Positions 1 through 64,000 of a stretch of DNA of 64,000 nucleotides are shown piece after piece. The DNA is from Candidatus Polarisedimenticolaceae bacterium. GTDB lineage: Bacteria > Acidobacteriota > Polarisedimenticolia > Polarisedimenticolales > DASRJG01. Each line of letters opens with the position of its first letter. Positions within the stretch are counted from its first letter, which is position 1. The notes under the pieces are model-generated. The model had not been told where the DNA came from. It worked only from the letters and a program-made list of their open reading frames with translations, and searched no databases. Both the position numbers and the translations under genes were made by a program. Where the stretch lies: NCBI GenBank assembly GCA_036275915.1, contig DASUCV010000022.1, forward strand, positions 1 to 64,000, in the 5' to 3' direction.

Positions 1-633
1 GCGCCGCGCTCCCAGCTTGAGATAGAGCTTGGCGCACGACAGGGCGGCGGCGCCGGCGCCGGCGAAGACGATGCGCACTTCGGCGATCGCCTTGCCGACC
101 AGGCGCAGCGCATTGAGCAGGGCGGCGCCGGAGATGATCGCCGTGCCGTGCTGGTCGTCGTGGAAGACGGGGATGCCGATCGACGCCTTCAGCTCCTCCT
201 CGATGCGGAAGCACTCGGGCGCCTTGATGTCCTCCAGGTTGATCCCTCCGAACGTCGGCGCGAGCGCGCGCACGATGCGGATGATCTCCTCCGGGTCCTT
301 CGTGTCGAGCTCGATGTCGAAGACGTCGATGTCGGCGAACCGCTTGAAGAGGACCGCCTTCCCCTCCATCACCGGCTTGCCGGCGAGCGGGCCGATGTCG
401 CCGAGGCCGAGGACGGCTGTGCCGTTGGTGACGACGGCGACCAGGTTGCCCTTGGCCGTGTACTCGTACGCCGCCGCCGGATCGGCATGGATCTCGCGGC
501 ACGGATCGGCGACCCCGGGTGTGTAGGCGAGCGAGAGGTCACGCTGCGTCGCGCAGGGCTTCGTCCAGGTGACCTCGATCTTTCCCCTGCGAGCTTGGCT
601 GTGGTAATCGAGCGCGTCTTGCTTTCGAATCAC
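1..633 (-). CDS. NADP-dependent malic enzyme, N-terminal part (runs off the window)
   Basis: Malic enzyme oxidatively decarboxylates malate to pyruvate, supplying NADPH in the cytoplasm. The reading frame is open to the window edge, giving the first 211 codons. It starts at a GTG preceded by a GGGAGG ribosome binding site. Visible family blocks are [13 protein letters not shown] near the N-terminus, [20 protein letters not shown], the metal-binding region [22 protein letters not shown], and the start of the nucleotide-binding fold ([10 protein letters not shown]). These match the bacterial MaeB-type enzymes. The C-terminus lies outside the window, so a phosphotransacetylase fusion, common in MaeB proteins, cannot be judged. 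Confidence 0.93.
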
Positions 634-716
634 GGCGAGCCTCCCTGCGAAGAAGACGATCGTAGGAGACGAGGGCGCATCCGGCCCGCCCCTTCGAGAT
701 GGGATCGGTCGGCTGC

Positions 717-1475
717 TCAGAGGAGCCCGGGAACGATCGCCTTCCGCTCCGGAGGATAGTCCTCGAAACGCTCGCCGTACCAGCGGTGGTGGGCCAGGGC
801 GCGCGGGACGAGGTTCGCGGCGGTCCACGCGGCGAACGACAGGGCGGAGATCGACCAGGTCAGGAGGGCGTAGCCGCACCATTCCACGATCTCGCCGAGG
901 TAGTTCGGACAGGAGACCCGTTCGAAGAGCCCCCCGCGAGGCACCGTATAGCCGCCGGCGCCCGGGGCCCGGAGGGCGCGGAGACCGGCGTCGGCCCGGA
1001 CGTGGATGAAGAAGCCGGCGAGGAACACCAGGAATCCGCTCATGAACCGCGGGTCGGCGAGCCAGGCAGGACCGCGGACGGGTCCCAGAACGAAGAGCCA
1101 CGCGCCGTTCAGCGTGCCGTTCACCAAGTTGAAGACGACGGCGAAGAGGACGACGGACAGCGGCATCGGCGCCTTCCGGCCGGCGCCGAGGAGAGGGAAT
1201 ACGAACGACCGGTAGACGTAGTGCCCGACCCAGAGCGCGAGGAACGCGGTCGAAGCCGCGTCATGCCGGTGTCCCGCGATGAAGAACGTCATCATGAGGA
1301 CGGGCGACGGCGCTTCCATGACCATCCACGCGACCGGCGCCGGGACGGCCGGTCCCCACCCCGATCGCGCATGCCGTCCGTACGGCGCCGCGATCTTGAG
1401 GAGCGCCCCGGCGGTGACGGCCGCGATGCTCGTCCACAGGAGGATCACCCACCTCAAGCCTTCCGCCCCGATCAC
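717..1475 (-). CDS. Steroid 5-alpha-reductase C-terminal-domain membrane protein
   Basis: A 252-residue polytopic membrane protein of the 3-oxo-5-alpha-steroid 4-dehydrogenase family. The C-terminal third holds the family signature: [19 protein letters not shown], then [15 protein letters not shown], ending in the [13 protein letters not shown] block that matches the conserved NADPH-binding end of the family. About six hydrophobic segments are visible. The start is GTG with GGGGAGGG just upstream. The family reduces C=C bonds in steroids or other polyprenoid and fatty substrates, so the substrate here is unknown. The sterol-cyclase-like fusion gene about 7.5 kb away makes a sterol substrate possible, but that is inference only. 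Confidence 0.85.
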
Positions 1476-1541
1476 GACCCTCCCCGGTTCCGGACCGGAA
1501 GGCTCCGGTCTCTGGGCGCCAAGATCCTATCGTGGTCGTCG

Positions 1542-2000
1542 ATGGACGCGCCCGCGCTCCTACGAGCGAACGCCGACGACATCGTCGAGCAGTCGGTCGA
1601 TGCGGTCCTCGGGTCGAAGCTCACGCGCTACACGGCGTCCGGGCGGGACGTGCTCCGGTGCCGACTATCGGCGCTCCTCGACGTGCTGGCCCGTGGGATC
1701 GAGGCGCACGACGCCGCGCCGACGATCGCCCGGGCCTGTTCGATCGCGGCCGAGCGATACGCCGACGGCTTCGAGCTCCAGGAGGTCCAGTGCGCGATCA
1801 ACATCCTCGAGGCGACGGTCTGGCAGGTCCTCGCGCGTGAGCTCCCCGTCGAGCGGTTCGCCGACGCCATTCGCGCCATGAGCTCGATCCTCGGGCTCGC
1901 GAAGGACGCGCTCGCGCGGAGCTACGTCGAGCTCGCCGCGGGCCACCACGCGCCCGCGGTCGATACGGCCGCGCTCTTTCGCGGCACCGACGGAGTCTAG
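1542..2000 (+). CDS. RsbRD N-terminal-like helical protein
   Basis: A 152-residue, largely helical soluble protein. Its spacing of DDIVEQSVDAVL, a central tyrosine-containing helix, LDVLARGIEAHDA and a repeated acidic-hydrophobic helix pattern resembles the RsbRD N-terminal sensor fold (non-haem globin-like domains of stressosome and histidine-kinase proteins). No STAS or kinase domain follows, so it would be a stand-alone sensor domain. The ATG chosen is the first in a frame that stays open far upstream; the upstream part is antisense to the 5-alpha-reductase-like gene and is not treated as coding. The gene converges on the carboxypeptidase-regulatory protein and overlaps its end by four bases. 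Confidence 0.6.
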   Translation: MDAPALLRANADDIVEQSVDAVLGSKLTRYTASGRDVLRCRLSALLDVLARGIEAHDAAPTIARACSIAAERYADGFELQEVQCAINILEATVWQVLARELPVERFADAIRAMSSILGLAKDALARSYVELAAGHHAPAVDTAALFRGTDGV

Positions 2001-4867
2001 GGGACCTCGATCTCGACCTCGGTCTCGGCGCCCTCACCGACGTTGGCCTGGGCGGGGCTCGCGTCGTTCCGGCCGACGACCGCGACGACGTAGACGCCGG
2101 GGTAGAGGTTGCCCACGAGCGCGACGCCGTCGCCGTCCGTCGGCTTCGGCCGGTTGCGATCGATGACGAGGTCGGCCCCGGGGAAGAGCGGCATCGGCCG
2201 GATCGCCGTCGACGCGCCGGGCACGGGGCCGCCGCCGCGGTGGACGACGCGAATGCGGAGCGACCCGCCGACGGTCGTCTTGAGCTGCACGTCCGGCCCG
2301 TCGTCGGTTCCCGACGGAGGGTCGATGTCGGTCTTCACCGCGGGGGCGAAGCGCGGCGAGATCGCCGCCACGCTGACCGGCCCGTCGAGAGGACAGGTGA
2401 TCCGGAACGCGCCGCTCGAATCGGTGTGCGACGGGAGGAAGCCGGACTCGGCATTGCCCGGAGCCGCCACGACGATCGTCGCGTCGTTGACCGCGCGGCC
2501 GTTGGGATCGAGGACGCGGCCGCGCATGAGCCATCCGCGCTGCATCGTCAGCTCGATGTTCGTCTCGGGCTGACCGTCGCTGACGGTGACCGGGTACTGC
2601 TCGGCCGGCGCGAAGCCGGTCGCGCGCGCGGTCACGCGGTACGTGCCGGGCTCGACGGCGTCGAGGCGGAAGGTGCCGTCTGCCGCGGTCGTCGTCGTCG
2701 ATTGCCGGAGGTTGGCCGTCCCTGCCCCGGCGGCGTCCTGCATCGCGAGGATGATCGCCCCCTTGATGTCGCCGCCGTCGGGATTGGCGACGTGTCCGGT
2801 GATCGCGTTCGAGGCGAAGACGATGTCCTGCTGAACCTGGGGCTGGTCCGGCACCGTGAGCATGACGAGGTTCTGGCCGCCCGGCCCACCCGCCGCGTCG
2901 ATCCGCACCGAAGCCTGGTAGCGACCGGCCTGGTCGAGTCCGACCTGATAGGCGCCGGACTGATCGGTCTGCGCCTTCTTCGCGCGCAGGGGAACCGAGT
3001 TGTCGACCGCGAAGAGATAGATCGACGTGTTTGCGAGCGGCTGGTCGCCCTTGCGGACGACCCCGCTCATCTGGATGTGCGGGCCCTCGTCGAAGTCGAC
3101 GGTCGTCGTCTGCCCTTCGGTGACGGCGGCGGCCTTCACGTTGGCGCCGCTCGCCGGGGAGCCGTCGCGCGGCTGGCGGGTCACCTGGTAATTCCCCGGC
3201 GTCAGACCGTCGATCAGGTAGTGGCCGTCGGATCCGGTGTCGGCGACGTGGGCGTCAGCCTGCGCGCCCAAGGACGCCATGATCCGCACCCCGGCGACCG
3301 GCTGAAGCTGCGCGTCGACGACCGTGCCGCCGATCGAGCCGCCGCGGTACATCGTGACGAGGACCTCGGGAGAATCGGCGCCGGGGTCGAACGTGATGCG
3401 CAGCTGGACCGGCGCGAACGACGCGTGCTCGGCGGTGAGGTCGTACGTTCCCTTGGCCAAGCCCGCCTGGGTGAACGTCCCGTCGGGCGAGCTGCTCACG
3501 TTCCAGAGATTCGTGCCGGTGATCGACGACGATCCCGCCGCCGGCTGCGCGTCGACGAGGGAGAGCCGGATCGACGCCGACGGCACAGGCGTCTGATCGT
3601 TCCCCGAGACGACACGGCCACGAAACGTCGAGCTGGAGTCGAGCTTCAGGCTGCCGAGATCGGCGACCTGCTCCGCGCGCACCTCGATCTTGGTCTTCTT
3701 GATCGTGGCGAAACCTCTTGCCTGGATCTCCACCGTGTACGTGCCCGGCTCGAGGTCGTCGAGGCGGAATGCGCCCGAGGGATCGCTCACGTCCTTGTCG
3801 GCGGCGCGCGATGCGCCGCCGCGCCCGGACGACGGCGGATCGTCGTCGCCGCGCTCGCGATGCACGCCGACGTGGAACGCGGGCAGCGCGCTCGTGTCGC
3901 CGCTCCGGAGCGTGCCGGCGATCGAGCCGCCGTGCTCGAGGATGAAGTCGACGATGTCGTCGGACGGAGCGTCGCCGGGACGCTCCTGGGACGGGAACCC
4001 CTTCGCGGCGACGGTCATGCGGCGGATCCGCAGATCGGCGGCGGCGGGGAAGGCGTAGTGACCGTCGGCGTCGGTCTTCGCCGCCTTCGAACGGTCGCCG
4101 CCGGGCTCGCGCCAGAACACGGTGACTTCGGCGCCGGCGACCGGCGTGTTCGACGTATCCGTGACTCGCCCGCTGAGCGTACCGGCGGGATCGAGGAGCA
4201 GCTCGACCGGTGCCGGAGCGGCTGCGCCCGCTTTCGGATCGAGGAGACGTGCCGTGCGCGCGGCCGCGTGCCCGGGAGCCTTCGCCTCGATCGTCGCCTT
4301 GCCTCCCGCCAGGTCGGCGAGCGCGAAGCGCCCGTCCTTGCCCGCGCTCGACCCGCGCCGCGCCTCGTCCCCCCACCCCTCTGCGTCGTCGTCCCACGCT
4401 GCGATCGTCGCGCCGTCGACCGGCTTCTTGCTCGCACGATCGAGAACGGTGCCGGACAGCGCCAGCCCTTTCTTGAGGTGGAGCGTGATCGTCGCGCCGC
4501 CCGGGATCGGACCCTCCGTGAGCGGCGCGTAGCCCTTCGCCTGGACGCGCACGCGGAACGCGTCGCCGGTGAGCGGCCCCGCGACGAACCCGCCGTCGGC
4601 GGCGCTCTCCGCGCGGACGACCTTCGCGCGCAAGCCGGCGGTGCCGCTCGGCAGAACGAGAACGACCGCCTTCGCGAGCGGCACGCCGCCGTCGCCGGTG
4701 ATCTTCCCTCGGAGCTCGACGGCGGGAGGCTTCGCGGGAGTCGCGGGCTTGTCCGGCGCCTTCTCCGCCTTGGCAGGCGGTGAGGACGGCGGCGCCCCGG
4801 ACGCCGCGAGGAGATACCCTGCCGCGGTCAGCGCGCGGAAGGCCGCGATCAGGGAAGCCGGTCTCAT
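1997..4867 (-). CDS. Secreted protein made of carboxypeptidase-regulatory-like repeats
   Basis: A 956-residue exported protein. The N-terminus (MRPASLIAAF, then a hydrophobic stretch ending LAASGA) is a signal peptide, followed by a Pro/Ala/Lys-rich linker. The rest is a tandem array of about ten beta-sandwich repeats of the carboxypeptidase regulatory-like (Cna-B-like) type, each with a G.V.D..G.P...A.V core and a later D.G.F....L..G.Y.V element. The frame stays open 85 codons further upstream, but that part is antisense to the rhomboid gene, so the start before the signal peptide was chosen. Such proteins are usually cell-surface structural or adhesive; no enzymatic domain is visible. Confidence 0.85.
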   Translation of the reverse strand: MRPASLIAAFRALTAAGYLLAASGAPPSSPPAKAEKAPDKPATPAKPPAVELRGKITGDGGVPLAKAVVLVLPSGTAGLRAKVVRAESAADGGFVAGPLTGDAFRVRVQAKGYAPLTEGPIPGGATITLHLKKGLALSGTVLDRASKKPVDGATIAAWDDDAEGWGDEARRGSSAGKDGRFALADLAGGKATIEAKAPGHAAARTARLLDPKAGAAAPAPVELLLDPAGTLSGRVTDTSNTPVAGAEVTVFWREPGGDRSKAAKTDADGHYAFPAAADLRIRRMTVAAKGFPSQERPGDAPSDDIVDFILEHGGSIAGTLRSGDTSALPAFHVGVHRERGDDDPPSSGRGGASRAADKDVSDPSGAFRLDDLEPGTYTVEIQARGFATIKKTKIEVRAEQVADLGSLKLDSSSTFRGRVVSGNDQTPVPSASIRLSLVDAQPAAGSSSITGTNLWNVSSSPDGTFTQAGLAKGTYDLTAEHASFAPVQLRITFDPGADSPEVLVTMYRGGSIGGTVVDAQLQPVAGVRIMASLGAQADAHVADTGSDGHYLIDGLTPGNYQVTRQPRDGSPASGANVKAAAVTEGQTTTVDFDEGPHIQMSGVVRKGDQPLANTSIYLFAVDNSVPLRAKKAQTDQSGAYQVGLDQAGRYQASVRIDAAGGPGGQNLVMLTVPDQPQVQQDIVFASNAITGHVANPDGGDIKGAIILAMQDAAGAGTANLRQSTTTTAADGTFRLDAVEPGTYRVTARATGFAPAEQYPVTVSDGQPETNIELTMQRGWLMRGRVLDPNGRAVNDATIVVAAPGNAESGFLPSHTDSSGAFRITCPLDGPVSVAAISPRFAPAVKTDIDPPSGTDDGPDVQLKTTVGGSLRIRVVHRGGGPVPGASTAIRPMPLFPGADLVIDRNRPKPTDGDGVALVGNLYPGVYVVAVVGRNDASPAQANVGEGAETEVEIEVP

Positions 4868-4930
4868 CGGGCTCGTGTCATCTCCCGGGGCCCCTAGACG
4901 ATAACCCGGCGCCGGGTGCGGAGCCACCGG

Positions 4931-4946
4931 AGAGGAGCAGGATTTG
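4931..4946 (+). promoter_or_regulatory. Ribosome binding site deciding the TTG start of the rhomboid gene
   Basis: AGAGGAG lies seven bases before TTG at 4944. No ATG or GTG with comparable support precedes the DUF2007-like domain, so TTG is the likely start. Confidence 0.7.
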
Positions 4947-5873
4947 GCCGGAACTTGGGTCGAGATCGCTCGAACGCCGGATCCGGCCCACGCCGACGAC
5001 CTCGCTCTCGTTCTCGAGGCCGCCGGCATCCCCTCCGGGCGGGTGCGCGAGGGCGCCGCGCACATCCTCATCGTGCGCGAGGAAGATGCCGACCGGGCGG
5101 CGGTGCAGCTCGTGAAGTTCACCGCGGAGAACCGGGCGCGACCTTCGCCGCCGCCTGCGCCCGAGCGCGCGCTCGGTCCCGCGCGCGACGCCGCGATCGC
5201 CTACGTGCTCGTGCTCGGTGCCGCCTACCTCGCCCAGAGGCTCGAGAGCTACGGCGTCGACTGGACGGCGGCGGGAGATGCTTCGGCGGGACTCATCCGC
5301 GCCGGTGCGTGGTGGCGGGCGCTCACGGCGCTCACCCTCCACGCGGACATCGTCCACGTCGCCGGCAACGCGCTCTTCGGCGCGCTCTTCGGCGTGATGC
5401 TCGGGCAGAGCGTCGGCAACGGTTGGACGTGGCTCGCCTTCGTCGTCGCCGGAGGGCTCGGCAATGCGATCAACGCCTGTGTCCAAGCGCCGTCCCACGT
5501 CTCGCTCGGCGCGTCGACCGGCGTCTTCGGACTGCTCGGTGCGCAGGTCGCGTACGAGTGGATGCGGCGGCGTCAGCTCCGCCACGGCGCGTGGCGGCGA
5601 GCGGCACCCGTCATCATGGGCCTCGCGCTCCTCGCCTGGCTCGGCGGCGCGGCGGCGGCGGAACCGCACCCAGGGGACGTGGAGATCCTCCCGCTCCCCT
5701 CGCGGATCGACGTCGGCGCGCACCTGTTCGGATTCCTCGCGGGGCTCATCATCGGTGCGGTGCTCGGCGCGCGCCGCGTCCTCCAGGGCCGGTGGGCGCA
5801 GCTCGCGCTCGGCACCGCCGCGATCGGACTCATGCTCGCTGCCTGGGTCTTCGCCGTTTCAAGGGGACAGTAA
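4944..5873 (+). CDS. Rhomboid family intramembrane serine protease with N-terminal DUF2007-like domain
   Basis: A 309-residue membrane protease that would cleave transmembrane substrates within the bilayer. Residues 1-60 (WVEIARTPDPAHADDLALVL...) look like the small DUF2007-type ferredoxin-like domain. The rhomboid core follows: HADIVHVAGNALFGALFG in TM2, the nucleophile motif GASTGVFG with Ser191, and His260 in VGAHLFGFLAG, completing the Ser-His dyad. The start is TTG at the end of an AGAGGAG ribosome binding site with normal spacing. The last codons and stop lie in a GGGGACAG half-repeat of the dispersed palindrome family in this window. Confidence 0.9.
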   Translation: MAGTWVEIARTPDPAHADDLALVLEAAGIPSGRVREGAAHILIVREEDADRAAVQLVKFTAENRARPSPPPAPERALGPARDAAIAYVLVLGAAYLAQRLESYGVDWTAAGDASAGLIRAGAWWRALTALTLHADIVHVAGNALFGALFGVMLGQSVGNGWTWLAFVVAGGLGNAINACVQAPSHVSLGASTGVFGLLGAQVAYEWMRRRQLRHGAWRRAAPVIMGLALLAWLGGAAAAEPHPGDVEILPLPSRIDVGAHLFGFLAGLIIGAVLGARRVLQGRWAQLALGTAAIGLMLAAWVFAVSRGQ

Positions 5874-5886
5874 CCGTAAATCACGG
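5863..5886 (+). repeat. GGGGACAG half-repeat at the rhomboid stop codon
   Basis: The sequence GGGGACAGTAACCGTAAATC covers the last codons and stop of the rhomboid gene and runs into the end of the convergent beta-helix gene. It shares the GGGGACA(G) edge of the full palindromes near 24.6 and 29.7 kb, but no matching TGTCCCC arm is present. It looks like a solo half-element. Confidence 0.5.
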
Positions 5887-8829
5887 ACACGCGGCGGGAG
5901 CGACGCGCTCGGCGCCGCCGGTCGCGCTGCCGTACGTGCCGGTCCCGCAAGCGTTGGCCGCACGCACGAGGTAGTAGTAACCGTCGTCGGGAAGAGGATC
6001 GAGAGCGGGATCGTCCCACGACGTCTGAGATCCGTCGTTCTCGCCGCAGGTCGAGGCGACGATCGAGCCGTCGAGGCGGAGCCCCGACAAGAGCCCGCTG
6101 ATGACGTCGTACACGGGGGCGGTGCCGCCCGATGCCGCCGACCAACTGACGGTCGTGGCCGCCTGTCGGCTGACCGTCACGTTCACGATCTCACCGGGCG
6201 CTGCCCACACCGCCGCGTTCAGCGGCTGGCAGTCCGAAACATCGGCGACGCCGTCGTTGTCGTCGTCGGGGTCGCAGGCGTCCCCGATTCCATCACCGTC
6301 GAAGTCGGCCTGGTTGGCGTTCGCCACGAGAGGACAGTTGTCGGCGCCGTTCAGGATCCCGTCGTTGTCCGCGTCGGGATCGCAGGCATCGCCGATCCCG
6401 TCACCGTCGGTGTCCTTCTGGTCGGCGTTCGCGACGAGCGGACAGTTGTCGACGCCGTTCAGGACCCCGTCGTTGTCCTTGTCGGGGTCGCAGGCATCGC
6501 CGAGTCCGTCGCCGTCGGTGTCGGTCTGGTCGGCGTTCGCGACGAGCGGACAGTTGTCGGACGCGTTGAGGACGCCGTCGTTGTCCATGTCGGGGTCGCA
6601 GGCATCGCCGAGACCGTCTCCGTCCGTGTCCTTCTGGTCCACGTTCGCGACCGAGGCGCAGTTGTCGCACGCGTCGCCGAGACCGTCTCCGTCCGTGTCG
6701 GCCTGGGAAGGATTCGCGACCGTCGGGCAGTTGTCGCACGCCGTGCCGCGGCCGTCGCCGTCGGGGTCGGCCTGATCGACGTTCGCAAGGCTCGGACAGT
6801 TGTCGCACGCATCGCCCACCGAATCGCCGTCGACGTCGCCCTGGGTCGCGTTGACGGTCAGCGGGCAGTTGTCGGCGAGGTCGCGCGGCGTGTCCGCGTC
6901 GTTGTTCCGGTTGGCGGTCGTGCACGTGGGCGAGGGCGTATGGTCTTGCCCCTGTCCGCTCGTCACTGCCGCCGACTCGCCGCACACGTTGCGGCCCGAG
7001 ATGATGTAGTAGAAGCCGGTCCCCGGCGGCGGCACCGCGGCATCGTTCACCGTCCACGCCACGTTCTCGGTGTCGAAGCAGGTCTCGTTGTAGGCGAACG
7101 GGGCGCCGCCGCCGAAGGTGCCGCGGTAGACGTTGTACGTCGGCGCCTGGTAGGCGTGCAGCCAGCGCAGCGTCGCGACGCCCGCGGACTTCGACATCGT
7201 CAGCGTGCTCGCGACCTTGTCGGGAGGCTGAGAGATCGCCCTCAGGAGCGGCGCGCAATCCGAGACGTCGGGGACGCCGTCGTTGTCGTCGTCGGGATCC
7301 AGGTAGTCCGGAATGCCGTCGCCGTCGGTATCGATCTGGAACTCGAGCGCGCCGATGTCGACGGTCGCGGTGCCGTCGCCGTTGCCGTCGGAGATGCGCG
7401 GCGCGCCGTCGTAGTCGGTCGTCGAGACGACGCCGTTGTTGTCGCCGGCGTCGATGAGCGGGCTCGTCGCCTGAAGGTGGTAATCGCGCGGCGTCCCGTT
7501 GGGCGCGACGTACTGCGGGCCCAGGGAGATGTTGCCGTTCAGCCCGATGTAGTCGGAATCCTGCTTCGACCCACCGACATTGCTCGGCGTGCACGCCCAG
7601 ATGTCGTTGTTGTGCACCGTCGGCGCCGCGGCCGGATCGACGTAGAGGCCGCCGCCGATCGCGGTGCCGGTCGCCTGGTTCTGGGTGACGGCGTTGTTGA
7701 CGAACTCGACCTGGTCGCCGGCGTTGGCCGAGGCGCCGAAGTACACGCCCCCGCCGTGCCCCGCGGCGTTGTTGTTGTGGATCGTGTTGTTGCGGATCTT
7801 GGCGCTCGTCGTCGACGTCCCGATCGCCCCGCCGTCGACACCGCCGTTGATGTCGAAGATGTTGTTCTCGATCGTGCCGCGGGATGGCGAGACGGGTGTC
7901 GTCGAATCAGTCTCCCCGAACGCGATCCCAGCGCCGAAATCGGCGGCGTTGTTGTCCGAGATGAAGTTGTTGCGCACGATCGAGAGCGCCGTATTTGCAT
8001 TCGTCGAGTAGAGCGAGATCCCGCCGCCGCCACCGAACTGGTTGAGCGTCGCCGGATTCCCGGCACGGTTCGAGAGGATCGAGTTCCCGTCGATGATCGG
8101 CGCCGACTGGAAGCCGACGTAGATGCCGCCGCCGTCGCCTTCGCTCATCTTGTTCGTCGATCCGGCGGGCGGATCCGCCGCGTTCCCCTGGATGAGATTC
8201 TTCGTGATCACGGGCACCGGCGTCGGATTCCCCGCGAGCCCCTGGACGTAGATCCCGCCGCCGTAGTAGATCTTCGTCGAGGTGCTCGAGAGCACGTTCC
8301 CGACGATCTCGTTGCGCGTGATCGTCGGCGACGATCCGAAGATCGTGATGCCGCCTCCGATCTTCCACGTGCAGTTCGAGCCGCACGACGGGTTGTCGAT
8401 GCCGCCGCCGCCGGTGATGTGGAAGCCCTCGAGGCGGCTCGTGTTCGACGCCGCCGAAGGGAAGTAGACGGCCGTGCAGTTCGTCGTGCTCTCGTACGTG
8501 CAGTAGTCGGTGTTCACGCACGGCCGGTTCGTCGCGTCGAGGATCGTCGTCGCGGGACCGTCGGTGGAGATGATCTGGATGTTCGCCGTGACGCGGATCG
8601 CTTCGTGATAGGTCCCCGGCATCACGTTGATCTGGCCACCGCTCGCTTTGAGGGCGCAGATCGCCGTCTGGATCTTGCAGTACGGATCGCCCTGCGTACC
8701 CGTTCCGGTCCCTGCGCAATCGTCGACCCATACGGTCGTCTGCGCGTGCGATAGCGACCAGGCCAACATGAGAGACGAGACGACGAGCGATCCGCGGAGC
8801 GTGCGTCCGCAGCCGGAGCGAAGAAACAT
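5881..8829 (-). CDS. Giant secreted right-handed beta-helix protein with thrombospondin type 3 repeats and Cys-Pro tail
   Basis: A 982-residue exported protein with a signal peptide ([20 protein letters not shown]..., likely cleaved after SHA) and a GAGGGGAAAG ribosome binding site. Residues 30-480 are a parallel beta-helix of NN-x-I and GGGI rungs like polymorphic outer-membrane or DUF1565-type proteins, ending in a choice-of-anchor-like segment (SPLIDAGDN...). An FN3-like module follows. About eight calcium-binding thrombospondin type 3 repeats ([22 protein letters not shown]) fill residues 640-880. The last 95 residues form the FN3-like tail found in four other genes here ([13 protein letters not shown], ending AACP). 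A surface-exposed structural or binding role is likely; no catalytic motif is visible. Confidence 0.9.
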
Positions 8830-9047
8830 CTTTCCCCTCGAGACCGAAGCTCCCCAGCCCTAAATTCTTCTCCCGCCGAGACCGGCACATTTATACGGTG
8901 AGACTTGCGCCTTGCAAGGGTGTCGGCATTCTTTGGGTTAGCGGCATAAAAAACTGACCGAATTACCAATAAGGACCACGCAGCGGCGTGCTTTCTTGGA
9001 TACCTGTACAGTGCGGCAGGCGTACTGTGGCCACGCTGGGAGCTCCG

Positions 9048-12000
9048 ATGCGCGTCCCACGACGGAGACAGGGCTTCGATGTCGCCGTCATCGGGGCGGG
9101 GCCGGTGGGATGCGTGGCCGCGCTCGCATGCGCCCGGCGCGGACGCCGGGTACTCCTCCTCGAAGCGAATCCGGACGGCAGCAAGCGCCTCGCCGGTGAG
9201 TGGCTCCATCCGCCGGCGCTCGCCATTCTCGAAGAGCTGGGCGTCTCGCTCCCCGGCGTCTCCGCCTACGCATCGGGCTCGGGGTTCGTCGTGTACCCCG
9301 ATGACGGCTCCGGCCCCGTCGTGCTCCCCTACGGCGAAGGGACGAAGGGGTTCAGCGGCGATCACGGCGCGCTCGTCGACAGCCTGCGCGAGCACTGCAG
9401 GAACGAGCCGGGGATCGATTACGTCGAGCGCGCGCGGGCGACGGCGATTGACGGCCAGAACCTCACGTACGAAGGGCCCGGTGGGAATCGCACGATCGTC
9501 GCCGAGTCGGTCGTTGCCGCCTCGGGGCGCTCGGTGCTCTTCCCCTCCGGCGAACCGCAGCGCCGCGCGGGAACGTACTCGCGGATGGCGGGAGTCATCC
9601 TCGACGACTGCGACCTTCCCTTCGAAGGGTACGGCCACGTCTTCCTCGGCGGCCTCGGCCCGTGCCTCGCGTACCGCATCGACGCGCGCCGCGTCCGCCT
9701 CTGCCTCGACGTGCCGCTGGCGCTGCACGTCCATGCCGGCATCGAGGCGGTCCTGGACGAGGGCTATGGCGCGGCGATGCCTCCCGCGCTCCGTCCGGCG
9801 TTCCGTCGCGCGCTTCGCGCGGGTGCGATCGCGTGGGCGTCGAACCAGTTCCGCCCGCGCGTCTCCTTCGGACGTCCCGGCCTCGCCCTGGTCGGCGACG
9901 CGGTCGGATTCCATCATCCTCTGACCGCTCAGGGGATGACCCTGGGCTTCCAGGACGCGATCGCGTTCGCGCGCGCCAGGAGCTTCGCGGCGTACCGGCG
10001 CGAGCGTCTCGTCGGCAGCCGCGTTCCCGAGATGCTCGCGGTCTCGCTCTACGAGGTCTTCGCGGACACGTCGGACGAGGTCGTCGTGATCCGTCGCGCG
10101 ATCTACGACCTGTGGCGGGGGAGCGCGCTCGAGCGGAAGCGCACGATGCGGTTTCTCGGCTGCCAGGACACCGGGCCGGTCGCGTTCAGCTCGTCGTTCC
10201 TGAAGGCGCTCCTCCTCGCGTCCCGGGGTCTCGTGCGCCAGGGTCGCGCCTCCTGGCGCTGGGCCGAGGTCGCCGAGGTCGGAAGCGAGCTGTCGTCCCG
10301 CATCCGGTGGCTCGTCGGAGGCGCGCTCCACCTCACCTCCCCGATCGCGGAGGAGAAATACGGCGCGGCGCTCAAGGCCTCGCTGGCGAAGGCGGACGTC
10401 GTGGCGCATCCCTCGTCGTCGCTTCCGGCCGAGGGCGTGTCGCCGGCGCGGGCGCTCGCGCGCGGGACGCGCCACCTCGCGTCGTCACAGCGCACCGACG
10501 GCGCGTTCGAGGGCGAGGTCGTCTGGTGCCCGATGCTCGCCGCTCAGTACGTCATCGCCTGCCACATCGCCGGACGCGAGATCCCGGCCGAGCGGCGGCG
10601 CCGGCTGCTCCTCCACTTCGAGCGCACGCGCCTCCCGAACGGTGCCTGGGGCCTGCACGAGTTCCTGTCGGAGCCTTATCTCTTCGTGACGTCGCTCGTC
10701 TACGTCGCCGCACGCCTCCTCGGCGCGGGCCCGGACGATCCCCTGCTGAGGGGCGCCCTCGCCTTCTTGCGCGCGGAGGGCGGAGTCGTCGCCGTGCCGA
10801 GCTGGGGCAAGTTCTGGCTCGCCATGCTCGGACTGTACGCGTGGGAGGGCGTACCGCCGGTCCTCCCCGAGATCTGGGCGCTTCCGCGGTGGGTTCCCGT
10901 CCACCCGTCGCGTCTCTACTGCCACACCCGCATGATCTACCTCGCGATGGCCGCGATCTACGCCAAGCGCGTGGTCGCGCCCGAGACGGCGCTCCTCGCC
11001 GCGATCCGAGACGAGCTGTATCCGCAGGGGTTCGCCACCGTGGACTTCGCGCGGGCACGCACCGCCCTCAGGCGGGAAGAGCTGGTCGCCGCGCCCGGGA
11101 GGACGCTCCGCGCGATCCAGCGCTTGAGCGTCGCCGCCGAGAAGGTCGCGTCGCACACGCGCAGCGCCTCGTCGATCCGCAAGCTGCACGAGCACATCCG
11201 CTTCGAGCTGGCGGCGACCCGATTCACCAGCATCTCGCCGGTCAGCGGGCTCCTGAACGTGATCGCCCTCCACGCTGCGGATGCGCAGGACGAGGACGCG
11301 CGGCGGGCCCTGGACGCGCTCGAAGCGTGGATCTGGGAAGACGACGAGCGCGGGACGCGCGTCGCGGGCGCCAGGAGCGCGAGCTGGGACAGCGCTCTCG
11401 CGGCGCAGGCGCTCGCCGCCGCCGCCGAGCACGAGCCGGTGGGCCGGGAGCTCGCGCGCGCCGACGCCTTCCTCGCCGCGCAACAGATCCGCGTGTCGTG
11501 GCCCGACGCGGCGCGGTTCCACCGGACCGATCCGCGCGGCGGCTATTGCTTCTCCGAGGCGTCGCATGGCTGGCCGGTGAGCGACTGCACCGCGGAGGCG
11601 CTCCTCGGGCGGCTGGCCCTCTCCGAGCCGCCGCTCACGGAGGACGACGCCGCGCTCGCGCTCTCGTTCATCCTGCGTTGCCGGAACGGAGACGGCGGGT
11701 TCTCGGCCTACGAGCCGCGGCGCCTCTCGTTCTCGCTCGAATGGATGAACCCGGCCGAGATGTTCGCGGACTCGATGACGGAGTTCTCGTTCGTGGAGTG
11801 CACCGCGTCGTGCGTCGCCGCGATCGTCGCCGCGCGGCGCGCCTTCCCCTCGATCGGGCTTCGAAAGGACCTCCGGCGGTTGTCCGAGGCGACGGCCGGC
11901 GGGGTCGCATTCCTTCGCGTGCGGCAGCACCGCGACGGCTCGTGGCCAGGCGCGTGGGGCGTGCGCCTCCTCTATGGCACGCTCTTCGGCGTGCGCGGCC

Positions 12001-12440
12001 TCGTCGCCGCCGGCGTGCCGCCGACCGATCCCGCGCTCCGGAAGGCGTGCGCGTGGCTCAAGTCGATCCAGCGTCCCGACGGGAGCTGGAGCGAGCGGCA
12101 CGTCTCCGATGATCCACGGATCTACACGCCGGGCGACGAAGGACAGGTCACGCAGACGGCGTGGGCCCTCTCGACGCTGCTCACCGCCGAGGATCCCGAC
12201 TGGGGCGCGATCGACCGGGCCGCTCGATTCCTCGCCTCGGCGCAGCGCGACGACGGCGATTGGCCAAGCGAGAAGCCGTCGGGAATCTTCTTCCGCACCG
12301 CGCTCCTCGACTACACGCTGTACAAGAGCTACTTCCCGGTCTGGGCGCTCGCACAGTACGAGACGCGGCGGAAGGAGCGCGAGGCGCTCATGGCCTCGGA
12401 GGATGAAGAGAGTTCACAGTCAACCGTCAACAGTTTGTAG
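9048..12440 (+). CDS. Fused squalene monooxygenase-like flavoprotein and oxidosqualene cyclase
   Basis: An 1130-residue two-domain protein. Residues 1-430 are an FAD monooxygenase: Rossmann GAGPVG at 16-21, LLLEAN, the RLAGEWLHPPALAILEELG block that parallels R.VGE.LQP in squalene epoxidase, and GDAVGFHHPLTAQGM near 283-297, matching the GDA.NMRHPLTGGGM motif. Residues about 480-1120 are a terpene cyclase with QW-type repeats (DGSWPGAWG, DGSWSERH, GDWPSEKPSG). The catalytic block is SHGWPVSDCTAEALL with Asp846: DCTAE is the oxidosqualene (sterol) cyclase form, not DxDDTA of squalene-hopene cyclase. The C-terminal DYTLYKSYFPVWALAQYE is also cyclase-typical. Together they would epoxidise squalene and cyclise the product. 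The ATG with GGGAG was preferred to a GTG 20 codons upstream. The last codons lie in a dispersed repeat. Confidence 0.9.
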   Translation: MRVPRRRQGFDVAVIGAGPVGCVAALACARRGRRVLLLEANPDGSKRLAGEWLHPPALAILEELGVSLPGVSAYASGSGFVVYPDDGSGPVVLPYGEGTKGFSGDHGALVDSLREHCRNEPGIDYVERARATAIDGQNLTYEGPGGNRTIVAESVVAASGRSVLFPSGEPQRRAGTYSRMAGVILDDCDLPFEGYGHVFLGGLGPCLAYRIDARRVRLCLDVPLALHVHAGIEAVLDEGYGAAMPPALRPAFRRALRAGAIAWASNQFRPRVSFGRPGLALVGDAVGFHHPLTAQGMTLGFQDAIAFARARSFAAYRRERLVGSRVPEMLAVSLYEVFADTSDEVVVIRRAIYDLWRGSALERKRTMRFLGCQDTGPVAFSSSFLKALLLASRGLVRQGRASWRWAEVAEVGSELSSRIRWLVGGALHLTSPIAEEKYGAALKASLAKADVVAHPSSSLPAEGVSPARALARGTRHLASSQRTDGAFEGEVVWCPMLAAQYVIACHIAGREIPAERRRRLLLHFERTRLPNGAWGLHEFLSEPYLFVTSLVYVAARLLGAGPDDPLLRGALAFLRAEGGVVAVPSWGKFWLAMLGLYAWEGVPPVLPEIWALPRWVPVHPSRLYCHTRMIYLAMAAIYAKRVVAPETALLAAIRDELYPQGFATVDFARARTALRREELVAAPGRTLRAIQRLSVAAEKVASHTRSASSIRKLHEHIRFELAATRFTSISPVSGLLNVIALHAADAQDEDARRALDALEAWIWEDDERGTRVAGARSASWDSALAAQALAAAAEHEPVGRELARADAFLAAQQIRVSWPDAARFHRTDPRGGYCFSEASHGWPVSDCTAEALLGRLALSEPPLTEDDAALALSFILRCRNGDGGFSAYEPRRLSFSLEWMNPAEMFADSMTEFSFVECTASCVAAIVAARRAFPSIGLRKDLRRLSEATAGGVAFLRVRQHRDGSWPGAWGVRLLYGTLFGVRGLVAAGVPPTDPALRKACAWLKSIQRPDGSWSERHVSDDPRIYTPGDEGQVTQTAWALSTLLTAEDPDWGAIDRAARFLASAQRDDGDWPSEKPSGIFFRTALLDYTLYKSYFPVWALAQYETRRKEREALMASEDEESSQSTVNSL

Positions 12441-12470
12441 TCACTGTCGGCTGTCAACTGTGAACTGTCT
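12411..12470. repeat. ACTGTGAACT-type inverted repeat, copy 1
   Basis: AGTTCACAGT at 12411-12420 is the inverse complement of ACTGTGAACT at 12457-12466, with further imperfect ACTGT/ACAGT units between. It encodes the last residues of the epoxidase-cyclase and ends just before the convergent protease gene. A second copy lies at 21977-22061. Confidence 0.7.
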
Positions 12471-12475
12471 TCGTT

Positions 12476-13231
12476 CTACCTACAGGTCTTCGTCCGGCCG
12501 CCCTTGCAGATTCCGGAGCAGCAGTTGCTGTTCGAGGTGCAGGCGGAGCCCGACGGGCTGCACCCGCCGCCGCCGCCCTCGACGAGCGTGCAGTTGTAGA
12601 GCGCGTTCCTGCCGCTGATGTCGTCGGAGGACTGCGTCTTGTCCTGGCAGTAGGCCACGGTCGCGTACATGAGCGAGCCGCTGTCGTTCGAGTGCGCGAG
12701 GCCGAGGACGTGCCCGACCTCGTGCGCGACGACCGAGTCGAGGTAGATCTCGTTGCTGCAGCTCCCCTGAGCCGGGGTCGTGTAGTTGTAGGCGAGGTTG
12801 AACGCGACATCGGCGTCGGTGACCTTGTCGACCGTGAGGCCGCCGCACGTGCCGGTGACGCTCGTCGAGTAATACCCCGTGAGGGTCGCGGCGAGGCACG
12901 TTCCGGTGCAGATCCTGAGCGGGTCGCCGAAGATGATGTCGCTGATCCCGTCGCCCTGGCGGTACGCGACGTTCCCCGACGAGCTGGTCGTCACGTTGAC
13001 GCCGCCGGAGTTCCACGACTTGACGGCGTTGACCGCCGCGGTGACGCCGTGGTCCGGGTCGCCGCCGGTGACGGTCGACACTCCGTGGCTGTCGACGTTG
13101 ACCTGGTGCGGCGTGTCGGAGTTGAACCAGCGGCGGGCCGGCGAGAGGAGCACGTACGCCGACGCCGAGGTGGGAAGGAGAGCCGCGAGGGACGCGGCGA
13201 GGGCGACGAGCTTGATGGTGGTCTTCATCAT
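12476..13231 (-). CDS. Secreted matrixin-like zinc metalloprotease with C-terminal knottin-like tail
   Basis: A 251-residue exported protein with a signal peptide ending SASA. The zinc-binding motif HEVGHVLGLAH begins at His170 and fits the M10/metzincin pattern HExxHxxGxxH; SLMYATVAY downstream provides the Met-turn. After a Gly-rich linker the last 30 residues (CSPSGSACTSNSNCC, then CSGIC and KTCR) hold six cysteines spaced like an inhibitor cystine knot. An AGGAGG ribosome binding site precedes two adjacent ATGs. It lies six bases downstream of the 166-residue secreted protein and is probably co-transcribed with it. Likely an extracellular protease; the substrate is unknown. Confidence 0.85.
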   Translation of the reverse strand: MMKTTIKLVALAASLAALLPTSASAYVLLSPARRWFNSDTPHQVNVDSHGVSTVTGGDPDHGVTAAVNAVKSWNSGGVNVTTSSSGNVAYRQGDGISDIIFGDPLRICTGTCLAATLTGYYSTSVTGTCGGLTVDKVTDADVAFNLAYNYTTPAQGSCSNEIYLDSVVAHEVGHVLGLAHSNDSGSLMYATVAYCQDKTQSSDDISGRNALYNCTLVEGGGGGCSPSGSACTSNSNCCSGICKGGRTKTCR

Positions 13232-13237
13232 CGCCTC

Positions 13238-13738
13238 CTAGTTCCCGGCCCGGGCGAGCTGCTTGCCGAGCTCGGCGAGCGGCATGCCGTCCGCGACGCC
13301 GCCCTCGAGCATCAGATTGCCGAGGCGATCGCGGTTGATCCGAGAGAGTCCTTGCGCGTAGCCGGCGACCATCGGGACGCCGTCGAACCAGCGGCCGATG
13401 AACGCGACGACGTGGTCGCCCTCGTGGAAGACCGGCGCCCCTTCCATCTCGGAAGTGAAGTCGCCCACCGTTCCCCCCGGAACGCGGACGACGACCTGGT
13501 CGGTGGAGGCGCCGTGGAGGCGCCCCATGACTTGCAGCGTGACGTAGGTGAAGATCGCGGAGCCCTCCTCGTTCCAGGCGCTCCGCACGTCGACCACGTC
13601 GGCCTGGACGACGGCTTCGGACATCCGCTTGAGCGTGGGGACGTCCACTTTCAGAAAGGTCGATGCCGCGGAGAGTGTGATCCCTCCGAGCACGATCGCC
13701 CCTGCGATGAGGGCGGTCTTGCCCCGACTCATCCTCAT
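13238..13738 (-). CDS. Secreted protein of unknown function, upstream partner of the matrixin-like protease
   Basis: A 166-residue protein with an N-terminal hydrophobic signal segment (TALIAGAIVLGGITLSAAS). The body has a beta-rich pattern: VQADVVDVRSAWNEEGSAIF, TYVTLQVMGRLHG, VVVRVPGGTVGDFTSE, FHEGDHVVAFIGRW. The layout recalls a lipocalin- or OB-like exported domain, but I recognise no named family. AAGGAGGG precedes the ATG. The six-base gap to the protease gene suggests co-expression, perhaps as a pro-region, chaperone or inhibitor; that is inference from position only. Confidence 0.7.
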   Translation of the reverse strand: MRMSRGKTALIAGAIVLGGITLSAASTFLKVDVPTLKRMSEAVVQADVVDVRSAWNEEGSAIFTYVTLQVMGRLHGASTDQVVVRVPGGTVGDFTSEMEGAPVFHEGDHVVAFIGRWFDGVPMVAGYAQGLSRINRDRLGNLMLEGGVADGMPLAELGKQLARAGN

Positions 13739-13821
13739 GAATCCCTCCTTGCGCTCGTGACGAGCGTCAGTGGCTTGCGGCGCTGCTTATACGCCGTGAC
13801 GCCGACCGTGCCAAGGAAGGA

Positions 13822-16800
13822 TCAGGGGCAAGCGCTCGTCGGGATCCGCTCGACGGAACCGGAAGCGAACCCGTAGGTTCCCGTCGCGCAGACCGTTTGG
13901 GCCCGAACGAGGTAGTAATAGCCGTCTCCCGGCACGGGATCCGGCCGCGGGTCGGAGAAGCTGGTGACCGCGACGTCGTTCTGGAGACACGTCGCGGTGG
14001 CGGTGCCGTTCACGCGAAGATCCGAGAGCGTCTGCGACGCAACGTCGTAGACCGCGCCGCCGCCGACGTCGGGCCACGAGAGCGTGGTCCCCGGCGTGTC
14101 GTTGACGGCAACCCCGGTGACCTCCACGGGTGTCGGAGCGCTCGTGCCCGGATGGCAGACGCCGCCGCTACAGGCGTCGCCGGTGGTGCAGGAGTTCCCG
14201 TCGCTGCACGACGTGCCGTCGGGCTGCCCCGTGCACGTGTCGGGAACGCACGCGTTCGGGAGGTTCACGTTCGTCACCGCGACGTCGTCCAGGTAGAAGC
14301 CGGCGAACTCGGCCGCCGGATCCGACGTGAAGCGCCACCGGAACTGGATCGAGTCTCCAACATTCAGGCCGGTGATCGGGTGGCAACGGTGCGCGTACGC
14401 GGGGACGCTGCTGCTCGTCGCGAAATCGTTGCAAGTCGACCCGCTGCCGAGCGGGCCGTCGATCACGCTCTTCGTCTGGTCGTAGGCGCAGCCGTTGACC
14501 GGCGGGGCGCCGGTGCAGCCGAGCGTCTCCCACCCGGTGATCGTGTCGGCCGGATCGCATCCGGCCGCCGGCGAGTTGCTCGGCGGCGGCACGTCGAGCC
14601 AGTCGCCGCCGTTCACCGAGTATTCGACCGCGATGCCGTCCCAGTGATACTCGAGCTGGTGGCGCTCCCAGTACTGGAGCGCGAGCGAGGTCGCGCCGGC
14701 CGTCAGCGCCGGCGCCTGGATCTCGGCGCACTGGTTCGGCAAGTAGGTCGCCGTCGGCCCGGGGCCGGCGTTGCGGTAAGCGTACGAGCCTCCGGGCGTA
14801 TGGTTCGCTCCGGGGTCGTTCGCGGTCTTCACGTAGCGCCAGACCTGCCCCGCGACGTCGCCGGGGCCGCCGACGTTCATCTGCAGGAAGGCGGAGCCGT
14901 CGCCGCCGCCGTCGAACCACGTGCCCGGCGAGGATTGCGTGCCCACACCGTACGCGGTGCCGGCCACGGTCACCGAGTTCGCTTCTTCATTGCCCCCGCT
15001 GCAGTCGCCGCCGTTGCCGGTGCTGTTGTCCTCGGCGCGCACGACGTAGAAATAGGTCGTCCCGCTCTGGAGATTGTTCGTGTCGAGGTACGAGGTCGGA
15101 CCGTTGACGCAGGTCGCGATCCGGTTCGCCGCGGAGGGAACGAAGTCGGGGGTCGTGCCCCGGAAGACGTCGTACTTCATGTTCGGCGTGAGCGGGCAGG
15201 CCGTGGCCGCCGGGCTCCAATTCACGGTCACGCCGCACGTCGACTGATTCACGCTCGATGCGGCGGAGGCGCCGGCGAACGAAGGCTTCAGATTGCAGGT
15301 TCCGGTCGCGGTCGCGCTGACGCAGCCGCTCGTGACGAGCGACTGGCACTTCGCGGCACCGTCGGTCGCGGCGATGACTCGATAAGAGTAGGACAGGCCG
15401 CCGAGGACCGTCGTGTCGGTAAAGCTCGACGCGGCTCCCGAGACGCCGGCGAGCGGCTTGAAGAGCGCACCGCTGCCGCACACGCCGTCGGCGCGCTCGA
15501 TCGCATACGAGCCGGGGGCCGGCACGAGCGGGGTCCAGGTGACCTGGATCTTGTTGTCGCCGGGAACCGTCGCGGTGCCGATCGTCGGTGCCGCCGCGGG
15601 CCGTGTCGAGCAGACGGTCGCGGGACACTGCCCAGGCGACACGCCGCCGGGATAGGACGCCGACGCGATTCGCGTCGACCACGCCCCGGCGGACGCGTAA
15701 AACTGGTTCGTGTAAAAGAGGGTGCAGTCGTCGGCGGGGTCGACGCTCATGCTGCTGTAGTCGCCCCAGCGCGTGTTCGTGTTGTTGGCGGTGCCGGTGA
15801 CGATAATCTGCTCGGGGCCGGGCATGACGCCTGGGGAGTCGTTCTTGGCTCGGCCGGTATAGCGAATCGATTGGTTGTCGGTGCCCGCGGTCTTCCCGGT
15901 CGTGCTGTAGCCGACGATGATGTTCTCGGCGGTATCCATCGCGATCGACGGCATCCAGCGGCTGCGGCCGCCCGCGACGTCGGCGATCGTTCCCTGCTGT
16001 CTCACACACGGGAACGACGGGCAGGTCGCATCCGGCACGCCCGACATCCGGAAGTCGTACCACCGCACGCCGGAGACGAGCCCGCTGACGCCGGGATCGA
16101 CCGAGTGGCTGATGACGATCGACTCGTGGTCGACGTACTTCCGGTACGCGGCGCGGAACATGAGACGGTCGGCCAGGGAGCCCACCAGCTGCGTGGTCGA
16201 GGGCTGGGGAATGCACGTGCCTCCGCCGCACGCCGCCGAGTAAGGCGCGACCGGCACGTCGGCCTGCTCGGTTCTGACCGTGTTCGCCGGGTTCACGAAG
16301 TCGACCGACATCCGGTAGAAGACCATCGAGCTTTCATGGAGCGAGAGGAAGATCCCCGGCGCTCCCTGGGGGGGCGGCGCGAAGCCGTCGATATCGGCCG
16401 GCATGTGGCCGCCCTCGGCGGGGTCGAAGATGACCTGCCAGGTCGCCGTCGGGTCCCCGTTGATCATCTTCGTGCGGTCCATCGCCGCGAAGATCCCGGC
16501 GACGTAGCTGCCCGACGTCGAGGTGAACCCGTGCGCCATCATGTAATAGGCGTCCGACCACACGCCGAAGTGCGGGTAGTCGCCGAAGACGCCGTTCGGC
16601 ACGGTGAACGCAAAGCGGTTGAACTGGCCGGTCGCGTCGTTCGTCTTCGAGACGGCGACGCACTGGAAGTAGCTGCCGTTCGAGAGCGTCGTCGTGAACT
16701 GCGAGATGAGCCAGCGGTTGGCGAGCTTGTCGAAGAGCACGATCGGGTCGCCGCTGTTCTGCGTCTCGCACGCGCCGCCGAATCCGCTCCAGAGCGTGTT

Positions 16801-17433
16801 GATGTTGATCGGGCCGAGCACCGACGTCGCGGCGTGCGTCGAGCGGTTCAAGGTCCACACCTGGTAGCGCGTGTTGACGGTCTCGACGAATTGGGTCGTG
16901 CCGACCGAGCCGTTGCTGTCCGAGGGCGTGCCGCCGGCGATCCCGATGCCCTGGAAGTTGAAACCGGTCGACGGCGCTGCCGGCGACGGGCCGCCGGACG
17001 TTTCGATCTGCGGCTGGACCTGCTGGACCACGGGGTCGGGGACGCCGGACTTGTAGATCCGGAACGCCGGGAGGATCGGGTTCGCGGGTGCCTCGAACTC
17101 CTCGTTCTCGTTGAAGAACGGACGGCGCTCGGCCGCCAGCTCCGTGAGCGGCCTCGACACGTCGGACTGCGACGCAGACACCTCGTAAACCGTCTGGCCC
17201 ATCGCGTTCGTGAACGCGTGGACCGTGTCGGTCTTCGCATAAGGCATCGAGGCCTTTGGCGTGTCGTTGGTGTCGGGCGCGGCGGGTGCCGTTCCCGATA
17301 GGAGCTTGCGCTTGGCGTCGACCTTCGACGGCTTGGATTTGGAGTGCCGTGTCGCGGCGCCTACCGGCACGGCGACGAGACACGAGATCAGACCAATTAC
17401 ACTTACGTACGCGACGAGCCTGGACACACGCAT
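13822..17433 (-). CDS. Giant secreted multidomain protein with FN3 modules and Cys-Pro tail
   Basis: A 1203-residue exported protein. The ATG before MRVSRLVAYVSVIGLISC gives a clean signal peptide; a TTG six codons upstream is the alternative. Residues 150-600 look like a sialidase/beta-propeller-type domain with repeated GDPIVLFDKLANRWLIS, WMPSIAMDTAENIIVGYS and RWGDYSSMSVDP strands. FN3-like modules (VTWTPL..., VNWSPA...) follow at 630-850. A jelly-roll-like domain (ALQYWERHQLEYHWDGIAVE, then DSIQFRWRFTSDP and FYLDDVAV) spans 880-1090. The last 100 residues carry a Cys-rich linker and the shared tail ([18 protein letters not shown], ending SACP). No protease or glycosidase active site was recognised. 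Confidence 0.87.
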   Translation of the reverse strand: MRVSRLVAYVSVIGLISCLVAVPVGAATRHSKSKPSKVDAKRKLLSGTAPAAPDTNDTPKASMPYAKTDTVHAFTNAMGQTVYEVSASQSDVSRPLTELAAERRPFFNENEEFEAPANPILPAFRIYKSGVPDPVVQQVQPQIETSGGPSPAAPSTGFNFQGIGIAGGTPSDSNGSVGTTQFVETVNTRYQVWTLNRSTHAATSVLGPININTLWSGFGGACETQNSGDPIVLFDKLANRWLISQFTTTLSNGSYFQCVAVSKTNDATGQFNRFAFTVPNGVFGDYPHFGVWSDAYYMMAHGFTSTSGSYVAGIFAAMDRTKMINGDPTATWQVIFDPAEGGHMPADIDGFAPPPQGAPGIFLSLHESSMVFYRMSVDFVNPANTVRTEQADVPVAPYSAACGGGTCIPQPSTTQLVGSLADRLMFRAAYRKYVDHESIVISHSVDPGVSGLVSGVRWYDFRMSGVPDATCPSFPCVRQQGTIADVAGGRSRWMPSIAMDTAENIIVGYSTTGKTAGTDNQSIRYTGRAKNDSPGVMPGPEQIIVTGTANNTNTRWGDYSSMSVDPADDCTLFYTNQFYASAGAWSTRIASASYPGGVSPGQCPATVCSTRPAAAPTIGTATVPGDNKIQVTWTPLVPAPGSYAIERADGVCGSGALFKPLAGVSGAASSFTDTTVLGGLSYSYRVIAATDGAAKCQSLVTSGCVSATATGTCNLKPSFAGASAASSVNQSTCGVTVNWSPAATACPLTPNMKYDVFRGTTPDFVPSAANRIATCVNGPTSYLDTNNLQSGTTYFYVVRAEDNSTGNGGDCSGGNEEANSVTVAGTAYGVGTQSSPGTWFDGGGDGSAFLQMNVGGPGDVAGQVWRYVKTANDPGANHTPGGSYAYRNAGPGPTATYLPNQCAEIQAPALTAGATSLALQYWERHQLEYHWDGIAVEYSVNGGDWLDVPPPSNSPAAGCDPADTITGWETLGCTGAPPVNGCAYDQTKSVIDGPLGSGSTCNDFATSSSVPAYAHRCHPITGLNVGDSIQFRWRFTSDPAAEFAGFYLDDVAVTNVNLPNACVPDTCTGQPDGTSCSDGNSCTTGDACSGGVCHPGTSAPTPVEVTGVAVNDTPGTTLSWPDVGGGAVYDVASQTLSDLRVNGTATATCLQNDVAVTSFSDPRPDPVPGDGYYYLVRAQTVCATGTYGFASGSVERIPTSACP

Positions 17434-17618
17434 CACGGCACCGTCCCCCAAGAGAGTCGCGGATTCTGTACGACGAACTCACCGCGGATTCAATGCGGCA
17501 TGCGAAAAAGGGCCGTCGTTCGGGGGAGGTTCAGGTATACGCGACCAAGAAGAGGCGGATGGACGGGCACACGCCGACGGTGTAGGGTCCGCCCGTTCCC
17601 TCAACGCGGAGGATGCCC

Positions 17619-17834
17619 ATGTTCAAGAAGATCGTTGCCGGTTGTACCGTCGCGCTCGCCGTCGCCGCCATCGGCGCCGGCGTCATGTCGATGTCCTCGA
17701 CGCCGGTCGAGGCGAAGATCTGCGGCCGTTGCCCCGCGTACTGCATCGGCGTCACGTGCGATGACGGGAAGACGTACTGCAACTCGTGCTACGCGGCGTG
17801 CGCCGGCGCGGGGCACTGCGTCATCACCGGCTAG
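17619..17834 (+). CDS. Small secreted Kazal-like cysteine-rich protein
   Basis: A 71-residue protein: signal peptide (MFKKIVAGCTVALAVAAIGAG..., Ala-rich cleavage region), then a compact Cys-rich domain, CGRCPAYC, then VTCDDGKTYCNSCYAACAG. The DGKTY.N.C.A.CAG core is the hallmark of Kazal/follistatin-type inhibitor folds, though the N-terminal cysteine spacing is unusual. GGAGG at 17608-17612 fits the ATG at 17619 better than the ATG six bases earlier. An extracellular protease inhibitor or a small structural disulfide protein are both possible. It is divergent from the giant FN3 protein, about 190 bases from its start. Confidence 0.7.
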   Translation: MFKKIVAGCTVALAVAAIGAGVMSMSSTPVEAKICGRCPAYCIGVTCDDGKTYCNSCYAACAGAGHCVITG

Positions 17835-17996
17835 TCACGACGCCGGATTCGCGTACTCCGACATCAGCCGCACGATCGATGCGGCCGCCTGCGGCGTTGC
17901 CATCGCCGGATCGTTGAGGATCGCCTTCGCGGCGGCCGCCGCCGGGAAGACGACGGCCGCCACGATCAGTAACGAAACCGCGCGCTCAACCACCAT
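17835..17996 (-). CDS. Putative 53-residue exported peptide coupled to the DUF6600 gene
   Basis: A short frame, MVVERAVSLLIVAAVVFPAA then AAAKAILNDPAMATPQAAAS and more, with a signal-peptide-like hydrophobic N-terminus and a small helical remainder. Its ATG overlaps the last 11 bases of the upstream DUF6600 gene, consistent with translational coupling. No family recognised. It could be a chance frame, but length, start position and composition favour a real small gene. Confidence 0.4.
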   Translation of the reverse strand: MVVERAVSLLIVAAVVFPAAAAAKAILNDPAMATPQAAASIVRLMSEYANPAS

Positions 17997-19170
17997 TCTT
18001 CTCGTCGTTTCCCTGGTGGTCCTTCTTGGCCTTGTCTTGCTGCGGCTGCGGCTTCTTGTTGTTGTTGTTCTTGTTGCCGTTCTTATCGTTCGGCCGCTGC
18101 TGTTGTTGCTGCGGCGGCTGCTGGCCGTGAACCTGGCCCTGCCCGTGCGCCTGCTGCTGCGCGGGCTGTTCGGGCTGCATGTGGGGCGGCGGCTCGGGTA
18201 CCGGCGGGTGCGGCTTCTGCTGCTGCGTGGGCTGGGGACGCTGCCCGTGTTCCCTTTGCTGCTGCTCGAGCCGTTGACGGTTCTGCTCTTGGTTGTACTG
18301 CTGCTGCGGCTGCGGCACCTGTTGCTGCTGCGGAGCCGGCCGCTGTTCACGCTCGCGCTGGATCTGATTGGAGCGGTTCTGCGTCATGCCCGGAGGGAGC
18401 TGCGGCTGTGCGGCGCGCAACCCTTCCTGCCGCTGGTCCGGGACACGGATCTGCTGGCGTGAGAACCCCTGGAACGGCGCGGCGTGCGAGACGCGCTCGA
18501 TCGGCTGGGGCTGGATCGTGCGGCCGGCCGCACGTTCCACGACGCGGACATCGGGGCCGCGGTTGACGACGACGTTGTTCTGCACGACCAGGTTGTTGTG
18601 GATGACGGTCGTGTTCTGGATGTAGGTGTTCACCTGCCGCTCCGGCACGATGTACGGCCGGATGCTCGGTGCCGCAAACTCACGCACCGGGACGAACACG
18701 AACGCCTGCGGCGGCGGCTCGTAGTACGCCGGGCGGCTCCCGAACGAGACACCGATCGCGAACTCGGGAGAGACCGGCGCCCAACCCACCGCCTCGGGTC
18801 CCTGACGGAACTCGACCCATGCCGGCGCCCAGGTATAGCCGGGCACCCAGACCCAGCCGTAGTCGGCGTCCATCACCCAGGTTCCGTAGTGGTAGGGCAC
18901 GGCGCCCCATTGATAGTCGGAGACCCACACCCATCCGACGTCGGCGTACTGCCAGTGTCCGTCGTAATAGGGATTCCAGCCGGGCCGGTAGACCTGCGGC
19001 TGCCAGACGCGTCCGTAGCTCGCCGAGGCGAGCCACGTTCCGTGCGGGCTGAGGTTGCTGTAGAAGAAGTCGAACGACACGTCCACGGCGGCGTGCGCCG
19101 GAGGCGCAGCCATCGGGCTGAAGATCAGCGTGAACGCGATCGCTGCTGCCGCGGCAATCGTGTTTCTCAT
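17986..19170 (-). CDS. DUF6600-type exported protein with Gln/Pro-rich tail
   Basis: A 394-residue secreted protein with signal peptide (MRNTIAAAAAIAFTLIFSPM..., AHA cleavage). Residues 30-190 hold the aromatic repeat block typical of DUF6600: FFYSNLSPHGTWLASASYGR, WNPYYDGHWQYADVGWVWVS, YHYGTWVMDADYGWVWVPGY, EFRQGPEAVGWAPV. From about 260 onward the chain is low-complexity Gln, Pro, Asn and Lys, ending in a basic-acidic tail, so probably disordered. GAGGTGA precedes the ATG. Likely an envelope protein of unknown role; a 53-residue exported frame overlaps its end. Confidence 0.82.
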   Translation of the reverse strand: MRNTIAAAAAIAFTLIFSPMAAPPAHAAVDVSFDFFYSNLSPHGTWLASASYGRVWQPQVYRPGWNPYYDGHWQYADVGWVWVSDYQWGAVPYHYGTWVMDADYGWVWVPGYTWAPAWVEFRQGPEAVGWAPVSPEFAIGVSFGSRPAYYEPPPQAFVFVPVREFAAPSIRPYIVPERQVNTYIQNTTVIHNNLVVQNNVVVNRGPDVRVVERAAGRTIQPQPIERVSHAAPFQGFSRQQIRVPDQRQEGLRAAQPQLPPGMTQNRSNQIQREREQRPAPQQQQVPQPQQQYNQEQNRQRLEQQQREHGQRPQPTQQQKPHPPVPEPPPHMQPEQPAQQQAHGQGQVHGQQPPQQQQQRPNDKNGNKNNNNKKPQPQQDKAKKDHQGNDEKNGG

Positions 19171-19307
19171 GTGTCACCTCGTGGGACACCCCACTGAAGC
19201 GGGGCGCCGTCGAGGTGAAAGGCAATGACGATGCCATGACCGAACGGCGGGCTTTTATCGCCGCGCGATCGCTGGAGCGCCCTCGGAAGATGACACGGTG
19301 CGCAGAA

Positions 19308-21503
19308 TCAGCGTGAGGGGGAAACCCCCAACTCACGTAACAGCGCGTCCGCGTCATCGACCGCATCCATGACCCAGAGCACGTAGCGGATGTCGACCAA
19401 GATCGACCGCGTGCGCACGGGGTCGAAGACGATGTCCGACGCGACCGTGTCGAAGGTGCCATCGAAGAGGAGCCCGATCAGCTCGCCCTTCGAGTTCATG
19501 GCGGCCGAGCCGGAGTTGCCGCCGGTCGTGTCGACGGACGCAAGGAAGTTCACCGGCACGTCGCCGAGCTTGGGGTCGGCGAACGGCGTCTTCGCTTTTC
19601 CGTCGCGCAGCGCCGCGATCGCGTCGAGCTCGCGCTGCGGGGCGTCGAATTCCCCTTCTCCGGTGTTCTTCTCGACGATGCCGGCGAGCGTCGTCTGCGG
19701 CAAGTACATGAGCCCGTCCTTCTCGGTGACCCCTTCGACCTTGCCGAACGTGACGCGCAGCGTGCCGTTGGCGTCCGGGGCGAGGAGACCGCCGGAGAGC
19801 TGGAGCATCGCCTTGAGGTACACCGGCGAGAGGCGCGAGCGGAGGCCGTCCCTCGTCTTCTCGCGCTCGTCCTGCGCGTGCCACTCCGGCTCGAGCGCGG
19901 CGGCGAAATCGAGCATCGTGTCCTTCATCGCGGCCAGATCGGCGGAGGACTTGTCGAGCGCGGCGAGACGCACGTCGTGGTCGGCGAGCTTGGTGCCGGT
20001 GTAGAGCTTGTCGAGGAACGCGTCGATCGCACGACCGGCGTCGGCTTCGCTCGTCCCCGCGGCGAGGCCGACGGCGTCGTCGACCGGCTTGATGCGTGCC
20101 CCTTCGGGGAGGCGCGCCGCCTCGAGCAGGTTGTACCGGAGGATCGCGCGGTCGGCGGCGAGGTCGATGTTCTTCTGCATGCGCTCCTGGCCCTCGCGCA
20201 TGCGCTTCCAGTTGCGCTCCTGGTACGCGGGATCGCGCTCGAGGTCGGGCTTCGGCCTTGCCGAAGCGAGCCGCTCGATCGTCTGCGCCGCGCCGAGGAG
20301 CGAGCCCATCCCCGTGAGGCCGCCGAGCGCGGCGTCGCGGAGGCGCGTCTCGTTCACCTGTGCGGTCAACGCATCCAAGCGCGGGAGGACGTCGCCGTAC
20401 TCCTTCCGCCTCGCGGGATCGGCGTCGATCCACGCGGTGAGCGCCTTCTCGCGTGCGGCCTTCGCGTCCAGCACCTTCGAGGCGACGAGCCCCTGGAGCT
20501 TGCCGCGCGCGTTCGTGAGGCTGTTGTTCAAGCCGCGGATCCGGTTCGCCACCTTGATGGAGCTCTCGGGCGAGGACTTCGCCACGCCTTCCAGGATCGC
20601 GATCTGCTCCTCGTTGCGCTTGATCTGGCGCGGGAGCGTCCACTCGGTCATCCGCTTGATCTCGGCGTAGGTCTCGAGCCGGCGCGTGTTTCCGGGATAG
20701 CCGGCGACCGCGATCGTGTCGCCGGGGCCGACCCCCTTGGAATCGATCTTGAGCCACTTCTTCGGGTGGTAAGGCACGTTCTCCTTCGCGAACGGCGCGG
20801 CCTTCCCGTCGGGCGCGACGTACGCGCGGTAGATCCCGACGTCGCCGGTGTGCCGCGGCCAGCGCCAGTTGTCCGTCTCGCCGCCGAAGTTGCCGATCCC
20901 CTTCGCCGGCGTGTAGACGAGCCGGATGTCGTTGATCTCGAGCTGCGCGATCTCGAAGTACTTGTTCCCCTCGAAGAAGCTCGCGACGCGGCAACGCAGG
21001 CCGTCCTTCTCGCACGCCTTCACGCGCTCCTTCGAGCGCCGGTCGATCACGTCGAAGCGCTCGCGATCGGAGAGCGCGGGATCGATGTTCCCCGCGATCT
21101 CCGTGGTGACGTCGTTGACGGCGACGGTGACGGCGGCGCGCGAGCCGGGACCGACCGGGAGCTCGTCGGCGCGCGTCTTGGCGAGGTAGCCGGTCTCGAG
21201 GAGATTGCGCTCGGGGGTCGAGTTGTACTGGAGCGCCCCGGTGACGCAGTGCTGGTTCGTGATGATGAGCCCGTCGGGCGAGACGAACGACGCGCTGCAG
21301 CCGCCGAGCGAGACGACCGCATTCAGCGGATAGCTCGACACGGAGGAGTACGCCTTCGCGTCGATCGTGAGTCCGGCGTCCTTCACGAGGCCAGAGGCCT
21401 CGGGAACTTGCCTGGGCATCCACATGCCTTCGATCGCGACGGTGGGGCGAGCCGAGAGAATGACGAGCGCCGCGAGCGCGACGCGCACACCGAGAGCCTT
21501 CAT
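19308..21503 (-). CDS. S46 family dipeptidyl-peptidase (DPP7/DPP11-like)
   Basis: A 731-residue exported serine exopeptidase that would release dipeptides from peptides in the periplasm. It has a signal peptide (MKALGVRVALAALVILSARP) followed by EGMWMP, the usual S46 N-terminus. The chymotrypsin-fold triad is visible: His85 in IITNQHCVTGALQ, the ETDNWRWPRHTGD block carrying the Asp, and Ser664 in TTGGNSGSAAMN. The helical insertion domain lies between. Length matches the family (about 710-740). P1 specificity (hydrophobic versus acidic) cannot be assigned safely by eye. Confidence 0.94.
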   Translation of the reverse strand: MKALGVRVALAALVILSARPTVAIEGMWMPRQVPEASGLVKDAGLTIDAKAYSSVSSYPLNAVVSLGGCSASFVSPDGLIITNQHCVTGALQYNSTPERNLLETGYLAKTRADELPVGPGSRAAVTVAVNDVTTEIAGNIDPALSDRERFDVIDRRSKERVKACEKDGLRCRVASFFEGNKYFEIAQLEINDIRLVYTPAKGIGNFGGETDNWRWPRHTGDVGIYRAYVAPDGKAAPFAKENVPYHPKKWLKIDSKGVGPGDTIAVAGYPGNTRRLETYAEIKRMTEWTLPRQIKRNEEQIAILEGVAKSSPESSIKVANRIRGLNNSLTNARGKLQGLVASKVLDAKAAREKALTAWIDADPARRKEYGDVLPRLDALTAQVNETRLRDAALGGLTGMGSLLGAAQTIERLASARPKPDLERDPAYQERNWKRMREGQERMQKNIDLAADRAILRYNLLEAARLPEGARIKPVDDAVGLAAGTSEADAGRAIDAFLDKLYTGTKLADHDVRLAALDKSSADLAAMKDTMLDFAAALEPEWHAQDEREKTRDGLRSRLSPVYLKAMLQLSGGLLAPDANGTLRVTFGKVEGVTEKDGLMYLPQTTLAGIVEKNTGEGEFDAPQRELDAIAALRDGKAKTPFADPKLGDVPVNFLASVDTTGGNSGSAAMNSKGELIGLLFDGTFDTVASDIVFDPVRTRSILVDIRYVLWVMDAVDDADALLRELGVSPSR

Positions 21504-21545
21504 GACGAGCCTCCTGGAACGAAGGCCCGATTCTATTTCAGAAGC

Positions 21546-21950
21546 TCAAGAGGCGAGGGAACGGATCAGGGCTTCGAGAGCGATCTGGTCCTCGCGGGTC
21601 GCGGGGTGGAACCGCGCGCCGCAGACCGTTCCCGCGGCAAATTCCTCGGTGGCGTGGGCAATCTCGAGCGATCCCCGGATGGCGCTCCCCGCGACGTGGA
21701 GAACGACGCGGCCGAATTCCATTCCGCGCTCCATCGCGGGCTGACCGTCGATGAGTCCGAAGCAGACCCCGCCTGAGCCGATGTCGAGCAGGTCGAGCTG
21801 CCAAGACCTTCCGTCTTCGACCGTCAGCACGAGGAAGGCCTGATGCGCGTGGCGCAGGCGATGCCGCATGCCTGTGCGGCGGCATGCGGAGACGATCTTG
21901 GGCGGGACGAATTCGTGGAAGCTCACAGAGCCAATATGGGGTTCGGCCAT
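21546..21950 (-). CDS. PilZ-domain protein (probable c-di-GMP receptor)
   Basis: A 134-residue single-domain protein. RHRLRHA gives the RxxxR motif and LLDIGSGGVCF the D/NxSxxG motif; together these define the c-di-GMP-binding PilZ fold, here followed by the beta-barrel (GRVVLHVAGSAIRGSLEIAH, GARFHP). No partner domain is present. The ATG before AEPHIGS is preferred over a TTG eight codons upstream that has no ribosome binding site. It lies downstream of the sulfatase-like gene across a repeat element. Confidence 0.75.
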   Translation of the reverse strand: MAEPHIGSVSFHEFVPPKIVSACRRTGMRHRLRHAHQAFLVLTVEDGRSWQLDLLDIGSGGVCFGLIDGQPAMERGMEFGRVVLHVAGSAIRGSLEIAHATEEFAAGTVCGARFHPATREDQIALEALIRSLAS

Positions 21951-21976
21951 GGAGCGGGCAACGCGATGAGACAAAG

Positions 21977-22061
21977 AAGTTCACAGTGAACAGTTGATAT
22001 TTCACAGGCAGAAGACGACAAGGCCGCCTACTGTGAACTGTTAACTGTCGACTGTGAACTA
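21977..22061. repeat. ACTGTGAACT-type inverted repeat, copy 2
   Basis: AGTTCACAGTGAACAGTT near 21978-21995 is answered by two ACTGTGAACT units at 22030-22039 and 22051-22060 separated by GTTAACTGTCG. The element runs into the stop codon of the sulfatase-fold gene. It matches the unit at 12411-12470. Confidence 0.7.
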
Positions 22062-23933
22062 CTTCTGGCCTTTCAAGCTTCGCAGCGCATCCAACAGGAT
22101 GGGATCCTCAGGCAGCGCCGCGAGCTCCCGCTTCAGCGCGGCCTCGTACTCCGCGTCGGTGCCGCGACCGCAGCACGCCATCGCGCGCGCGAGTCGCGCC
22201 GCTCCGTCTCCGGGGTCCGCGGCGACGGCGCGCTCCGATTCCTCGAGCATCGGCTTGGTGCGGCCGAGACGGTCGAGACAGCTCCAGCGTCCGGTTCTGA
22301 GATCGCGATCGACGGGGTGCTCCGCGAGACCGGCGTCGTAGACCGCGAGCGCTTCGGTCACGCGCCCGCTCGCCTCGAGCGCGTTTCCGAGCTTGCGCTT
22401 CAAGTAAGGATCGGCGGGTTCGACGGCGACCGCCTCCGCGAGAGGCGCGACCGCGTCCTTCGGCCGGTTCGCCGCGAGAAGGATCTGTGCCAAGCGCACG
22501 CGCGCGTCGACGCTCGTCGGCTCCGCAGCGAGGACGGCCCGATAGCCGGTCACCGCCGCCGCGACGTCGCCGGCGAGGGCGCTGCGATCCGCCTCGGCCA
22601 TCGCCGCGAGCGATACGAGCGCCTCCTTGGGATCCTTTCGGGATGCGGCCGCCGGTGCGGGCGCCGACGAGGCATAGCCGAGCGAGGCGAGCGTCTTGCG
22701 CGTCTCGTCGTCCGGGACGACGGCGACCGACGCCGCCGCCTCGTCGAGACCCGCGGTGAGCCGGTCGAGCGACGCCGCCAGGCTCGCTCGTTTTTCCGGC
22801 TGCGACGCCTGGAGATCGCTCATCTCCCGCGGATCCTCGTTCAGGTCGTAGAGGGCGTCGGCCGCGCCGCGCACGAGCTTGAATCCCTTCTCGCGCAGGG
22901 CGAAGAGCGGCGTGCAGCCGTGATGAAAGAAGGCGTAGAGGCTCTCCGCGTACCCGCTCGTCGGCTGCCACGCGACGCTCCCGCCGGAGAGGAGCGGCGT
23001 GAGGTCGCGGCCCTGCACGCCGGGCGGCACCGGGAGCGCCATGAGACGGCAGACCGTCGGCAGCACGTCGATGAGGCTCACCGGCGCTCCGACCGGCGCT
23101 ATCCGCCGCGCGCCCGGCACGCGGATGACGAGCGGAACCCTGAGCGTCGCCTCGTGCACGAGGACGCCGTGCGTCTTCTCGCCGTGCTCGCCGAGCCCCT
23201 CGCCGTGGTCCCCAGCGACGACGACGAGCGTCCGGTCTAGCCCGCGGGCCTTGGTCCATCCGTCGAGGAGATCGCCGATCGCACGATCGACGTAGGCGAT
23301 CTCGCCGTCGTACCCGGAGGCATACCGCGACCGCTCGGGCTCGGGAGGGCGATACGGCGCATGCGGGTCGAAGAGGTGGACCCAGACGAAGACCGGACGC
23401 CCCGCCTGCCCGGGCAGCCACGCCAGCGCCGCGTGGACGACCGATTCCGCATCACGCTCCGGGTAATAGGACAGCCCCGCGGGAACGTCGCCGCCGGAGA
23501 ACCGCTCGTCGTAGGTCCCGAAGCCCTGATCGAGGCCGTACCGCCGGTCGAGGACCTCGGCCCCGATGAACGCCGCCGTCGACCGGCCCGCTCCAGACAG
23601 GATCTCCGCGAGCGTCGTCTCCGCGTCGGGAAGGCGGTGGAAGCCGTTGTCCCGCACGGTATGGCTCGCCGGGAGGCGCCCGGTCATCAGCGACGCGTGC
23701 GCCGGGAGGGTCAGCGGCACCGGTGTCATCGCGTTCGTGAACCCGGCCCCCTCCGCCGCGAGCGCGTCGACGTGGGGCGTCCCCGGGACCTTCCCGCCGG
23801 TATACGAGAACCGGTCGGCGCGCGCGGTGTCGATCGTGATCAGGAGCAGGTCGCGGGGCGGAGGTGCCGGCGGAGCGGAGCGACACGAGGCCGCGATCAC
23901 GAGAACGAGTGTCAAGAGGGACGTGCGAGACAC
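22059..23933 (-). CDS. Sulfatase/alkaline-phosphatase-superfamily hydrolase fused to TPR repeats
   Basis: A 624-residue exported or lipoprotein-like enzyme. The N-terminus (SRTSLLTLVLVIAASCRSAP) has a lipobox-like Cys. The core shows DLLLITIDTARADRFSY, FVWVHLFDPHAPYRPP and VVVAGDHGEGLGEHGEKTHG, the metal-binding blocks of the sulfatase fold. The maturation motif C/SxPxR is absent: the aligned segment is TLPAHASLMTG with Thr75 at the nucleophile position and His for Arg, as in phosphate-transferring members. Residues 450-620 are about four TPR units. The GTG start follows GGAGG. Likely an envelope phosphodiesterase or transferase rather than a true sulfatase. Confidence 0.82.
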   Translation of the reverse strand: MSRTSLLTLVLVIAASCRSAPPAPPPRDLLLITIDTARADRFSYTGGKVPGTPHVDALAAEGAGFTNAMTPVPLTLPAHASLMTGRLPASHTVRDNGFHRLPDAETTLAEILSGAGRSTAAFIGAEVLDRRYGLDQGFGTYDERFSGGDVPAGLSYYPERDAESVVHAALAWLPGQAGRPVFVWVHLFDPHAPYRPPEPERSRYASGYDGEIAYVDRAIGDLLDGWTKARGLDRTLVVVAGDHGEGLGEHGEKTHGVLVHEATLRVPLVIRVPGARRIAPVGAPVSLIDVLPTVCRLMALPVPPGVQGRDLTPLLSGGSVAWQPTSGYAESLYAFFHHGCTPLFALREKGFKLVRGAADALYDLNEDPREMSDLQASQPEKRASLAASLDRLTAGLDEAAASVAVVPDDETRKTLASLGYASSAPAPAAASRKDPKEALVSLAAMAEADRSALAGDVAAAVTGYRAVLAAEPTSVDARVRLAQILLAANRPKDAVAPLAEAVAVEPADPYLKRKLGNALEASGRVTEALAVYDAGLAEHPVDRDLRTGRWSCLDRLGRTKPMLEESERAVAADPGDGAARLARAMACCGRGTDAEYEAALKRELAALPEDPILLDALRSLKGQK

Positions 23934-24038
23934 GGACCTCCATCTTACCGCGCCATTCGCACGATTCTTGCAGCCGCTTGACGTGGCGCGTTCGGGAAGG
24001 AAAGTTTTGCCCTGAACATCACCAGGAGGCTTCACGCG

Positions 24039-24587
24039 ATGACTTGGTTAGGGCAGAAATCGGACAACGAGGTCCGCGGCACGACGCCGCAGCCGACATC
24101 CACCCCCCAGCCGACGGCGCACACCACGCCGTACACGGCCGAGACACCGAAGCGCATGGAGGCGATCACCGTGGCGAACATTGGAAAGTCTCTCCACATC
24201 AAGGGCGAGCTGTCGGGGAGCGAGGATCTGACGATCGACGGCAAGGTCGAGGGGAAGATCTCCCTGAACGGCCAGCACGTGACCATCGGGCCGAACGGGC
24301 ACGTCACGGCCGAGATCCACGCGAAGTCGGTCATCGTGGGTGGACAGATGAAGGGTAACGTCATCGCCGACGACCGCGTCGAGATCGCGGCGACCGGCTC
24401 GATGATGGGCGACGTGCGCGCTCCGCGCGTCGTGCTCGTCGACGGTGCGCGCTTCAAGGGCAGCATCGACATGGACGGCAAGACGCCGGCCACGGCGACC
24501 GCCTCGAACACCACCACCCGCACGACCACGCAGGCCTCGACCCCGGCCCCCACGCCGGAGCCGGCCTACGCCGGATCCAAGAGCTAG
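24039..24587 (+). CDS. Bactofilin (polymer-forming cytoskeletal protein)
   Basis: A 182-residue bactofilin that would self-assemble into membrane-associated filaments for cell shape or polar localisation. The central domain, residues 42-148, shows the right-handed beta-helix ladder: IGKSLHIKGELSGSEDLTID, GKVEGKI, VTIGPNGHVTAEIHAKSVIV, GGQMKGNVIADDRVEIAATG, MMGDVRAPRVVLVDGARFKG. Pro/Thr-rich tails flank it, as usual. AGGAGG lies ten bases before the ATG. It is divergent from the sulfatase-fold gene. Confidence 0.93.
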   Translation: MTWLGQKSDNEVRGTTPQPTSTPQPTAHTTPYTAETPKRMEAITVANIGKSLHIKGELSGSEDLTIDGKVEGKISLNGQHVTIGPNGHVTAEIHAKSVIVGGQMKGNVIADDRVEIAATGSMMGDVRAPRVVLVDGARFKGSIDMDGKTPATATASNTTTRTTTQASTPAPTPEPAYAGSKS

Positions 24588-24593
24588 CAATCC

Positions 24594-24635
24594 GTGATGG
24601 GGACATTCTGCTTTTTAGCAGAATGTCCCCATTAC
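24594..24635. repeat. GGGGACA palindrome between convergent genes (possible bidirectional terminator)
   Basis: A perfect 16-bp inverted repeat, ATGGGGACATTCTGCT at 24597-24612 and its complement at 24617-24632, with a TTTT loop; GTG/TAC bases extend it by wobble. It fills the gap between the bactofilin stop and the epimerase stop, which it overlaps. Confidence 0.8.
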
Positions 24636-25597
24636 AGCTCTCCCGCCTCCCTGAACCACCCGTAACTATCCCGGATCGTCTCCTCGAGCGGCCGCGGCGT
24701 GTAGCCCAGCTCACGGGTCGCCTTCTCGTGACGCACGTCCTTGTGGTGCCTGAGCGCGTCGAGCCCCGGGCGCGTGTAGACCGCGCGCGTCCTCGTGAGG
24801 CGGGCATACCCCGCCGCGAAGGGAACGCCGAGCATCGCGACGCCGACGGGGACGTCGAATCGGGGAGGCTTGGAGCCGGCGATCCGGCATGCGGTCTCCG
24901 CGAGCTCCCGCACGCTGCACCAGTGGCCTGAAAGCAGGTAGCGCTCGCCCGCCCTGCCCCGCTCCGCAGCGGCGATCGCACCGGCCGCGACGTCGCGTAC
25001 GTCGACCCAGTTGAAGCCGCCCGTGACGAGCGTCGGGAGCTGCCGCCGGGCGAGCTGGAGGAGCATCTGGCCGGCGTGCGACGGCTTGAAATCGTAGGGG
25101 CCGATGACGCCCGTCGGGTTGACCGTGACCGCGTCGAGCCCGCGCGCCACTTCCTCCAGGACCGCCCGCTCTCCCAGGGCTTTCGACCGGTCGTAGGGGA
25201 ACGCATGGCCCTTCGCGAGGGGGCGCGTTTCGTCGATCGGGCCGTCGTGGGTCCTCAGTGCGTGAATCGAGCTGAAGTGGACGAGCCGGCGCTGCCGCTC
25301 ACGGCACGCGGACGCCACGGCGCGCGCCCCGCCGACGTTCAGAGCGAGCACCTCCGCACGCTCGCTGGGATCGATCGACACCTTCGCCGCCAGGTGAAAG
25401 ACGACGTCGGCGCCGTCGATCAGCTCGTCGAGCGCACGGCGGTCGCGGAAGTCCCCGCGGAACGTGGCGACGTCGAGCCCCGTGAGCGCGCGATCGTCGG
25501 TGCGGACGAGCGCCCGGACCGTGTCGCCCCGCGCGACGAGGGCGCGCACGAGATTGCCGCCGAGATGGCCGCCCGCGCCGGTGACCGCCGCGATCAT
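24632..25597 (-). CDS. NAD-dependent epimerase/dehydratase (extended SDR)
   Basis: A 321-residue extended short-chain dehydrogenase. It shows TGAGGHLGGNLVRAL for NAD binding, VFHLAAKVSIDP, Ser in VHFSSIHALR and the catalytic YDRSK. The overall layout (NPTGVIGPYDFKPS, FNWVDVRDVAAGAI, GERYLLSGHWCSVRELA) resembles dihydroflavonol-reductase, 3-beta-HSD and HpnA-like enzymes. The substrate could be a nucleotide sugar, a polyprenyl-linked sugar or a sterol-like alcohol; the sequence does not decide. It ends in the GGGGACA palindrome shared with bactofilin. Confidence 0.87.
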   Translation of the reverse strand: MIAAVTGAGGHLGGNLVRALVARGDTVRALVRTDDRALTGLDVATFRGDFRDRRALDELIDGADVVFHLAAKVSIDPSERAEVLALNVGGARAVASACRERQRRLVHFSSIHALRTHDGPIDETRPLAKGHAFPYDRSKALGERAVLEEVARGLDAVTVNPTGVIGPYDFKPSHAGQMLLQLARRQLPTLVTGGFNWVDVRDVAAGAIAAAERGRAGERYLLSGHWCSVRELAETACRIAGSKPPRFDVPVGVAMLGVPFAAGYARLTRTRAVYTRPGLDALRHHKDVRHEKATRELGYTPRPLEETIRDSYGWFREAGEL

Positions 25598-25948
25598 CGG
25601 TGCATTCTCGCAGACGCTCCGACAGTCACCCGATGGGATAGGTAGGAAATCCCCTCACCATGTAAGAAGCTTCGCGCAACGAATCCCCGAACACATAAGC
25701 GTTCAAAGAATTGCAATCGCTGCACTCTTCGAATGCGTGCAAGTTGCCCGATTTGCGGAAGGCTGCTGTTGGCGCCGCCATTGCTCTGTATGACTCGCGA
25801 CATGCTGGGACACAGGCTGGGTGTGGGCGTGACGTGGGCGCGTTTGCCTGAACGGACGCTTAACGCGAATGCCTCCGAATCATTGCGAGGCGCGCGGTTC
25901 AAGTCCTAGCATCTTGCACCGTTCCAACCAGGAACGAGGAGGACCCCA
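25598..25948. other. Intergenic stretch without recognisable gene
   Basis: About 350 bases upstream of both the epimerase (minus) and a small exported protein (plus). It is lower in GC than the flanking genes and probably holds their divergent promoters. A GGTTCAAGTCC string resembles a tRNA T-loop but has no pairing arms, so no tRNA is called. Confidence 0.5.
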
Positions 25949-26245
25949 ATGAAGAGATTCGGAACCATCGCGACCCTGTTGATTCTTGCCCTCGCCGTGG
26001 CCATCCCGATGGCGTCGTTCGCCGCCGGCAAGACCCACGACATGAAGGCGACGGTCGTCTCGGTCGACGAGAAGGCCAAGACGATCACGCTCAAGGACGA
26101 GAGCGGCGAAAGCCACACGGCTCCGTTGATGGGCAAGGCCCTCAGCGAGGCCAAGATGCTCAAGGCCGGCGACATGGTGACCGCGACCTGCCAGGACAAC
26201 GAGAAGGGCGAGCACCAGGGCGTTACGGGTCTCAAGAAGAGCTAA
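25949..26245 (+). CDS. Small exported beta-rich protein of unknown function
   Basis: A 98-residue protein: signal peptide (MKRFGTIATLLILALAVAIP, cleavage near SFAA), then a compact domain with MKATVVSVDEKAKTITLKDE, HTAPLMGKAL and KAGDMVTATCQDNE. The V.SVD....TITLKD...G pattern is that of small OB-like or DUF1344/DUF5666-type periplasmic proteins. AGGAGG precedes the ATG. A 9-bp GC hairpin follows it. Confidence 0.7.
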   Translation: MKRFGTIATLLILALAVAIPMASFAAGKTHDMKATVVSVDEKAKTITLKDESGESHTAPLMGKALSEAKMLKAGDMVTATCQDNEKGEHQGVTGLKKS

Positions 26246-26261
26246 GTCAGCGAGTTCGAAG

Positions 26262-26289
26262 CGGCGCGGGGACGCTCGTTCCCGCGCCG
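26262..26289 (+). terminator. GC-rich hairpin after the small exported protein gene
   Basis: CGGCGCGGG and CCCGCGCCG form a 9-bp stem with a 10-base loop, 16 bases after the stop. There is no long T run, so termination strength is uncertain. Confidence 0.45.
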
Positions 26290-26387
26290 TTGCCTGCCCC
26301 TCCGCGGGACGCTAACTTCCCGAAGTCGTGGGTCCCGCAAACTCTTTCCCCCTGTTTTCGCCCGCCGCGGTGCGCTAGCGTCCTGCC

Positions 26388-28172
26388 GTGCAGCGCCGCC
26401 GTCTGATCCTCGGAGCGATCCTCGCCGCCGCGTTCGCCCTGCGGCTCGGTCACTGGCTCGCCGTCCGGCACGAGCCGTTCGTCGCCCAGCTCATCGTCGA
26501 CAGCCAGGAGTACGACCGCTGGGCTCAGGAGATCGCCTCCGGCCAGTGGATCGGGACTCGCGTCTTCGAGCAGGCCCCCCTCTACCCCTACGTTCTGGCT
26601 GCGGCGTACAAGGTCGCCGGGCACACCGTCGCGGTCGTCTACCTCCTCCAGATCGTGGCGTCGATCTTCGGCCTCTGGGCGCTCGCACGCGCCGGCCGCG
26701 CGATCGGCCAGGAAGACGCCGGCCTGATCGCGGCCGGCCTCGGCGCGCTCTACGGTCCGTTCCTCTTCTACGACGTGCTCGTGCTCAAGGAATCCCTCGC
26801 CGTCACGACCGTGTGCTTCCTCCTGTGGGCGCTCGCCGCGGCGGCTGCCTCCGGCCGCCCGTCGCGGTGGCTCGTCGCAGGCGGCGTCCTCGGCGTGCTC
26901 GTCCTCCTCCGTGAGAACGCTCTCCTCACGGTGCCGTTCCTCGCCCTCCTCGCCGTCCGCCGGCCGTTCCGCCTCGCGCCCGCCGGGGCCTTCGTCCTCG
27001 GCGCGATCCTGCCGCTCGTTCCCGTCGCGGCACGGAACGCGTACGTAGGCGGCGACCTCCTGCCGACGAGCGCGTCGGGCGGAATGAACTTCTACATCGG
27101 CAACAACGCCACGGCGGACGGGACGTTCCGCCCGGTCGTGCCGGGCAAGCAGATCCCGGCGCTCGAGCAGCAAGAGTCGCGACGGGTCGCCGAGGTCGCC
27201 GTCGGCCATGCGCTGACACCCGGCGAGGTCTCGTCGTGGTGGATGAAGCGGTCGCTGACCTGGGCCTCGGCCCACCCGGGAGCGTTCGTCCTTCTCCAGC
27301 TCCGGAAGGTCGGGCTCTACTGGGCCTGGCCCGAGCTGCCCGACACCTTCGACTATGCGTGGATGCGGACGCGCTCGTTCGTGCTCGGGCTCCCGCTCCT
27401 GCAGTTCGGCACCGTCTCGCTCCTCGCGATCGCCGGCTTCGGACTGATCCTCCACCGCCGGACGCTAGGAACGTGGGCACCCGCGTGGGCGCTCGCGGGC
27501 GCGTGGATGCTCTCGACGGTCGTCTTCTTCCTCCTTTCGCGGTATCGCCTCCCGGGGATCCCGCCGCTCCTCCTCCTCGCCGCGCTGCCTCTCGCGACGC
27601 TCTTCGAAGGACGTGCCCTGCGGACGCGGGCGTGGTGGAGCGGCGCCGTCGCCGCCGGCCTCGCGATCGCCGTGTCGCTCGTGCCGGCGAGCAAGGCGAG
27701 AGCCGACCTCGTCGAGTACAACCTCGGGCGCCTGGCGCAGGAGAAGGGCGACGTCGCCGAGGCCGAGAAGCGCTTCGCCGCCGCTCTCGACGCGAACCCC
27801 GACATGTTCCTCGCGAGCATGAACCTCGGGACGATCGCGGCGGGGCGCCACGACTTCGTGCGTGCGCGCGCCTTCTTCGAGCGTGCGGCGGCGAGCGAGC
27901 CCGCCTCCGACGACGTCCAGTGCAACCTCGGCGGCGTCTATCTCGCGCTCGGCGACCTTCCGTCGGCCGAGGCGCACCTGAACCGCGCGCTCGAGCTCAA
28001 CCCGCGGAACCTGCTCGCGCTCCAGAACGAGACGGTGCTCCTCACCCGCCGCGGCGATCTCACCGGCGCGACGGCGATGAACGCGCGCCTCCTGGCTCTC
28101 GATCCCGAGAACGGCGCCGGGCTCCGGATGCGCGACCGGATCGCCGAGGCGTCGAAGGGTCTGGGAAGCTGA
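26388..28172 (+). CDS. GT-C-type membrane glycosyltransferase-like protein with C-terminal TPR
   Basis: A 594-residue protein with 9-11 predicted transmembrane helices and a periplasmic C-terminal region. The N-terminal loop (RHEPFVAQLIVDSQEYDRWA then EIASGQW) places acidic residues as in GT39/GT83 polyprenyl-phosphate-dependent glycosyltransferases. FLLSRYRLPGIPPLLLLAAL is the usual late helix. Residues 440-590 are four TPR units (EYNLGRLAQEKGDVAEAEKR, NLGGVYLALGDLPSAEAHLN). The start is GTG. The next membrane protein begins at its stop codon, so the two form an operon. Probable role: cell-surface glycan or protein glycosylation. Confidence 0.8.
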   Translation: MQRRRLILGAILAAAFALRLGHWLAVRHEPFVAQLIVDSQEYDRWAQEIASGQWIGTRVFEQAPLYPYVLAAAYKVAGHTVAVVYLLQIVASIFGLWALARAGRAIGQEDAGLIAAGLGALYGPFLFYDVLVLKESLAVTTVCFLLWALAAAAASGRPSRWLVAGGVLGVLVLLRENALLTVPFLALLAVRRPFRLAPAGAFVLGAILPLVPVAARNAYVGGDLLPTSASGGMNFYIGNNATADGTFRPVVPGKQIPALEQQESRRVAEVAVGHALTPGEVSSWWMKRSLTWASAHPGAFVLLQLRKVGLYWAWPELPDTFDYAWMRTRSFVLGLPLLQFGTVSLLAIAGFGLILHRRTLGTWAPAWALAGAWMLSTVVFFLLSRYRLPGIPPLLLLAALPLATLFEGRALRTRAWWSGAVAAGLAIAVSLVPASKARADLVEYNLGRLAQEKGDVAEAEKRFAAALDANPDMFLASMNLGTIAAGRHDFVRARAFFERAAASEPASDDVQCNLGGVYLALGDLPSAEAHLNRALELNPRNLLALQNETVLLTRRGDLTGATAMNARLLALDPENGAGLRMRDRIAEASKGLGS

Positions 28173-29737
28173 GCGGACGACCCCGCGCGCGCTTCACCCT
28201 GGCCGACCTCCTCGTCGGCCTCGTCCCGTTGCTCGCGGCGTTTCCCCTGCGGAACAACGACCTCTGGTGGCATCTCGCGTCCGCGCGCACGATGGTCGCG
28301 CAGCACGCCTTCCTCCGCGGCGACCCGTTCTCGTTCACCGGATTCGCGGCGTCGTGGATCGACAACGAGTGGCTCGCGCAGCTCGGCTTCTACGCCGCGT
28401 GGCTTCTCGGCGGGAACGTTGGCCTCGTGGTGCTTCGCGCGGGGCTCTACCTCGGGATCGCGCTCGTGTTGCGCGCCTACCTGCGCGAGGGACGGCAGCC
28501 GTCGGCGCTCGTTCCCTGCCTCATCGCGGGCATCGCGCTCTCGTTCGGCTGGTGGGAGCTTCGCCCGTCGGTCTTCTCGATCGCCGCCACGCTCGCGCTT
28601 CTCCTGATCCTGGAGCGCGCGCGGCGCTCGGGGCGCGGGCTCGCCCTCCTTCCCGCGCTCTTCCTCGTGTGGGCGAGCCTGCATCCCGGATTCCTCTTCG
28701 GCCTCCTGGTCCTCGTCGCGACGACCGGTGCCATCGCCTTCGAGCCGCTGCTGCCGTCGTGGCGGCGCTTCTCGCCGTTCCCGCTCGTGCGCCCGCTCAC
28801 CCTCTGGACCTTCGCCTCGTTCGTCGCGACGCTCGTCAACCCGTACGGCTGGCGCGTCTACGAGCAGCAGGTCGCGATCTCCGGCAACGTTCCCTACCGC
28901 GCGCTCCTCGACGAGTGGGTGCCGCCGTCGATCCCGTTCCTGCTCCTTCTGATCGCCACGCTGCTCGCGTTCGCCTTCTTGCGGGGGAAGCGAGTCCCGC
29001 TCGCCGCGTGGGTGCCCATCGCTGGCGCCTCGGCGCTCGCCACGACCGGCGTGCGCTTCGAGGAATACTTCGCGCTGATCGCGCTGCCGGCGATCTTCGT
29101 GCAGCTCGGACCGCTGCGCGCCTCGAAGCCGCGCGCCGCCTTCGCCGGCGTTCTCGTCGCCGCGAGCCTCATCGTCGGCCTCGCGTCGCCGCTCGCCGTG
29201 GCACGCCACGAGGGACGCGCCGACGGCATCGCCTCCGATCGCGTCGAAGCGCGCGTCGAAGGCCGCCAGCAGCGGAACGCGGTGATCCTCGGCGCGATCG
29301 GGATAGCCGCTCTCGTATTCTCGAGGCGGCAAGGCCGGAGTCGCGGGGGCTGGGCCGTCACGACGGCCTCCCTTCTCATCGCGGGATTCATCGCTTCGCG
29401 TGGCCCCGCCGATGCGATCGAGCCCGGCCGCTACCCCGAGAAGTGCCTCGAGGCGGTCAACGGCGACGGCCGCGTCTTCAACAAGCTCTCCTGGGGCGGC
29501 TGGCTCATCTGGACGCGCCGCCAGCCGACGTTCATCGACGGCCGCTGCTCCGGGCAGCCGCTCGTCTTCGAGTACGTCGAAGCGTACGGGCCGAAGCGCC
29601 AAGAGATCTTCGACACCCACCGCATCGACGGCGCGATCGTCTCGAAGGGCGATGCCCTCTCCGAGTCTCTCGCGCACGACCCGGCGTGGTCGCTCGCCTG
29701 CGAGGACGAGGTCAGCGCGGTGTACCGCCGCCGGTAA
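28169..29737 (+). CDS. Polytopic membrane protein (GT-C-like), start uncertain
   Basis: About 520 residues with roughly ten hydrophobic helices and a soluble C-terminal region. Its first loop NNDLWWHLASARTMVAQHAF then DPFSFT and WIDNEWLAQLGFY is characteristic of a large family of GT-C-fold-like proteins that often accompanies TPR glycosyltransferases. No ATG, GTG or TTG fits before the first helix; a CTG overlapping the upstream TGA is the best-placed start, and a later ATG would remove helix 1. The stop codon borders the 23-bp GGGGACA palindrome. Co-expressed with the preceding GT-C gene by overlap. Confidence 0.72.
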   Translation: MSGRPRARFTLADLLVGLVPLLAAFPLRNNDLWWHLASARTMVAQHAFLRGDPFSFTGFAASWIDNEWLAQLGFYAAWLLGGNVGLVVLRAGLYLGIALVLRAYLREGRQPSALVPCLIAGIALSFGWWELRPSVFSIAATLALLLILERARRSGRGLALLPALFLVWASLHPGFLFGLLVLVATTGAIAFEPLLPSWRRFSPFPLVRPLTLWTFASFVATLVNPYGWRVYEQQVAISGNVPYRALLDEWVPPSIPFLLLLIATLLAFAFLRGKRVPLAAWVPIAGASALATTGVRFEEYFALIALPAIFVQLGPLRASKPRAAFAGVLVAASLIVGLASPLAVARHEGRADGIASDRVEARVEGRQQRNAVILGAIGIAALVFSRRQGRSRGGWAVTTASLLIAGFIASRGPADAIEPGRYPEKCLEAVNGDGRVFNKLSWGGWLIWTRRQPTFIDGRCSGQPLVFEYVEAYGPKRQEIFDTHRIDGAIVSKGDALSESLAHDPAWSLACEDEVSAVYRRR

Positions 29738-29790
29738 GAGGGGACAGCTTCCGAAACTCCGCACTTCGAGTTTCGGAAGCTGTCCCCTCT
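29737..29790. repeat. Perfect 23-bp GGGGACA palindrome between convergent genes
   Basis: Arms at 29737-29759 and 29768-29790 are exact inverse complements (beginning AGAGGGGACAGCTTCCGAAA), with an 8-base loop. The left arm begins in the stop codon of the GT-C-like gene; the DUF4956 gene ends eight bases after the right arm. It may act as a bidirectional terminator. Confidence 0.88.
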
Positions 29791-29797
29791 GAAGCAT

Positions 29798-30625
29798 TCA
29801 CTTCGTCTTCGTCTTCTCCACCCACTCGACGGATCCGTTCTGATCGGGCGCGAGCTTGCGCAGGGCCTCGGTCGCCGGCGCGGGGTTGAACCTCGCGGAG
29901 GTCTGAACCAGGTACGAGAGCTGGTCGGCGGCGCTCATGCGAAGCTCGTACTCGCGCGCAAGTCGCGTCAAGATCGCCTCGACCTGGGGCCGGAGCTCCG
30001 CGGTCTTGTCGCCGAACTTCACGGCCAGCTCGAAGATGCGTACCATCGGCTCGAAGCTCTCGATCACCCACAACGTTGCGACGAGGAAGAGCGCCGAGAA
30101 GATCCCGAGGAAGAAGAGCCCGACGCCGCACGCGAGGCCGACGGCGAGCGCCGAGAGCATGACGACGGCCTCCTTCGGGTCGTCGATCTTCGACCGGTAG
30201 CGCACGAGGCTCGCGACGCCGACGATGCCGAAGGCGCGCGCGAGGCTCGCGCCGACGACGAGCATGATGACGGCGCCGACGACGGCGAGGACGATCTGCG
30301 TCTGGACGACGTCGGGCCGGCGCGGCGCGAACTGTCGCCGTGGCCGTAGCGCGAGGAGCGTGCCGAGCAAGGCCGCGATCGGAAGGCGCACCGCGGCCGA
30401 CGCGAACTCGCTCACGATGTCGTCCTTCACGGTCACCGGCGGGCGTTCCTTCTCGGCCTTCTCCGCCTTCCCCTCCTTCGGAGAGAGCTGTTGCTGCGGC
30501 TCCGTGGGCGGGGGCGCCTCGGGCCTGGTCGAGAACTCCGTGATGATCCCGGCCGCGAAGGCGAGCGCGACCACGACGAGGATCGCCAGGCGCGGGACGT
30601 CCCACGTGAACCGGCGCCGGCTCAT
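29798..30625 (-). CDS. DUF4956-like membrane protein
   Basis: A 275-residue protein: N-terminal helix, Lys/Glu-rich linker with PPPTEPQQQLSPKEGKAEKA, three to four more helices and a helical C-terminal region. The segment VRYRSKIDDPKEAVVMLSAL then AVGLACGVGLF matches the DUF4956 signature (RFRT-I-DP...-GLA-G-G). DUF4956 proteins often sit with VTC-type polyphosphate polymerases and CotH-like kinases. Here the partner is a kinase-like exported protein, whose stop codon overlaps this start as ATGA, so translation is coupled. Confidence 0.72.
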   Translation of the reverse strand: MSRRRFTWDVPRLAILVVVALAFAAGIITEFSTRPEAPPPTEPQQQLSPKEGKAEKAEKERPPVTVKDDIVSEFASAAVRLPIAALLGTLLALRPRRQFAPRRPDVVQTQIVLAVVGAVIMLVVGASLARAFGIVGVASLVRYRSKIDDPKEAVVMLSALAVGLACGVGLFFLGIFSALFLVATLWVIESFEPMVRIFELAVKFGDKTAELRPQVEAILTRLAREYELRMSAADQLSYLVQTSARFNPAPATEALRKLAPDQNGSVEWVEKTKTK

Positions 30626-31575
30626 CGCGGCACCTCGCTCGTCGCGTTCAATGCGACACCTTGCGCGATCTTCTCCTTGATCTTCGCGATGTAACGGTCC
30701 GCGACGGCGGGCTGGTAGTCCGCCGCCCGGAACGCATCGTGAAGCTGCTGGTCAGACAACCTGGCGAGGAGGCCGCACACCCACGCGACGTCGGCGGGCG
30801 TGATGTCCTCGAGCAGCCCTCGGTGCCGGCCGTGGTAATCGAACTTGACCCGGCCGTGCTCGACACCGCGCACGTACTCCTGGCGCTCGAAGTCCTCGAT
30901 CTTGTTCCGCGAGCCGATCGGGAGGCCGGTCGCGCCGAGCGCGCCGCCGATGTCCTGCGCGACGTAGTAGAGCTTCGCCTCGTGCTTCGCTTTCACGCGA
31001 TAGATCCGGTTGTTGCTCGCCGCGAGGTCCCAGTTGTTGAGAAGCAGGTTCGCCGCGATGAGGCCGTGCAACTCTCGCGTTCCGACGAACGGGTTCTTGT
31101 CGAACGCCCACTCGCCTTCGGTGGCATGGTCGGACGAGAGCCGGAAGCGGCCGGGCTTCACAGCGCCGGCGTCGTGCCCGGTGAGCTTCCAGTCCTCGAC
31201 GTAATAGAGCGCGGGCTGGTAGTAGCCGATCGCCCAGAGCAGGCGCGAGACGACGATCTCCGATTGCGCCTCGTCCCCGAGCTTGATGCGCCACTTCCGC
31301 CCGTCGGGACCGACGACGTGGTAGCCCTTCGAGTGCCCGGTGGTATCGGCCGAGACGTAGGCGTAGCTCGCGCCGAGCTGCGGTGCGAGCGACTTGCCGC
31401 CGACCCCGTAGAAGAGGTCGCGCGACGTAAGATCCGTCGGCTCGACCCACAGGGGCGCGACGCCGGCCGGAGCCTTCTCCTTCTTCTCTTCCTTGGCGAA
31501 GGCGAGCCCGGTGACGATGACGGACAACATCACCGCGCCGCCGAGACGTTGCAGTACCCGTGGCCGAAGAAGCAC
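30622..31575 (-). CDS. Exported kinase-fold-like protein, partner of DUF4956
   Basis: A 317-residue protein with an N-terminal signal segment (GGAVMLSVIVTGLAFAKEEK). WRIKLGDEAQSEIVVSRLLW resembles the nucleotide-binding Lys/Glu region of atypical kinases. LLLNNWDLAASNNRIYRV looks like a catalytic-loop NxD...N, and YYVAQDIGGALGATG like the metal-binding D of PI-kinase, HipA or FAM20-like folds. I recognise no named family, and no glycine loop is clear. It overlaps the DUF4956 gene by four bases, so the two should act together, possibly in envelope phosphate chemistry. Kinase activity is inference. Confidence 0.62.
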   Translation of the reverse strand: MLLRPRVLQRLGGAVMLSVIVTGLAFAKEEKKEKAPAGVAPLWVEPTDLTSRDLFYGVGGKSLAPQLGASYAYVSADTTGHSKGYHVVGPDGRKWRIKLGDEAQSEIVVSRLLWAIGYYQPALYYVEDWKLTGHDAGAVKPGRFRLSSDHATEGEWAFDKNPFVGTRELHGLIAANLLLNNWDLAASNNRIYRVKAKHEAKLYYVAQDIGGALGATGLPIGSRNKIEDFERQEYVRGVEHGRVKFDYHGRHRGLLEDITPADVAWVCGLLARLSDQQLHDAFRAADYQPAVADRYIAKIKEKIAQGVALNATSEVPR

Positions 31576-31679
31576 GCAAGCCTCCTCGCCACCCCTGCTT
31601 CGACTTTAACCCGATGTTAATTGCGCGCAACCGCCGGCTCGATTTGACACGCGCGCGAAGTCGCTCTTAGGCTCGCGGC

Positions 31680-33383
31680 ATGAGCCGCGCCGGGGGGAAC
31701 GCGACGCTGGACGTGTCGGTGTCAGATCCGGCGTCACCGTGGTTCCCGGCGAGCAGGCGCGCGCAAGCGGTCTTGATGATCGGCCTCCTCGGGATGTACG
31801 TGCTCGGCGGCAAGCTCGGGCTCGACCTCGCCTACATCCACAAGAGCGCGACGGCGGTGTGGCCGCCGTCCGGGATCGCGCTCGCTGCGTTCCTGCTCTG
31901 CGGGCCGCGCGTGTGGCCGGCGATCTTCGTCGGCGCGTTCCTCGTGAACCTGACGACAGCGGGAACGATCGCCACGTCGCTCGCCATCGCCGGAGGGAAC
32001 ACGCTCGAAGGGCTCGTCGGCGCCGAGCTGATAGGCCGCTACGCGCGCGGCCGCAGCGCCTTCTTCACTCCCGGCGACATCCTGCGGTTCGTCGTCCTCG
32101 GCGGCGCCGTCGCGACCGCGATCGCGGCGACCGTCGGCACGTTCACGCTCGTTCTCGGCCGTCTCGCGCCGTGGAGCGATTTCAACGCGATCTGGATGAC
32201 GTGGTGGCTCGGCGACGCGACCGGCGCGATCCTGCTCGCGCCCGCGTGCGTGCTCGCGGCCGCCGGCATCGCCCCCTTTCGCTGGACCATCGAGAAGATC
32301 GCCGAGGGGTTCCTGCTCCTCGCCCTCGTCTTCTTCGTCGGCTACCTCGCTTTCCACGGGCTCGTGCCGCAGCCGCAGCTCGCGCTGTGCTTCCCGTTCC
32401 CGCTCTGGGCGGCGTTCCGTTTCGGACGGCGCGCGACGGCGATCGTCGTCCTCATCCTCGCGGCGTTCGCCGTGTGGGGCACCGTCATCGGCCTCGGGCC
32501 GTTCCAGCGTCCGTCGCGCAACGAATCGGTCCTCGTGCTCCAGGTCTTCATGAGCGGCCTCGGCGTGATGAGCCTGATCGTCGCCGCCACCGTCGGCGAA
32601 GGACGGCGCGTCGAGCGCGAGCTGCGCGCCGCGCGCGCCGAGCTCCTCGGCACCATCAGCTCGCTCCACGAGCGCACCGCCGAGCTGACGCGCTCGAACG
32701 AAGCACTGCAGCAGTTCGCGTACGCCGCGAGCCACGACCTTCAGGAGCCCGCGCGCACGATCGGTAACTACGCGGAGCTTCTGGTGCGGCGTTACGAGAA
32801 GGCGCTCGACGCGAACGGCAAGGAGTTCCTGGGCTACGTGGTCGAGAGCGCCAACTGGATGCAGCAGCTCCTCGAGGGGCTGCTCGCGTACTCGCGCGTC
32901 GGCAGCCGCATGACGCAACCGACGATCGTGCTGCTCGACAAGTCCCTCGAGCAGGCACTCGGCAACCTGCGCGCCACACTGGATGAAACCGGGGCAAGAA
33001 TTACTTCTGGACCGCTTCCCGTGGTGTCAGGAGACCCGTTGCAAATGGTCCAGCTCTTGCAGAACATCATCGGCAACGCGGTAAAGTTCCGCCGGCGCGA
33101 CGTCACGCCGGAGATTCGCGTCGAGAGTTGGGCACTCGAATCCGAGTCGGTCATCGCCGTCCACGACAACGGCATCGGATTCGACCCCAGGTTCAAGGAG
33201 CGTATGTTCGAGATCTTCCAGCGGCTGCACTCGCGCAACGAGTACCCCGGCATCGGCGTCGGTCTCGCCATCAGCCGGAAGATCGTGCAGCTCCACGGCG
33301 GGCGCATCTGGGCCGAGCCACGCTCCGGCGGCGGCTCGACCTTCCTGTTCGCGCTGCCGCGCATCGACGCGAAGACCTCATGA
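31680..33383 (+). CDS. MASE1-domain sensor histidine kinase
   Basis: A 567-residue membrane sensor. Residues 25-310 are eight hydrophobic helices with GGKLGLDLAYIHKSATAVWP then PSGIALAA, the start of the MASE1 sensory domain. A short coiled coil leads to HisKA (phospho-acceptor His352 in YAASHDLQEPARTIGNYAEL) and HATPase (N box NIIGNAVKFRRRD, DNGIGF, GIGVGLAISRKIV, then GGGSTF). Its signal is unknown; MASE1 is thought to sense an intracellular or membrane-soluble cue. The receiver gene downstream overlaps as ATGA, so it is the cognate partner. Confidence 0.93.
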   Translation: MSRAGGNATLDVSVSDPASPWFPASRRAQAVLMIGLLGMYVLGGKLGLDLAYIHKSATAVWPPSGIALAAFLLCGPRVWPAIFVGAFLVNLTTAGTIATSLAIAGGNTLEGLVGAELIGRYARGRSAFFTPGDILRFVVLGGAVATAIAATVGTFTLVLGRLAPWSDFNAIWMTWWLGDATGAILLAPACVLAAAGIAPFRWTIEKIAEGFLLLALVFFVGYLAFHGLVPQPQLALCFPFPLWAAFRFGRRATAIVVLILAAFAVWGTVIGLGPFQRPSRNESVLVLQVFMSGLGVMSLIVAATVGEGRRVERELRAARAELLGTISSLHERTAELTRSNEALQQFAYAASHDLQEPARTIGNYAELLVRRYEKALDANGKEFLGYVVESANWMQQLLEGLLAYSRVGSRMTQPTIVLLDKSLEQALGNLRATLDETGARITSGPLPVVSGDPLQMVQLLQNIIGNAVKFRRRDVTPEIRVESWALESESVIAVHDNGIGFDPRFKERMFEIFQRLHSRNEYPGIGVGLAISRKIVQLHGGRIWAEPRSGGGSTFLFALPRIDAKTS

Positions 33384-33826
33384 GCCCCTTCCGCCTGCGC
33401 CAACGCCCCCCGACGATCCTGCTCGTCGAGGACCGCGCGCCCGACGCGCGCCTGATCGAGGAGATCCTGCAGAAGGATCGCGGCCCCACGATCGTGCGCA
33501 CCGTCGCCAACGGCGACCAGGCGCTCGCCTACCTGCGCCGCGACGGCGACTACATCTCGGCGCCGCGCCCGCACCTCATCGTCCTCGACCTCGGCCTCCC
33601 CGGCCGCACCGGCCTCGACGTGTTGCGCGAGATCAAGGTCCACCCCGAGTACCGCGCGATCCCCGTCGTCGTCTTCACCACCTCCGCTGCGCCGAGCGAG
33701 ATCGCGGAGGTCTACGGCCATTACGCGAACGCGTACATCGTGAAGCCGATCGGCCTCGACGCGTTCACCGGTGTCCTTCAAGACATCAAGAGATTCTGGC
33801 TCGACGTGGCGCAGCTCCCGGAGTGA
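33380..33826 (+). CDS. Single-domain response regulator (Rcp1-like receiver)
   Basis: A 148-residue stand-alone receiver without an output domain. ILLVEDRAPDARLIEEIL gives the acidic pocket, Asp70 in LIVLDLGLPGRTG is the phospho-acceptor, FTTSAAPSE holds the Thr/Ser switch, and YIVKPIGLDAF holds the Lys. The long D-x-x-A-x-L-R-R-D-G-x-Y loop after alpha-3 is typical of Rcp1-type regulators paired with bacteriophytochrome-like kinases. It starts within the stop codon of the MASE1 kinase. With no output domain it probably signals by protein contact. Confidence 0.93.
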   Translation: MSPFRLRQRPPTILLVEDRAPDARLIEEILQKDRGPTIVRTVANGDQALAYLRRDGDYISAPRPHLIVLDLGLPGRTGLDVLREIKVHPEYRAIPVVVFTTSAAPSEIAEVYGHYANAYIVKPIGLDAFTGVLQDIKRFWLDVAQLPE

Positions 33827-33830
33827 TCAG

Positions 33831-33871
33831 ACGGGACAGCTTCCGAAACTCCTGATCGCTCGCGTCTGATT
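33831..33871 (+). repeat. Partial GGGACAGCTTCC repeat after the receiver gene
   Basis: GGGACAGCTTCCGAAACTCC at 33833-33852 is identical to 20 bases of the palindrome at 29737-29790. Here the second arm is missing, and instead ATCAGACG/CGTCTGAT flank it as a short inverted repeat. It begins four bases after the receiver stop codon. Confidence 0.65.
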
Positions 33872-34002
33872 TCCATTCCGAAACCGCTCGGGCTTTCGAG
33901 GCCACATCGAAGCAGGATCGACCTGATATCGCGTTGACTCGTCTCGGCTTGGGTGGTAGATTCTCGCGTTCAATTCTTGAAGTAGTTTCAAGCACTCCGT
34001 GT

Positions 34003-34077
34003 TCCTGAGTAGCTCAGTGGTAGAGCAGGCGGCTGTTAACCGCCGGGTCGGGGGTTCAAATCCCTCCTCAGGAGCCA
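34003..34077 (+). tRNA. tRNA-Asn (GUU), CCA encoded
   Basis: A full cloverleaf: acceptor TCCTGAG/CTCAGGA, D arm GCTCAGTGGTAGAGC, anticodon stem GGCGG/CCGCC around CTGTTAA (anticodon GTT), variable GGGTC, T arm GGGGG-TTCAAAT-CCCTC, discriminator G, then CCA. Its 3' end is repeated 6.4 kb downstream, marking it as an integration site. Confidence 0.96.
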
Positions 34078-34091
34078 GCCCCCTCGAAATC
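34071..34091 (+). repeat. attL-like direct repeat covering the tRNA-Asn 3' end
   Basis: GGAGCCAGCCCCCTCGAAAT plus C is identical to 40513-40533. It contains the last tRNA bases and CCA plus 14 bases beyond, as expected for a tRNA-targeting integrase attachment core. Confidence 0.72.
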
Positions 34092-34260
34092 TGATCGCCG
34101 TCCGTCAGATCTCGCACGGCGCTGTGTCCTCGAGCCACACGTACATGTATGACGATGGGGGTTCGTTGAAAGAAGCGAGGGTCACTGACGCGCACGGGAA
34201 CATTTCGCAGTACCGGCGAGACGGAAGCGGGAATCTCCAGCTCGTACCTTCGAATTGACA
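34092..34260 (+). pseudogene. RHS/YD-repeat gene remnant
   Basis: One frame reads SSSHTYMYDDGGSLKEARVT, then DAHGNISQYRRDGSGNLQLV, before a TGA. This is a YD-repeat pattern (Y-x-Y-D...G-L...D..G....Y..D..GNL) but lacks a start and is cut off. It lies just inside the island edge and is probably the remains of an older RHS gene end. Confidence 0.55.
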
Positions 34261-34378
34261 AGTACCTCCCGCGCCTCGATCCGGCAGTCGACCTCGCGCT
34301 GACGCCTGCGTCACGGCCCCGCACCTTCTAGTCTCAATTGCTCAGTCAGTAGCAGCGCCATCGTCGCGTTTGGCATAG

Positions 34379-34807
34379 GACTGCGATTTCCGCTGGCGAT
34401 CGAAGACGCTTGACGTACGCTTCCGAACATGGCTGTGCGCGAGCCGCGTTCCGATTCTCCCTCCCTCAGCACGGACGGAATCGCGACCTGTCACGAACAC
34501 CTGCGATGATGAGTGCCAGGGCGGCGGCAATCCGGGGACGCTCTGCAACTACGGTTCGTACCAGTGCAACGGGATCTGCGACGGCATCGCCGGGCAGATC
34601 TGCACCGGCCCGGGTCAATGCGGCTCACGCTGCACGGGCGGCCCGAACAACGGCCAGGCTTGCCAGTCCGAGGGTACATGCCCGGACGCCTGCGTCGGCG
34701 GGTTCAACAACGGACAGACGTGCACGCTTCCGAGTCAGTGCCCCAGCGCCTGCGTCGGCGGCAAGGATAATGGCCATCAGTGTACCTACCCCCAAGACTG
34801 CCACAGC
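34379..34807 (+). other. In-frame Cys-rich coding extension of the RHS gene without a usable start
   Basis: The RHS frame is open upstream to 34379. From about 34499 it encodes repeated Cys units (CNYGSYQCNGICDG, CTGGPNNGQACQSEGTCPDA, CVGGFNNGQTCTLPSQCPSA, CVGGKDNGHQCTYPQDC) that continue directly into the annotated protein, so this is real coding history. No ATG, GTG or TTG occurs in the stretch. A frameshift near 34490 or 5' truncation would explain it; an ATG at 34429 in another frame would join only through such a shift. Confidence 0.6.
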
Positions 34808-37800
34808 GTGTGCTACCTGAACCAAGTGATTCCGTGCTCCGCACCGTACGACTGCCCCGGTGCCGGCAACTACTGCATGACGAGCACCTGCACGAACACG
34901 GGTACGTGCGTCAACTCCACGTGCGACCCGGTGCAATGCGTCTTGGGAACTTGCAACGTGGGGACCTGCCCACCCTACCCACAGTGCCAGCCGCAGCCGA
35001 CGTGCGATACGCCCTCGACGTGCCTGCACTCGACATGCCAGCCCGGAGCGATGGGTCCGCGGTACTTGCAGTCGGTCACGGTGGCGTGGGTGAACGGCAC
35101 GGCGACGTACGGGTACAACGTCGACACCACCTCGTACACAGACCCGGTCCTGCGCAGCGCCAGCGTCCCGACCGGCGAGACCACCAGCTACGAGTACGCA
35201 CCGGCGAGCGGTGAGCCGAGCTACGACCTGGAGCTCAAGCAGCTCACGCTTCCGACCGGAAGCTCGATCGCGTACACCTACCAGGACCACCAGTTCTACT
35301 ACCCGCTTCGCAACACGGGCCAGGGGGTCGAATGCACACGCGTCGTGACGACGAAGTCGGTGGGTTCGGACACCTGGTCGTTCACCTGGCCGTCGGGCCA
35401 GCCGACCGACCGCACGAGCGTCGTCACGGACCCCGAAGGAGCGATGCACAAGTACACGTACACCCGCTACGCGAACACCGGCACGGACCGGATCTGGAAA
35501 GCGGGCCTGCTCGAGAAGACGGAGCTCGTCGACGGCGGGACGACCCTCGTCGAAGACGATTACACCTATACACCGCAGATCATCTCGAACGACAACGTCT
35601 CGGAGAAATCGGGGTACACCGAGAAGGCGCAGGTCGGGCTGCTGACCCAGCGGCAGACAATCCGAAATCCCAATAACAAGACCAGCAAGGTCACTTTCGG
35701 AACGTACGACAAGTACGGCAACCCCGGCTGGAAGCAGGAATACGGTTACGACGGCGCGCTATATCGAAAGACGACCTTCAATTACGCCCACTCGAACGCG
35801 ACCTTCGAAAACGCACACATCGTCGATCGCCCGACGATGATCCGCACCGACGACGCCAGCGGCGTGAAATCAGCGGAGACCGACAACGTCTATGACACGG
35901 CGACGGGTGGCGGGACCGCCTTCGGGAACGTCCACACCTCCACCGTTTGGACGAGCGCAAACAACATCGTGACGACGTTCACGTACGACGCCTACGGAGA
36001 CCTGACCCAGCGCCAGGTCTCGGGCGGCGGCGTGACGCGCACGACCGGATACACCTTTACGCGAGGCACTCTGGACAATCTCGTCGAGGGCGGCCGCACG
36101 ATCTTCGACCGGACGATCGACCTGAACTCGTCGCTCGTCACCTCGGAGCAGAACGCCAACGGCGGGACGACGTACTTCACGTATGACGATTGGTCCCGCC
36201 TGACCGTGATCGCCCCGCCCTCCGATCCGCAGACGACGATCAGCTACTCTGCGACGAACATCACGGTCAATCGCGGCGTTGCGCAGTCGACGTACGACTA
36301 CGACGGCTTCGGGCGGCTGCTTCGGTCGGGCACCCTCGTGGGTGGCGGCGTTTTCAACTACGACGCCGTGGACTACGACTCGCGCGGCGACGTGCTGCGC
36401 AAGTACGAGCCGTCGCACTCGCCGGCATCTCCTGCATACACGGGGTTCAGTCGCGACGCGTTGGGGCGTCCGCTGACCGCCTCGAACCTCGATGGGACGA
36501 CGACCTTCACGTACACCGGCGACACCGCGACGATCAACGACGGCATCTCGCAACGGGTCGTCACATACGACGCCTTCGGACGGATCATCCAGGTCAACGA
36601 GGGGAGCTACGGCACGCAGTACGAGTACGACGTCCTCGATCACCTGACCAAAGTGCGCAGTTTGAACGGCCTAGGCGATCGTGTCTTCACCTGGACCGCT
36701 GCGGGCTCGCTTCTTTCCGAGAACCATCCCGAGACCGGGCTCATCCAGTACGGGATCAACGGCGTCGGCGAGCGATCGTCGAAGACGACCTCCGACGGCC
36801 AGATTGAGTCCTACACGCTCGACGCCGAGGGCCGGGTCACGGCGATCGACCGTCCCGGCGCCGACAACGACGTCCAGCTCTACTACGACGGCAACCCCGT
36901 GCCGAACCACCCGGCCGGCTACGTCTACCCGTCCGGGTTCCTGACGGGGATGTCCGACGCGAGCGGGACGACCGTGTGGCCGACGCGAGACATCAACGGC
37001 CGCGTGCTCACGATGGAGAACAAGCGGTCGGGGATCGTGTACGCATCGTCGATGCAGTACGACTCTCAGGGGAATCTGTCCCGCGTCGACTATCCCCACA
37101 CCGGCGGAACGTCCCGCAGCGTGGTCGTGTACACGAACAACGAAGCCGGTCAGGTCAAGACTGTCACGCTGAACGGCCAGACGATCGTGAGCAACGTCCA
37201 GTACAACCCACGCCTGACGCCGGACAAGTTCGTCTACGGCAACGGCGTCACCGTGAACATCCCGACCTCGGAATACGAGCTGAATCGACCGACCGCGATC
37301 ACGACGTCGGGCGCGAAGGACACCGACGGCTCATCGGCCGACGAGTCGTTGACCTTCAGCTATAACACGCGGGGCCAGGTGAGCAGCATCCTGCGGAACG
37401 GCTTCAACGAAACGTACGGCTATGAAGGCGACCGTGGCTTCCTGACCTCGGCGAGCTACTGGAACGGCACGGTCAACTACGGCTACGACCCCAACGGCAA
37501 TATGACCAGCCGCCAGAGCGCGGCCTTCACCCAGCTCAACTTCAACGTGGGCTACGCGAACAACCGCATCGCCGGTTGCGGGTACTCGCCCTCCGGCTAC
37601 ATGCAGACCTGCGGCGGCCACACCTACACCTATTTCAGCAACGGCAAGCTCAAGGGTGCGGACGCCGCGGTCGACTACCAGTACGACGGCAAGGACCGAC
37701 TGAGCCGCACGCACATCGTCTCGTCTAACACCGCCCTCGCCGACATGTACGTCGAGCCCCTGGGCCGCCTGTCGCGCTTCGAGGCCGTGGGAGGCGCGAG

Positions 37801-39307
37801 CCTGTCTCCATCCATGGACTGGATCTACGCCGCCGGGCAGGTGATCGCCTCGGTCGACTACGACGCGCCGTGCGCCTGCCAGCCCAAGACGTGCGCATCC
37901 GAAAACGTCACGTGCGGGACGATCAGCGACGGCTGCGGCGGCTCGGTCTACTGCGGCGCATGCGGTGGAGGCGGGGGCTGCACGATCGGTGGCGGCAACA
38001 ACGGGTTCGGATCGTCGGGCTCGGCGGTCTTCCAGCGGCAGGATCAAGGACAGCAGCTCGGAGGCTCTGGGCCGAGCTTCTGCAACAACACGAACCTGGC
38101 CGTCACCTATTTCACGTCGGTCTCGTTCTCCTCGGGCCAGGTTTTCCCGCTGTCCCTCCCCGCGCAGGACACCGTTCCCTCCCACGTCTTCTACACGATG
38201 CCGCTCATGTTCGACTCGCGGGCGCTCGCGCCCGGCCTCTATCACGCCGCGATCACGATCACGACGTCGCTCGGCGGCGCCGCCCTCCAGATCCCCGTCA
38301 CCTTGCAAGTCGACGCTGCACCGCCTCCGCAAGACTCGACGAGCGTGACCGGCCAACTCCGCTGGTACGTCGCCGACCACCGCGGCAGCACCAACATGGT
38401 CCTGGACTCCGCCGGCAAGGTCGTCGCGAAGTACGAGTACTTCCCGTTCGGCGAGCAGCGGGTCGGCTCGGCATGCGCGCGGAATGAGGGCCTCTATCAG
38501 GGAAGCCTGAGGGACCAGACCGCCAACCTCTTCGACTTCGGTGCGCGACACGACACGCCGCAATACGACCGGTTCATGGTGCCGGATGTCGCATGGCCAG
38601 ATCTGGAAAGGCCATCAGAGTGGAACCGTTATCTCTACGCTTCGAATGATCCTGTAAATCTGATTGACATTTTTGGGCGGCGTGCGGTCATGGTGTGGTC
38701 AAGGAATGACCTTGATCGGAAGATCAACTGGGGTCCAATCGACACGGTAAAAGAGGAACTGTCGATCGCCGCAATTAATCCAACGTTGCCGGCAAACGCG
38801 CAGATTGGGGCGAGGGTCCTGGGGTCGCTGCTCAATTCGCTATTTCCACCGACGATGCGAGACGCACTAACTGGATTCGATCCCGCTATGATGGCAGTTC
38901 CACTGGGGGGCCTCGTTGACGGGGCTGGCGAACTCGGTCTCAAAGCTGCGCGGAGCGCGTCGGAAGAAATTGGCACCACGGGATTGAGGGAACTCAGCTT
39001 CGCGCAAACGACAGAAGCAGGTCAGGCGCTTGCACAGGTGCAACTGAACCGATTGGCCGGTAACGCCTTCAGAGACCAGATCGCCAACTCGCTCCGAGCG
39101 GAGGGCCGTGAAGTAGTGACGGAGGTGTACAAGAACACACCGTTCGGGAAGCGCTTCATCGACATCGAGGTGTCGCTGGATGGGAAGGTACTTGGGGGGA
39201 TCGAGACAAAGTTAGGTAATTCTCCTTACACAGCAGCGCAGCGCGCGAAGGACGCGTGGTTGTTGCTGGTGGAGCACTATCAAGTCACAGTGGTGCGAGG
39301 CCCGTAG
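34808..39307 (+). CDS. RHS repeat protein with C-terminal PD-(D/E)xK-like toxin domain
   Basis: 1499 residues from the only candidate start (GTG), though coding similarity extends upstream. Cys-rich units are followed by about twenty YD/RHS repeats (TFTYDAYGDLTQRQVSGGGV, YGYDPNGNMTSRQ). A Cys insert (CACQPKTC, CGTISDGCGG) precedes the RHS core RWYVADHRGSTNMVLDSAGK, YEYFPFGEQ and the hypervariable-tip boundary RYLYASNDPVNLIDIFGRR near nucleotide 38680. The tip is AT-richer and ends in RFIDIEVSLDGKVLGGIETK with Glu1466-x-Lys1468, a restriction-endonuclease-like active site. This is the layout of a contact-dependent or secreted polymorphic toxin. The immunity-type gene overlaps its stop. Confidence 0.85.
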   Translation: MCYLNQVIPCSAPYDCPGAGNYCMTSTCTNTGTCVNSTCDPVQCVLGTCNVGTCPPYPQCQPQPTCDTPSTCLHSTCQPGAMGPRYLQSVTVAWVNGTATYGYNVDTTSYTDPVLRSASVPTGETTSYEYAPASGEPSYDLELKQLTLPTGSSIAYTYQDHQFYYPLRNTGQGVECTRVVTTKSVGSDTWSFTWPSGQPTDRTSVVTDPEGAMHKYTYTRYANTGTDRIWKAGLLEKTELVDGGTTLVEDDYTYTPQIISNDNVSEKSGYTEKAQVGLLTQRQTIRNPNNKTSKVTFGTYDKYGNPGWKQEYGYDGALYRKTTFNYAHSNATFENAHIVDRPTMIRTDDASGVKSAETDNVYDTATGGGTAFGNVHTSTVWTSANNIVTTFTYDAYGDLTQRQVSGGGVTRTTGYTFTRGTLDNLVEGGRTIFDRTIDLNSSLVTSEQNANGGTTYFTYDDWSRLTVIAPPSDPQTTISYSATNITVNRGVAQSTYDYDGFGRLLRSGTLVGGGVFNYDAVDYDSRGDVLRKYEPSHSPASPAYTGFSRDALGRPLTASNLDGTTTFTYTGDTATINDGISQRVVTYDAFGRIIQVNEGSYGTQYEYDVLDHLTKVRSLNGLGDRVFTWTAAGSLLSENHPETGLIQYGINGVGERSSKTTSDGQIESYTLDAEGRVTAIDRPGADNDVQLYYDGNPVPNHPAGYVYPSGFLTGMSDASGTTVWPTRDINGRVLTMENKRSGIVYASSMQYDSQGNLSRVDYPHTGGTSRSVVVYTNNEAGQVKTVTLNGQTIVSNVQYNPRLTPDKFVYGNGVTVNIPTSEYELNRPTAITTSGAKDTDGSSADESLTFSYNTRGQVSSILRNGFNETYGYEGDRGFLTSASYWNGTVNYGYDPNGNMTSRQSAAFTQLNFNVGYANNRIAGCGYSPSGYMQTCGGHTYTYFSNGKLKGADAAVDYQYDGKDRLSRTHIVSSNTALADMYVEPLGRLSRFEAVGGASLSPSMDWIYAAGQVIASVDYDAPCACQPKTCASENVTCGTISDGCGGSVYCGACGGGGGCTIGGGNNGFGSSGSAVFQRQDQGQQLGGSGPSFCNNTNLAVTYFTSVSFSSGQVFPLSLPAQDTVPSHVFYTMPLMFDSRALAPGLYHAAITITTSLGGAALQIPVTLQVDAAPPPQDSTSVTGQLRWYVADHRGSTNMVLDSAGKVVAKYEYFPFGEQRVGSACARNEGLYQGSLRDQTANLFDFGARHDTPQYDRFMVPDVAWPDLERPSEWNRYLYASNDPVNLIDIFGRRAVMVWSRNDLDRKINWGPIDTVKEELSIAAINPTLPANAQIGARVLGSLLNSLFPPTMRDALTGFDPAMMAVPLGGLVDGAGELGLKAARSASEEIGTTGLRELSFAQTTEAGQALAQVQLNRLAGNAFRDQIANSLRAEGREVVTEVYKNTPFGKRFIDIEVSLDGKVLGGIETKLGNSPYTAAQRAKDAWLLLVEHYQVTVVRGP

Positions 39308-39903
39308 TGCAGAGCAGTGGCGTATTCAAATCGTCCCTCCCGCTTGTGCGGCGAGGATTGAGAGGCATGGGGTTCTCGCACAGGGGAACGACGTTTTTCC
39401 GCAAGCATGACGATGGGAATACGTTACTGCTCTCGCTACAAAAGAGCACAAAATCACTTGCTTCTGAGACGCTTGTGACAATCAATTATGGGGTCTACAG
39501 TGCGAGAGTAGGTGGAAGGGTCAAAGGGTCAATTCAACCCGCGCCCGACATCTGGGAGGCGCACTGGCGAAGACGCTTGAGCGAAGGCAAATCGGAAAAA
39601 TGGTTGCGCATTGAGTCGGCGGCCACTCCCGAGGAGGTCGCCGGCATACTATTGGAAGCAGCGGCCGGGGTGCTTTTCGAGCTTGAACAGCGATCGTCGG
39701 ATGAGGAACTTCGTGACGAATGGTTAGTGGGAACCTCGCCCGGGTTGACAGAGATGCAACGATTAGTCTATCTCGCGATTCTAGTCAGCGAAATTGGACC
39801 GGTTGATCGACTCGACGATGTGTGGTGTCAAGTAAGAAGCAACACTCACCGCGACGCGATAGAGCGTCAACTCGCGGAACTTGGAATTCGACTCAGCGCG
39901 TGA
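39307..39903 (+). CDS. DUF4304-like immunity protein for the RHS toxin
   Basis: A 198-residue cytoplasmic protein. LRGMGFSHRGTTFFRKHDDG then LLLSLQKSTKSLA and VTINYGVYS match the DUF4304 pattern (L...GF.+.G..F.......LQ.S....F.IN.G..S), a family found as immunity partners of polymorphic toxins. Its GTG start overlaps the TAG stop of the RHS gene by one base. Base composition is as AT-rich as the toxin tip, suggesting they arrived as a cassette. It should neutralise the nuclease-like tip. Confidence 0.75.
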   Translation: MQSSGVFKSSLPLVRRGLRGMGFSHRGTTFFRKHDDGNTLLLSLQKSTKSLASETLVTINYGVYSARVGGRVKGSIQPAPDIWEAHWRRRLSEGKSEKWLRIESAATPEEVAGILLEAAAGVLFELEQRSSDEELRDEWLVGTSPGLTEMQRLVYLAILVSEIGPVDRLDDVWCQVRSNTHRDAIERQLAELGIRLSA

Positions 39904-40211
39904 GGAACGTCGTCAGTCAGCTCACTGGTCGGTGGCGGACGGACCCGAAAGATGCGTGGTCCCTGCGTGAGTTCGGCGACGTATCCCTCGAGTTCGACGG
40001 CGCGGGCAATCTCGTGTATGCAATTCACCTCTCAACCAAGAAGCAACTCATCCATCTCACGTACCGCGTCGAAGGGTCCTGTCTGGTGACCAACCAACCA
40101 TCGTCGCCGCGGGAAGATAGGGTAAAGTTCACTATCATCGGAGACGATCGGCTTGTCCTAGAGAATCCAGCAGCTTTGCCGGCAACTACCTATATACGTG
40201 TGAAAGCTTAG
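39900..40211 (+). CDS. Small protein following the immunity gene, possible second immunity protein
   Basis: A 103-residue protein beginning with a GTG that overlaps the TGA of the DUF4304-like gene (GTGA). LTGRWRTDPKDAW, VSLEFDGAGNLVYAIHL and KFTIIGDDRLVLEN suggest a small lipocalin-like beta barrel (W.....D...LEF...G.....) of the kind annotated as lipocalin-like domains. No signal peptide. Operon position makes an immunity or regulatory function plausible, but nothing in the sequence proves it. Confidence 0.6.
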   Translation: MRNVVSQLTGRWRTDPKDAWSLREFGDVSLEFDGAGNLVYAIHLSTKKQLIHLTYRVEGSCLVTNQPSSPREDRVKFTIIGDDRLVLENPAALPATTYIRVKA

Positions 40212-40466
40212 CTGTTGTCCCGGACCACCGATCTTTCTTCCAGAAAGCAGCGCGATCTGGACGGGCGGGAGTTCGTCGACCTCGCTTCGCCTTCGCGTCA
40301 CCCGTTGGTTTGACGTCGCTATCTGCGCCAGTTCGACCACTCAGTCGATCATCGCAGACACGAGTCAGGTTGCGAGCTCTCCTCAGATGCCTTCTGGCCG
40401 ACGCCAACGAGAGTTCGTCATGACTAGCGCCGTGGTCCGGCGTATTGATTTGCGGAGTTGGCTCGC

Positions 40467-40512
40467 CGGCTGTTAACCAGCGCGCGAGAGTTTCGAAATG
40501 CCTGTCGCTTGG
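40467..40512 (+). pseudogene. Decayed tRNA-Asn 3' half
   Basis: CGGCTGTTAACC at 40467-40478 is identical to the anticodon region of the intact tRNA-Asn. A diverged T-arm-like segment (GAGAGTTTCGAAAT) follows, then the attR-like repeat. The distance from anticodon to 3' end is five bases longer than in the intact gene and the stems are broken, so it is not functional. Confidence 0.55.
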
Positions 40513-40533
40513 GGAGCCAGCCCCCTCGAAATC
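40513..40533 (+). repeat. attR-like direct repeat
   Basis: Exact 21-base copy of 34071-34091, including the tRNA 3' end GGAGCCA. It bounds an apparent 6.4-kb island. Confidence 0.72.
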
Positions 40534-40652
40534 AAAACGCGGCGCGCCCCACCTCCTCGCTCGCACCGGCTTGGCGGAACAGCAGTCGTCAAGTCCATCG
40601 TCGGCAGCGAGTTGGGTTGCGGGGCTGCGACGCGACGCAGCGGAACCTGGAA

Positions 40653-40676
40653 GGGAGGGCCCCTTCGGGCCCTCCC
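40653..40676 (-). terminator. 10-bp hairpin terminator for the small Cys-rich gene
   Basis: GGGAGGGCCC and GGGCCCTCCC with a CTTC loop, twelve bases beyond the stop codon of the minus-strand gene. No T run, but the stem is perfect. Confidence 0.6.
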
Positions 40677-40688
40677 CGGAAGCGCGAG

Positions 40689-40973
40689 CTAGTTGTAGAT
40701 CTGACAGATCGGCGGGTAGTCGGGCGCATCGGCGCACTTGTAGAAGCACGCCGCCTGCGCATCGCAGATGTTGGCGAACTGGTGCGCTTCGAGCGGAACG
40801 TTGCAGCAGTTGACGGCCGGAGATTCGGGCGTGCAGTCGGTCCGACCGAGGCACGTCGCGTCGGCCTTCGGCACGACCTTGGAAGTCAGGGCATCGAGTG
40901 ACATCAGACAGATCGCCGCGATCCCGAAGACCAGCAAGACCTTCTGCACTCTGACCCGGATTCGATTGGACAT
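40689..40973 (-). CDS. Small exported cysteine-rich protein
   Basis: A 94-residue protein with an N-terminal hydrophobic signal or anchor segment (KVLLVFGIAAICLMSLDALT) and an outer domain with eight cysteines (ATCLGRTDC, AVNCCNVPLEAH, ANICDAQAACFYKCADAP, PICQIYN). GGAGG lies five bases before the ATG. No family recognised; disulfide-stabilised and probably periplasmic or surface. A GC hairpin follows. Confidence 0.68.
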   Translation of the reverse strand: MSNRIRVRVQKVLLVFGIAAICLMSLDALTSKVVPKADATCLGRTDCTPESPAVNCCNVPLEAHQFANICDAQAACFYKCADAPDYPPICQIYN

Positions 40974-41717
40974 GTCTGCCTCCGCTGCTTCGCATCCACG
41001 CGCGACAACCATTGCGGCGCGATTGGCGAACCGTGACGCGTGTCGGAGGTCAATGCCGAAAGCTGGAAACTGGCGCTGTCGTCCGTGACCTCACGACAGC
41101 ACGTCCACCCGCGTGCTGGCGCGACCATAACACGTCGTTGCTCGTCAGCATCATGTCGATTGCGTGACAGGAACGGCCGCCACCTACTGAGTGCCCACCC
41201 GCGCTCGGGGGTGGTTTGGGGGAAGCACCGATGGTGAGCGGGCGCTCGTTGGCGATTGAATACTCCGACGGCACGCGCGCGGCAACCGTCCCGTCGCAAT
41301 TGCGTTGCACCGCTGCAACACGCCTCTCGGCTCCTGACATCTCCGCTCCGCAGGATTCGTCGTCGGGCGATTGGGTAACCAACTTGCCCCCGTAGACCTC
41401 AGCGCAAGAACGGTCACGACGGAGGCGCGGATGTCGGCACTCGATCCGCGGCCACCGACGCCGGAGCGCTCCACCTTCGTCGTTCTTGACAGTCCAGTCA
41501 TCGCTTCCCGTTTGCTCACGATGCCGCGTTCCTGAAGGGCTCTCCTGCTCGCTCAATCACGAGCGGAGGCGGACCTCGGGTTACCATTCAGCGCAAGTTG
41601 GTACTCCGACGATCGTTGAGCGGGAGAGTTGATGGGCGCGCGGTCGGTAGAACTCGATCGGGAGCGGGATAGCCTTCGTCTCCAGAACTTGTGCCTCAGG
41701 AGGCGAGTCGTCACACC
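40974..41717. other. 744-base stretch with no supported gene
   Basis: Short frames exist on both strands, but none has a ribosome binding site, plausible composition or recognisable motif. No tRNA or strong hairpin was seen. It may be decayed sequence next to the island. Confidence 0.5.
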
Positions 41718-41936
41718 ATGAATCTCGATCCGGCTTGGCTGTTCCTTTCGTTGATCATCGGCGTCATCGGACTCGCCCTGTTTCTGTACGGGAAGCGAGA
41801 GGCCCGATGGCCGCAAATCGTGGTTGGCTTGCTCTACATGGTTTACCCGTACTTTACGGCGAGCGTGACGTCGCTTCTGATCGTCGGCGTCCTTCTTGCC
41901 GCAGTGCTTTGGTACCTGCTGCGAACCGGGCGGTGA
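41718..41936 (+). CDS. Small two-helix membrane protein
   Basis: A 72-residue protein, MNLDPAWLFLSLIIGVIGLA then LFLYGKREARWPQIVVGLLY and a second helix. It matches a conserved small membrane family seen in many proteobacteria (MDPSWLFLS...G.ALF.YGK...R.PQ...GL..M.YPYF). Function unknown. AGGAGG is about 14 bases upstream, a little far, but the start fits the family. Confidence 0.7.
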   Translation: MNLDPAWLFLSLIIGVIGLALFLYGKREARWPQIVVGLLYMVYPYFTASVTSLLIVGVLLAAVLWYLLRTGR

Positions 41937-42028
41937 CTGTAGCCGGTACAATCTCGAAGCGCGTGCTAGACCCCGGGCGCCTTCTGAATCACAATCCTCC
42001 ACGAAAAAGTTGCGTGGAGGCGCATCAC

Positions 42029-42493
42029 GTGATTCTCGAACCGACGATCTCGCGAACCCCGCGCGCGTTCCTCAGCTTCGCGGCGGCCGCGGCAGGTATG
42101 ATCCTAGTCGTTTCGATGACTGGCGTCATCGCAAGCCCTGACTCACTGAATGGTGTCGATCGTGAGAAGCAGAAGCGCACGATGGCCGCGATGCGATCCA
42201 TCGGAGCGGCGATGGAAGCCTACAGCGTGGACAACAACGTCTATCCGGTCGCCGCATCGATCTTGTCGTTGCGACCCTTGCTCGAGCCCCGTTACATCAA
42301 TCCGTTGCCGATGACGGACGGGTGGGGGTGGTCTTTCAGCATCTCTTCGGTTCCGTCAGCTTACACGCTTCTCTCACTTGGAAAGGACGGAACCATCATC
42401 AGCTGCGCACCTGCGAGAACGACAGATTTTCGTGACGACATCTGCATGGTCAACGGTGGGTTCACGCGCTACCCGGCGGGACCTCAGCAGTAG
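42029..42493 (+). CDS. Pseudopilin-like (GspG-type C-terminal) protein
   Basis: A 154-residue protein with one N-terminal membrane helix (AFLSFAAAAAGMILVVSMTG). The following segment (KQKRTMAAMRSIGAAMEAYS, VDNNVYP, then LLEPRYINPLPMTDGWGWSF) is typical of type II secretion/pseudopilin-like proteins found singly in such genomes. A prepilin cleavage motif G-F-T-L is not seen, so it may not enter a pilus. The GTG start follows GGAGG. It converges on the kelch gene with six bases between stops. Confidence 0.7.
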   Translation: MILEPTISRTPRAFLSFAAAAAGMILVVSMTGVIASPDSLNGVDREKQKRTMAAMRSIGAAMEAYSVDNNVYPVAASILSLRPLLEPRYINPLPMTDGWGWSFSISSVPSAYTLLSLGKDGTIISCAPARTTDFRDDICMVNGGFTRYPAGPQQ

Positions 42494-42499
42494 CTCTCT

Positions 42500-44923
42500 C
42501 TACGGACACGGATTCGTGTTGGCCCTCGGCGCGCCTACGCTGTTCGTCCCCAGGCTGCCCTCGACGCCTCCCGCGACTCCGGTGACCAGGCTGAACGAGA
42601 CGTCCCCCGGATCCGGCACGACGTCGTCGAACGCGGAGGCGTCGGTCAGGCCGCAGTCTCGACCCGCCAGCGGATTCGATCCGGGCGCCTGGGTGTACTC
42701 ACCCGTTACGCGAAGCTCGGCCAGCGATCCGCGGTAGCGATTCCACATTGAGTATCCCGATTCCGGCTGCCACTCGACGTGGGTTCGGTCGTGAGGCCCG
42801 AGGATGTAGATGAGACCGTCGTTGAGGTCGCAGACATCACCTTCGCCGTCGTTGTCCCAATCCGACTGAGAGGGGTTGGAGGCGAGCGGACAGTTGTCGC
42901 AGGCATCGCCGAGGCCATCGGCGTCGGTGTCTATCTGCGACGGATTGTTCACGAACGGACAGTTGTCGACGTCTTCACAGGCCGCGTCGGCGTCCCTGTC
43001 TCGATCGAGATGTTCGCATCCGGTCAACGGGTTGCAACTGTCTGTGGAACAGGGATCGCCGTCGTCGCAGTCCGCTGCGGCAGCGCAGAGGTTGGCGTAG
43101 GCCCACGTCCCGGCCTGGTAGATCGTTTCGCTGACACCTGCAGCAAGCACGACGCGTCCTCGCGCACTGTCGAACGCCATGGCGTGGTATTCACGGGCCG
43201 ACGGACTCGTCGAAGGCGTCGTTTCGGTCCACGAAGTTCCATCCCACTGCCACGTATCGCCCCGCGGACCCGAGTCGTCGTAACCGCCGAAGAGCACGAC
43301 CCGCCCTCGCGCCCTGTCGTACGTCATCGCGGCGAGCTGGCGTCTCGAGGGAGCCGCCGCCGGCGACATCTGGGTCCACGCGGTGCCGTCCCATTCCCAC
43401 GTGTCGCCTCGAACGAGGGAACCGTCAACGCCGCCGAACAGCACGATTCGCCCTCGGGTCTCGTCGTACGCCATCGCGTAATCGGACGCGGAAGGCGGAT
43501 GCGTCGTGGCGCCGATTTGCACCCACGTGCTGCCGTCCCACTCCCAGGTGTCGCTAAAGCAACCGGAAGTGTCACAACCTCCGAAGAGCACGACCCGACG
43601 GCGCAGGCTGTCGTAAGCCATGGCGTGGGAGTCGCGGGGAGACGGGCCCCCGCTCGTGGTCTTGTCGAGCCAGGTCGCTCCATCCCACTCCCAGGTGTCG
43701 CCGTGAAAGAAGCCGTCGTAACCGCCGAAGAGGACGGTGCGCTGCCGGACACTGTCGTACGCCATCGCGTGACCGAAGCGTTTCGACGGACTCGTGGCCG
43801 GCATCCTCGCGGTCCAATTCGTCCCGTCCCATTCCCAGGTGTCGCCGCGGAATCCGGAGTTGTCACAACCCCCGAACAAGACGACGCGACCCCGGGCGCG
43901 GTCGGCGGCCAGCGCGGCACCTTCACGACGCGTCAGACCTGCAGATGTCCTTTCCGTCCAATTGGTGCCGTCCCACTCCCACGTGTCGCCGCGCGACGAG
44001 TGGTCGTAGCCGCCGAAGAGAACGATTCGATCGCGGGCGCTGTCGTAAGCCAGCGCGTGAAGCGAGCGGGCCGGCGGATGGAGGGCCGTCGTGACGTCGA
44101 CCCAGGTCGAGCCGTCCCACTCCCACGTGTCTCCCCGCAGTCCCGAAGCGTCGGCCCCGCCGAAGAGCACGACGCGGCCAAGCGCGCTGTCGTAAGCCAT
44201 CGCGAGGCCCGAACGGGCCGACGGGCTCACCGCGGGATTCTTGTTGGTCCAGTTGGTGCCGTCCCACTCCCACGTATCGCCGAGAGCCGTACCGATGGAG
44301 TAGTCGGCACCGCCGAAGAGCACCACGCGACCCCGCGCGCTGTCATACGCCAGCGCATGACGGCGCCTGGCCGGCGGACTCGTGGCGGGCGTCCTCTTCA
44401 GCCAGGCCGTTCCGTCCCACTCCCATGTCTCTCCCTGAGCGCCCCCGAAGAACACGACGCGTCCTCGCGCGCTGTCGAACGTCATCGCACTGTCGATCGT
44501 GCCCGAAGGCGTCGCGCTGTTCTTCGCGACCCAAGCGCTGCCGTCCCATTCCCACGTCTGCTGGGGCGCAGGGAGCGGGCTGAGATAGCTCCCTCCGAAG
44601 AGGACCACGCGCCCCCGGGCGCTGTCGTAAGCCATCGCGTGGCGGTTGCGCGGGTTCGGGCTCGGACTGGGCGCCGCCATCACCCATGCATTGCCGTCCC
44701 ACTCCCACGTGTCGTCGCGGCGCGCGCCGTCGTAGCCGCCGAAGAGCACGACCCGACCTCGAGTGCTGTCGTAGGCCATCGCATGGCGGTAGCGTGGCGA
44801 CGGACTCGGCTCGCCTTGCGCAAGGGACCAACTGGCGTTCGTCGACGAGATGGTGCTGGCGTGCGCCGCACCGCTTGCGAAGCAAAGTGCGATCAAGATG
44901 CAATTCACGCCAGTTCGTTTCAC
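42500..44923 (-). CDS. Secreted 12-repeat kelch protein with thrombospondin type 3 repeats and Cys-Pro tail
   Basis: An 807-residue exported protein. The GTG before [20 protein letters not shown] follows GGAGG and gives a signal peptide. Twelve kelch-like repeats of about 52 residues follow, each with [18 protein letters not shown] and [10 protein letters not shown], enough for two six-bladed propellers. A Cys-rich spacer ([18 protein letters not shown]) and thrombospondin type 3 repeats ([20 protein letters not shown]) precede a diverged version of the shared FN3-like tail ending NPCP. Likely a surface protein-binding or carbohydrate-binding scaffold. Confidence 0.9.
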
Positions 44924-45108
44924 GCGTACCTCCACAGGTTGGCCCCATCGATGTGGTACCGCGGGAAAAGCGAGCCGTCGCGCACCGTGGCCGCCCCCCA
45001 CGCCCGTTCGTGGCGAGATTATGTGTCAAGTTGGTCGCGTAGAAGCCCAACTCACTCGAGAGCGAGAGCGTGACGAGCGCCGACAGCAACTGATAGGCGG
45101 CCGTGCCT

Positions 45109-45148
45109 AAAAAAAGCGCTCGCGTCCGATGACTCCGGAAGCGAGCGC
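45109..45148 (-). terminator. Intrinsic terminator of the SYLF gene
   Basis: On the minus strand GCGCTCGC and GCGAGCGC pair (8 bp, with TCCG/CGGA able to pair inside the loop), followed by seven T residues. It lies about 40 bases after the SYLF stop codon. Confidence 0.8.
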
Positions 45149-45186
45149 AGGTGAAACCGAAGCTGGAGGGTCGATCGACGCCGGAG

Positions 45187-45912
45187 CTATTTCTTCTCGG
45201 CCAAGTTCTCGGCCACCGCGACCGCCATCTGGTGGCGGATCGAGTCGACGAGACTCATGGACGGAGCCGGGTATCCGACCTTCGAATTCACGAGGATCTC
45301 TTTGCCGGTCGTGGCCCTTCGGTAGAGACGCGCGTTCGCGTCCTTGTTGGGCTTCACGACCGATCCGTCGAGCGCGGCTCCCACGAAGAGACCCTGCGAG
45401 CGCGACCAGGTGAGGATCTGCGCGTGCATTTGTGCGTCGGTCGCGGCAGCAGCCGTGCGTCCCACGGGACCAGCCGTCGCGGCGCCTTCAGCACCCAAGG
45501 TGAACTTGTCCGCGAGGAGGTGGTCGATCCCCTTGTCGTTCATGATGAGCATCACGAGGTCGGCCGACTGGCCGCCGATCTGGAAACCGATGCTCGCGCC
45601 GCCGATGGTGTAGAAAGCGATGGGGCCCATCTCGCCGTTGTGCTGCCGGCACGAGGCGACGCCGTGTCCGCTCTTGCCGCCGACGATGAACGCGCCCTTG
45701 TCGACCGAGGGGAAGATGAGAATGCATTCGGCCTTCGAGAGGAGGTCCTGCGGGATCCCCTTGTCGGGCGCATTCGCAAGATCGCTGAGCACCGAGACGG
45801 AGTCGCCGAGCGTGGTCTTGTCGGCCTTCGTCAGCTGGGGCGGGGTCGTGGCGGCGGCTGCCGCCAACGCCAACAACACTGCCATGGGAATCATCGTCAA
45901 AGAAGCTCGCAT
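45187..45912 (-). CDS. SYLF (Ysc84-type) lipid-binding domain protein
   Basis: A 241-residue exported protein. The ATG before RASLTMIPMAVLLALAAAAA gives a signal peptide. The domain shows IPQDLLSKAECILIFPSVDK, GAFIVGGKSGHGVASCR, PIAFYTIGGASIGFQIGGQS, ADLVMLIMNDKG and WSRSQGLFVGAALDGSVVKP, all diagnostic of the SYLF domain, which binds phosphoinositides in eukaryotes and is a periplasmic or outer-membrane stress protein in bacteria. A copy of the ATGGGGT palindrome lies about 130 bases upstream; a strong terminator follows. Confidence 0.9.
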   Translation of the reverse strand: MRASLTMIPMAVLLALAAAAATTPPQLTKADKTTLGDSVSVLSDLANAPDKGIPQDLLSKAECILIFPSVDKGAFIVGGKSGHGVASCRQHNGEMGPIAFYTIGGASIGFQIGGQSADLVMLIMNDKGIDHLLADKFTLGAEGAATAGPVGRTAAAATDAQMHAQILTWSRSQGLFVGAALDGSVVKPNKDANARLYRRATTGKEILVNSKVGYPAPSMSLVDSIRHQMAVAVAENLAEKK

Positions 45913-46038
45913 GGTGAGGTACTTCCTTTCGTCCTTGTGGTTGCCGTCGTTCGTAGCACCGTGCACCGCGCCCGCACAAGGTTTACGGAAGCAGCCTTTC
46001 GCGTCGACGACCAAGCTAGGTGCTCGGCCGGCGGTTCC

Positions 46039-46058
46039 CCATGGGGTCTTACCCTACC
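46039..46058. promoter_or_regulatory. ATGGGGT palindrome, copy A (upstream of the SYLF gene)
   Basis: CCATGGGGTCTTACCCTACC; on the minus strand TAGGGT-AAG-ACCCCATGG. It overlaps the stop of the YWxENY gene and precedes the SYLF gene. Confidence 0.5.
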
Positions 46059-46396
46059 GGGTCCGACGGCGCTCGGCTCAGCAAGGGTCGCCCGGCGCGG
46101 TGCCACGCGTCGCTGACGGCGCTCCTGGCCTGACTCCAAGCGAGCGTGGACGCGCCCTTGACCTTGTCCCAACCTCGCTCGAGATCGGTTTCGACGCTAC
46201 GGAACGGCTGATTGCCCAAGCGGGCGCGAGACTCCCAGCCGTGTCGGTACGCCGGCTCGTAGTCGCCGTACACCCGGTGGCGTTCGACATAGCCTCGTTT
46301 GGAATAGTTCTCACTCCAGTAGGCCGCTTCCGCCTCTTCGTTCACCACGGCCGTGGCGCTCTGGCCCGCCACAACGCTCGCTGCCTGAATCGTCAT
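46049..46396 (-). CDS. Conserved YWxENY-family protein of unknown function
   Basis: A 115-residue soluble protein. AAYWSENYSKRGYVERHRVY, GDYEPAYRHGWESRARL, ETDLERGWDKVKGASTLAW and SDAWHRAG match a widespread uncharacterised bacterial family (YW...Y..R.YV....Y.DY.PAYR.G), often found with other general-stress genes. No signal peptide or catalytic motif. AAGGAGA precedes the ATG, and a palindrome sits about 70 bases upstream. It lies in the same orientation as the SYLF gene. Confidence 0.75.
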   Translation of the reverse strand: MTIQAASVVAGQSATAVVNEEAEAAYWSENYSKRGYVERHRVYGDYEPAYRHGWESRARLGNQPFRSVETDLERGWDKVKGASTLAWSQARSAVSDAWHRAGRPLLSRAPSDPVG

Positions 46397-46465
46397 GGGA
46401 CATCTCCTTCGGTGAGCCCGATGGCTGGCACCGAAGTGGACTGTAGGAGTCGGCTCGTGATGGCT

Positions 46466-46487
46466 CCATGGGGTGTTGACCCCATGG
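46466..46487. promoter_or_regulatory. ATGGGGT palindrome, copy B (upstream of the YWxENY gene)
   Basis: CCATGGGGT-GTTG-ACCCCATGG: a perfect 9-bp inverted repeat around a 4-base centre, about 70 bases before the start codon. Confidence 0.6.
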
Positions 46488-46510
46488 CCACCGAGCTGCC
46501 GGGGGGTTAC

Positions 46511-46915
46511 TCAACGGACCTTGCTGCCCTTGAACGTGTAGGTCAAGACCACTCCGTCATGCCTGATCCAGACCAGAGTGCCGTCGACGTCATCGCCATG
46601 AACCGTGCCCGTCCACGTCGAGCTGCCTTCGCCGGCACTTTTTCGTTCGGCCGTGAAAGTCAGGTCCTTCACCCCCGTTTTCGACACGGTGTAGGGCGCC
46701 GGGTCGCCCCCGACCTTCGCCGCGCCCAAGGTCACGTTACCGTCCGCGAACGTCAGCGTCTCCTTGAACTCCTGCTCTGCCTTGTCCTTGGCCATCGAAT
46801 CCGGCTTGACTTCGACCTTCCAGCTCGTGCCGTCGAGCACGGCGAGCTTGGGGCTTGCGACGGCCATCGAGCACAGCATGATCGCGAGCACTGCCCACCC
46901 TGATGTATTTCTCAT
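46511..46915 (-). CDS. Small exported lipocalin-like protein of unknown function
   Basis: A 134-residue protein. Signal peptide MRNTSGWAVLAIMLCSMAVA, then a beta-rich domain: DGTSWKVEVKPDSMAKDKAE, FKETLTFADGNVT, YTVSKTGVKDLTFTAER, STWTGTVHGDDVDGTLVWIR, VVLTYTFKGSKV. The G.W.....P......F.E.LTF..G pattern is common in periplasmic lipocalin-like proteins. AAGGGAGA precedes the ATG. Two palindromes lie upstream in the region shared with the divergent histidine kinase. Confidence 0.7.
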   Translation of the reverse strand: MRNTSGWAVLAIMLCSMAVASPKLAVLDGTSWKVEVKPDSMAKDKAEQEFKETLTFADGNVTLGAAKVGGDPAPYTVSKTGVKDLTFTAERKSAGEGSSTWTGTVHGDDVDGTLVWIRHDGVVLTYTFKGSKVR

Positions 46916-47010
46916 TCCGGTCTCCCTTCCGTGATGCGCGCGCCTCGGAAGAGGCGACGCGGGATACGATCGCAAGCGGTCTCATGATCAGAGCCGGGCG
47001 GGTACGGGCA

Positions 47011-47030
47011 CCATGGGGTGAACACCCCAC
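47011..47030. promoter_or_regulatory. ATGGGGT palindrome, copy C
   Basis: CCATGGGGTGAACACCCCAC; TGGGGTG-AA-CACCCCA is a perfect 7-bp inverted repeat, about 100 bases before the exported lipocalin-like gene. Confidence 0.6.
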
Positions 47031-47056
47031 GAGAGAGCTTCGACAGATCGGCCAGG

Positions 47057-47074
47057 TAGGGTTTCTCCCCATGG
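47057..47074. promoter_or_regulatory. ATGGGGT palindrome, copy D
   Basis: TAGGGTTTCTCCCCATGG; nearly identical to the minus-strand reading of copy A. It lies about 160 bases upstream of the histidine kinase start and 140 from the divergent gene. Confidence 0.5.
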
Positions 47075-47232
47075 TGGGCTCGAATCCGCCGACGCACGAT
47101 GGATCGCGTGTGCAGCCGAGGTTGACAGGTGAACGAGGTTCGCATCCCAGTGGACGGGTCGGGCCTGCCGCTCGACAATGACGATGGATTCGGTGCGCCG
47201 GCGGCGGTGCGCGCATCGAGGAGGGGTCGCGC

Positions 47233-48168
47233 GTGAATCGCCGATTTAGCGCCACCTCGAACGGGCCGCCGGCAGTCATCAAGTCGCAACCCGTGTTGAA
47301 GCCGACAGCCAGCCGCGGCGCGAGCGCGCGCCTCCGGCCCATCGACCTCGCATCCCTAAGACGGGAATTGAAGCGGGAGGTCCAACGCCGGCAGGATCTC
47401 CAGAAATCGCTCGCGTCGAGCCAACGACACTACGACGAGCTGCTGAAGAGATCCGCCCGCATGGAGGAGCACCTGCGGCGCCTTTCCCACGAGATCCTCT
47501 CGGCGCAAGAAGAAGAGCGGAAGCGGATCAGCCGCGAGCTTCACGACGAGATCGGCCAGATCTTGACCGCCGTCAACGTGAAGCTGGCGGCTTTGAGGGT
47601 CGAGTCCGCGAACAACACGACGGGCATAGAGACGAAAATCGCCGTCACGCAGCGGCTGGTCGAGCGATCGATGAACAGCGTGCACCAATTCGCCCGGCAG
47701 CTACGGCCGCCCCTGCTCGACGACCTCGGACTCATTCCGGCGCTCCGCTCGTCGATGAAGGAGTTTACGAAGCGGACGCGCGTCCGGATCCAGTTCACCG
47801 CGTTTGCGGCAGTCGAGCGGCTGAGTAGCGACAAGCGAACGGTGCTCTTTCGCGTCGTCCAAGAGGCTCTGACCAACGTCGCAAAGCACGCACGCGCGCG
47901 TGCGGTGCGCGTGAGCATCGTCAAGCTCAGGGGGACGGTGCGCATGGAAATCCACGATGACGGCAGGTCGTTTTCGGTCGAGCGCGAGCTGGCCGCCGTG
48001 AGGATCCATGGCCTCGGACTACTCGGCATGAGAGAACGGGTCGAGATGGTCGGCGGCAGCTTCGTCGTCGAGTCGGCGCCGGGCAGCGGCACGATCGTGC
48101 GTGCGGAGATTCCATTCGGGGAGAGCCGCCGGCGGCCGACGCGCGCACCGAAGAGAGGCCGGTCGTGA
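47233..48168 (+). CDS. NarL-family sensor histidine kinase (HisKA_3)
   Basis: A 311-residue kinase without transmembrane segments. An N-terminal coiled coil (LRRELKREVQRRQDLQKSLA) leads to HisKA_3 with His104 in ERKRISRELHDEIGQILTAV, then LRPPLLDDLGLIPALRSSM and a HATPase_c with VVQEALTNVAKHARA, IHDDGRSF, GLGLLGMRERVEMVGG and GSGTIVRAEIP. The signal is presumably cytoplasmic or passed from another protein. The GTG start follows GAGGAGGGG. Its response regulator overlaps as GTGA. Confidence 0.93.
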   Translation: MNRRFSATSNGPPAVIKSQPVLKPTASRGASARLRPIDLASLRRELKREVQRRQDLQKSLASSQRHYDELLKRSARMEEHLRRLSHEILSAQEEERKRISRELHDEIGQILTAVNVKLAALRVESANNTTGIETKIAVTQRLVERSMNSVHQFARQLRPPLLDDLGLIPALRSSMKEFTKRTRVRIQFTAFAAVERLSSDKRTVLFRVVQEALTNVAKHARARAVRVSIVKLRGTVRMEIHDDGRSFSVERELAAVRIHGLGLLGMRERVEMVGGSFVVESAPGSGTIVRAEIPFGESRRRPTRAPKRGRS

Positions 48169-48845
48169 CGCCGATCACCGTTCTACTCGCCGAAGACCAT
48201 GCCGTCGTCCGTGAAGGCCTTCGGGCGCTGCTCGCGATCGAACGCGACATCGTCGTCGTCGGCGAGGCCGGAAACGGCCGTCAGGCGGTGCAGCGGAGCA
48301 AGGCGTTGCGGCCGGCGGTCGTCGTGATGGATATCGCCATGCCGCTACTCAACGGACTCGAGGCCGCGCGGCAGATCCTCAAGGCTCTGCCCGAGACCAA
48401 GATTCTCGTTCTGTCCGCTCACGGTGACGATGAGTACGTCGAGCAGGTGATCGCGCTCGGCGCTCTCGGCTACCTTGTGAAGCAGACCTCGGCGCTCGTG
48501 CTCGCCAAAGCCATCCGGGAAGTTCACAAGGGGAACACGTACTTCAGTCCCGCGATCTCGAAACGCCTCACGGAACGCCGTGAGAGCACGATCCATGGAG
48601 CCTCGGGTCGAAGGAGGAAGCAAGACGTCCGCCTGACCTCGCGTGAGGTCGAGATCCTCCAGCTGATCGCCGAGGGAAAGGCCAACAAGCAAACCGCGGC
48701 CGAGCTGGGCATCAGCATCAAGACGGTCGAGAAGCATCGCCAGGCACTCATGGGCAAGTTGGGTATCCACGACACCGCCGGACTCACCCGCTACGCCCTC
48801 GCGGCGGGAATCATCGAGGGCGGCGTGCGATTCACGATCGAATAG
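48165..48845 (+). CDS. NarL/FixJ-type response regulator
   Basis: A 226-residue DNA-binding regulator. Receiver: VLLAEDHAVVREGLRALL, phospho-acceptor Asp56 in VVVMDIAMPLLNGLEAARQI, VLSAHGDDEYV, LGYLVKQTS with the conserved Lys. After a longer linker (residues 140-155) comes a LuxR-type HTH: LTSREVEILQLIAEGKANKQ, AAELGISIKTVEKHRQALMG, KLGIHDTAGLTRYAL. Translationally coupled to the kinase. The shared palindromes in the neighbouring minus-strand cluster are candidate binding sites. Confidence 0.94.
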   Translation: MTPITVLLAEDHAVVREGLRALLAIERDIVVVGEAGNGRQAVQRSKALRPAVVVMDIAMPLLNGLEAARQILKALPETKILVLSAHGDDEYVEQVIALGALGYLVKQTSALVLAKAIREVHKGNTYFSPAISKRLTERRESTIHGASGRRRKQDVRLTSREVEILQLIAEGKANKQTAAELGISIKTVEKHRQALMGKLGIHDTAGLTRYALAAGIIEGGVRFTIE

Positions 48846-49186
48846 CGGACGGAGCGGTAGGGAAACTCTTGCGAGGTGGTATGTGAGCTCGGAGTCCGAA
48901 CGTCGGAAGCCGGGGGAGCACGAGGCGCGTTCGAGCTTTCGGCCGGCGAAGCGTCCCCGGCGCCGATCGGCCGAGGCAGGACTCGACAAGCTGGACCTGG
49001 CCGACACCCAGGGTCAGACGCGTCGCGACGCACCTCGCCGTCGCGAGCGTCGCTTGGCGGAACCGAACTACGAATCGCTTCGAAGCGAACGCCGGAAACT
49101 GTGACGCCCCGCGTCACGGTCGCTTCCGCAAACCTTGTGCGGGGGCGGCCCGGAGACCCAACTACAAGGACGTAGGGAGTAGGGAA
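48846..49186. other. Intergenic stretch, no confident gene
   Basis: About 340 bases. A 73-codon frame rich in Arg and Glu with a weak GAGGTGG before GTG was considered but lacks other support. Probably the promoter region of the next gene. Confidence 0.45.
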
Positions 49187-49495
49187 ATGGGTTTTGCTCG
49201 CAGCGTTCAGTTCGTGGTCAAGAACGGCAAGGTCGATGAGTTCAAGCGCTTGTTGAGCAGCGAGATCCTGCCGCTGATGAAGAAGGAGAAGGGATTCCGA
49301 CTGATGCTCGTGGGTTTGGACCGGCAATCCGGCACCAGCATCTCGATGTGGGACGACAGGTCCGATGCGGAGGCCTTCGACACGAAGGCCTATCCCGAGA
49401 TCATCAAGCGGCTCAGCGCCGTTCTCGAGGGGACTCCCATCGTCCACATGTGCGAGACCGTGTTCACACTGATACCAGACGTCGTCCTCGCGTGA
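49187..49495 (+). CDS. Dimeric alpha-beta barrel (ABM-like) protein
   Basis: A 102-residue single-domain protein: ARSVQFVVKNGKVDEFKRLL, EILPLMKKEKGFRLMLVGLD, GTSISMWDDRSDAEAFDTKA, then LEGTPIVHMCETVF. The strand-helix-strand-strand-helix order is that of antibiotic-biosynthesis-monooxygenase-like ferredoxin-fold dimers. Members range from haem-degrading enzymes to quinol monooxygenases to non-catalytic stress proteins, so no reaction is assigned. TAGGGAGTAGGG precedes the ATG. Confidence 0.8.
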   Translation: MGFARSVQFVVKNGKVDEFKRLLSSEILPLMKKEKGFRLMLVGLDRQSGTSISMWDDRSDAEAFDTKAYPEIIKRLSAVLEGTPIVHMCETVFTLIPDVVLA

Positions 49496-49550
49496 CCTGT
49501 GGCTTGGCGGCTCGCGCCCGGAACGCCCCCGAAGAGCACGGTGCGACCGA

Positions 49551-50906
49551 TCACGCTGGCGGCTGCGTGGCGGGGTGAACCGTGCCGACGAACACGACGG
49601 CGTCGAAGGCCTTGTTCACGATCAATCCGTCGTTCCTCCCCGCCCGCAGCGGACGTTGCACCGCGAACCAATCGGCGACAGGGCCATCGCGAGGAACGTG
49701 GCGCAACGAGAGGATCCCCCGCTGGACGTGAAGCTGCGACAACAGCGCGGCGACGCTTCCGGCTTCGGGCGCGGTCGACGGGCTCGACGCGGAGCCGTCG
49801 TCATTCTGCGCGTAGGTGCCGGCGATCGATACGTAGTCGGCTCCCAGTAGAGTCCGAAGGTACTCCCCCAGCGCCGAGCCCCAGCGATCGGTGACCATCG
49901 GCCCTTTGCTGGCGTGCCAGTTGGCGACGTAGAGGAACACGCGCCCCTTGGGCCCTTCGCGGTCGAGAACCCAACCGAGGTTCTCCGCCATCGCGCTCTC
50001 TCGCTGTGCCTGCGGATTGCTCTCGGCGGTCGCCGCGCGGAAGTTCGCGTTCAGCTGCGAGACCACGGTGACCTGATGCGCCGCACGCTCGAAGGCCTCC
50101 GTCGAGGTCTTTTCGGTCCAGACGGCTCGGCGGCGTTGGAAGAGGCTCGACAGGTCGTCGATCGCGGATGTCAGTGTCTCTTGCTCGGGACCGGAGAGCG
50201 ATGGGTAGCCTTCGCTCGAGAACCGGGGCAGGAAGGACGTGAGTCGCCCTCGGAACGCTTGCTCCTGCGGCGCGTCGACCTTGGCCAGATAGGCGAGGGC
50301 CGCGTCGAACGCGAGATGCGTCTCGACGAATCGCCCCCCGCGCCCGCCGGTCAAGTCGAGTCCGTAAAAGCACACTTTGCGGGTCACGGACGCACGGGAG
50401 TTGTACGTGCGGAGCCACGAGAGCAGCGCTTGATTCTCGGGGTAGGCGGTGCCGCCGGACCAGGAGAATACCGACGCCACCACGCGGCGCAGATCCTCCG
50501 GACCTGGATTCTCACGTCCGAGAACGTAGTCGTCGACGGCCACCGACTCCGAGTAGCCGGTCTCCGCCGCAATCGCCGTGACGCCCATCTCGGTCACGAG
50601 GAGCTCGACCACCCGATTGCGGAGATCGAGGAACTCGTGGATCCCGTGCTCGGGCTCGCCGAGGGCGACGACCCGAGCTTGACCGATGATCGGTGCGAGG
50701 ATCCGGCGTAGGTCACCGTTCGGCTTGCCGGGCTCGATCCCACCAAGCGGCGCGAACTCCGCCTTCACCCACACGGAGACGGGGTCAGGCGGGCTCGACG
50801 TTTCGGTTGCCATGCAGGTCGGCGCCACGAGCGGGATCGCGCACCAGGCTGCCAGTCGGAAGATTTTCGAGCGCTGAATGTGACGCCTCCTCCGGAGAGC
50901 GGCCAA
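49551..50906 (-). CDS. Exported erythromycin-esterase-family protein
   Basis: About 450 residues. Core motifs of the family are present: ARVVALGEPEHGIHEFLDLR, VTAIAAETGYSESVAVDDYV, VCFYGLDLTG and VFLYVANWHASKGPMVTDRW, including the catalytic His/Glu positions. A signal peptide (FRLAAWCAIPLVAPTCMA) suggests export. The start is unusual: the TTG used here has no ribosome binding site, while GGAGGAGG sits six bases before an ATT at 50879 in frame. The family hydrolyses macrolide lactones or modifies succinoglycan-like substrates; the role here is unknown. Confidence 0.8.
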   Translation of the reverse strand: MAALRRRRHIQRSKIFRLAAWCAIPLVAPTCMATETSSPPDPVSVWVKAEFAPLGGIEPGKPNGDLRRILAPIIGQARVVALGEPEHGIHEFLDLRNRVVELLVTEMGVTAIAAETGYSESVAVDDYVLGRENPGPEDLRRVVASVFSWSGGTAYPENQALLSWLRTYNSRASVTRKVCFYGLDLTGGRGGRFVETHLAFDAALAYLAKVDAPQEQAFRGRLTSFLPRFSSEGYPSLSGPEQETLTSAIDDLSSLFQRRRAVWTEKTSTEAFERAAHQVTVVSQLNANFRAATAESNPQAQRESAMAENLGWVLDREGPKGRVFLYVANWHASKGPMVTDRWGSALGEYLRTLLGADYVSIAGTYAQNDDGSASSPSTAPEAGSVAALLSQLHVQRGILSLRHVPRDGPVADWFAVQRPLRAGRNDGLIVNKAFDAVVFVGTVHPATQPPA

Positions 50907-50976
50907 CGGTCGCCGCCGTCCAACTGTCTTACGGGGGGGATGAGCCGAGGTTCCGCTGTGGAAACTTCGCTGTTAA

Positions 50977-51014
50977 GCTGGCGCGAGTAACGTACGTTCT
51001 TACTCGACGCCAGC
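50977..51014. promoter_or_regulatory. Near-perfect 14-15-bp inverted repeat upstream of cytochrome c gene
   Basis: GCTGGCGCGAGTAA at 50977-50990 pairs with TTACTCGACGCCAGC at 51000-51014 (one extra base) around CGTACGTTC. It lies between divergent genes, just upstream of the cytochrome ribosome binding site. It could be an operator or a 5'-leader hairpin. Confidence 0.65.
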
Positions 51015-51032
51015 GTGACGATCGGAGACTTG

Positions 51033-51590
51033 ATGAGAACTTTCGGCATCCTCGTTCTTACCGCCATCGTGGCCGCCGCGATCCCCGCGTCCGCCCAGTC
51101 CGAAGCCGCGAGCAGCCCGGTGAGCCGCGGCCTGTACCTCTCCAAGATCATGGGGTGCAACGACTGCCACACACCGATGAAGATGGGCGAAAAGGGCCCT
51201 GAGCCGGACACGAGCCGGATGCTCAGCGGGCACCCGTCGGAGTTGAAGATGCCGCCGCCTCCCCCGCTCGCGGCTCCCTGGGCGTGGGCCGGTGCGGCGA
51301 CGAACACCTCGTTCGCAGGGCCGTGGGGGGTCAGCTTCACGGCCAACCTGACGCCCGATCCGGAGACGGGGCTGGGCAAGTGGACCGAGAAGATGTTCAT
51401 GGACACGATCCGCACCGGCAAGCATCAGGGGATCGGGCGGCCGATCCTTCCGCCGATGCCGTGGCCGATGTACCGGAACGCGACCGACGACGACCTGAAG
51501 GCGCTCTTCGCCTATCTCCGGTCGATTCCTCCGGTGAAGAACAAGGTGCCCCAGCCGGTCGAGCCGCCCGCCGCTCCACCGGCGAAGTAG
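51033..51590 (+). CDS. Periplasmic monohaem c-type cytochrome
   Basis: A 185-residue exported electron carrier with signal peptide (MRTFGILVLTAIVAAAIPAS). Cys42-Asn-Asp-Cys45-His46 (GCNDCHTPMKMGEKGP) is the haem-binding site; the downstream RPILPPMPWPMYRNATDDDL then LKALFAYLRSIPPVKN is the usual C-terminal half with the Met ligand. GGAG precedes the ATG. Four bases separate it from the dihaem cytochrome gene, so they form an operon. Confidence 0.9.
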   Translation: MRTFGILVLTAIVAAAIPASAQSEAASSPVSRGLYLSKIMGCNDCHTPMKMGEKGPEPDTSRMLSGHPSELKMPPPPPLAAPWAWAGAATNTSFAGPWGVSFTANLTPDPETGLGKWTEKMFMDTIRTGKHQGIGRPILPPMPWPMYRNATDDDLKALFAYLRSIPPVKNKVPQPVEPPAAPPAK

Positions 51591-51594
51591 GAGC

Positions 51595-52662
51595 ATGGGG
51601 CAGACCCTCCGGCGCGCGATCGTGGCCGCGACGGCGGCGTTGATTCTCGCCGCGCCGCCTCGCGCCGCCGGGGAATTGCCGCAGAAGCTCTCCGAGACCG
51701 GGCTCTACCTCGACATCGCGTCGAAGACGATCGACCCCTGGAATCTCCCCTTCGAGCCTCAGTATCCGCTCTGGAGCGACGGGGCGACGAAGAACCGGTG
51801 GATCCGTATCCCCGACGGCACGACGATCGACGTCTCGGATCCCGACGCGTGGGTCTTCCCGGTCGGCACGCGGCTGTGGAAGGAGTTCGTGCTCCACGGG
51901 CGGCGCGTCGAGACGCGCATGATGTGGCGCACGAGCGACGACGCGTGGGTGTTCGTGACCTATGCGTGGAACGCCGAGCAGACCGAAGCGACGCTCGTCC
52001 CGGAAGACGGCATGACCAACGTCGTTCCGCTCACCGCCGAGGCGAAGTACTCGATCCCGTCGCGCTCCGACTGCCTGAGCTGCCACGGCTCGAGCGCGTC
52101 GCCGGTCCTCGGGTTCAACACGTTGCAGCTCTCCGACGATCGCGACCCGCTGGCGCCGCACGCGCAGCCGCTGGCGCCGGGCGACGTGACGCTGCGCACG
52201 CTCGACACGTACCGCCTTCTCTCACCGCGTCGACAGGACTGGGTCAAGAAGCCACCTCGCATCAACACGGCGGACCCGATCGAGCGGGCATCGCTGGGTT
52301 ACCTTTCGGGCAATTGCGGGCACTGCCACAACTCGCGCGGGCCGCTGGGCCCGCTCGGCCTCGCGGTCGCGCAGGCGAAAACGGCGCCGCCGGTGCTCGC
52401 GACGCTCGTCGACGTGCCGGGGAACTATGTCGTCCCGTGCATCCCCGATGAGCGGTCGCGGAGGGTCGCCCCGGGCCGGACCGACTGGAGCGCGGTCGTC
52501 TACCGCATGAGCTCCCGCCGGCCCTTGTCGCAGATGCCGCCGGTGGGCACGGCGCTCGTCGACGACGAAGCGCTCGACCTCGTCGCGGGGTGGATCAGCG
52601 GGATGGGAGCGCGGGTCGAGCCGCGTCCCCGGCCGAGAGTGGTCACGCCCCTAAGCCACTGA
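51595..52662 (+). CDS. Exported dihaem cytochrome c (SO2930-like)
   Basis: A 355-residue periplasmic protein with signal peptide (MGQTLRRAIVAATAALILAA). FEPQYPLWSDGATKNRWIRI and WVFPVGTRLWKEFVL belong to the SO2930-type cytochrome family. Two haem sites are visible: Cys160-Leu-Ser-Cys163-His164 and Cys241-Gly-His-Cys244-His245, with QMPPVGTALVDDEALDLVAG at the C-terminus. TAGGAG precedes the ATG. Co-transcribed with the monohaem cytochrome. Probably an electron-transfer pair; the dehydrogenase they serve is not in the window. Confidence 0.87.
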   Translation: MGQTLRRAIVAATAALILAAPPRAAGELPQKLSETGLYLDIASKTIDPWNLPFEPQYPLWSDGATKNRWIRIPDGTTIDVSDPDAWVFPVGTRLWKEFVLHGRRVETRMMWRTSDDAWVFVTYAWNAEQTEATLVPEDGMTNVVPLTAEAKYSIPSRSDCLSCHGSSASPVLGFNTLQLSDDRDPLAPHAQPLAPGDVTLRTLDTYRLLSPRRQDWVKKPPRINTADPIERASLGYLSGNCGHCHNSRGPLGPLGLAVAQAKTAPPVLATLVDVPGNYVVPCIPDERSRRVAPGRTDWSAVVYRMSSRRPLSQMPPVGTALVDDEALDLVAGWISGMGARVEPRPRPRVVTPLSH

Positions 52663-52678
52663 AGCCGGAGCGGATCCC

Positions 52679-53782
52679 TCAGTGCGGGTATTCCATCCGA
52701 CTCAGGAAGCCGTCCCGGTTCATGTCGTGAGCCTTGAACGCCTCGGGCGTTCCCTTCCACTCCGCCGGCGAGATCTTCCCGTCCTTGTTCACGTCGGCCT
52801 CGTCGAACGACGGCAGACCAGGGTGCGGCGCAGCCTTCGCTTCGCCGGCGTATTCCTTACGACCGAGCACGCCGTCGTGGTTTGCGTCGAGCTTCTTGAA
52901 CGAGGCGGGGTCGCCTGTCCACTCCAGCTGCGAGATCTTCCCGTCCTTGTTCAGGTCCATCTTGTCGAAGTCGGACTCTGAGCCTTCGGTCCCGAACTCC
53001 TTCGGGCCGAGCACGCCGTCGTGATTCAGATCGAGCCGCTTGAACTCTTCCGGGCTGCCGTCCCACTCGAGCTTCGAGATCTTGCCGTCCTTGTTGTGGT
53101 CGAGCGTGGCGAACGAGCGCGGACCGGCAGTGGGCGCGGGCGCAGGTGCAGACGCAGCGTTACCGGCGGCCGCGGCGTATTCCTTGGGGCCGAGCACGCC
53201 GTCGTGATTCAGGTCGAGGCGCTTGAACGCTTCCGGCGTCCCGTTCCATTCGAGCTGCGAGATCTTCCCGTCTTTGTTGAGGTCGAGCGACTGGAAGGAA
53301 GCCGGGGCCGCGCTCGGAGCGGCACTTGGCGCGGAGCTCGGCGCAGCGGCCGGAATCGCTCTCGGCGCCGCGGTCGGAGCAGCGCCCGCAGCGGGCACCG
53401 CGGTCGGATGGGCCGTGGGAGCCGGAGCGGAGGCCGAGCCCGCCGCCGGTGCGGCCGCCGGTGCTGATGCGGACTTCTCTCCCTCGTGAACCGTCGACTC
53501 GTACTCGTCGGCGGTGATGAAGCCGTCGTGGTTCTTGTCGTGGTTGGCGAACGACTTGTCGTTGCCGTGCCACTCGTCGCGAGAGATACGTCCGTCGTGG
53601 TTCTTGTCGAGGCCCTTGAATCGCTCCGCCCGATCGTCGGAGTCCTCGTGATGCTTCCCGTGCCCCTTATCGCCGTGGTGCTCGCCTTGGTCGTCGTCCT
53701 TGTCTTTGTCCTTGTCCGCCAAGGCCGGCGAGATCAACCCCAGAACAACGACGATGGAGAGCGCGAACACGCGTCGAATCAT
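52679..53782 (-). CDS. Exported protein with ten EF-hand loops
   Basis: A 367-residue calcium-binding protein. Signal peptide MIRRVFALSIVVVLGLISPA is followed by a His/Asp/Lys-rich stretch. Ten canonical EF loops are visible in pairs: LDKNHDGRISRDEW, HDKNHDGFITADEY, LDLNKDGKISQLEW, LDLNHDGVLGPKEY, LDHNKDGKISKLEW, LDLNHDGVLGPKEF, MDLNKDGKISQLEW, LDANHDGVLGRKEY, ADVNKDGKISPAEW, HDMNRDGFLSRMEY. An Ala/Pro linker separates pair one from the rest. GAGGAGG precedes the ATG. Likely periplasmic calcium buffering or sensing. Confidence 0.9.
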   Translation of the reverse strand: MIRRVFALSIVVVLGLISPALADKDKDKDDDQGEHHGDKGHGKHHEDSDDRAERFKGLDKNHDGRISRDEWHGNDKSFANHDKNHDGFITADEYESTVHEGEKSASAPAAAPAAGSASAPAPTAHPTAVPAAGAAPTAAPRAIPAAAPSSAPSAAPSAAPASFQSLDLNKDGKISQLEWNGTPEAFKRLDLNHDGVLGPKEYAAAAGNAASAPAPAPTAGPRSFATLDHNKDGKISKLEWDGSPEEFKRLDLNHDGVLGPKEFGTEGSESDFDKMDLNKDGKISQLEWTGDPASFKKLDANHDGVLGRKEYAGEAKAAPHPGLPSFDEADVNKDGKISPAEWKGTPEAFKAHDMNRDGFLSRMEYPH

Positions 53783-53827
53783 GGACGACCTCCTCGGAAG
53801 ACTGAGCACTCGCGCATGCTACCTCGA

Positions 53828-56800
53828 CTACGGACAGCTCCCCGAATTGTTCCGCGTGCTCATGCCGCACTGGCCCGATGCCGACGTGCCGCCGCGCTCG
53901 CCCGAGCTGGTCGTGCCCCAGCTTCCTTCGGTGGCCGTGCCGTCGTCGGCGGCGACGACGAACCACAGGTTGCTGCCTGGGACCGACGTCCACGCGTACG
54001 ATCCCGACGCGCCGAGTCCGCAGACCGACCCGGAAACCGTCGACGACGCGACGGCCGCGAGGTCGCCGTAAAGGACGTGATAGCCGGTGGACACGCACGT
54101 CGACACATCCCACGCGAGTCCGATCTGCGAGCCGTCTGCAGCGCTGCGAGTGGCCGTCATCCCGGCGCCGAACGCGCCGTCGGGCACCGGCTTCACCGAG
54201 GTCGGCCCGCCCGGGCAGACGACCTGGTTGCAGCCGCCCGTGGAGACGGTGTTGACTTGAACGTTGTCCACCTGCCACCAGCCGTCGCTCTTCCCCTGCC
54301 AGTAGTGGAAGCGCACCTTGACGTTCGTCGCCCCCGCCGCTTGGGAAGTGATGTCGAACGACTGGTGGGCGGGGTTCGGGGTGGACCCGCCCTGGTGCCG
54401 CAGCACGTTGACCCACGCCCCGCCGGTCTTCGACGACTGGACGTCGACGTCGCCGATCGAATTGTCTTGGCCGCTCGTCACATGGAAGTGCTCGTCGAAT
54501 ACCAAGGTGACCGAGGTGGTCAGCGAGAGATCCATGTTGGGAGTGATGAGCTGCTCGTCCTGGCTCGAGCCGCCGCCGGCGAAGCCGCTATCGACGATCG
54601 GCACCGGTGCCGCCATCGGGCTGACGATGCTTCGTCCGCCCGGATTGGCCGTCGTCCAGGTCGCGGCGGCGCCGCCGCCCCGGCCCCCGTCGACGACGGT
54701 CCAGGTGTTCGGGATGCCGGAGGCGAACGCCTCGCTCAGCGCCGTCCCGGTGCTCGGCGGATACGGCTGGCCGACGGTCTGGATGAAGGTGCTGCTCCAG
54801 GAGCCCTCGTTGGCCGTGACGTCGAGCCGGAACGTGATCGTCGTGCCGCAAATGATCGCCGTGGACAGCTTCGCCGTGAAGTGGGGCGCGATCGAATCCG
54901 CGTTCGTATTCGGGCCCATCGACGGGTAGCTCGCGCTCGGATCGGTCATGGCGACGCCGGCGGTGAGCGGCACCACCGTCGCCGTCACGCCGGTGAGCGT
55001 GGTCGAGCCGTCGTTCTGAAGGTTGACCTTGAAGTTGACCGTCTCGCCGGCCTCCCAGATCGAGTTGCCGGGAGCGCCGCCGGCCGGGCACGCGTCCCCG
55101 ACGACCCCGTGGGTGCGGTACGCCGCGTGCGGGCCGCAGGCCGCGGCGGGGAACGTGAAGGTCAGCGTCACGGCGTTGATGGTGCCGATGTCGCCCGACC
55201 CGCTGTCGACGACGAAGAACTTCCACGTGCCGGCCGCGTTCTTGCCGTTGAACGCCGAGAGTGGTTGATCGGGCCGGAACGTTCCGGTGAACGGAGCCGA
55301 CCCCGACGAGATCGGGATCACCGCGGCGTCGTCGAAGGTGGTGGCGGTGTAGTTGTGGCCCGAGCCGCCGTGGCCGGCGGACAGCACGACGTCGGTGTTG
55401 TCGGGGCCGATGATGTGCAGCGTCAGCTCGCCGTCGGACGTGTGCGTGAGGTTGTCGACGGTGACGTTCAGGTCGACGATCTGCTTGCTGTCGGGAATGA
55501 TGATCGACGCCGTGGCGCCGATGGGATTGTTGTCGGGGATCGAGACGGGCAAACCGTTGTAGGGATAGCTCGGCTGGACGTTCTTCACGGTCGTGAAGGG
55601 GTAGTACGACCCGCCGTTGTCGTCGACCGCCAGGTTGGCGACGGCGTCCGAGGACTGCACCGAGAAGAGGTAGGGCGTGCATTCCGCCAGCCCGTTCAGG
55701 TCGACGGTGTGATTGACCGCCGGGCTCGCGTTGAACGCCGTCCCTCCGGGAGGCGCCGACGGCCCGTAGTGGACGACGCTGTTCGAGCTCTCGTTCGTGC
55801 TCCACGTGATCCGCGCCCCGGTCCCGGTGATGCTCGTCGCCTGGACGTTCGAGATGAGCGGGGCCAGGCAGTCGGCGCCGGCGGTCGCGGTGCGGGTGAG
55901 GTTGGTCCCTCCCTGGCCGTCGTCGGCGTCGATGTACGTCGCGGTGATCGTGTTGCCGTCGGCGACGGAGAGCAGACCGTCGGCGCCGGCGGGAGACGAG
56001 GTGGTCGAGATCGTCCCGAGGTAGTTCGCCGAGCCGTTCACCTGGGTCAGCGTGACCGTTTCGCCCAGAGGCTCGGCGTTCGACGTGATCTTGACGGTCG
56101 TGGTCGTCGATCCGATGTTCGCGTCGGTCACCGTGACCGTGATCAGGCTGGCGCAGTTGTAGGCGCCGGCGTCGAGCTTCACCGTTCCGGCGAACGGCTG
56201 CGGCGCCACGTTCGAGCAGTCCGAGAGCACGCCGTCGCAGTTGGTGTTCGTTCCCACCGCCTGGACGTGGTAGTACTCCGTGAAGCCGTTCGCGAGCCCC
56301 GAGTCCGTGTAGGTCGTCGTCGGCGCGTTCACCGTCGCGATGATCGCGGAGCCCGCGTCGCAGCCGGCGTCGTTGCGGAGGATGCGATACGTCGCCGCGT
56401 TCGCGACCGGCGTCCACGACAGGCTCGCCGAGGACGATCCGGCGGTCGTCGTCAGGACCGGTGCCGCGATCGAAGGACAGCTCGAGGAGCTCTGGTTCGA
56501 GGCGTCGCCGGCGTTGCCGCAGGCGATGTGGTGCCGGTTGAATGCCGCGAAGATCGCGGCGGCGTGCGGCGTGCCGTTCGAGAGGTTGCCGTCGTCGTCG
56601 TCCTGGACGCGGATCTTCGAGAACCAGCTCGTCGAGGCGCACCCGTCGGAATTGGGGAGGGCGCAGGTGTAGGCGTTGCCTCCCGATCCATTGCGCGACT
56701 TGTACCAGAGCTTGTCGGCGAGCTGCCACGACGAGGCGGTGTCGAGCCCGGACGCCGGGAGGTCGCGGGTCGCGAGGTCCCACAGCGTCTCGGCGCTGAC

Positions 56801-58474
56801 GTAGCCCTCGCAGTGGACTTCCTTGCCGCACGGGCCGCCGCCGCCGCCGCAATTGTTCGTGAGGAATCCCTGGGGTGTCGCCGGGGTGTGGCTGGCGTGC
56901 ATGTCCCAGTCCTGGTCGCGGATGCCGGTGCAATTCAAGCAGGCGTCGCCGTAGCCGCTGCAGTTCCCGCTCTGGAAGAAGCCGCGCCCGACGCACGAGA
57001 CGTGCGTGGACATGAGGGCGGTGATGTCGCCGTACGCCTCGCCCGGGTTGTCAGTGCCGCCGCCGTCGTTCTGATCCAAGCCGTGCCCCCACTCGTGGAG
57101 GAACACGCCGGCGATCTCGCCGGTGTTCGCGCAGCCGCCGCCGGACTTGAAGAAGTTGACGGTGCTGCCGTTCCAGTAGGCGTTGCAGGTCTGGTTCAGG
57201 TTGACGTTGTCGGTGAGCTGTTGCGTGAGCCAGGTGTTGTTCGGAAGCCACGGGCGCGCGTGCTCGGAGATCCGGTTCAGATGGTAGAACGAGCTGCGGG
57301 CGGCGTGCGTGTCGCCCGGGCTGCCGCCCGGGGGCACCGTGCAGTCGGTGCCGGCGCTGACGCCGAGGTCGAGGTCGGCGTCGCAGGAGACCGATTGCGA
57401 AATCGGGCCGCAGGTATCGTTGACCCTCACGTACTGTCCCGCCAGGTGCGTCGTGGCGTTCGAGCCGCCCGGGGAGCAGGTGAACGAGCCCATGCTGTTC
57501 GTGATGTTGTTGCTCGCGCCGATCGCGATGTCGGCGAACGGCATCGGGTACGCCGGCTTCTCGATCCCGTCCGGCGCGTTCCCGTCGTTCGAGACCGGGA
57601 AAACGCCGCCCTTGACCTGGGCGTACTCGTTGTCGTCGAAGAAGGCGACGATGGCGCCGTCGCTCGCGTCGACCAGGCCGATCCACTGTCCCGGCTCGTT
57701 CACGATCTCGAGGCCGACGCGCCAGATCAGGCGCGACTGGTACCCGGCGCCGACGGTCCCGTTGTACGGGCCGGGGACCGCGCCGGCGCCTTCACCGACG
57801 CGGACGGGGAGCATCTGGAGCGCGCCGCTCTCGAGCACCTTCACGGTGTCGTGAGCGGTGATCCCCATGTAGGCCTTCAGGCGGTCGCGCGCCGCCGCGG
57901 CGTCGATCTCGGGGACCGGGCTTCCGGTGATCTTCGTCCAGCGCGGAGCGCCGAACTGCACCAGGTTCCCGTGGCTGATGGCGAAGAGGTAACGGTCGCC
58001 GAGGACCGGAACGCCGGAGACGTAGCGGTCGAAGACGACCTGCCACGAGTCCTGTCCGAACTGGACCGAGGCGGCACGATTGAGCACCAGCTCCGAGTCG
58101 TTCGCCAGGAGGAGCGTGCGGTTCGACGATGCGAACTGCCGCGTGAGCGCTTCGAGGCGATCGAGAGTCGTCGACCCATCGATCAATTTCAGCCCGGACC
58201 CTTCGACGAGCATCGGCGCCCCGGAGCGCCGGTCGAGCCAGACGCGCCATTGCTGGCCGTGAGTCGCGCGGAAGACGCTCCACCCCGTGCGCAGGGTGTC
58301 CTGGGCGGGGAGAGCGTCGTCCGGCGTCGTCGCGACGCCCGACACGGTGCTCGGGTCGGGGATGACGAGCGTGTCGAAACGACCGCTCGGTGGCTTGACT
58401 TGGAAGGCGACCGCCGCCGTGATGGCGATGAAGGTGAAGGCCAGTGACAGACGAACCCGTCCAGATCGACGCAT
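53828..58474 (-). CDS. Giant secreted M36 (fungalysin)-like metalloprotease with P-domain and Cys-Pro tail
   Basis: A 1548-residue exported protease. After the signal peptide comes an FTP-type propeptide (WQVVFDRYVSGVPVLGDRYL), then the catalytic domain with HEWGHGLDQ near residue 461 and GEAYGDITALMSTH supplying the second-shell Glu, plus YVSAETLWDLATRDLP. FN3-like modules span 700-960. A proprotein-convertase P-domain (LNVTVDNLTHTSDGELTLHI, GTWKFFVVDSGSGDIGTINA) lies near 970-1105, then a CARDB-like domain and a jelly-roll domain (DEHFHVTSGQDNSIGDVDVQ). A diverged form of the shared tail ends GSCP. Likely a broad extracellular protease. Confidence 0.9.
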   Translation of the reverse strand: MRRSGRVRLSLAFTFIAITAAVAFQVKPPSGRFDTLVIPDPSTVSGVATTPDDALPAQDTLRTGWSVFRATHGQQWRVWLDRRSGAPMLVEGSGLKLIDGSTTLDRLEALTRQFASSNRTLLLANDSELVLNRAASVQFGQDSWQVVFDRYVSGVPVLGDRYLFAISHGNLVQFGAPRWTKITGSPVPEIDAAAARDRLKAYMGITAHDTVKVLESGALQMLPVRVGEGAGAVPGPYNGTVGAGYQSRLIWRVGLEIVNEPGQWIGLVDASDGAIVAFFDDNEYAQVKGGVFPVSNDGNAPDGIEKPAYPMPFADIAIGASNNITNSMGSFTCSPGGSNATTHLAGQYVRVNDTCGPISQSVSCDADLDLGVSAGTDCTVPPGGSPGDTHAARSSFYHLNRISEHARPWLPNNTWLTQQLTDNVNLNQTCNAYWNGSTVNFFKSGGGCANTGEIAGVFLHEWGHGLDQNDGGGTDNPGEAYGDITALMSTHVSCVGRGFFQSGNCSGYGDACLNCTGIRDQDWDMHASHTPATPQGFLTNNCGGGGGPCGKEVHCEGYVSAETLWDLATRDLPASGLDTASSWQLADKLWYKSRNGSGGNAYTCALPNSDGCASTSWFSKIRVQDDDDGNLSNGTPHAAAIFAAFNRHHIACGNAGDASNQSSSSCPSIAAPVLTTTAGSSSASLSWTPVANAATYRILRNDAGCDAGSAIIATVNAPTTTYTDSGLANGFTEYYHVQAVGTNTNCDGVLSDCSNVAPQPFAGTVKLDAGAYNCASLITVTVTDANIGSTTTTVKITSNAEPLGETVTLTQVNGSANYLGTISTTSSPAGADGLLSVADGNTITATYIDADDGQGGTNLTRTATAGADCLAPLISNVQATSITGTGARITWSTNESSNSVVHYGPSAPPGGTAFNASPAVNHTVDLNGLAECTPYLFSVQSSDAVANLAVDDNGGSYYPFTTVKNVQPSYPYNGLPVSIPDNNPIGATASIIIPDSKQIVDLNVTVDNLTHTSDGELTLHIIGPDNTDVVLSAGHGGSGHNYTATTFDDAAVIPISSGSAPFTGTFRPDQPLSAFNGKNAAGTWKFFVVDSGSGDIGTINAVTLTFTFPAAACGPHAAYRTHGVVGDACPAGGAPGNSIWEAGETVNFKVNLQNDGSTTLTGVTATVVPLTAGVAMTDPSASYPSMGPNTNADSIAPHFTAKLSTAIICGTTITFRLDVTANEGSWSSTFIQTVGQPYPPSTGTALSEAFASGIPNTWTVVDGGRGGGAAATWTTANPGGRSIVSPMAAPVPIVDSGFAGGGSSQDEQLITPNMDLSLTTSVTLVFDEHFHVTSGQDNSIGDVDVQSSKTGGAWVNVLRHQGGSTPNPAHQSFDITSQAAGATNVKVRFHYWQGKSDGWWQVDNVQVNTVSTGGCNQVVCPGGPTSVKPVPDGAFGAGMTATRSAADGSQIGLAWDVSTCVSTGYHVLYGDLAAVASSTVSGSVCGLGASGSYAWTSVPGSNLWFVVAADDGTATEGSWGTTSSGERGGTSASGQCGMSTRNNSGSCP

Positions 58475-58540
58475 CGGACCCCCCCCGAATGAGTGAATCG
58501 CCCCGAATATACCGGCACTTTTGTGCCGTGGGAAGGGTTC

Positions 58541-59599
58541 TTAACCGCGCGGCGGGAGGCGGTCCAGCTTCACCTTGACCGGGGTTCCGAACGCCCGATT
58601 GGCGGTGATGCGCAGCACCTGGCTTTCGCCTTTGGCGAAGACGCTCCGCGTGGACGCTTCGTGGACGCCGGCGATCGCGCCGTTCTCGAGCCGAGCCACG
58701 ATGACATGCTCACCGGGAGTGAGCACGATCGACGCCTGGAACGGCTTGCTCTTGTCGAGCTGCGCGTGGGTGTAAGCCGGCTTCCCGTCGACCACCACCG
58801 TCAGGGTGCCTCCGTCGGCTCCGCTCTTCCCCGCGACGAGCAGGCGGGGCGGCTCGTCGACCGAGCCCATTTGAGCCGCGGGAGCCTCGATCGCCGGCGA
58901 CGGCGCCACGCCGGTCTCGAACGGCACCGGCTCTTCATCCGCGGGAGACTCCGGGGCGACCAGAGGCAACGGGACGGCGCTAACGGGTTGCGGCTTCGCG
59001 GGGTGCGAGGGGCCGGATCGCTTCATCGATCGTTGCGGTGCTGGATTTTGGGGCGTGATCGTTGGGGGCGTTGCCGGAGCGGCCGCGGCGACCGCCGCCA
59101 CGGCGTCGATCTGTGTCGGCCCCCGCCAGTCATGGAGACACGCGGCGGCGATCGCGCTCACGCCGATCCCGAACGCGAGCATGCCGACGGCCCGGCGGCG
59201 CGACCGCACGCGACGAACGTCGGCTTCGAGCACGGGCGGGACCTCGGTGTCGGACGCCGGAGTCGCGTTGCATGATCTTTCATCGACCCGACGCAACCCT
59301 TCGAGCACGAGGTAAGTCGTGTCCTGGGTGATCGACCGCGTCTCCGTGCTCACGCCGTACTCGACCGCAAAGTGTCCCGAGACCACCTCGATCAAGGAAT
59401 AGACCGCGAGGTCCCCGAGCAACCGTCCGGCCGCGGCATGAGTGACCGCGCCGTCCTGAATCCAGATCTCGCCGCGACGCAGGCTCGAGCTCACGAGAAC
59501 CCGCGCCGTCTTCCCTCCGAGCGACAGGGTCTGCACGATGTCGACGACGCTGAGCGCTTCGAGATCCCCCTCGAACCCTTCGGAGCGGGTCGGGCTCAT
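58541..59599 (-). CDS. DUF4388 protein with membrane helix and PEGA-like periplasmic domain
   Basis: A 352-residue signalling-type protein. Residues 8-110 are DUF4388/PatA-N: GDLEALSVVDIVQTLSLGGK, GEIWIQDGAVTHAA, LAVYSLIEVVSGHFAVEYG. A single helix (AVGMLAFGIGVSAIAAACL) follows, then a Pro/Ala linker and a C-terminal beta domain (FQASIVLTPGEHVIVARLEN) like PEGA modules. The ATG overlaps the stop of the upstream pseudo-receiver gene (ATGA), so the pair is coupled. Role probably in gliding, polarity or envelope signalling. Confidence 0.75.
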   Translation of the reverse strand: MSPTRSEGFEGDLEALSVVDIVQTLSLGGKTARVLVSSSLRRGEIWIQDGAVTHAAAGRLLGDLAVYSLIEVVSGHFAVEYGVSTETRSITQDTTYLVLEGLRRVDERSCNATPASDTEVPPVLEADVRRVRSRRRAVGMLAFGIGVSAIAAACLHDWRGPTQIDAVAAVAAAAPATPPTITPQNPAPQRSMKRSGPSHPAKPQPVSAVPLPLVAPESPADEEPVPFETGVAPSPAIEAPAAQMGSVDEPPRLLVAGKSGADGGTLTVVVDGKPAYTHAQLDKSKPFQASIVLTPGEHVIVARLENGAIAGVHEASTRSVFAKGESQVLRITANRAFGTPVKVKLDRLPPRG

Positions 59600-59985
59600 G
59601 CGACCACTTCGATTCCGTGGCCGGACGAGGCGGGTCTGGCGACGGTCAAGAGTCGCCGTACGGCACGCAGCAGCGGAAGCGGATCGGGCCCTTCCGCGAC
59701 GAACGCGTCGCACCCCGACTCGAACGCGACGGCTCTCAATTCCCTTGGGCCGCAGATGATGACCGCCCGACGCCGGCCTGCCTTGAGTGCTTTCATATCA
59801 CGGCACAATCCCAAGTCGCGTTCGGACGACGCCTGGAGAACCGACACCGCCGGCTCGCGCCGCACGAACAGGAGCATCGCCGTGCGAGGGTCCGCTGCCG
59901 TGAGGGTCACCCCGCCCGCTCTTTGGAGGAGGCGATCGGTCCCCTTACTTCGGTCCGGATCGGAATCCACGATCAAGACGAGCAT
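59596..59985 (-). CDS. Degenerate receiver-domain protein
   Basis: A 129-residue CheY-like domain. MLVLIVDSDPDRSKGTDRLL gives a normal first strand with acidic residues, and the alternating alpha-beta pattern continues (VTLTAADPRTAMLLFV, RRAVIICGPRELRAVAFESG, DAFVAEGPDPLPLLRAVRRL). The strand that normally carries the phospho-Asp reads AVSVLQASSER, with no Asp at the end of beta-3, and the switch Lys is replaced (FVAEGPDP). It is therefore probably a phosphorylation-independent pseudo-receiver acting with the coupled DUF4388 protein. Confidence 0.72.
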   Translation of the reverse strand: MLVLIVDSDPDRSKGTDRLLQRAGGVTLTAADPRTAMLLFVRREPAVSVLQASSERDLGLCRDMKALKAGRRRAVIICGPRELRAVAFESGCDAFVAEGPDPLPLLRAVRRLLTVARPASSGHGIEVVA

Positions 59986-60165
59986 CGTTCGCCTTCACGC
60001 TCATCGACGCGATCCCCCCAGCGTTTCCCCGATACGCGGTGCCGTAGCTCCCGTCAACGCTGAGTTTCGTAATCGCGGGCGGACCACACGAAATACCGGT
60101 TGCATTCGCACCTCGAAGCGCGCATAGGTACCTGCAAAGGTGTCTCGTCTCGCGCAGGGGGAGTG

Positions 60166-63100
60166 GTGCAACGTCGTGTTCTCGTGATGGCGGCAGCCGT
60201 CGCTGCGCTCTTGGCGCCGGCGTTCTCGGCGCCGGGCAAGAAACCGAACCCCACGCCGCCCGACATGCTGTTCGCGACCCTGGAAGACTTCTACGGACAG
60301 ACCGGAAACCGCTTCCAGGCCGCGTTCGGCTTCCGTAACTTCGAGGAGATTGCCGGCTCGCCGGTCGCACCCAAGAGCTACGGCGTGGCGGTCGACGACA
60401 TGGTGATCTCGTGGAAGGAAACGCGCCTCGACGCGGACACGCACGACTGCGCCGGCGCCGGTGAGTGCGCGAACATCGAGGTGGGCTCCACGCTCACGTA
60501 CGATGCGACGTCATTCGTGGAAGTCACGGTCACGGACAAGACTCCGTACGACAACGTCCACGGACGCTGCACCAGCGCCAACATCGTCTGCTCGAACGAC
60601 GCGCAGTGCACCGGGTTCGGCACCTGCGACAACATCGGAACCGCCTGGAACAGGAACAACTGCAACGGCGACTCCGTCTGCTCTCTGAACCCGGCGAAGT
60701 CCTGCACCCAGAACGGCGACTGCGGCGCCGGCGAAGGCGTCTGCTCGGCCGACTACACCGACGCCGTCGACGATCAGGACTGCGACGACGACGGCACGCC
60801 GGACGTGCTCGTCAAGCTCACGTCGGACGCCGAGACGAAGGGAGAGGTGGCGGTTCTGAACCAGGTGTCGCCCAACGTCTACAAGGCGCGCTTCCCCTAC
60901 TCGTTCCTCTACGACTCGGCGGGCACGCTCTACATGGCGATCACCGGCAACGCGCCTCCGGTCATCACGGCGAGCTACGAGGACCGCAACGACGGCACCG
61001 GTTCCCGCTGCCTGAACGCCCTGGACCCCACGAAGCAGGGCCTCCTCACCGCGGGCACGACGGTGATCAACGTGACCGCCGGCCGCATCGACCTCAAGTC
61101 GTATGCGATCAACCTCGTCGGTCGCTGCACCATCACGACGTCCAAGCTGTGCTCGGCCCCGGCCGATTGCCCGGCGGGCGAGGGGTGCCAGACCCAGTTC
61201 GCCTTCGGCGACAACGACGGGTTCGCGGACACGAACGAGACGATCGACATGCCGGTGACGTTCGTGAACAAGAGCGGTCTCGCGCTCGACGACCTCACGG
61301 CCGCCCTCGGCACGAACGATCCGAACATCGAGTGCATCAGCAGGCCGGTCGTGAGCGTTCCGGCGGGAGGCGGCACCGTCGCCAACAACGCCACCGTGAC
61401 CTCCGCCCCGTTCCGCTTCAAGGTCGCGAACGTCAACCGCACGTCGGTGGACCAGAACCTGAAAGCGACGTTCTACCTCACGCTCCGGTCGAAACAATTC
61501 GACGTCATCACACGCTCGATGTCCCTGACGATGGATCTCGACCTGAGCACGCTCGGCGGGTCCGGCCTCAGCGAGTTCATCGAGGACTTCACCACGACGT
61601 CGAACATGGGCAAGTTCACGATCGCGACCCTGGACGCCGGCAAGAACAGCCTCGCGGCTTCGGACGGCATGCGCTGCCAGTACAACGACCCGGAGGCTCT
61701 CAACACGAACAGCGCCGGCGACTCCGACTGCTTCCTCGGCTTCACCGGCGACCCCGCCGGCGGCGTGAACGACTGGCACGTGCACGACAGCTCGGCGGCG
61801 AACGGCAGCACGGGCCGCGCGTACACGGGTAACTTCTCCGTGCACTGGGGCGTCCACCTCGGCACCACGCCGAAGCGCGACACCGGCCGGTACAAGCAGC
61901 TGGATGCGATCCAGACGATCAATCCCGTCGCCCTGGGACTCGCCAGCTCGAACCCCGAGCTTCACTTCGCCCATCAGGTCTCGCTGGTCGACAACCGGGG
62001 GATCGGCGGCATCACGAACGGCGAGTGCGCGGATCGCGCGATCGTCCAGATCAACGTGCTGACGTCGACGGGCTCACCGACGAACTGGGTCAAGATCTTC
62101 CCGTACGCGAACGCCTACGAGGAGCAGGGCACGGACGATTTCACCAACTGCACGTTCGACCCGACCGACGATGGGAACAACGAGGACTCGTTCTTCAATC
62201 CGACCGATCCGAACCGCCGGCTCGGGCCGTCGTCGACGTGTTACCCCGAGTTCGTGTTTGCGCACTCGGGCGACACCGACTACCGCCACGGCTACGACCC
62301 GACGCACGTCGGGCTCGCCGATGCCGGAGCCGCGCTCCGGGGCTCGATCAACGTCGGCACCTGGGTCCGGCCGCGCTTCTCGCTCCTGCCTTACGCCGCG
62401 CGCCGCATCCGCCTGCGCTTCCTCGGCACCTCGATCGAGCTGGGCACCAGCCAGACCTGGGACTCGTTCTTCGGACGCGACGACCAGCCGCAGGACGACG
62501 GCTGGTACATCGACGACATCCACATCGTCGGGGCGCTCGGCGGCACTCCCTACACGATGACGCAGGACACCCGCACGATCACCGCGCTCCCGACCTGCTC
62601 GGCCGGCTGCACGTCGATCACGGCGGCGCTCGTCGCCACGCCGTCCACGACCTCGGGACCCGGACAGGCCGTGGGCCTCGAGGCCAAGACGTCGGCGATC
62701 GACGCCTGCCTGAACGGCATCTCGCAATATCAGTTCTGGCTCGACGGCAACGGCAACTCGGTCGTCGGCGACGCCGGGGACACGCTGCTCCGCGATTGGA
62801 CCGACAGCTCCGCCTTCGCGGACGCTCCCAACTTCACCACCCGGTACGGCGTGAAGGTGCGCTGCTCGACGAGCCCCTCGTGCGATCAAGCGGACGGGTC
62901 GGCGGCCGTCACCGCGCTGGTCACGGTCCCCTGCCCCTCGACCGGTACCGCGAAGGCCAGGTTCACGCAGAACATCGGCGTGAGCAAGACGAGCGTGAGC
63001 TGGGCGACGACGGCCGTCGTCGACGCGATCCGCGGCAACCTCATCGGCCTCAGGAGCGCCGGCGGCGACTACAACGGCACCGTGCTCGCCTGCATCGGCG

Positions 63101-63297
63101 ACAACGTCTCGGCGAGCTCGATCGCCGAAGCGACGAGCCCGGGGCCGGGCGCCGCCTTCTACTACCTCGTCCGTCCGGCCGTCACGACGTACTGCAATGA
63201 GACCGTCAGCTACCGCGAGGGTGTGGTCTCCGAGCTCGCGGGCGCGGGCGGAGATCGCGACGCCGACCTCTCGCTCGATCCGAACGCCTGTCCGTAG
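60166..63297 (+). CDS. Giant secreted protein of unknown function with Cys-Pro tail
   Basis: A 1043-residue exported protein. AGGGGGAG lies just before tandem GTG codons (60163 and 60166); either gives the signal peptide QRRVLVMAAAVAALLAPAFS. Short Cys-rich units recur (SANIVCSNDAQCTGFGTC, SLNPAKSCTQNGDCGAGEGV, TTSKLCSAPADCPAGEGCQ). Beta-rich CARDB-like segments (TNETIDMPVTFVNKSGLALD) and a jelly-roll-like region (FLGTSIELGTSQTWDSFFGR, QDDGWYIDDIHIVGAL) follow. The C-terminal 120 residues hold a variant of the shared tail (GAAFYYLVRPAVTTYCN, ending DPNACP). No enzyme motif recognised. Confidence 0.82.
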   Translation: MQRRVLVMAAAVAALLAPAFSAPGKKPNPTPPDMLFATLEDFYGQTGNRFQAAFGFRNFEEIAGSPVAPKSYGVAVDDMVISWKETRLDADTHDCAGAGECANIEVGSTLTYDATSFVEVTVTDKTPYDNVHGRCTSANIVCSNDAQCTGFGTCDNIGTAWNRNNCNGDSVCSLNPAKSCTQNGDCGAGEGVCSADYTDAVDDQDCDDDGTPDVLVKLTSDAETKGEVAVLNQVSPNVYKARFPYSFLYDSAGTLYMAITGNAPPVITASYEDRNDGTGSRCLNALDPTKQGLLTAGTTVINVTAGRIDLKSYAINLVGRCTITTSKLCSAPADCPAGEGCQTQFAFGDNDGFADTNETIDMPVTFVNKSGLALDDLTAALGTNDPNIECISRPVVSVPAGGGTVANNATVTSAPFRFKVANVNRTSVDQNLKATFYLTLRSKQFDVITRSMSLTMDLDLSTLGGSGLSEFIEDFTTTSNMGKFTIATLDAGKNSLAASDGMRCQYNDPEALNTNSAGDSDCFLGFTGDPAGGVNDWHVHDSSAANGSTGRAYTGNFSVHWGVHLGTTPKRDTGRYKQLDAIQTINPVALGLASSNPELHFAHQVSLVDNRGIGGITNGECADRAIVQINVLTSTGSPTNWVKIFPYANAYEEQGTDDFTNCTFDPTDDGNNEDSFFNPTDPNRRLGPSSTCYPEFVFAHSGDTDYRHGYDPTHVGLADAGAALRGSINVGTWVRPRFSLLPYAARRIRLRFLGTSIELGTSQTWDSFFGRDDQPQDDGWYIDDIHIVGALGGTPYTMTQDTRTITALPTCSAGCTSITAALVATPSTTSGPGQAVGLEAKTSAIDACLNGISQYQFWLDGNGNSVVGDAGDTLLRDWTDSSAFADAPNFTTRYGVKVRCSTSPSCDQADGSAAVTALVTVPCPSTGTAKARFTQNIGVSKTSVSWATTAVVDAIRGNLIGLRSAGGDYNGTVLACIGDNVSASSIAEATSPGPGAAFYYLVRPAVTTYCNETVSYREGVVSELAGAGGDRDADLSLDPNACP

Positions 63298-63301
63298 AAC
63301 G

Positions 63302-64000
63302 CTAGCCGGACTTCCAATCCTCGTGGTCGCGCGCGACGGCCTTTCGCAATCGCCGGACCGCCGCGACCAACGTCGATTTCCGGATCGCTCCCACGGCCTT
63401 CCGTAGCCGCTTCCGATTGCGTCCGCCGAGATGCGCGTTCGCGGCCTCGAGCCCCATGCACCGCAGCACCTCGTCCATCTCGGGTGTTTTCCGGAGAGAT
63501 TCGAGCTCGATCCGTCGGTTGGACGGCGAGAGGCGGCGGCCGACCCAGTCGCCGCGATGCAGGAGGAACGGATCCGGGCAGCGGACCGCTGCGTCGAGCA
63601 TTTCGGAATAAAGGATCCGCCCGGATCTGTCCTTGTCCGCCCACCGCGACGCCGGCGGCAACAGCTCCTTCACCTCGCGAGCGACGAGTCCGCCCGAGAG
63701 CTCTCCGATGGCCGTATAGCGCCGGCGGCCCAGGCTCCCCAGTCCGGCGGAACGGTGGATCAGCTTGACCGGCTTCGCCTGCGGCGGCATCAAGCGCTCC
63801 AGCAGTCGCCGGGCCGGGCGCGGTGGCCGATCGGATGCCGGATGATCGACGAGCTTTCCCCAGAAGGTCCCGGCGGCCTTGAGACGACTGGAAGCGATCT
63901 CCCGCAGCGACCGGTGGCGCTCTTCGAGGACGAACGGCATGCCGCCGGACCTGATCCCTTCGCGATAGCCGTCGAGGATCAGCGCGACCGCATCGCCGTC
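63302..64000 (-). CDS. DUF2252 family protein, C-terminal part (runs off the window)
   Basis: The frame is open to the window edge; the visible 232 residues are the C-terminal half. HRSAGLGSLGRRRYTAIGEL, REVKELLPPASRWADKD, CPDPFLLHRGDWVGRRLSPS and RIELESLRKTPEMDEVLRC match DUF2252, a kinase-like-fold family of unknown function. The N-terminal end (DGDAVALILDGYREGIRSGG) continues upstream of an internal ATG, so that ATG is not the start. It converges on the giant secreted protein gene with four bases between stops. Confidence 0.78.
   Translation of the reverse strand, partial: DGDAVALILDGYREGIRSGGMPFVLEERHRSLREIASSRLKAAGTFWGKLVDHPASDRPPRPARRLLERLMPPQAKPVKLIHRSAGLGSLGRRRYTAIGELSGGLVAREVKELLPPASRWADKDRSGRILYSEMLDAAVRCPDPFLLHRGDWVGRRLSPSNRRIELESLRKTPEMDEVLRCMGLEAANAHLGGRNRKRLRKAVGAIRKSTLVAAVRRLRKAVARDHEDWKSG

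Follow-up and report, generated by a model that had tools for sequence, protein, structure and literature searches.

The window, i.e., the entire 64-kb stretch of DNA that was analyzed (G000:C22:1-64000, in a genome of 4.53 Mb), carries genes for a SYLF/Ysc84-domain exported protein, a YWxENY protein and a small exported protein on one strand, and, on the other strand, an operon coding for a histidine kinase and a NarL/LuxR-type response regulator (RR; Table 1). The kinase gene, of the HisKA_3 type, lies next to the RR gene and overlaps its start, as expected of a cognate kinase, and the RR combines a receiver with a GerE domain, the nearest full-length solved structures being those of VraR, DevR and NarL. 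The cluster is adjoined by a gene for a large Kelch-like repeat protein (42500-45001, minus strand) with recurrent TWEWDG...GRVVLFGG units.

Table 1. Coordinates of genes, operators, promoter elements and the leader hairpin in the window cluster.
Feature	Coordinates	Strand	Remarks
SYLF/Ysc84-domain exported protein gene	45187..45912	-	Pfam PF04366, E 2.5e-33
Putative 5′UTR hairpin, SYLF mRNA	45913..45992	-	3′ arm over Shine-Dalgarno region
-10 TAGCTT, SYLF promoter	46013..46018	-	28 nt from first C of CCCC; assigned from conserved position
Asymmetric operator	46039..46056	-	TAGGGTAAGACCCCATGG; TAGGGT-N3-ACCCCATGG; toward SYLF
YWxENY gene	46049..46396	-	no Pfam match
-10 TACAGT, YWxENY-gene promoter	46440..46445	-	
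Palindromic operator	46466..46487	-	CCATGGGGT-gttg-ACCCCATGG, perfect 9+4+9; toward YWxENY gene
Small exported protein gene	46511..46915	-	no Pfam match; homologues with site in G019, G031
Probable weak -10 GATCAT, small exported gene	46984..46989	-	spacing 29
Palindromic operator	47011..47032	-	TGGGGT-gttc-ACCCCATGG; toward small exported gene
Asymmetric operator	47057..47074	+	TAGGGTTTCTCCCCATGG; TAGGGT-N3-TCCCCATGG; toward kinase-RR operon
Probable weak -10 CACGAT, kinase	47095..47100	+	spacing 28
Histidine kinase gene, HisKA_3 + HATPase_c	47233..48168	+	PF07730, E 2.9e-14
NarL/LuxR-type RR gene, proposed motif binder	48165..48845	+	PF00072 Response_reg, E 2.1e-25; PF00196 GerE, E 5.5e-18

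Two forms of a proposed operator in the window and in the genome

Four copies of an inverted-repeat motif are found within 1.04 kb (46039-47074), starting at 46039, 46466, 47011 and 47057 as recorded in the initial annotation, and no further copies are present elsewhere in the 64-kb window, the chance expectation being about 0.04 per 64 kb. With up to one mismatch allowed, dinucleotide shuffles predict 0.01 asymmetric and 0.03 palindromic sites in 64 kb, as compared with two of each observed, and none of the 100 shuffles yielded two sites of either form. The consensus originally given for the motif, T(A/G)GGGT-N(3-4), described genuine sites but lumped together two distinct forms, one with TAGGGT and a 3-nt spacer and the other with TGGGGT and a 4-nt spacer. 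The palindromic form reads ATGGGGT-N4-ACCCCATRG and the asymmetric form GGTAGGGT-N3-RCCCCATRG, with both asymmetric sites of the window, 46039(-) and 47057(+), fitting TAGGGT-N3-WCCCCATGG; these are two versions of one operator, to which the same protein would bind. The arms of the palindrome at 47011 match perfectly over 6 bp, the 7th base being mismatched, and the site at 46039 extends into the 3′ end of the YWxENY gene. Even placement of the copies, which had also been suggested, is not borne out, as the gaps measure 427, 545 and 46 bp; instead, there is one site per promoter.

The whole genome contains six exact copies of the asymmetric core TAGGGT-N4-CCCCAT (two in the window, three on contig C18 and one on C20) and two of the palindrome, both inside the window; the reversed patterns, searched genome-wide as a control, gave no matches for either form. 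The C20 site is located upstream of a small exported-protein gene, and two of the C18 sites precede genes for a YHS-type and an RRM-type protein, both named from sequence, with no clear gene assignable to the site at C18:33883. The plus-strand sites at C18:33883 and C18:53101 each lie in a stretch of about 57 bp that is the same at both places and includes the asymmetric operator and the -10, in surroundings that appear sparsely coding in a rough gene call; the two copies look as if one promoter had been duplicated.

Promoter geometry and a conserved leader element

Alignment of asymmetric sites displays GGTAGGGTTWYRCCCCATRG and then one further strongly conserved block, TANNNT. Of the 79 sites, 35 have this block starting at exactly 28 nt, counted from the first C of CCCC (as do 15 of 25 sites from the phylum to which the window belongs), and at most a handful have it at any other offset. 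Among the 120 orientations of 60 palindromes, TANNNT is found at 28 nt in 23 cases and at 29 nt in 11, and it follows from the offsets in both forms that the distance between the -10 and the proximal half-site is constant, and that it is the distal half that shifts by one base. The occurrence of this sigma70-type -10 at one exact downstream distance places the operator across the -35 position, in the geometry of a class II activator. If transcription starts about 7 nt past the -10, the center of the operator would be near -43 and its edge over a weak or absent -35, so that the RR would act as a class II activator. Within the window, the -10 is matched exactly at two of the four sites (SYLF and the YWxENY gene) and weakly at those of the small exported gene and the kinase.

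The strict distance between the motif and the -10 is also what one would see if the motif were part of a promoter read directly by an alternative sigma factor, which we find very hard to credit: the 28 nt separating CCCC from the -10 exceed the spacing of ordinary -35/-10 pairs, the -10 itself resembles that of sigma70, and the element is dyadic and comes in two spacer variants. It is also improbable that the RR binds the motif as a repressor, or acts both ways, since the exact -10 spacing in the absence of a conserved -35 suits an activator and a repressor would need no fixed spacing, even though an operator lying over the -35 position can block RNA polymerase as well. Under activation, a phosphorylated RR dimer would bind two inverted half-sites, of which the proximal one, (A)CCCCATRG, is constant and lies 28 nt (first C to the T of the -10) from the sigma70 -10, and the distal one is TGGGGT with a 4-nt spacer or (GG)TAGGGT with a 3-nt spacer.

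The position of the sites, upstream of the -10, led us to reject the palindrome as an RNA element, and Rfam returned no match. A second conserved element, CTTCCGYAAACCTTGTGCGGG, was considered as a promoter and rejected: at SYLF and at the C20 gene it is located past the -10, and it can pair with the Shine-Dalgarno region, for which reason we read it as a 5′UTR hairpin. This 5′UTR element is common to SYLF, the C20 exported-protein gene and two ABM-like genes, named for their resemblance to antibiotic-biosynthesis monooxygenases (the copy in the window yielded no Pfam match). Pairing of its arms (CUUCC/GGAAG and CCUUGUG/CACAAGG) is possible over a loop that varies between copies, and would cover the Shine-Dalgarno region. 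In addition to the SYLF leader in Table 1, it is present at 49122-49189 (+) in the window, at L055 and L056, and at G004:C1:113891-113971 and G019:C54:17589-17660, SYLF carrying it in both G004 and G019; a covariance model recovered only these six elements among 41 genomes, and none had a match in Rfam. Folding of single sequences makes the arm pairing clear in only some of the copies. The two compensatory pairs detected, a level of covariation reached in 83 of 500 shuffles, are no more than suggestive of a helix.

Association of the proposed operator with RR orthologues

Orthologues of the RR that are 60-70% identical to it occur mainly in Verrucomicrobia, Phycisphaerae, Omnitrophica and Lentisphaerae. 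The 687 kb surrounding 80 of them contain 103 sites, of which 49 are palindromes, spread over 34 of the 80 loci, and 54 are asymmetric (TAGGGT-N4-CCCCA). The spacer is narrowly defined: for GGGGT-Nx-ACCCC, x=4 accounts for 49 occurrences and x=3 for five, with hardly any at other values of x, and the reversed-sequence control at x=4 yielded no palindromes across the same 687 kb. Site density peaks beside the kinase-RR block, declines with distance from it, and is zero within the block. Sites were judged by orientation and by the -10, as counts of coding and intergenic positions are made unreliable by spurious antisense ORFs. It should be kept in mind, as points against the RR as the binder, that about half of the RR loci lack a palindromic-type site, and that a site is found directly upstream of only 7 of 54 kinases, with some others preceded by a site upstream of an earlier gene in the operon.

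Within the phylum, we surveyed 297 genomes that were at least 90% complete, counting as close orthologues of the RR those with E below 1e-90. Such an orthologue is present in four genomes and two or more asymmetric sites in seven, and all four are among the seven (p 1.1e-7, or 5.5e-7 with a weaker match in G303 included, in either case resting on four RR-positive genomes). In the RR-positive genomes, the G flank is present at all asymmetric matches and the -10 at most of them; in RR-negative genomes, six asymmetric matches were examined, all of them without the -10 and only one with the G flank. G001 and G031 depart from this pattern: both have genuine-looking sites, those in G001 with a -10, and in neither was an RR orthologue detected. 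Since both assemblies are incomplete (G001 is in 180 contigs, and G031 is 84% complete), the missing RR may correspond to an assembly gap.

Sites with the correct flank in G001 and G031, and the presence in the genome of several paralogous NarL-type RRs, could also mean that some other regulator, either one of those paralogues or a further factor residing in the same stress clusters, binds the motif, its association with this two-component system being incidental. We consider this unlikely. The paralogous RR loci examined had no sites, the sites are clustered beside the kinase-RR pair, the phylum-wide association is with the RR orthologue, and no other gene was as consistently shared among those noticed in a non-exhaustive comparison. 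In favor of the RR, its recognition-helix region shows strong conservation among orthologues and is different in the paralogues. Taken as a whole, the data are very probably explained by the motif serving as the operator of the adjacent NarL-type RR, which would bind it and act as a class II activator of stress-type genes. This agrees with the initial annotation, which had proposed a single regulator and named the neighboring LuxR-type RR as the candidate: that is still the best reading, given the enrichment of the motif around RR orthologues in other phyla, the co-occurrence of RR and motif in the 297 genomes, the fixed class II distance to the -10, and the recurrence of the site upstream of SYLF in G004 and G019 and of homologues of the small exported gene (46511) in G019 and G031. 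The kinase, too, retains the site in other genomes.

Predicted regulon, kinase input and known systems

In the window, the predicted targets of activation by the RR are SYLF and the YWxENY gene, along with the small exported gene and the operon that encodes the RR and its kinase; elsewhere in the genome, they are the exported-protein, YHS-type and RRM-protein genes. The Pfam families recurring downstream of the sites include the kinase itself, RsbU_N proteins, BON, Ysc84/SYLF, DUF5670, CBS, EipA and glycosyltransferases, although the downstream genes were picked by a simple gene caller and some assignments may be wrong. Other putative members were recognized by resemblance as Dps-, DUF883-, DUF892-, DUF3309-, PRC-barrel-, M48- and entericidin-like. 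Judged from the family names (mainly SYLF, BON, DUF5670 and CBS), the putative regulon reads as a set of genes for general or envelope stress.

Orthologues of the kinase often start with an RsbU_N domain (PF08673), as in L112, L116 and L134. With rsb names based on STAS, HATPase and SpoIIE matches and on gene order, L116 displays the order rsbR-rsbS-rsbT-rsbX-kinase-RR, and L134 has rsbS-rsbT-rsbX-kinase ahead of the RR; in L112, L123 and L108, a site is found upstream of rsbT-rsbX-kinase-RR. No RsbU_N was detected in the window kinase, which matches solely HisKA_3 and HATPase, and there are no rsbR/S/T genes adjacent to it. An apparent stressosome operon with rsbR/rsbS-type genes, an RsbU_N protein or kinase and an RR of its own is located at G000:C9:18223-21578 (L234), and is separate from the two-component system of the window. 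The stressosome link thus holds for some relatives, with no sign of it at the window locus, where the kinase is devoid of RsbU_N and the rsb genes are elsewhere, on C9. It is possible, and we propose it tentatively, that a sigma-factor-independent general stress response is common to PVC bacteria and to some bacteria dispersed over other phyla, in which partner switching between RsbT and an RsbU_N kinase would be relayed to a NarL-type RR and on to a large envelope/stress regulon through one class II operator; the window would then represent a derived branch whose kinase has lost RsbU_N.

The NarL heptamer is TACYYMT, which the half-site ACCCCAT of the window appears to resemble. In the 7-2-7 sites of NarL the CAT ends face each other; in the window operator, in contrast, the ACC ends face each other, so that both sequence and arrangement differ. 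LuxR-type class II activation involves a lux box near -42.5, and the window operator would similarly be centered near -43, over a -35 position that has no conserved hexamer, and is followed by a sigma70 -10. Unlike the lux box, however, it exists in two forms with the distal half moving by one base, and the signal would reach the RR via a histidine kinase rather than a diffusible ligand. VraR (5hev), DevR/DosR (3c3w) and NarL (1a04) share with the window RR the receiver and GerE domains over the full length and an inverted-repeat operator.

RsbU_N kinases in stressosome operons have already been noted (PMC12143880, citing Heinz 2022; PMC9237108), and the passages of these two papers that we consulted give no operator or regulon for the partner RR. 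The orthologues of the window kinase in L112, L116 and L134 are comparable to the kinases described there in having RsbU_N and in being located beside rsbT and rsbX, and in L116 and L134 also rsbS; the window kinase differs from them in lacking RsbU_N and in being outside of a stressosome operon. The literature that we searched by sequence, by genes and by stressosome/PVC context contained no description of the operator or regulon, and our data support an operator-promoter code, conserved across phyla, for a NarL-type regulator. This RR family, in Verrucomicrobia, Planctomycetes and other groups, can now be given a DNA code together with a promoter geometry and a set of genes, and the code makes its regulons predictable by pattern search. 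With the Bacillus SigB general stress response, the system shares a similar kind of stress output and, in its relatives, partner-switching inputs; unlike SigB, the output would be delivered by an RR acting on sigma70-type promoters with no alternative sigma factor. The system thus provides a specific setting for asking by what route stressosome-type signals could act on genes when no SigB-like sigma factor is involved.
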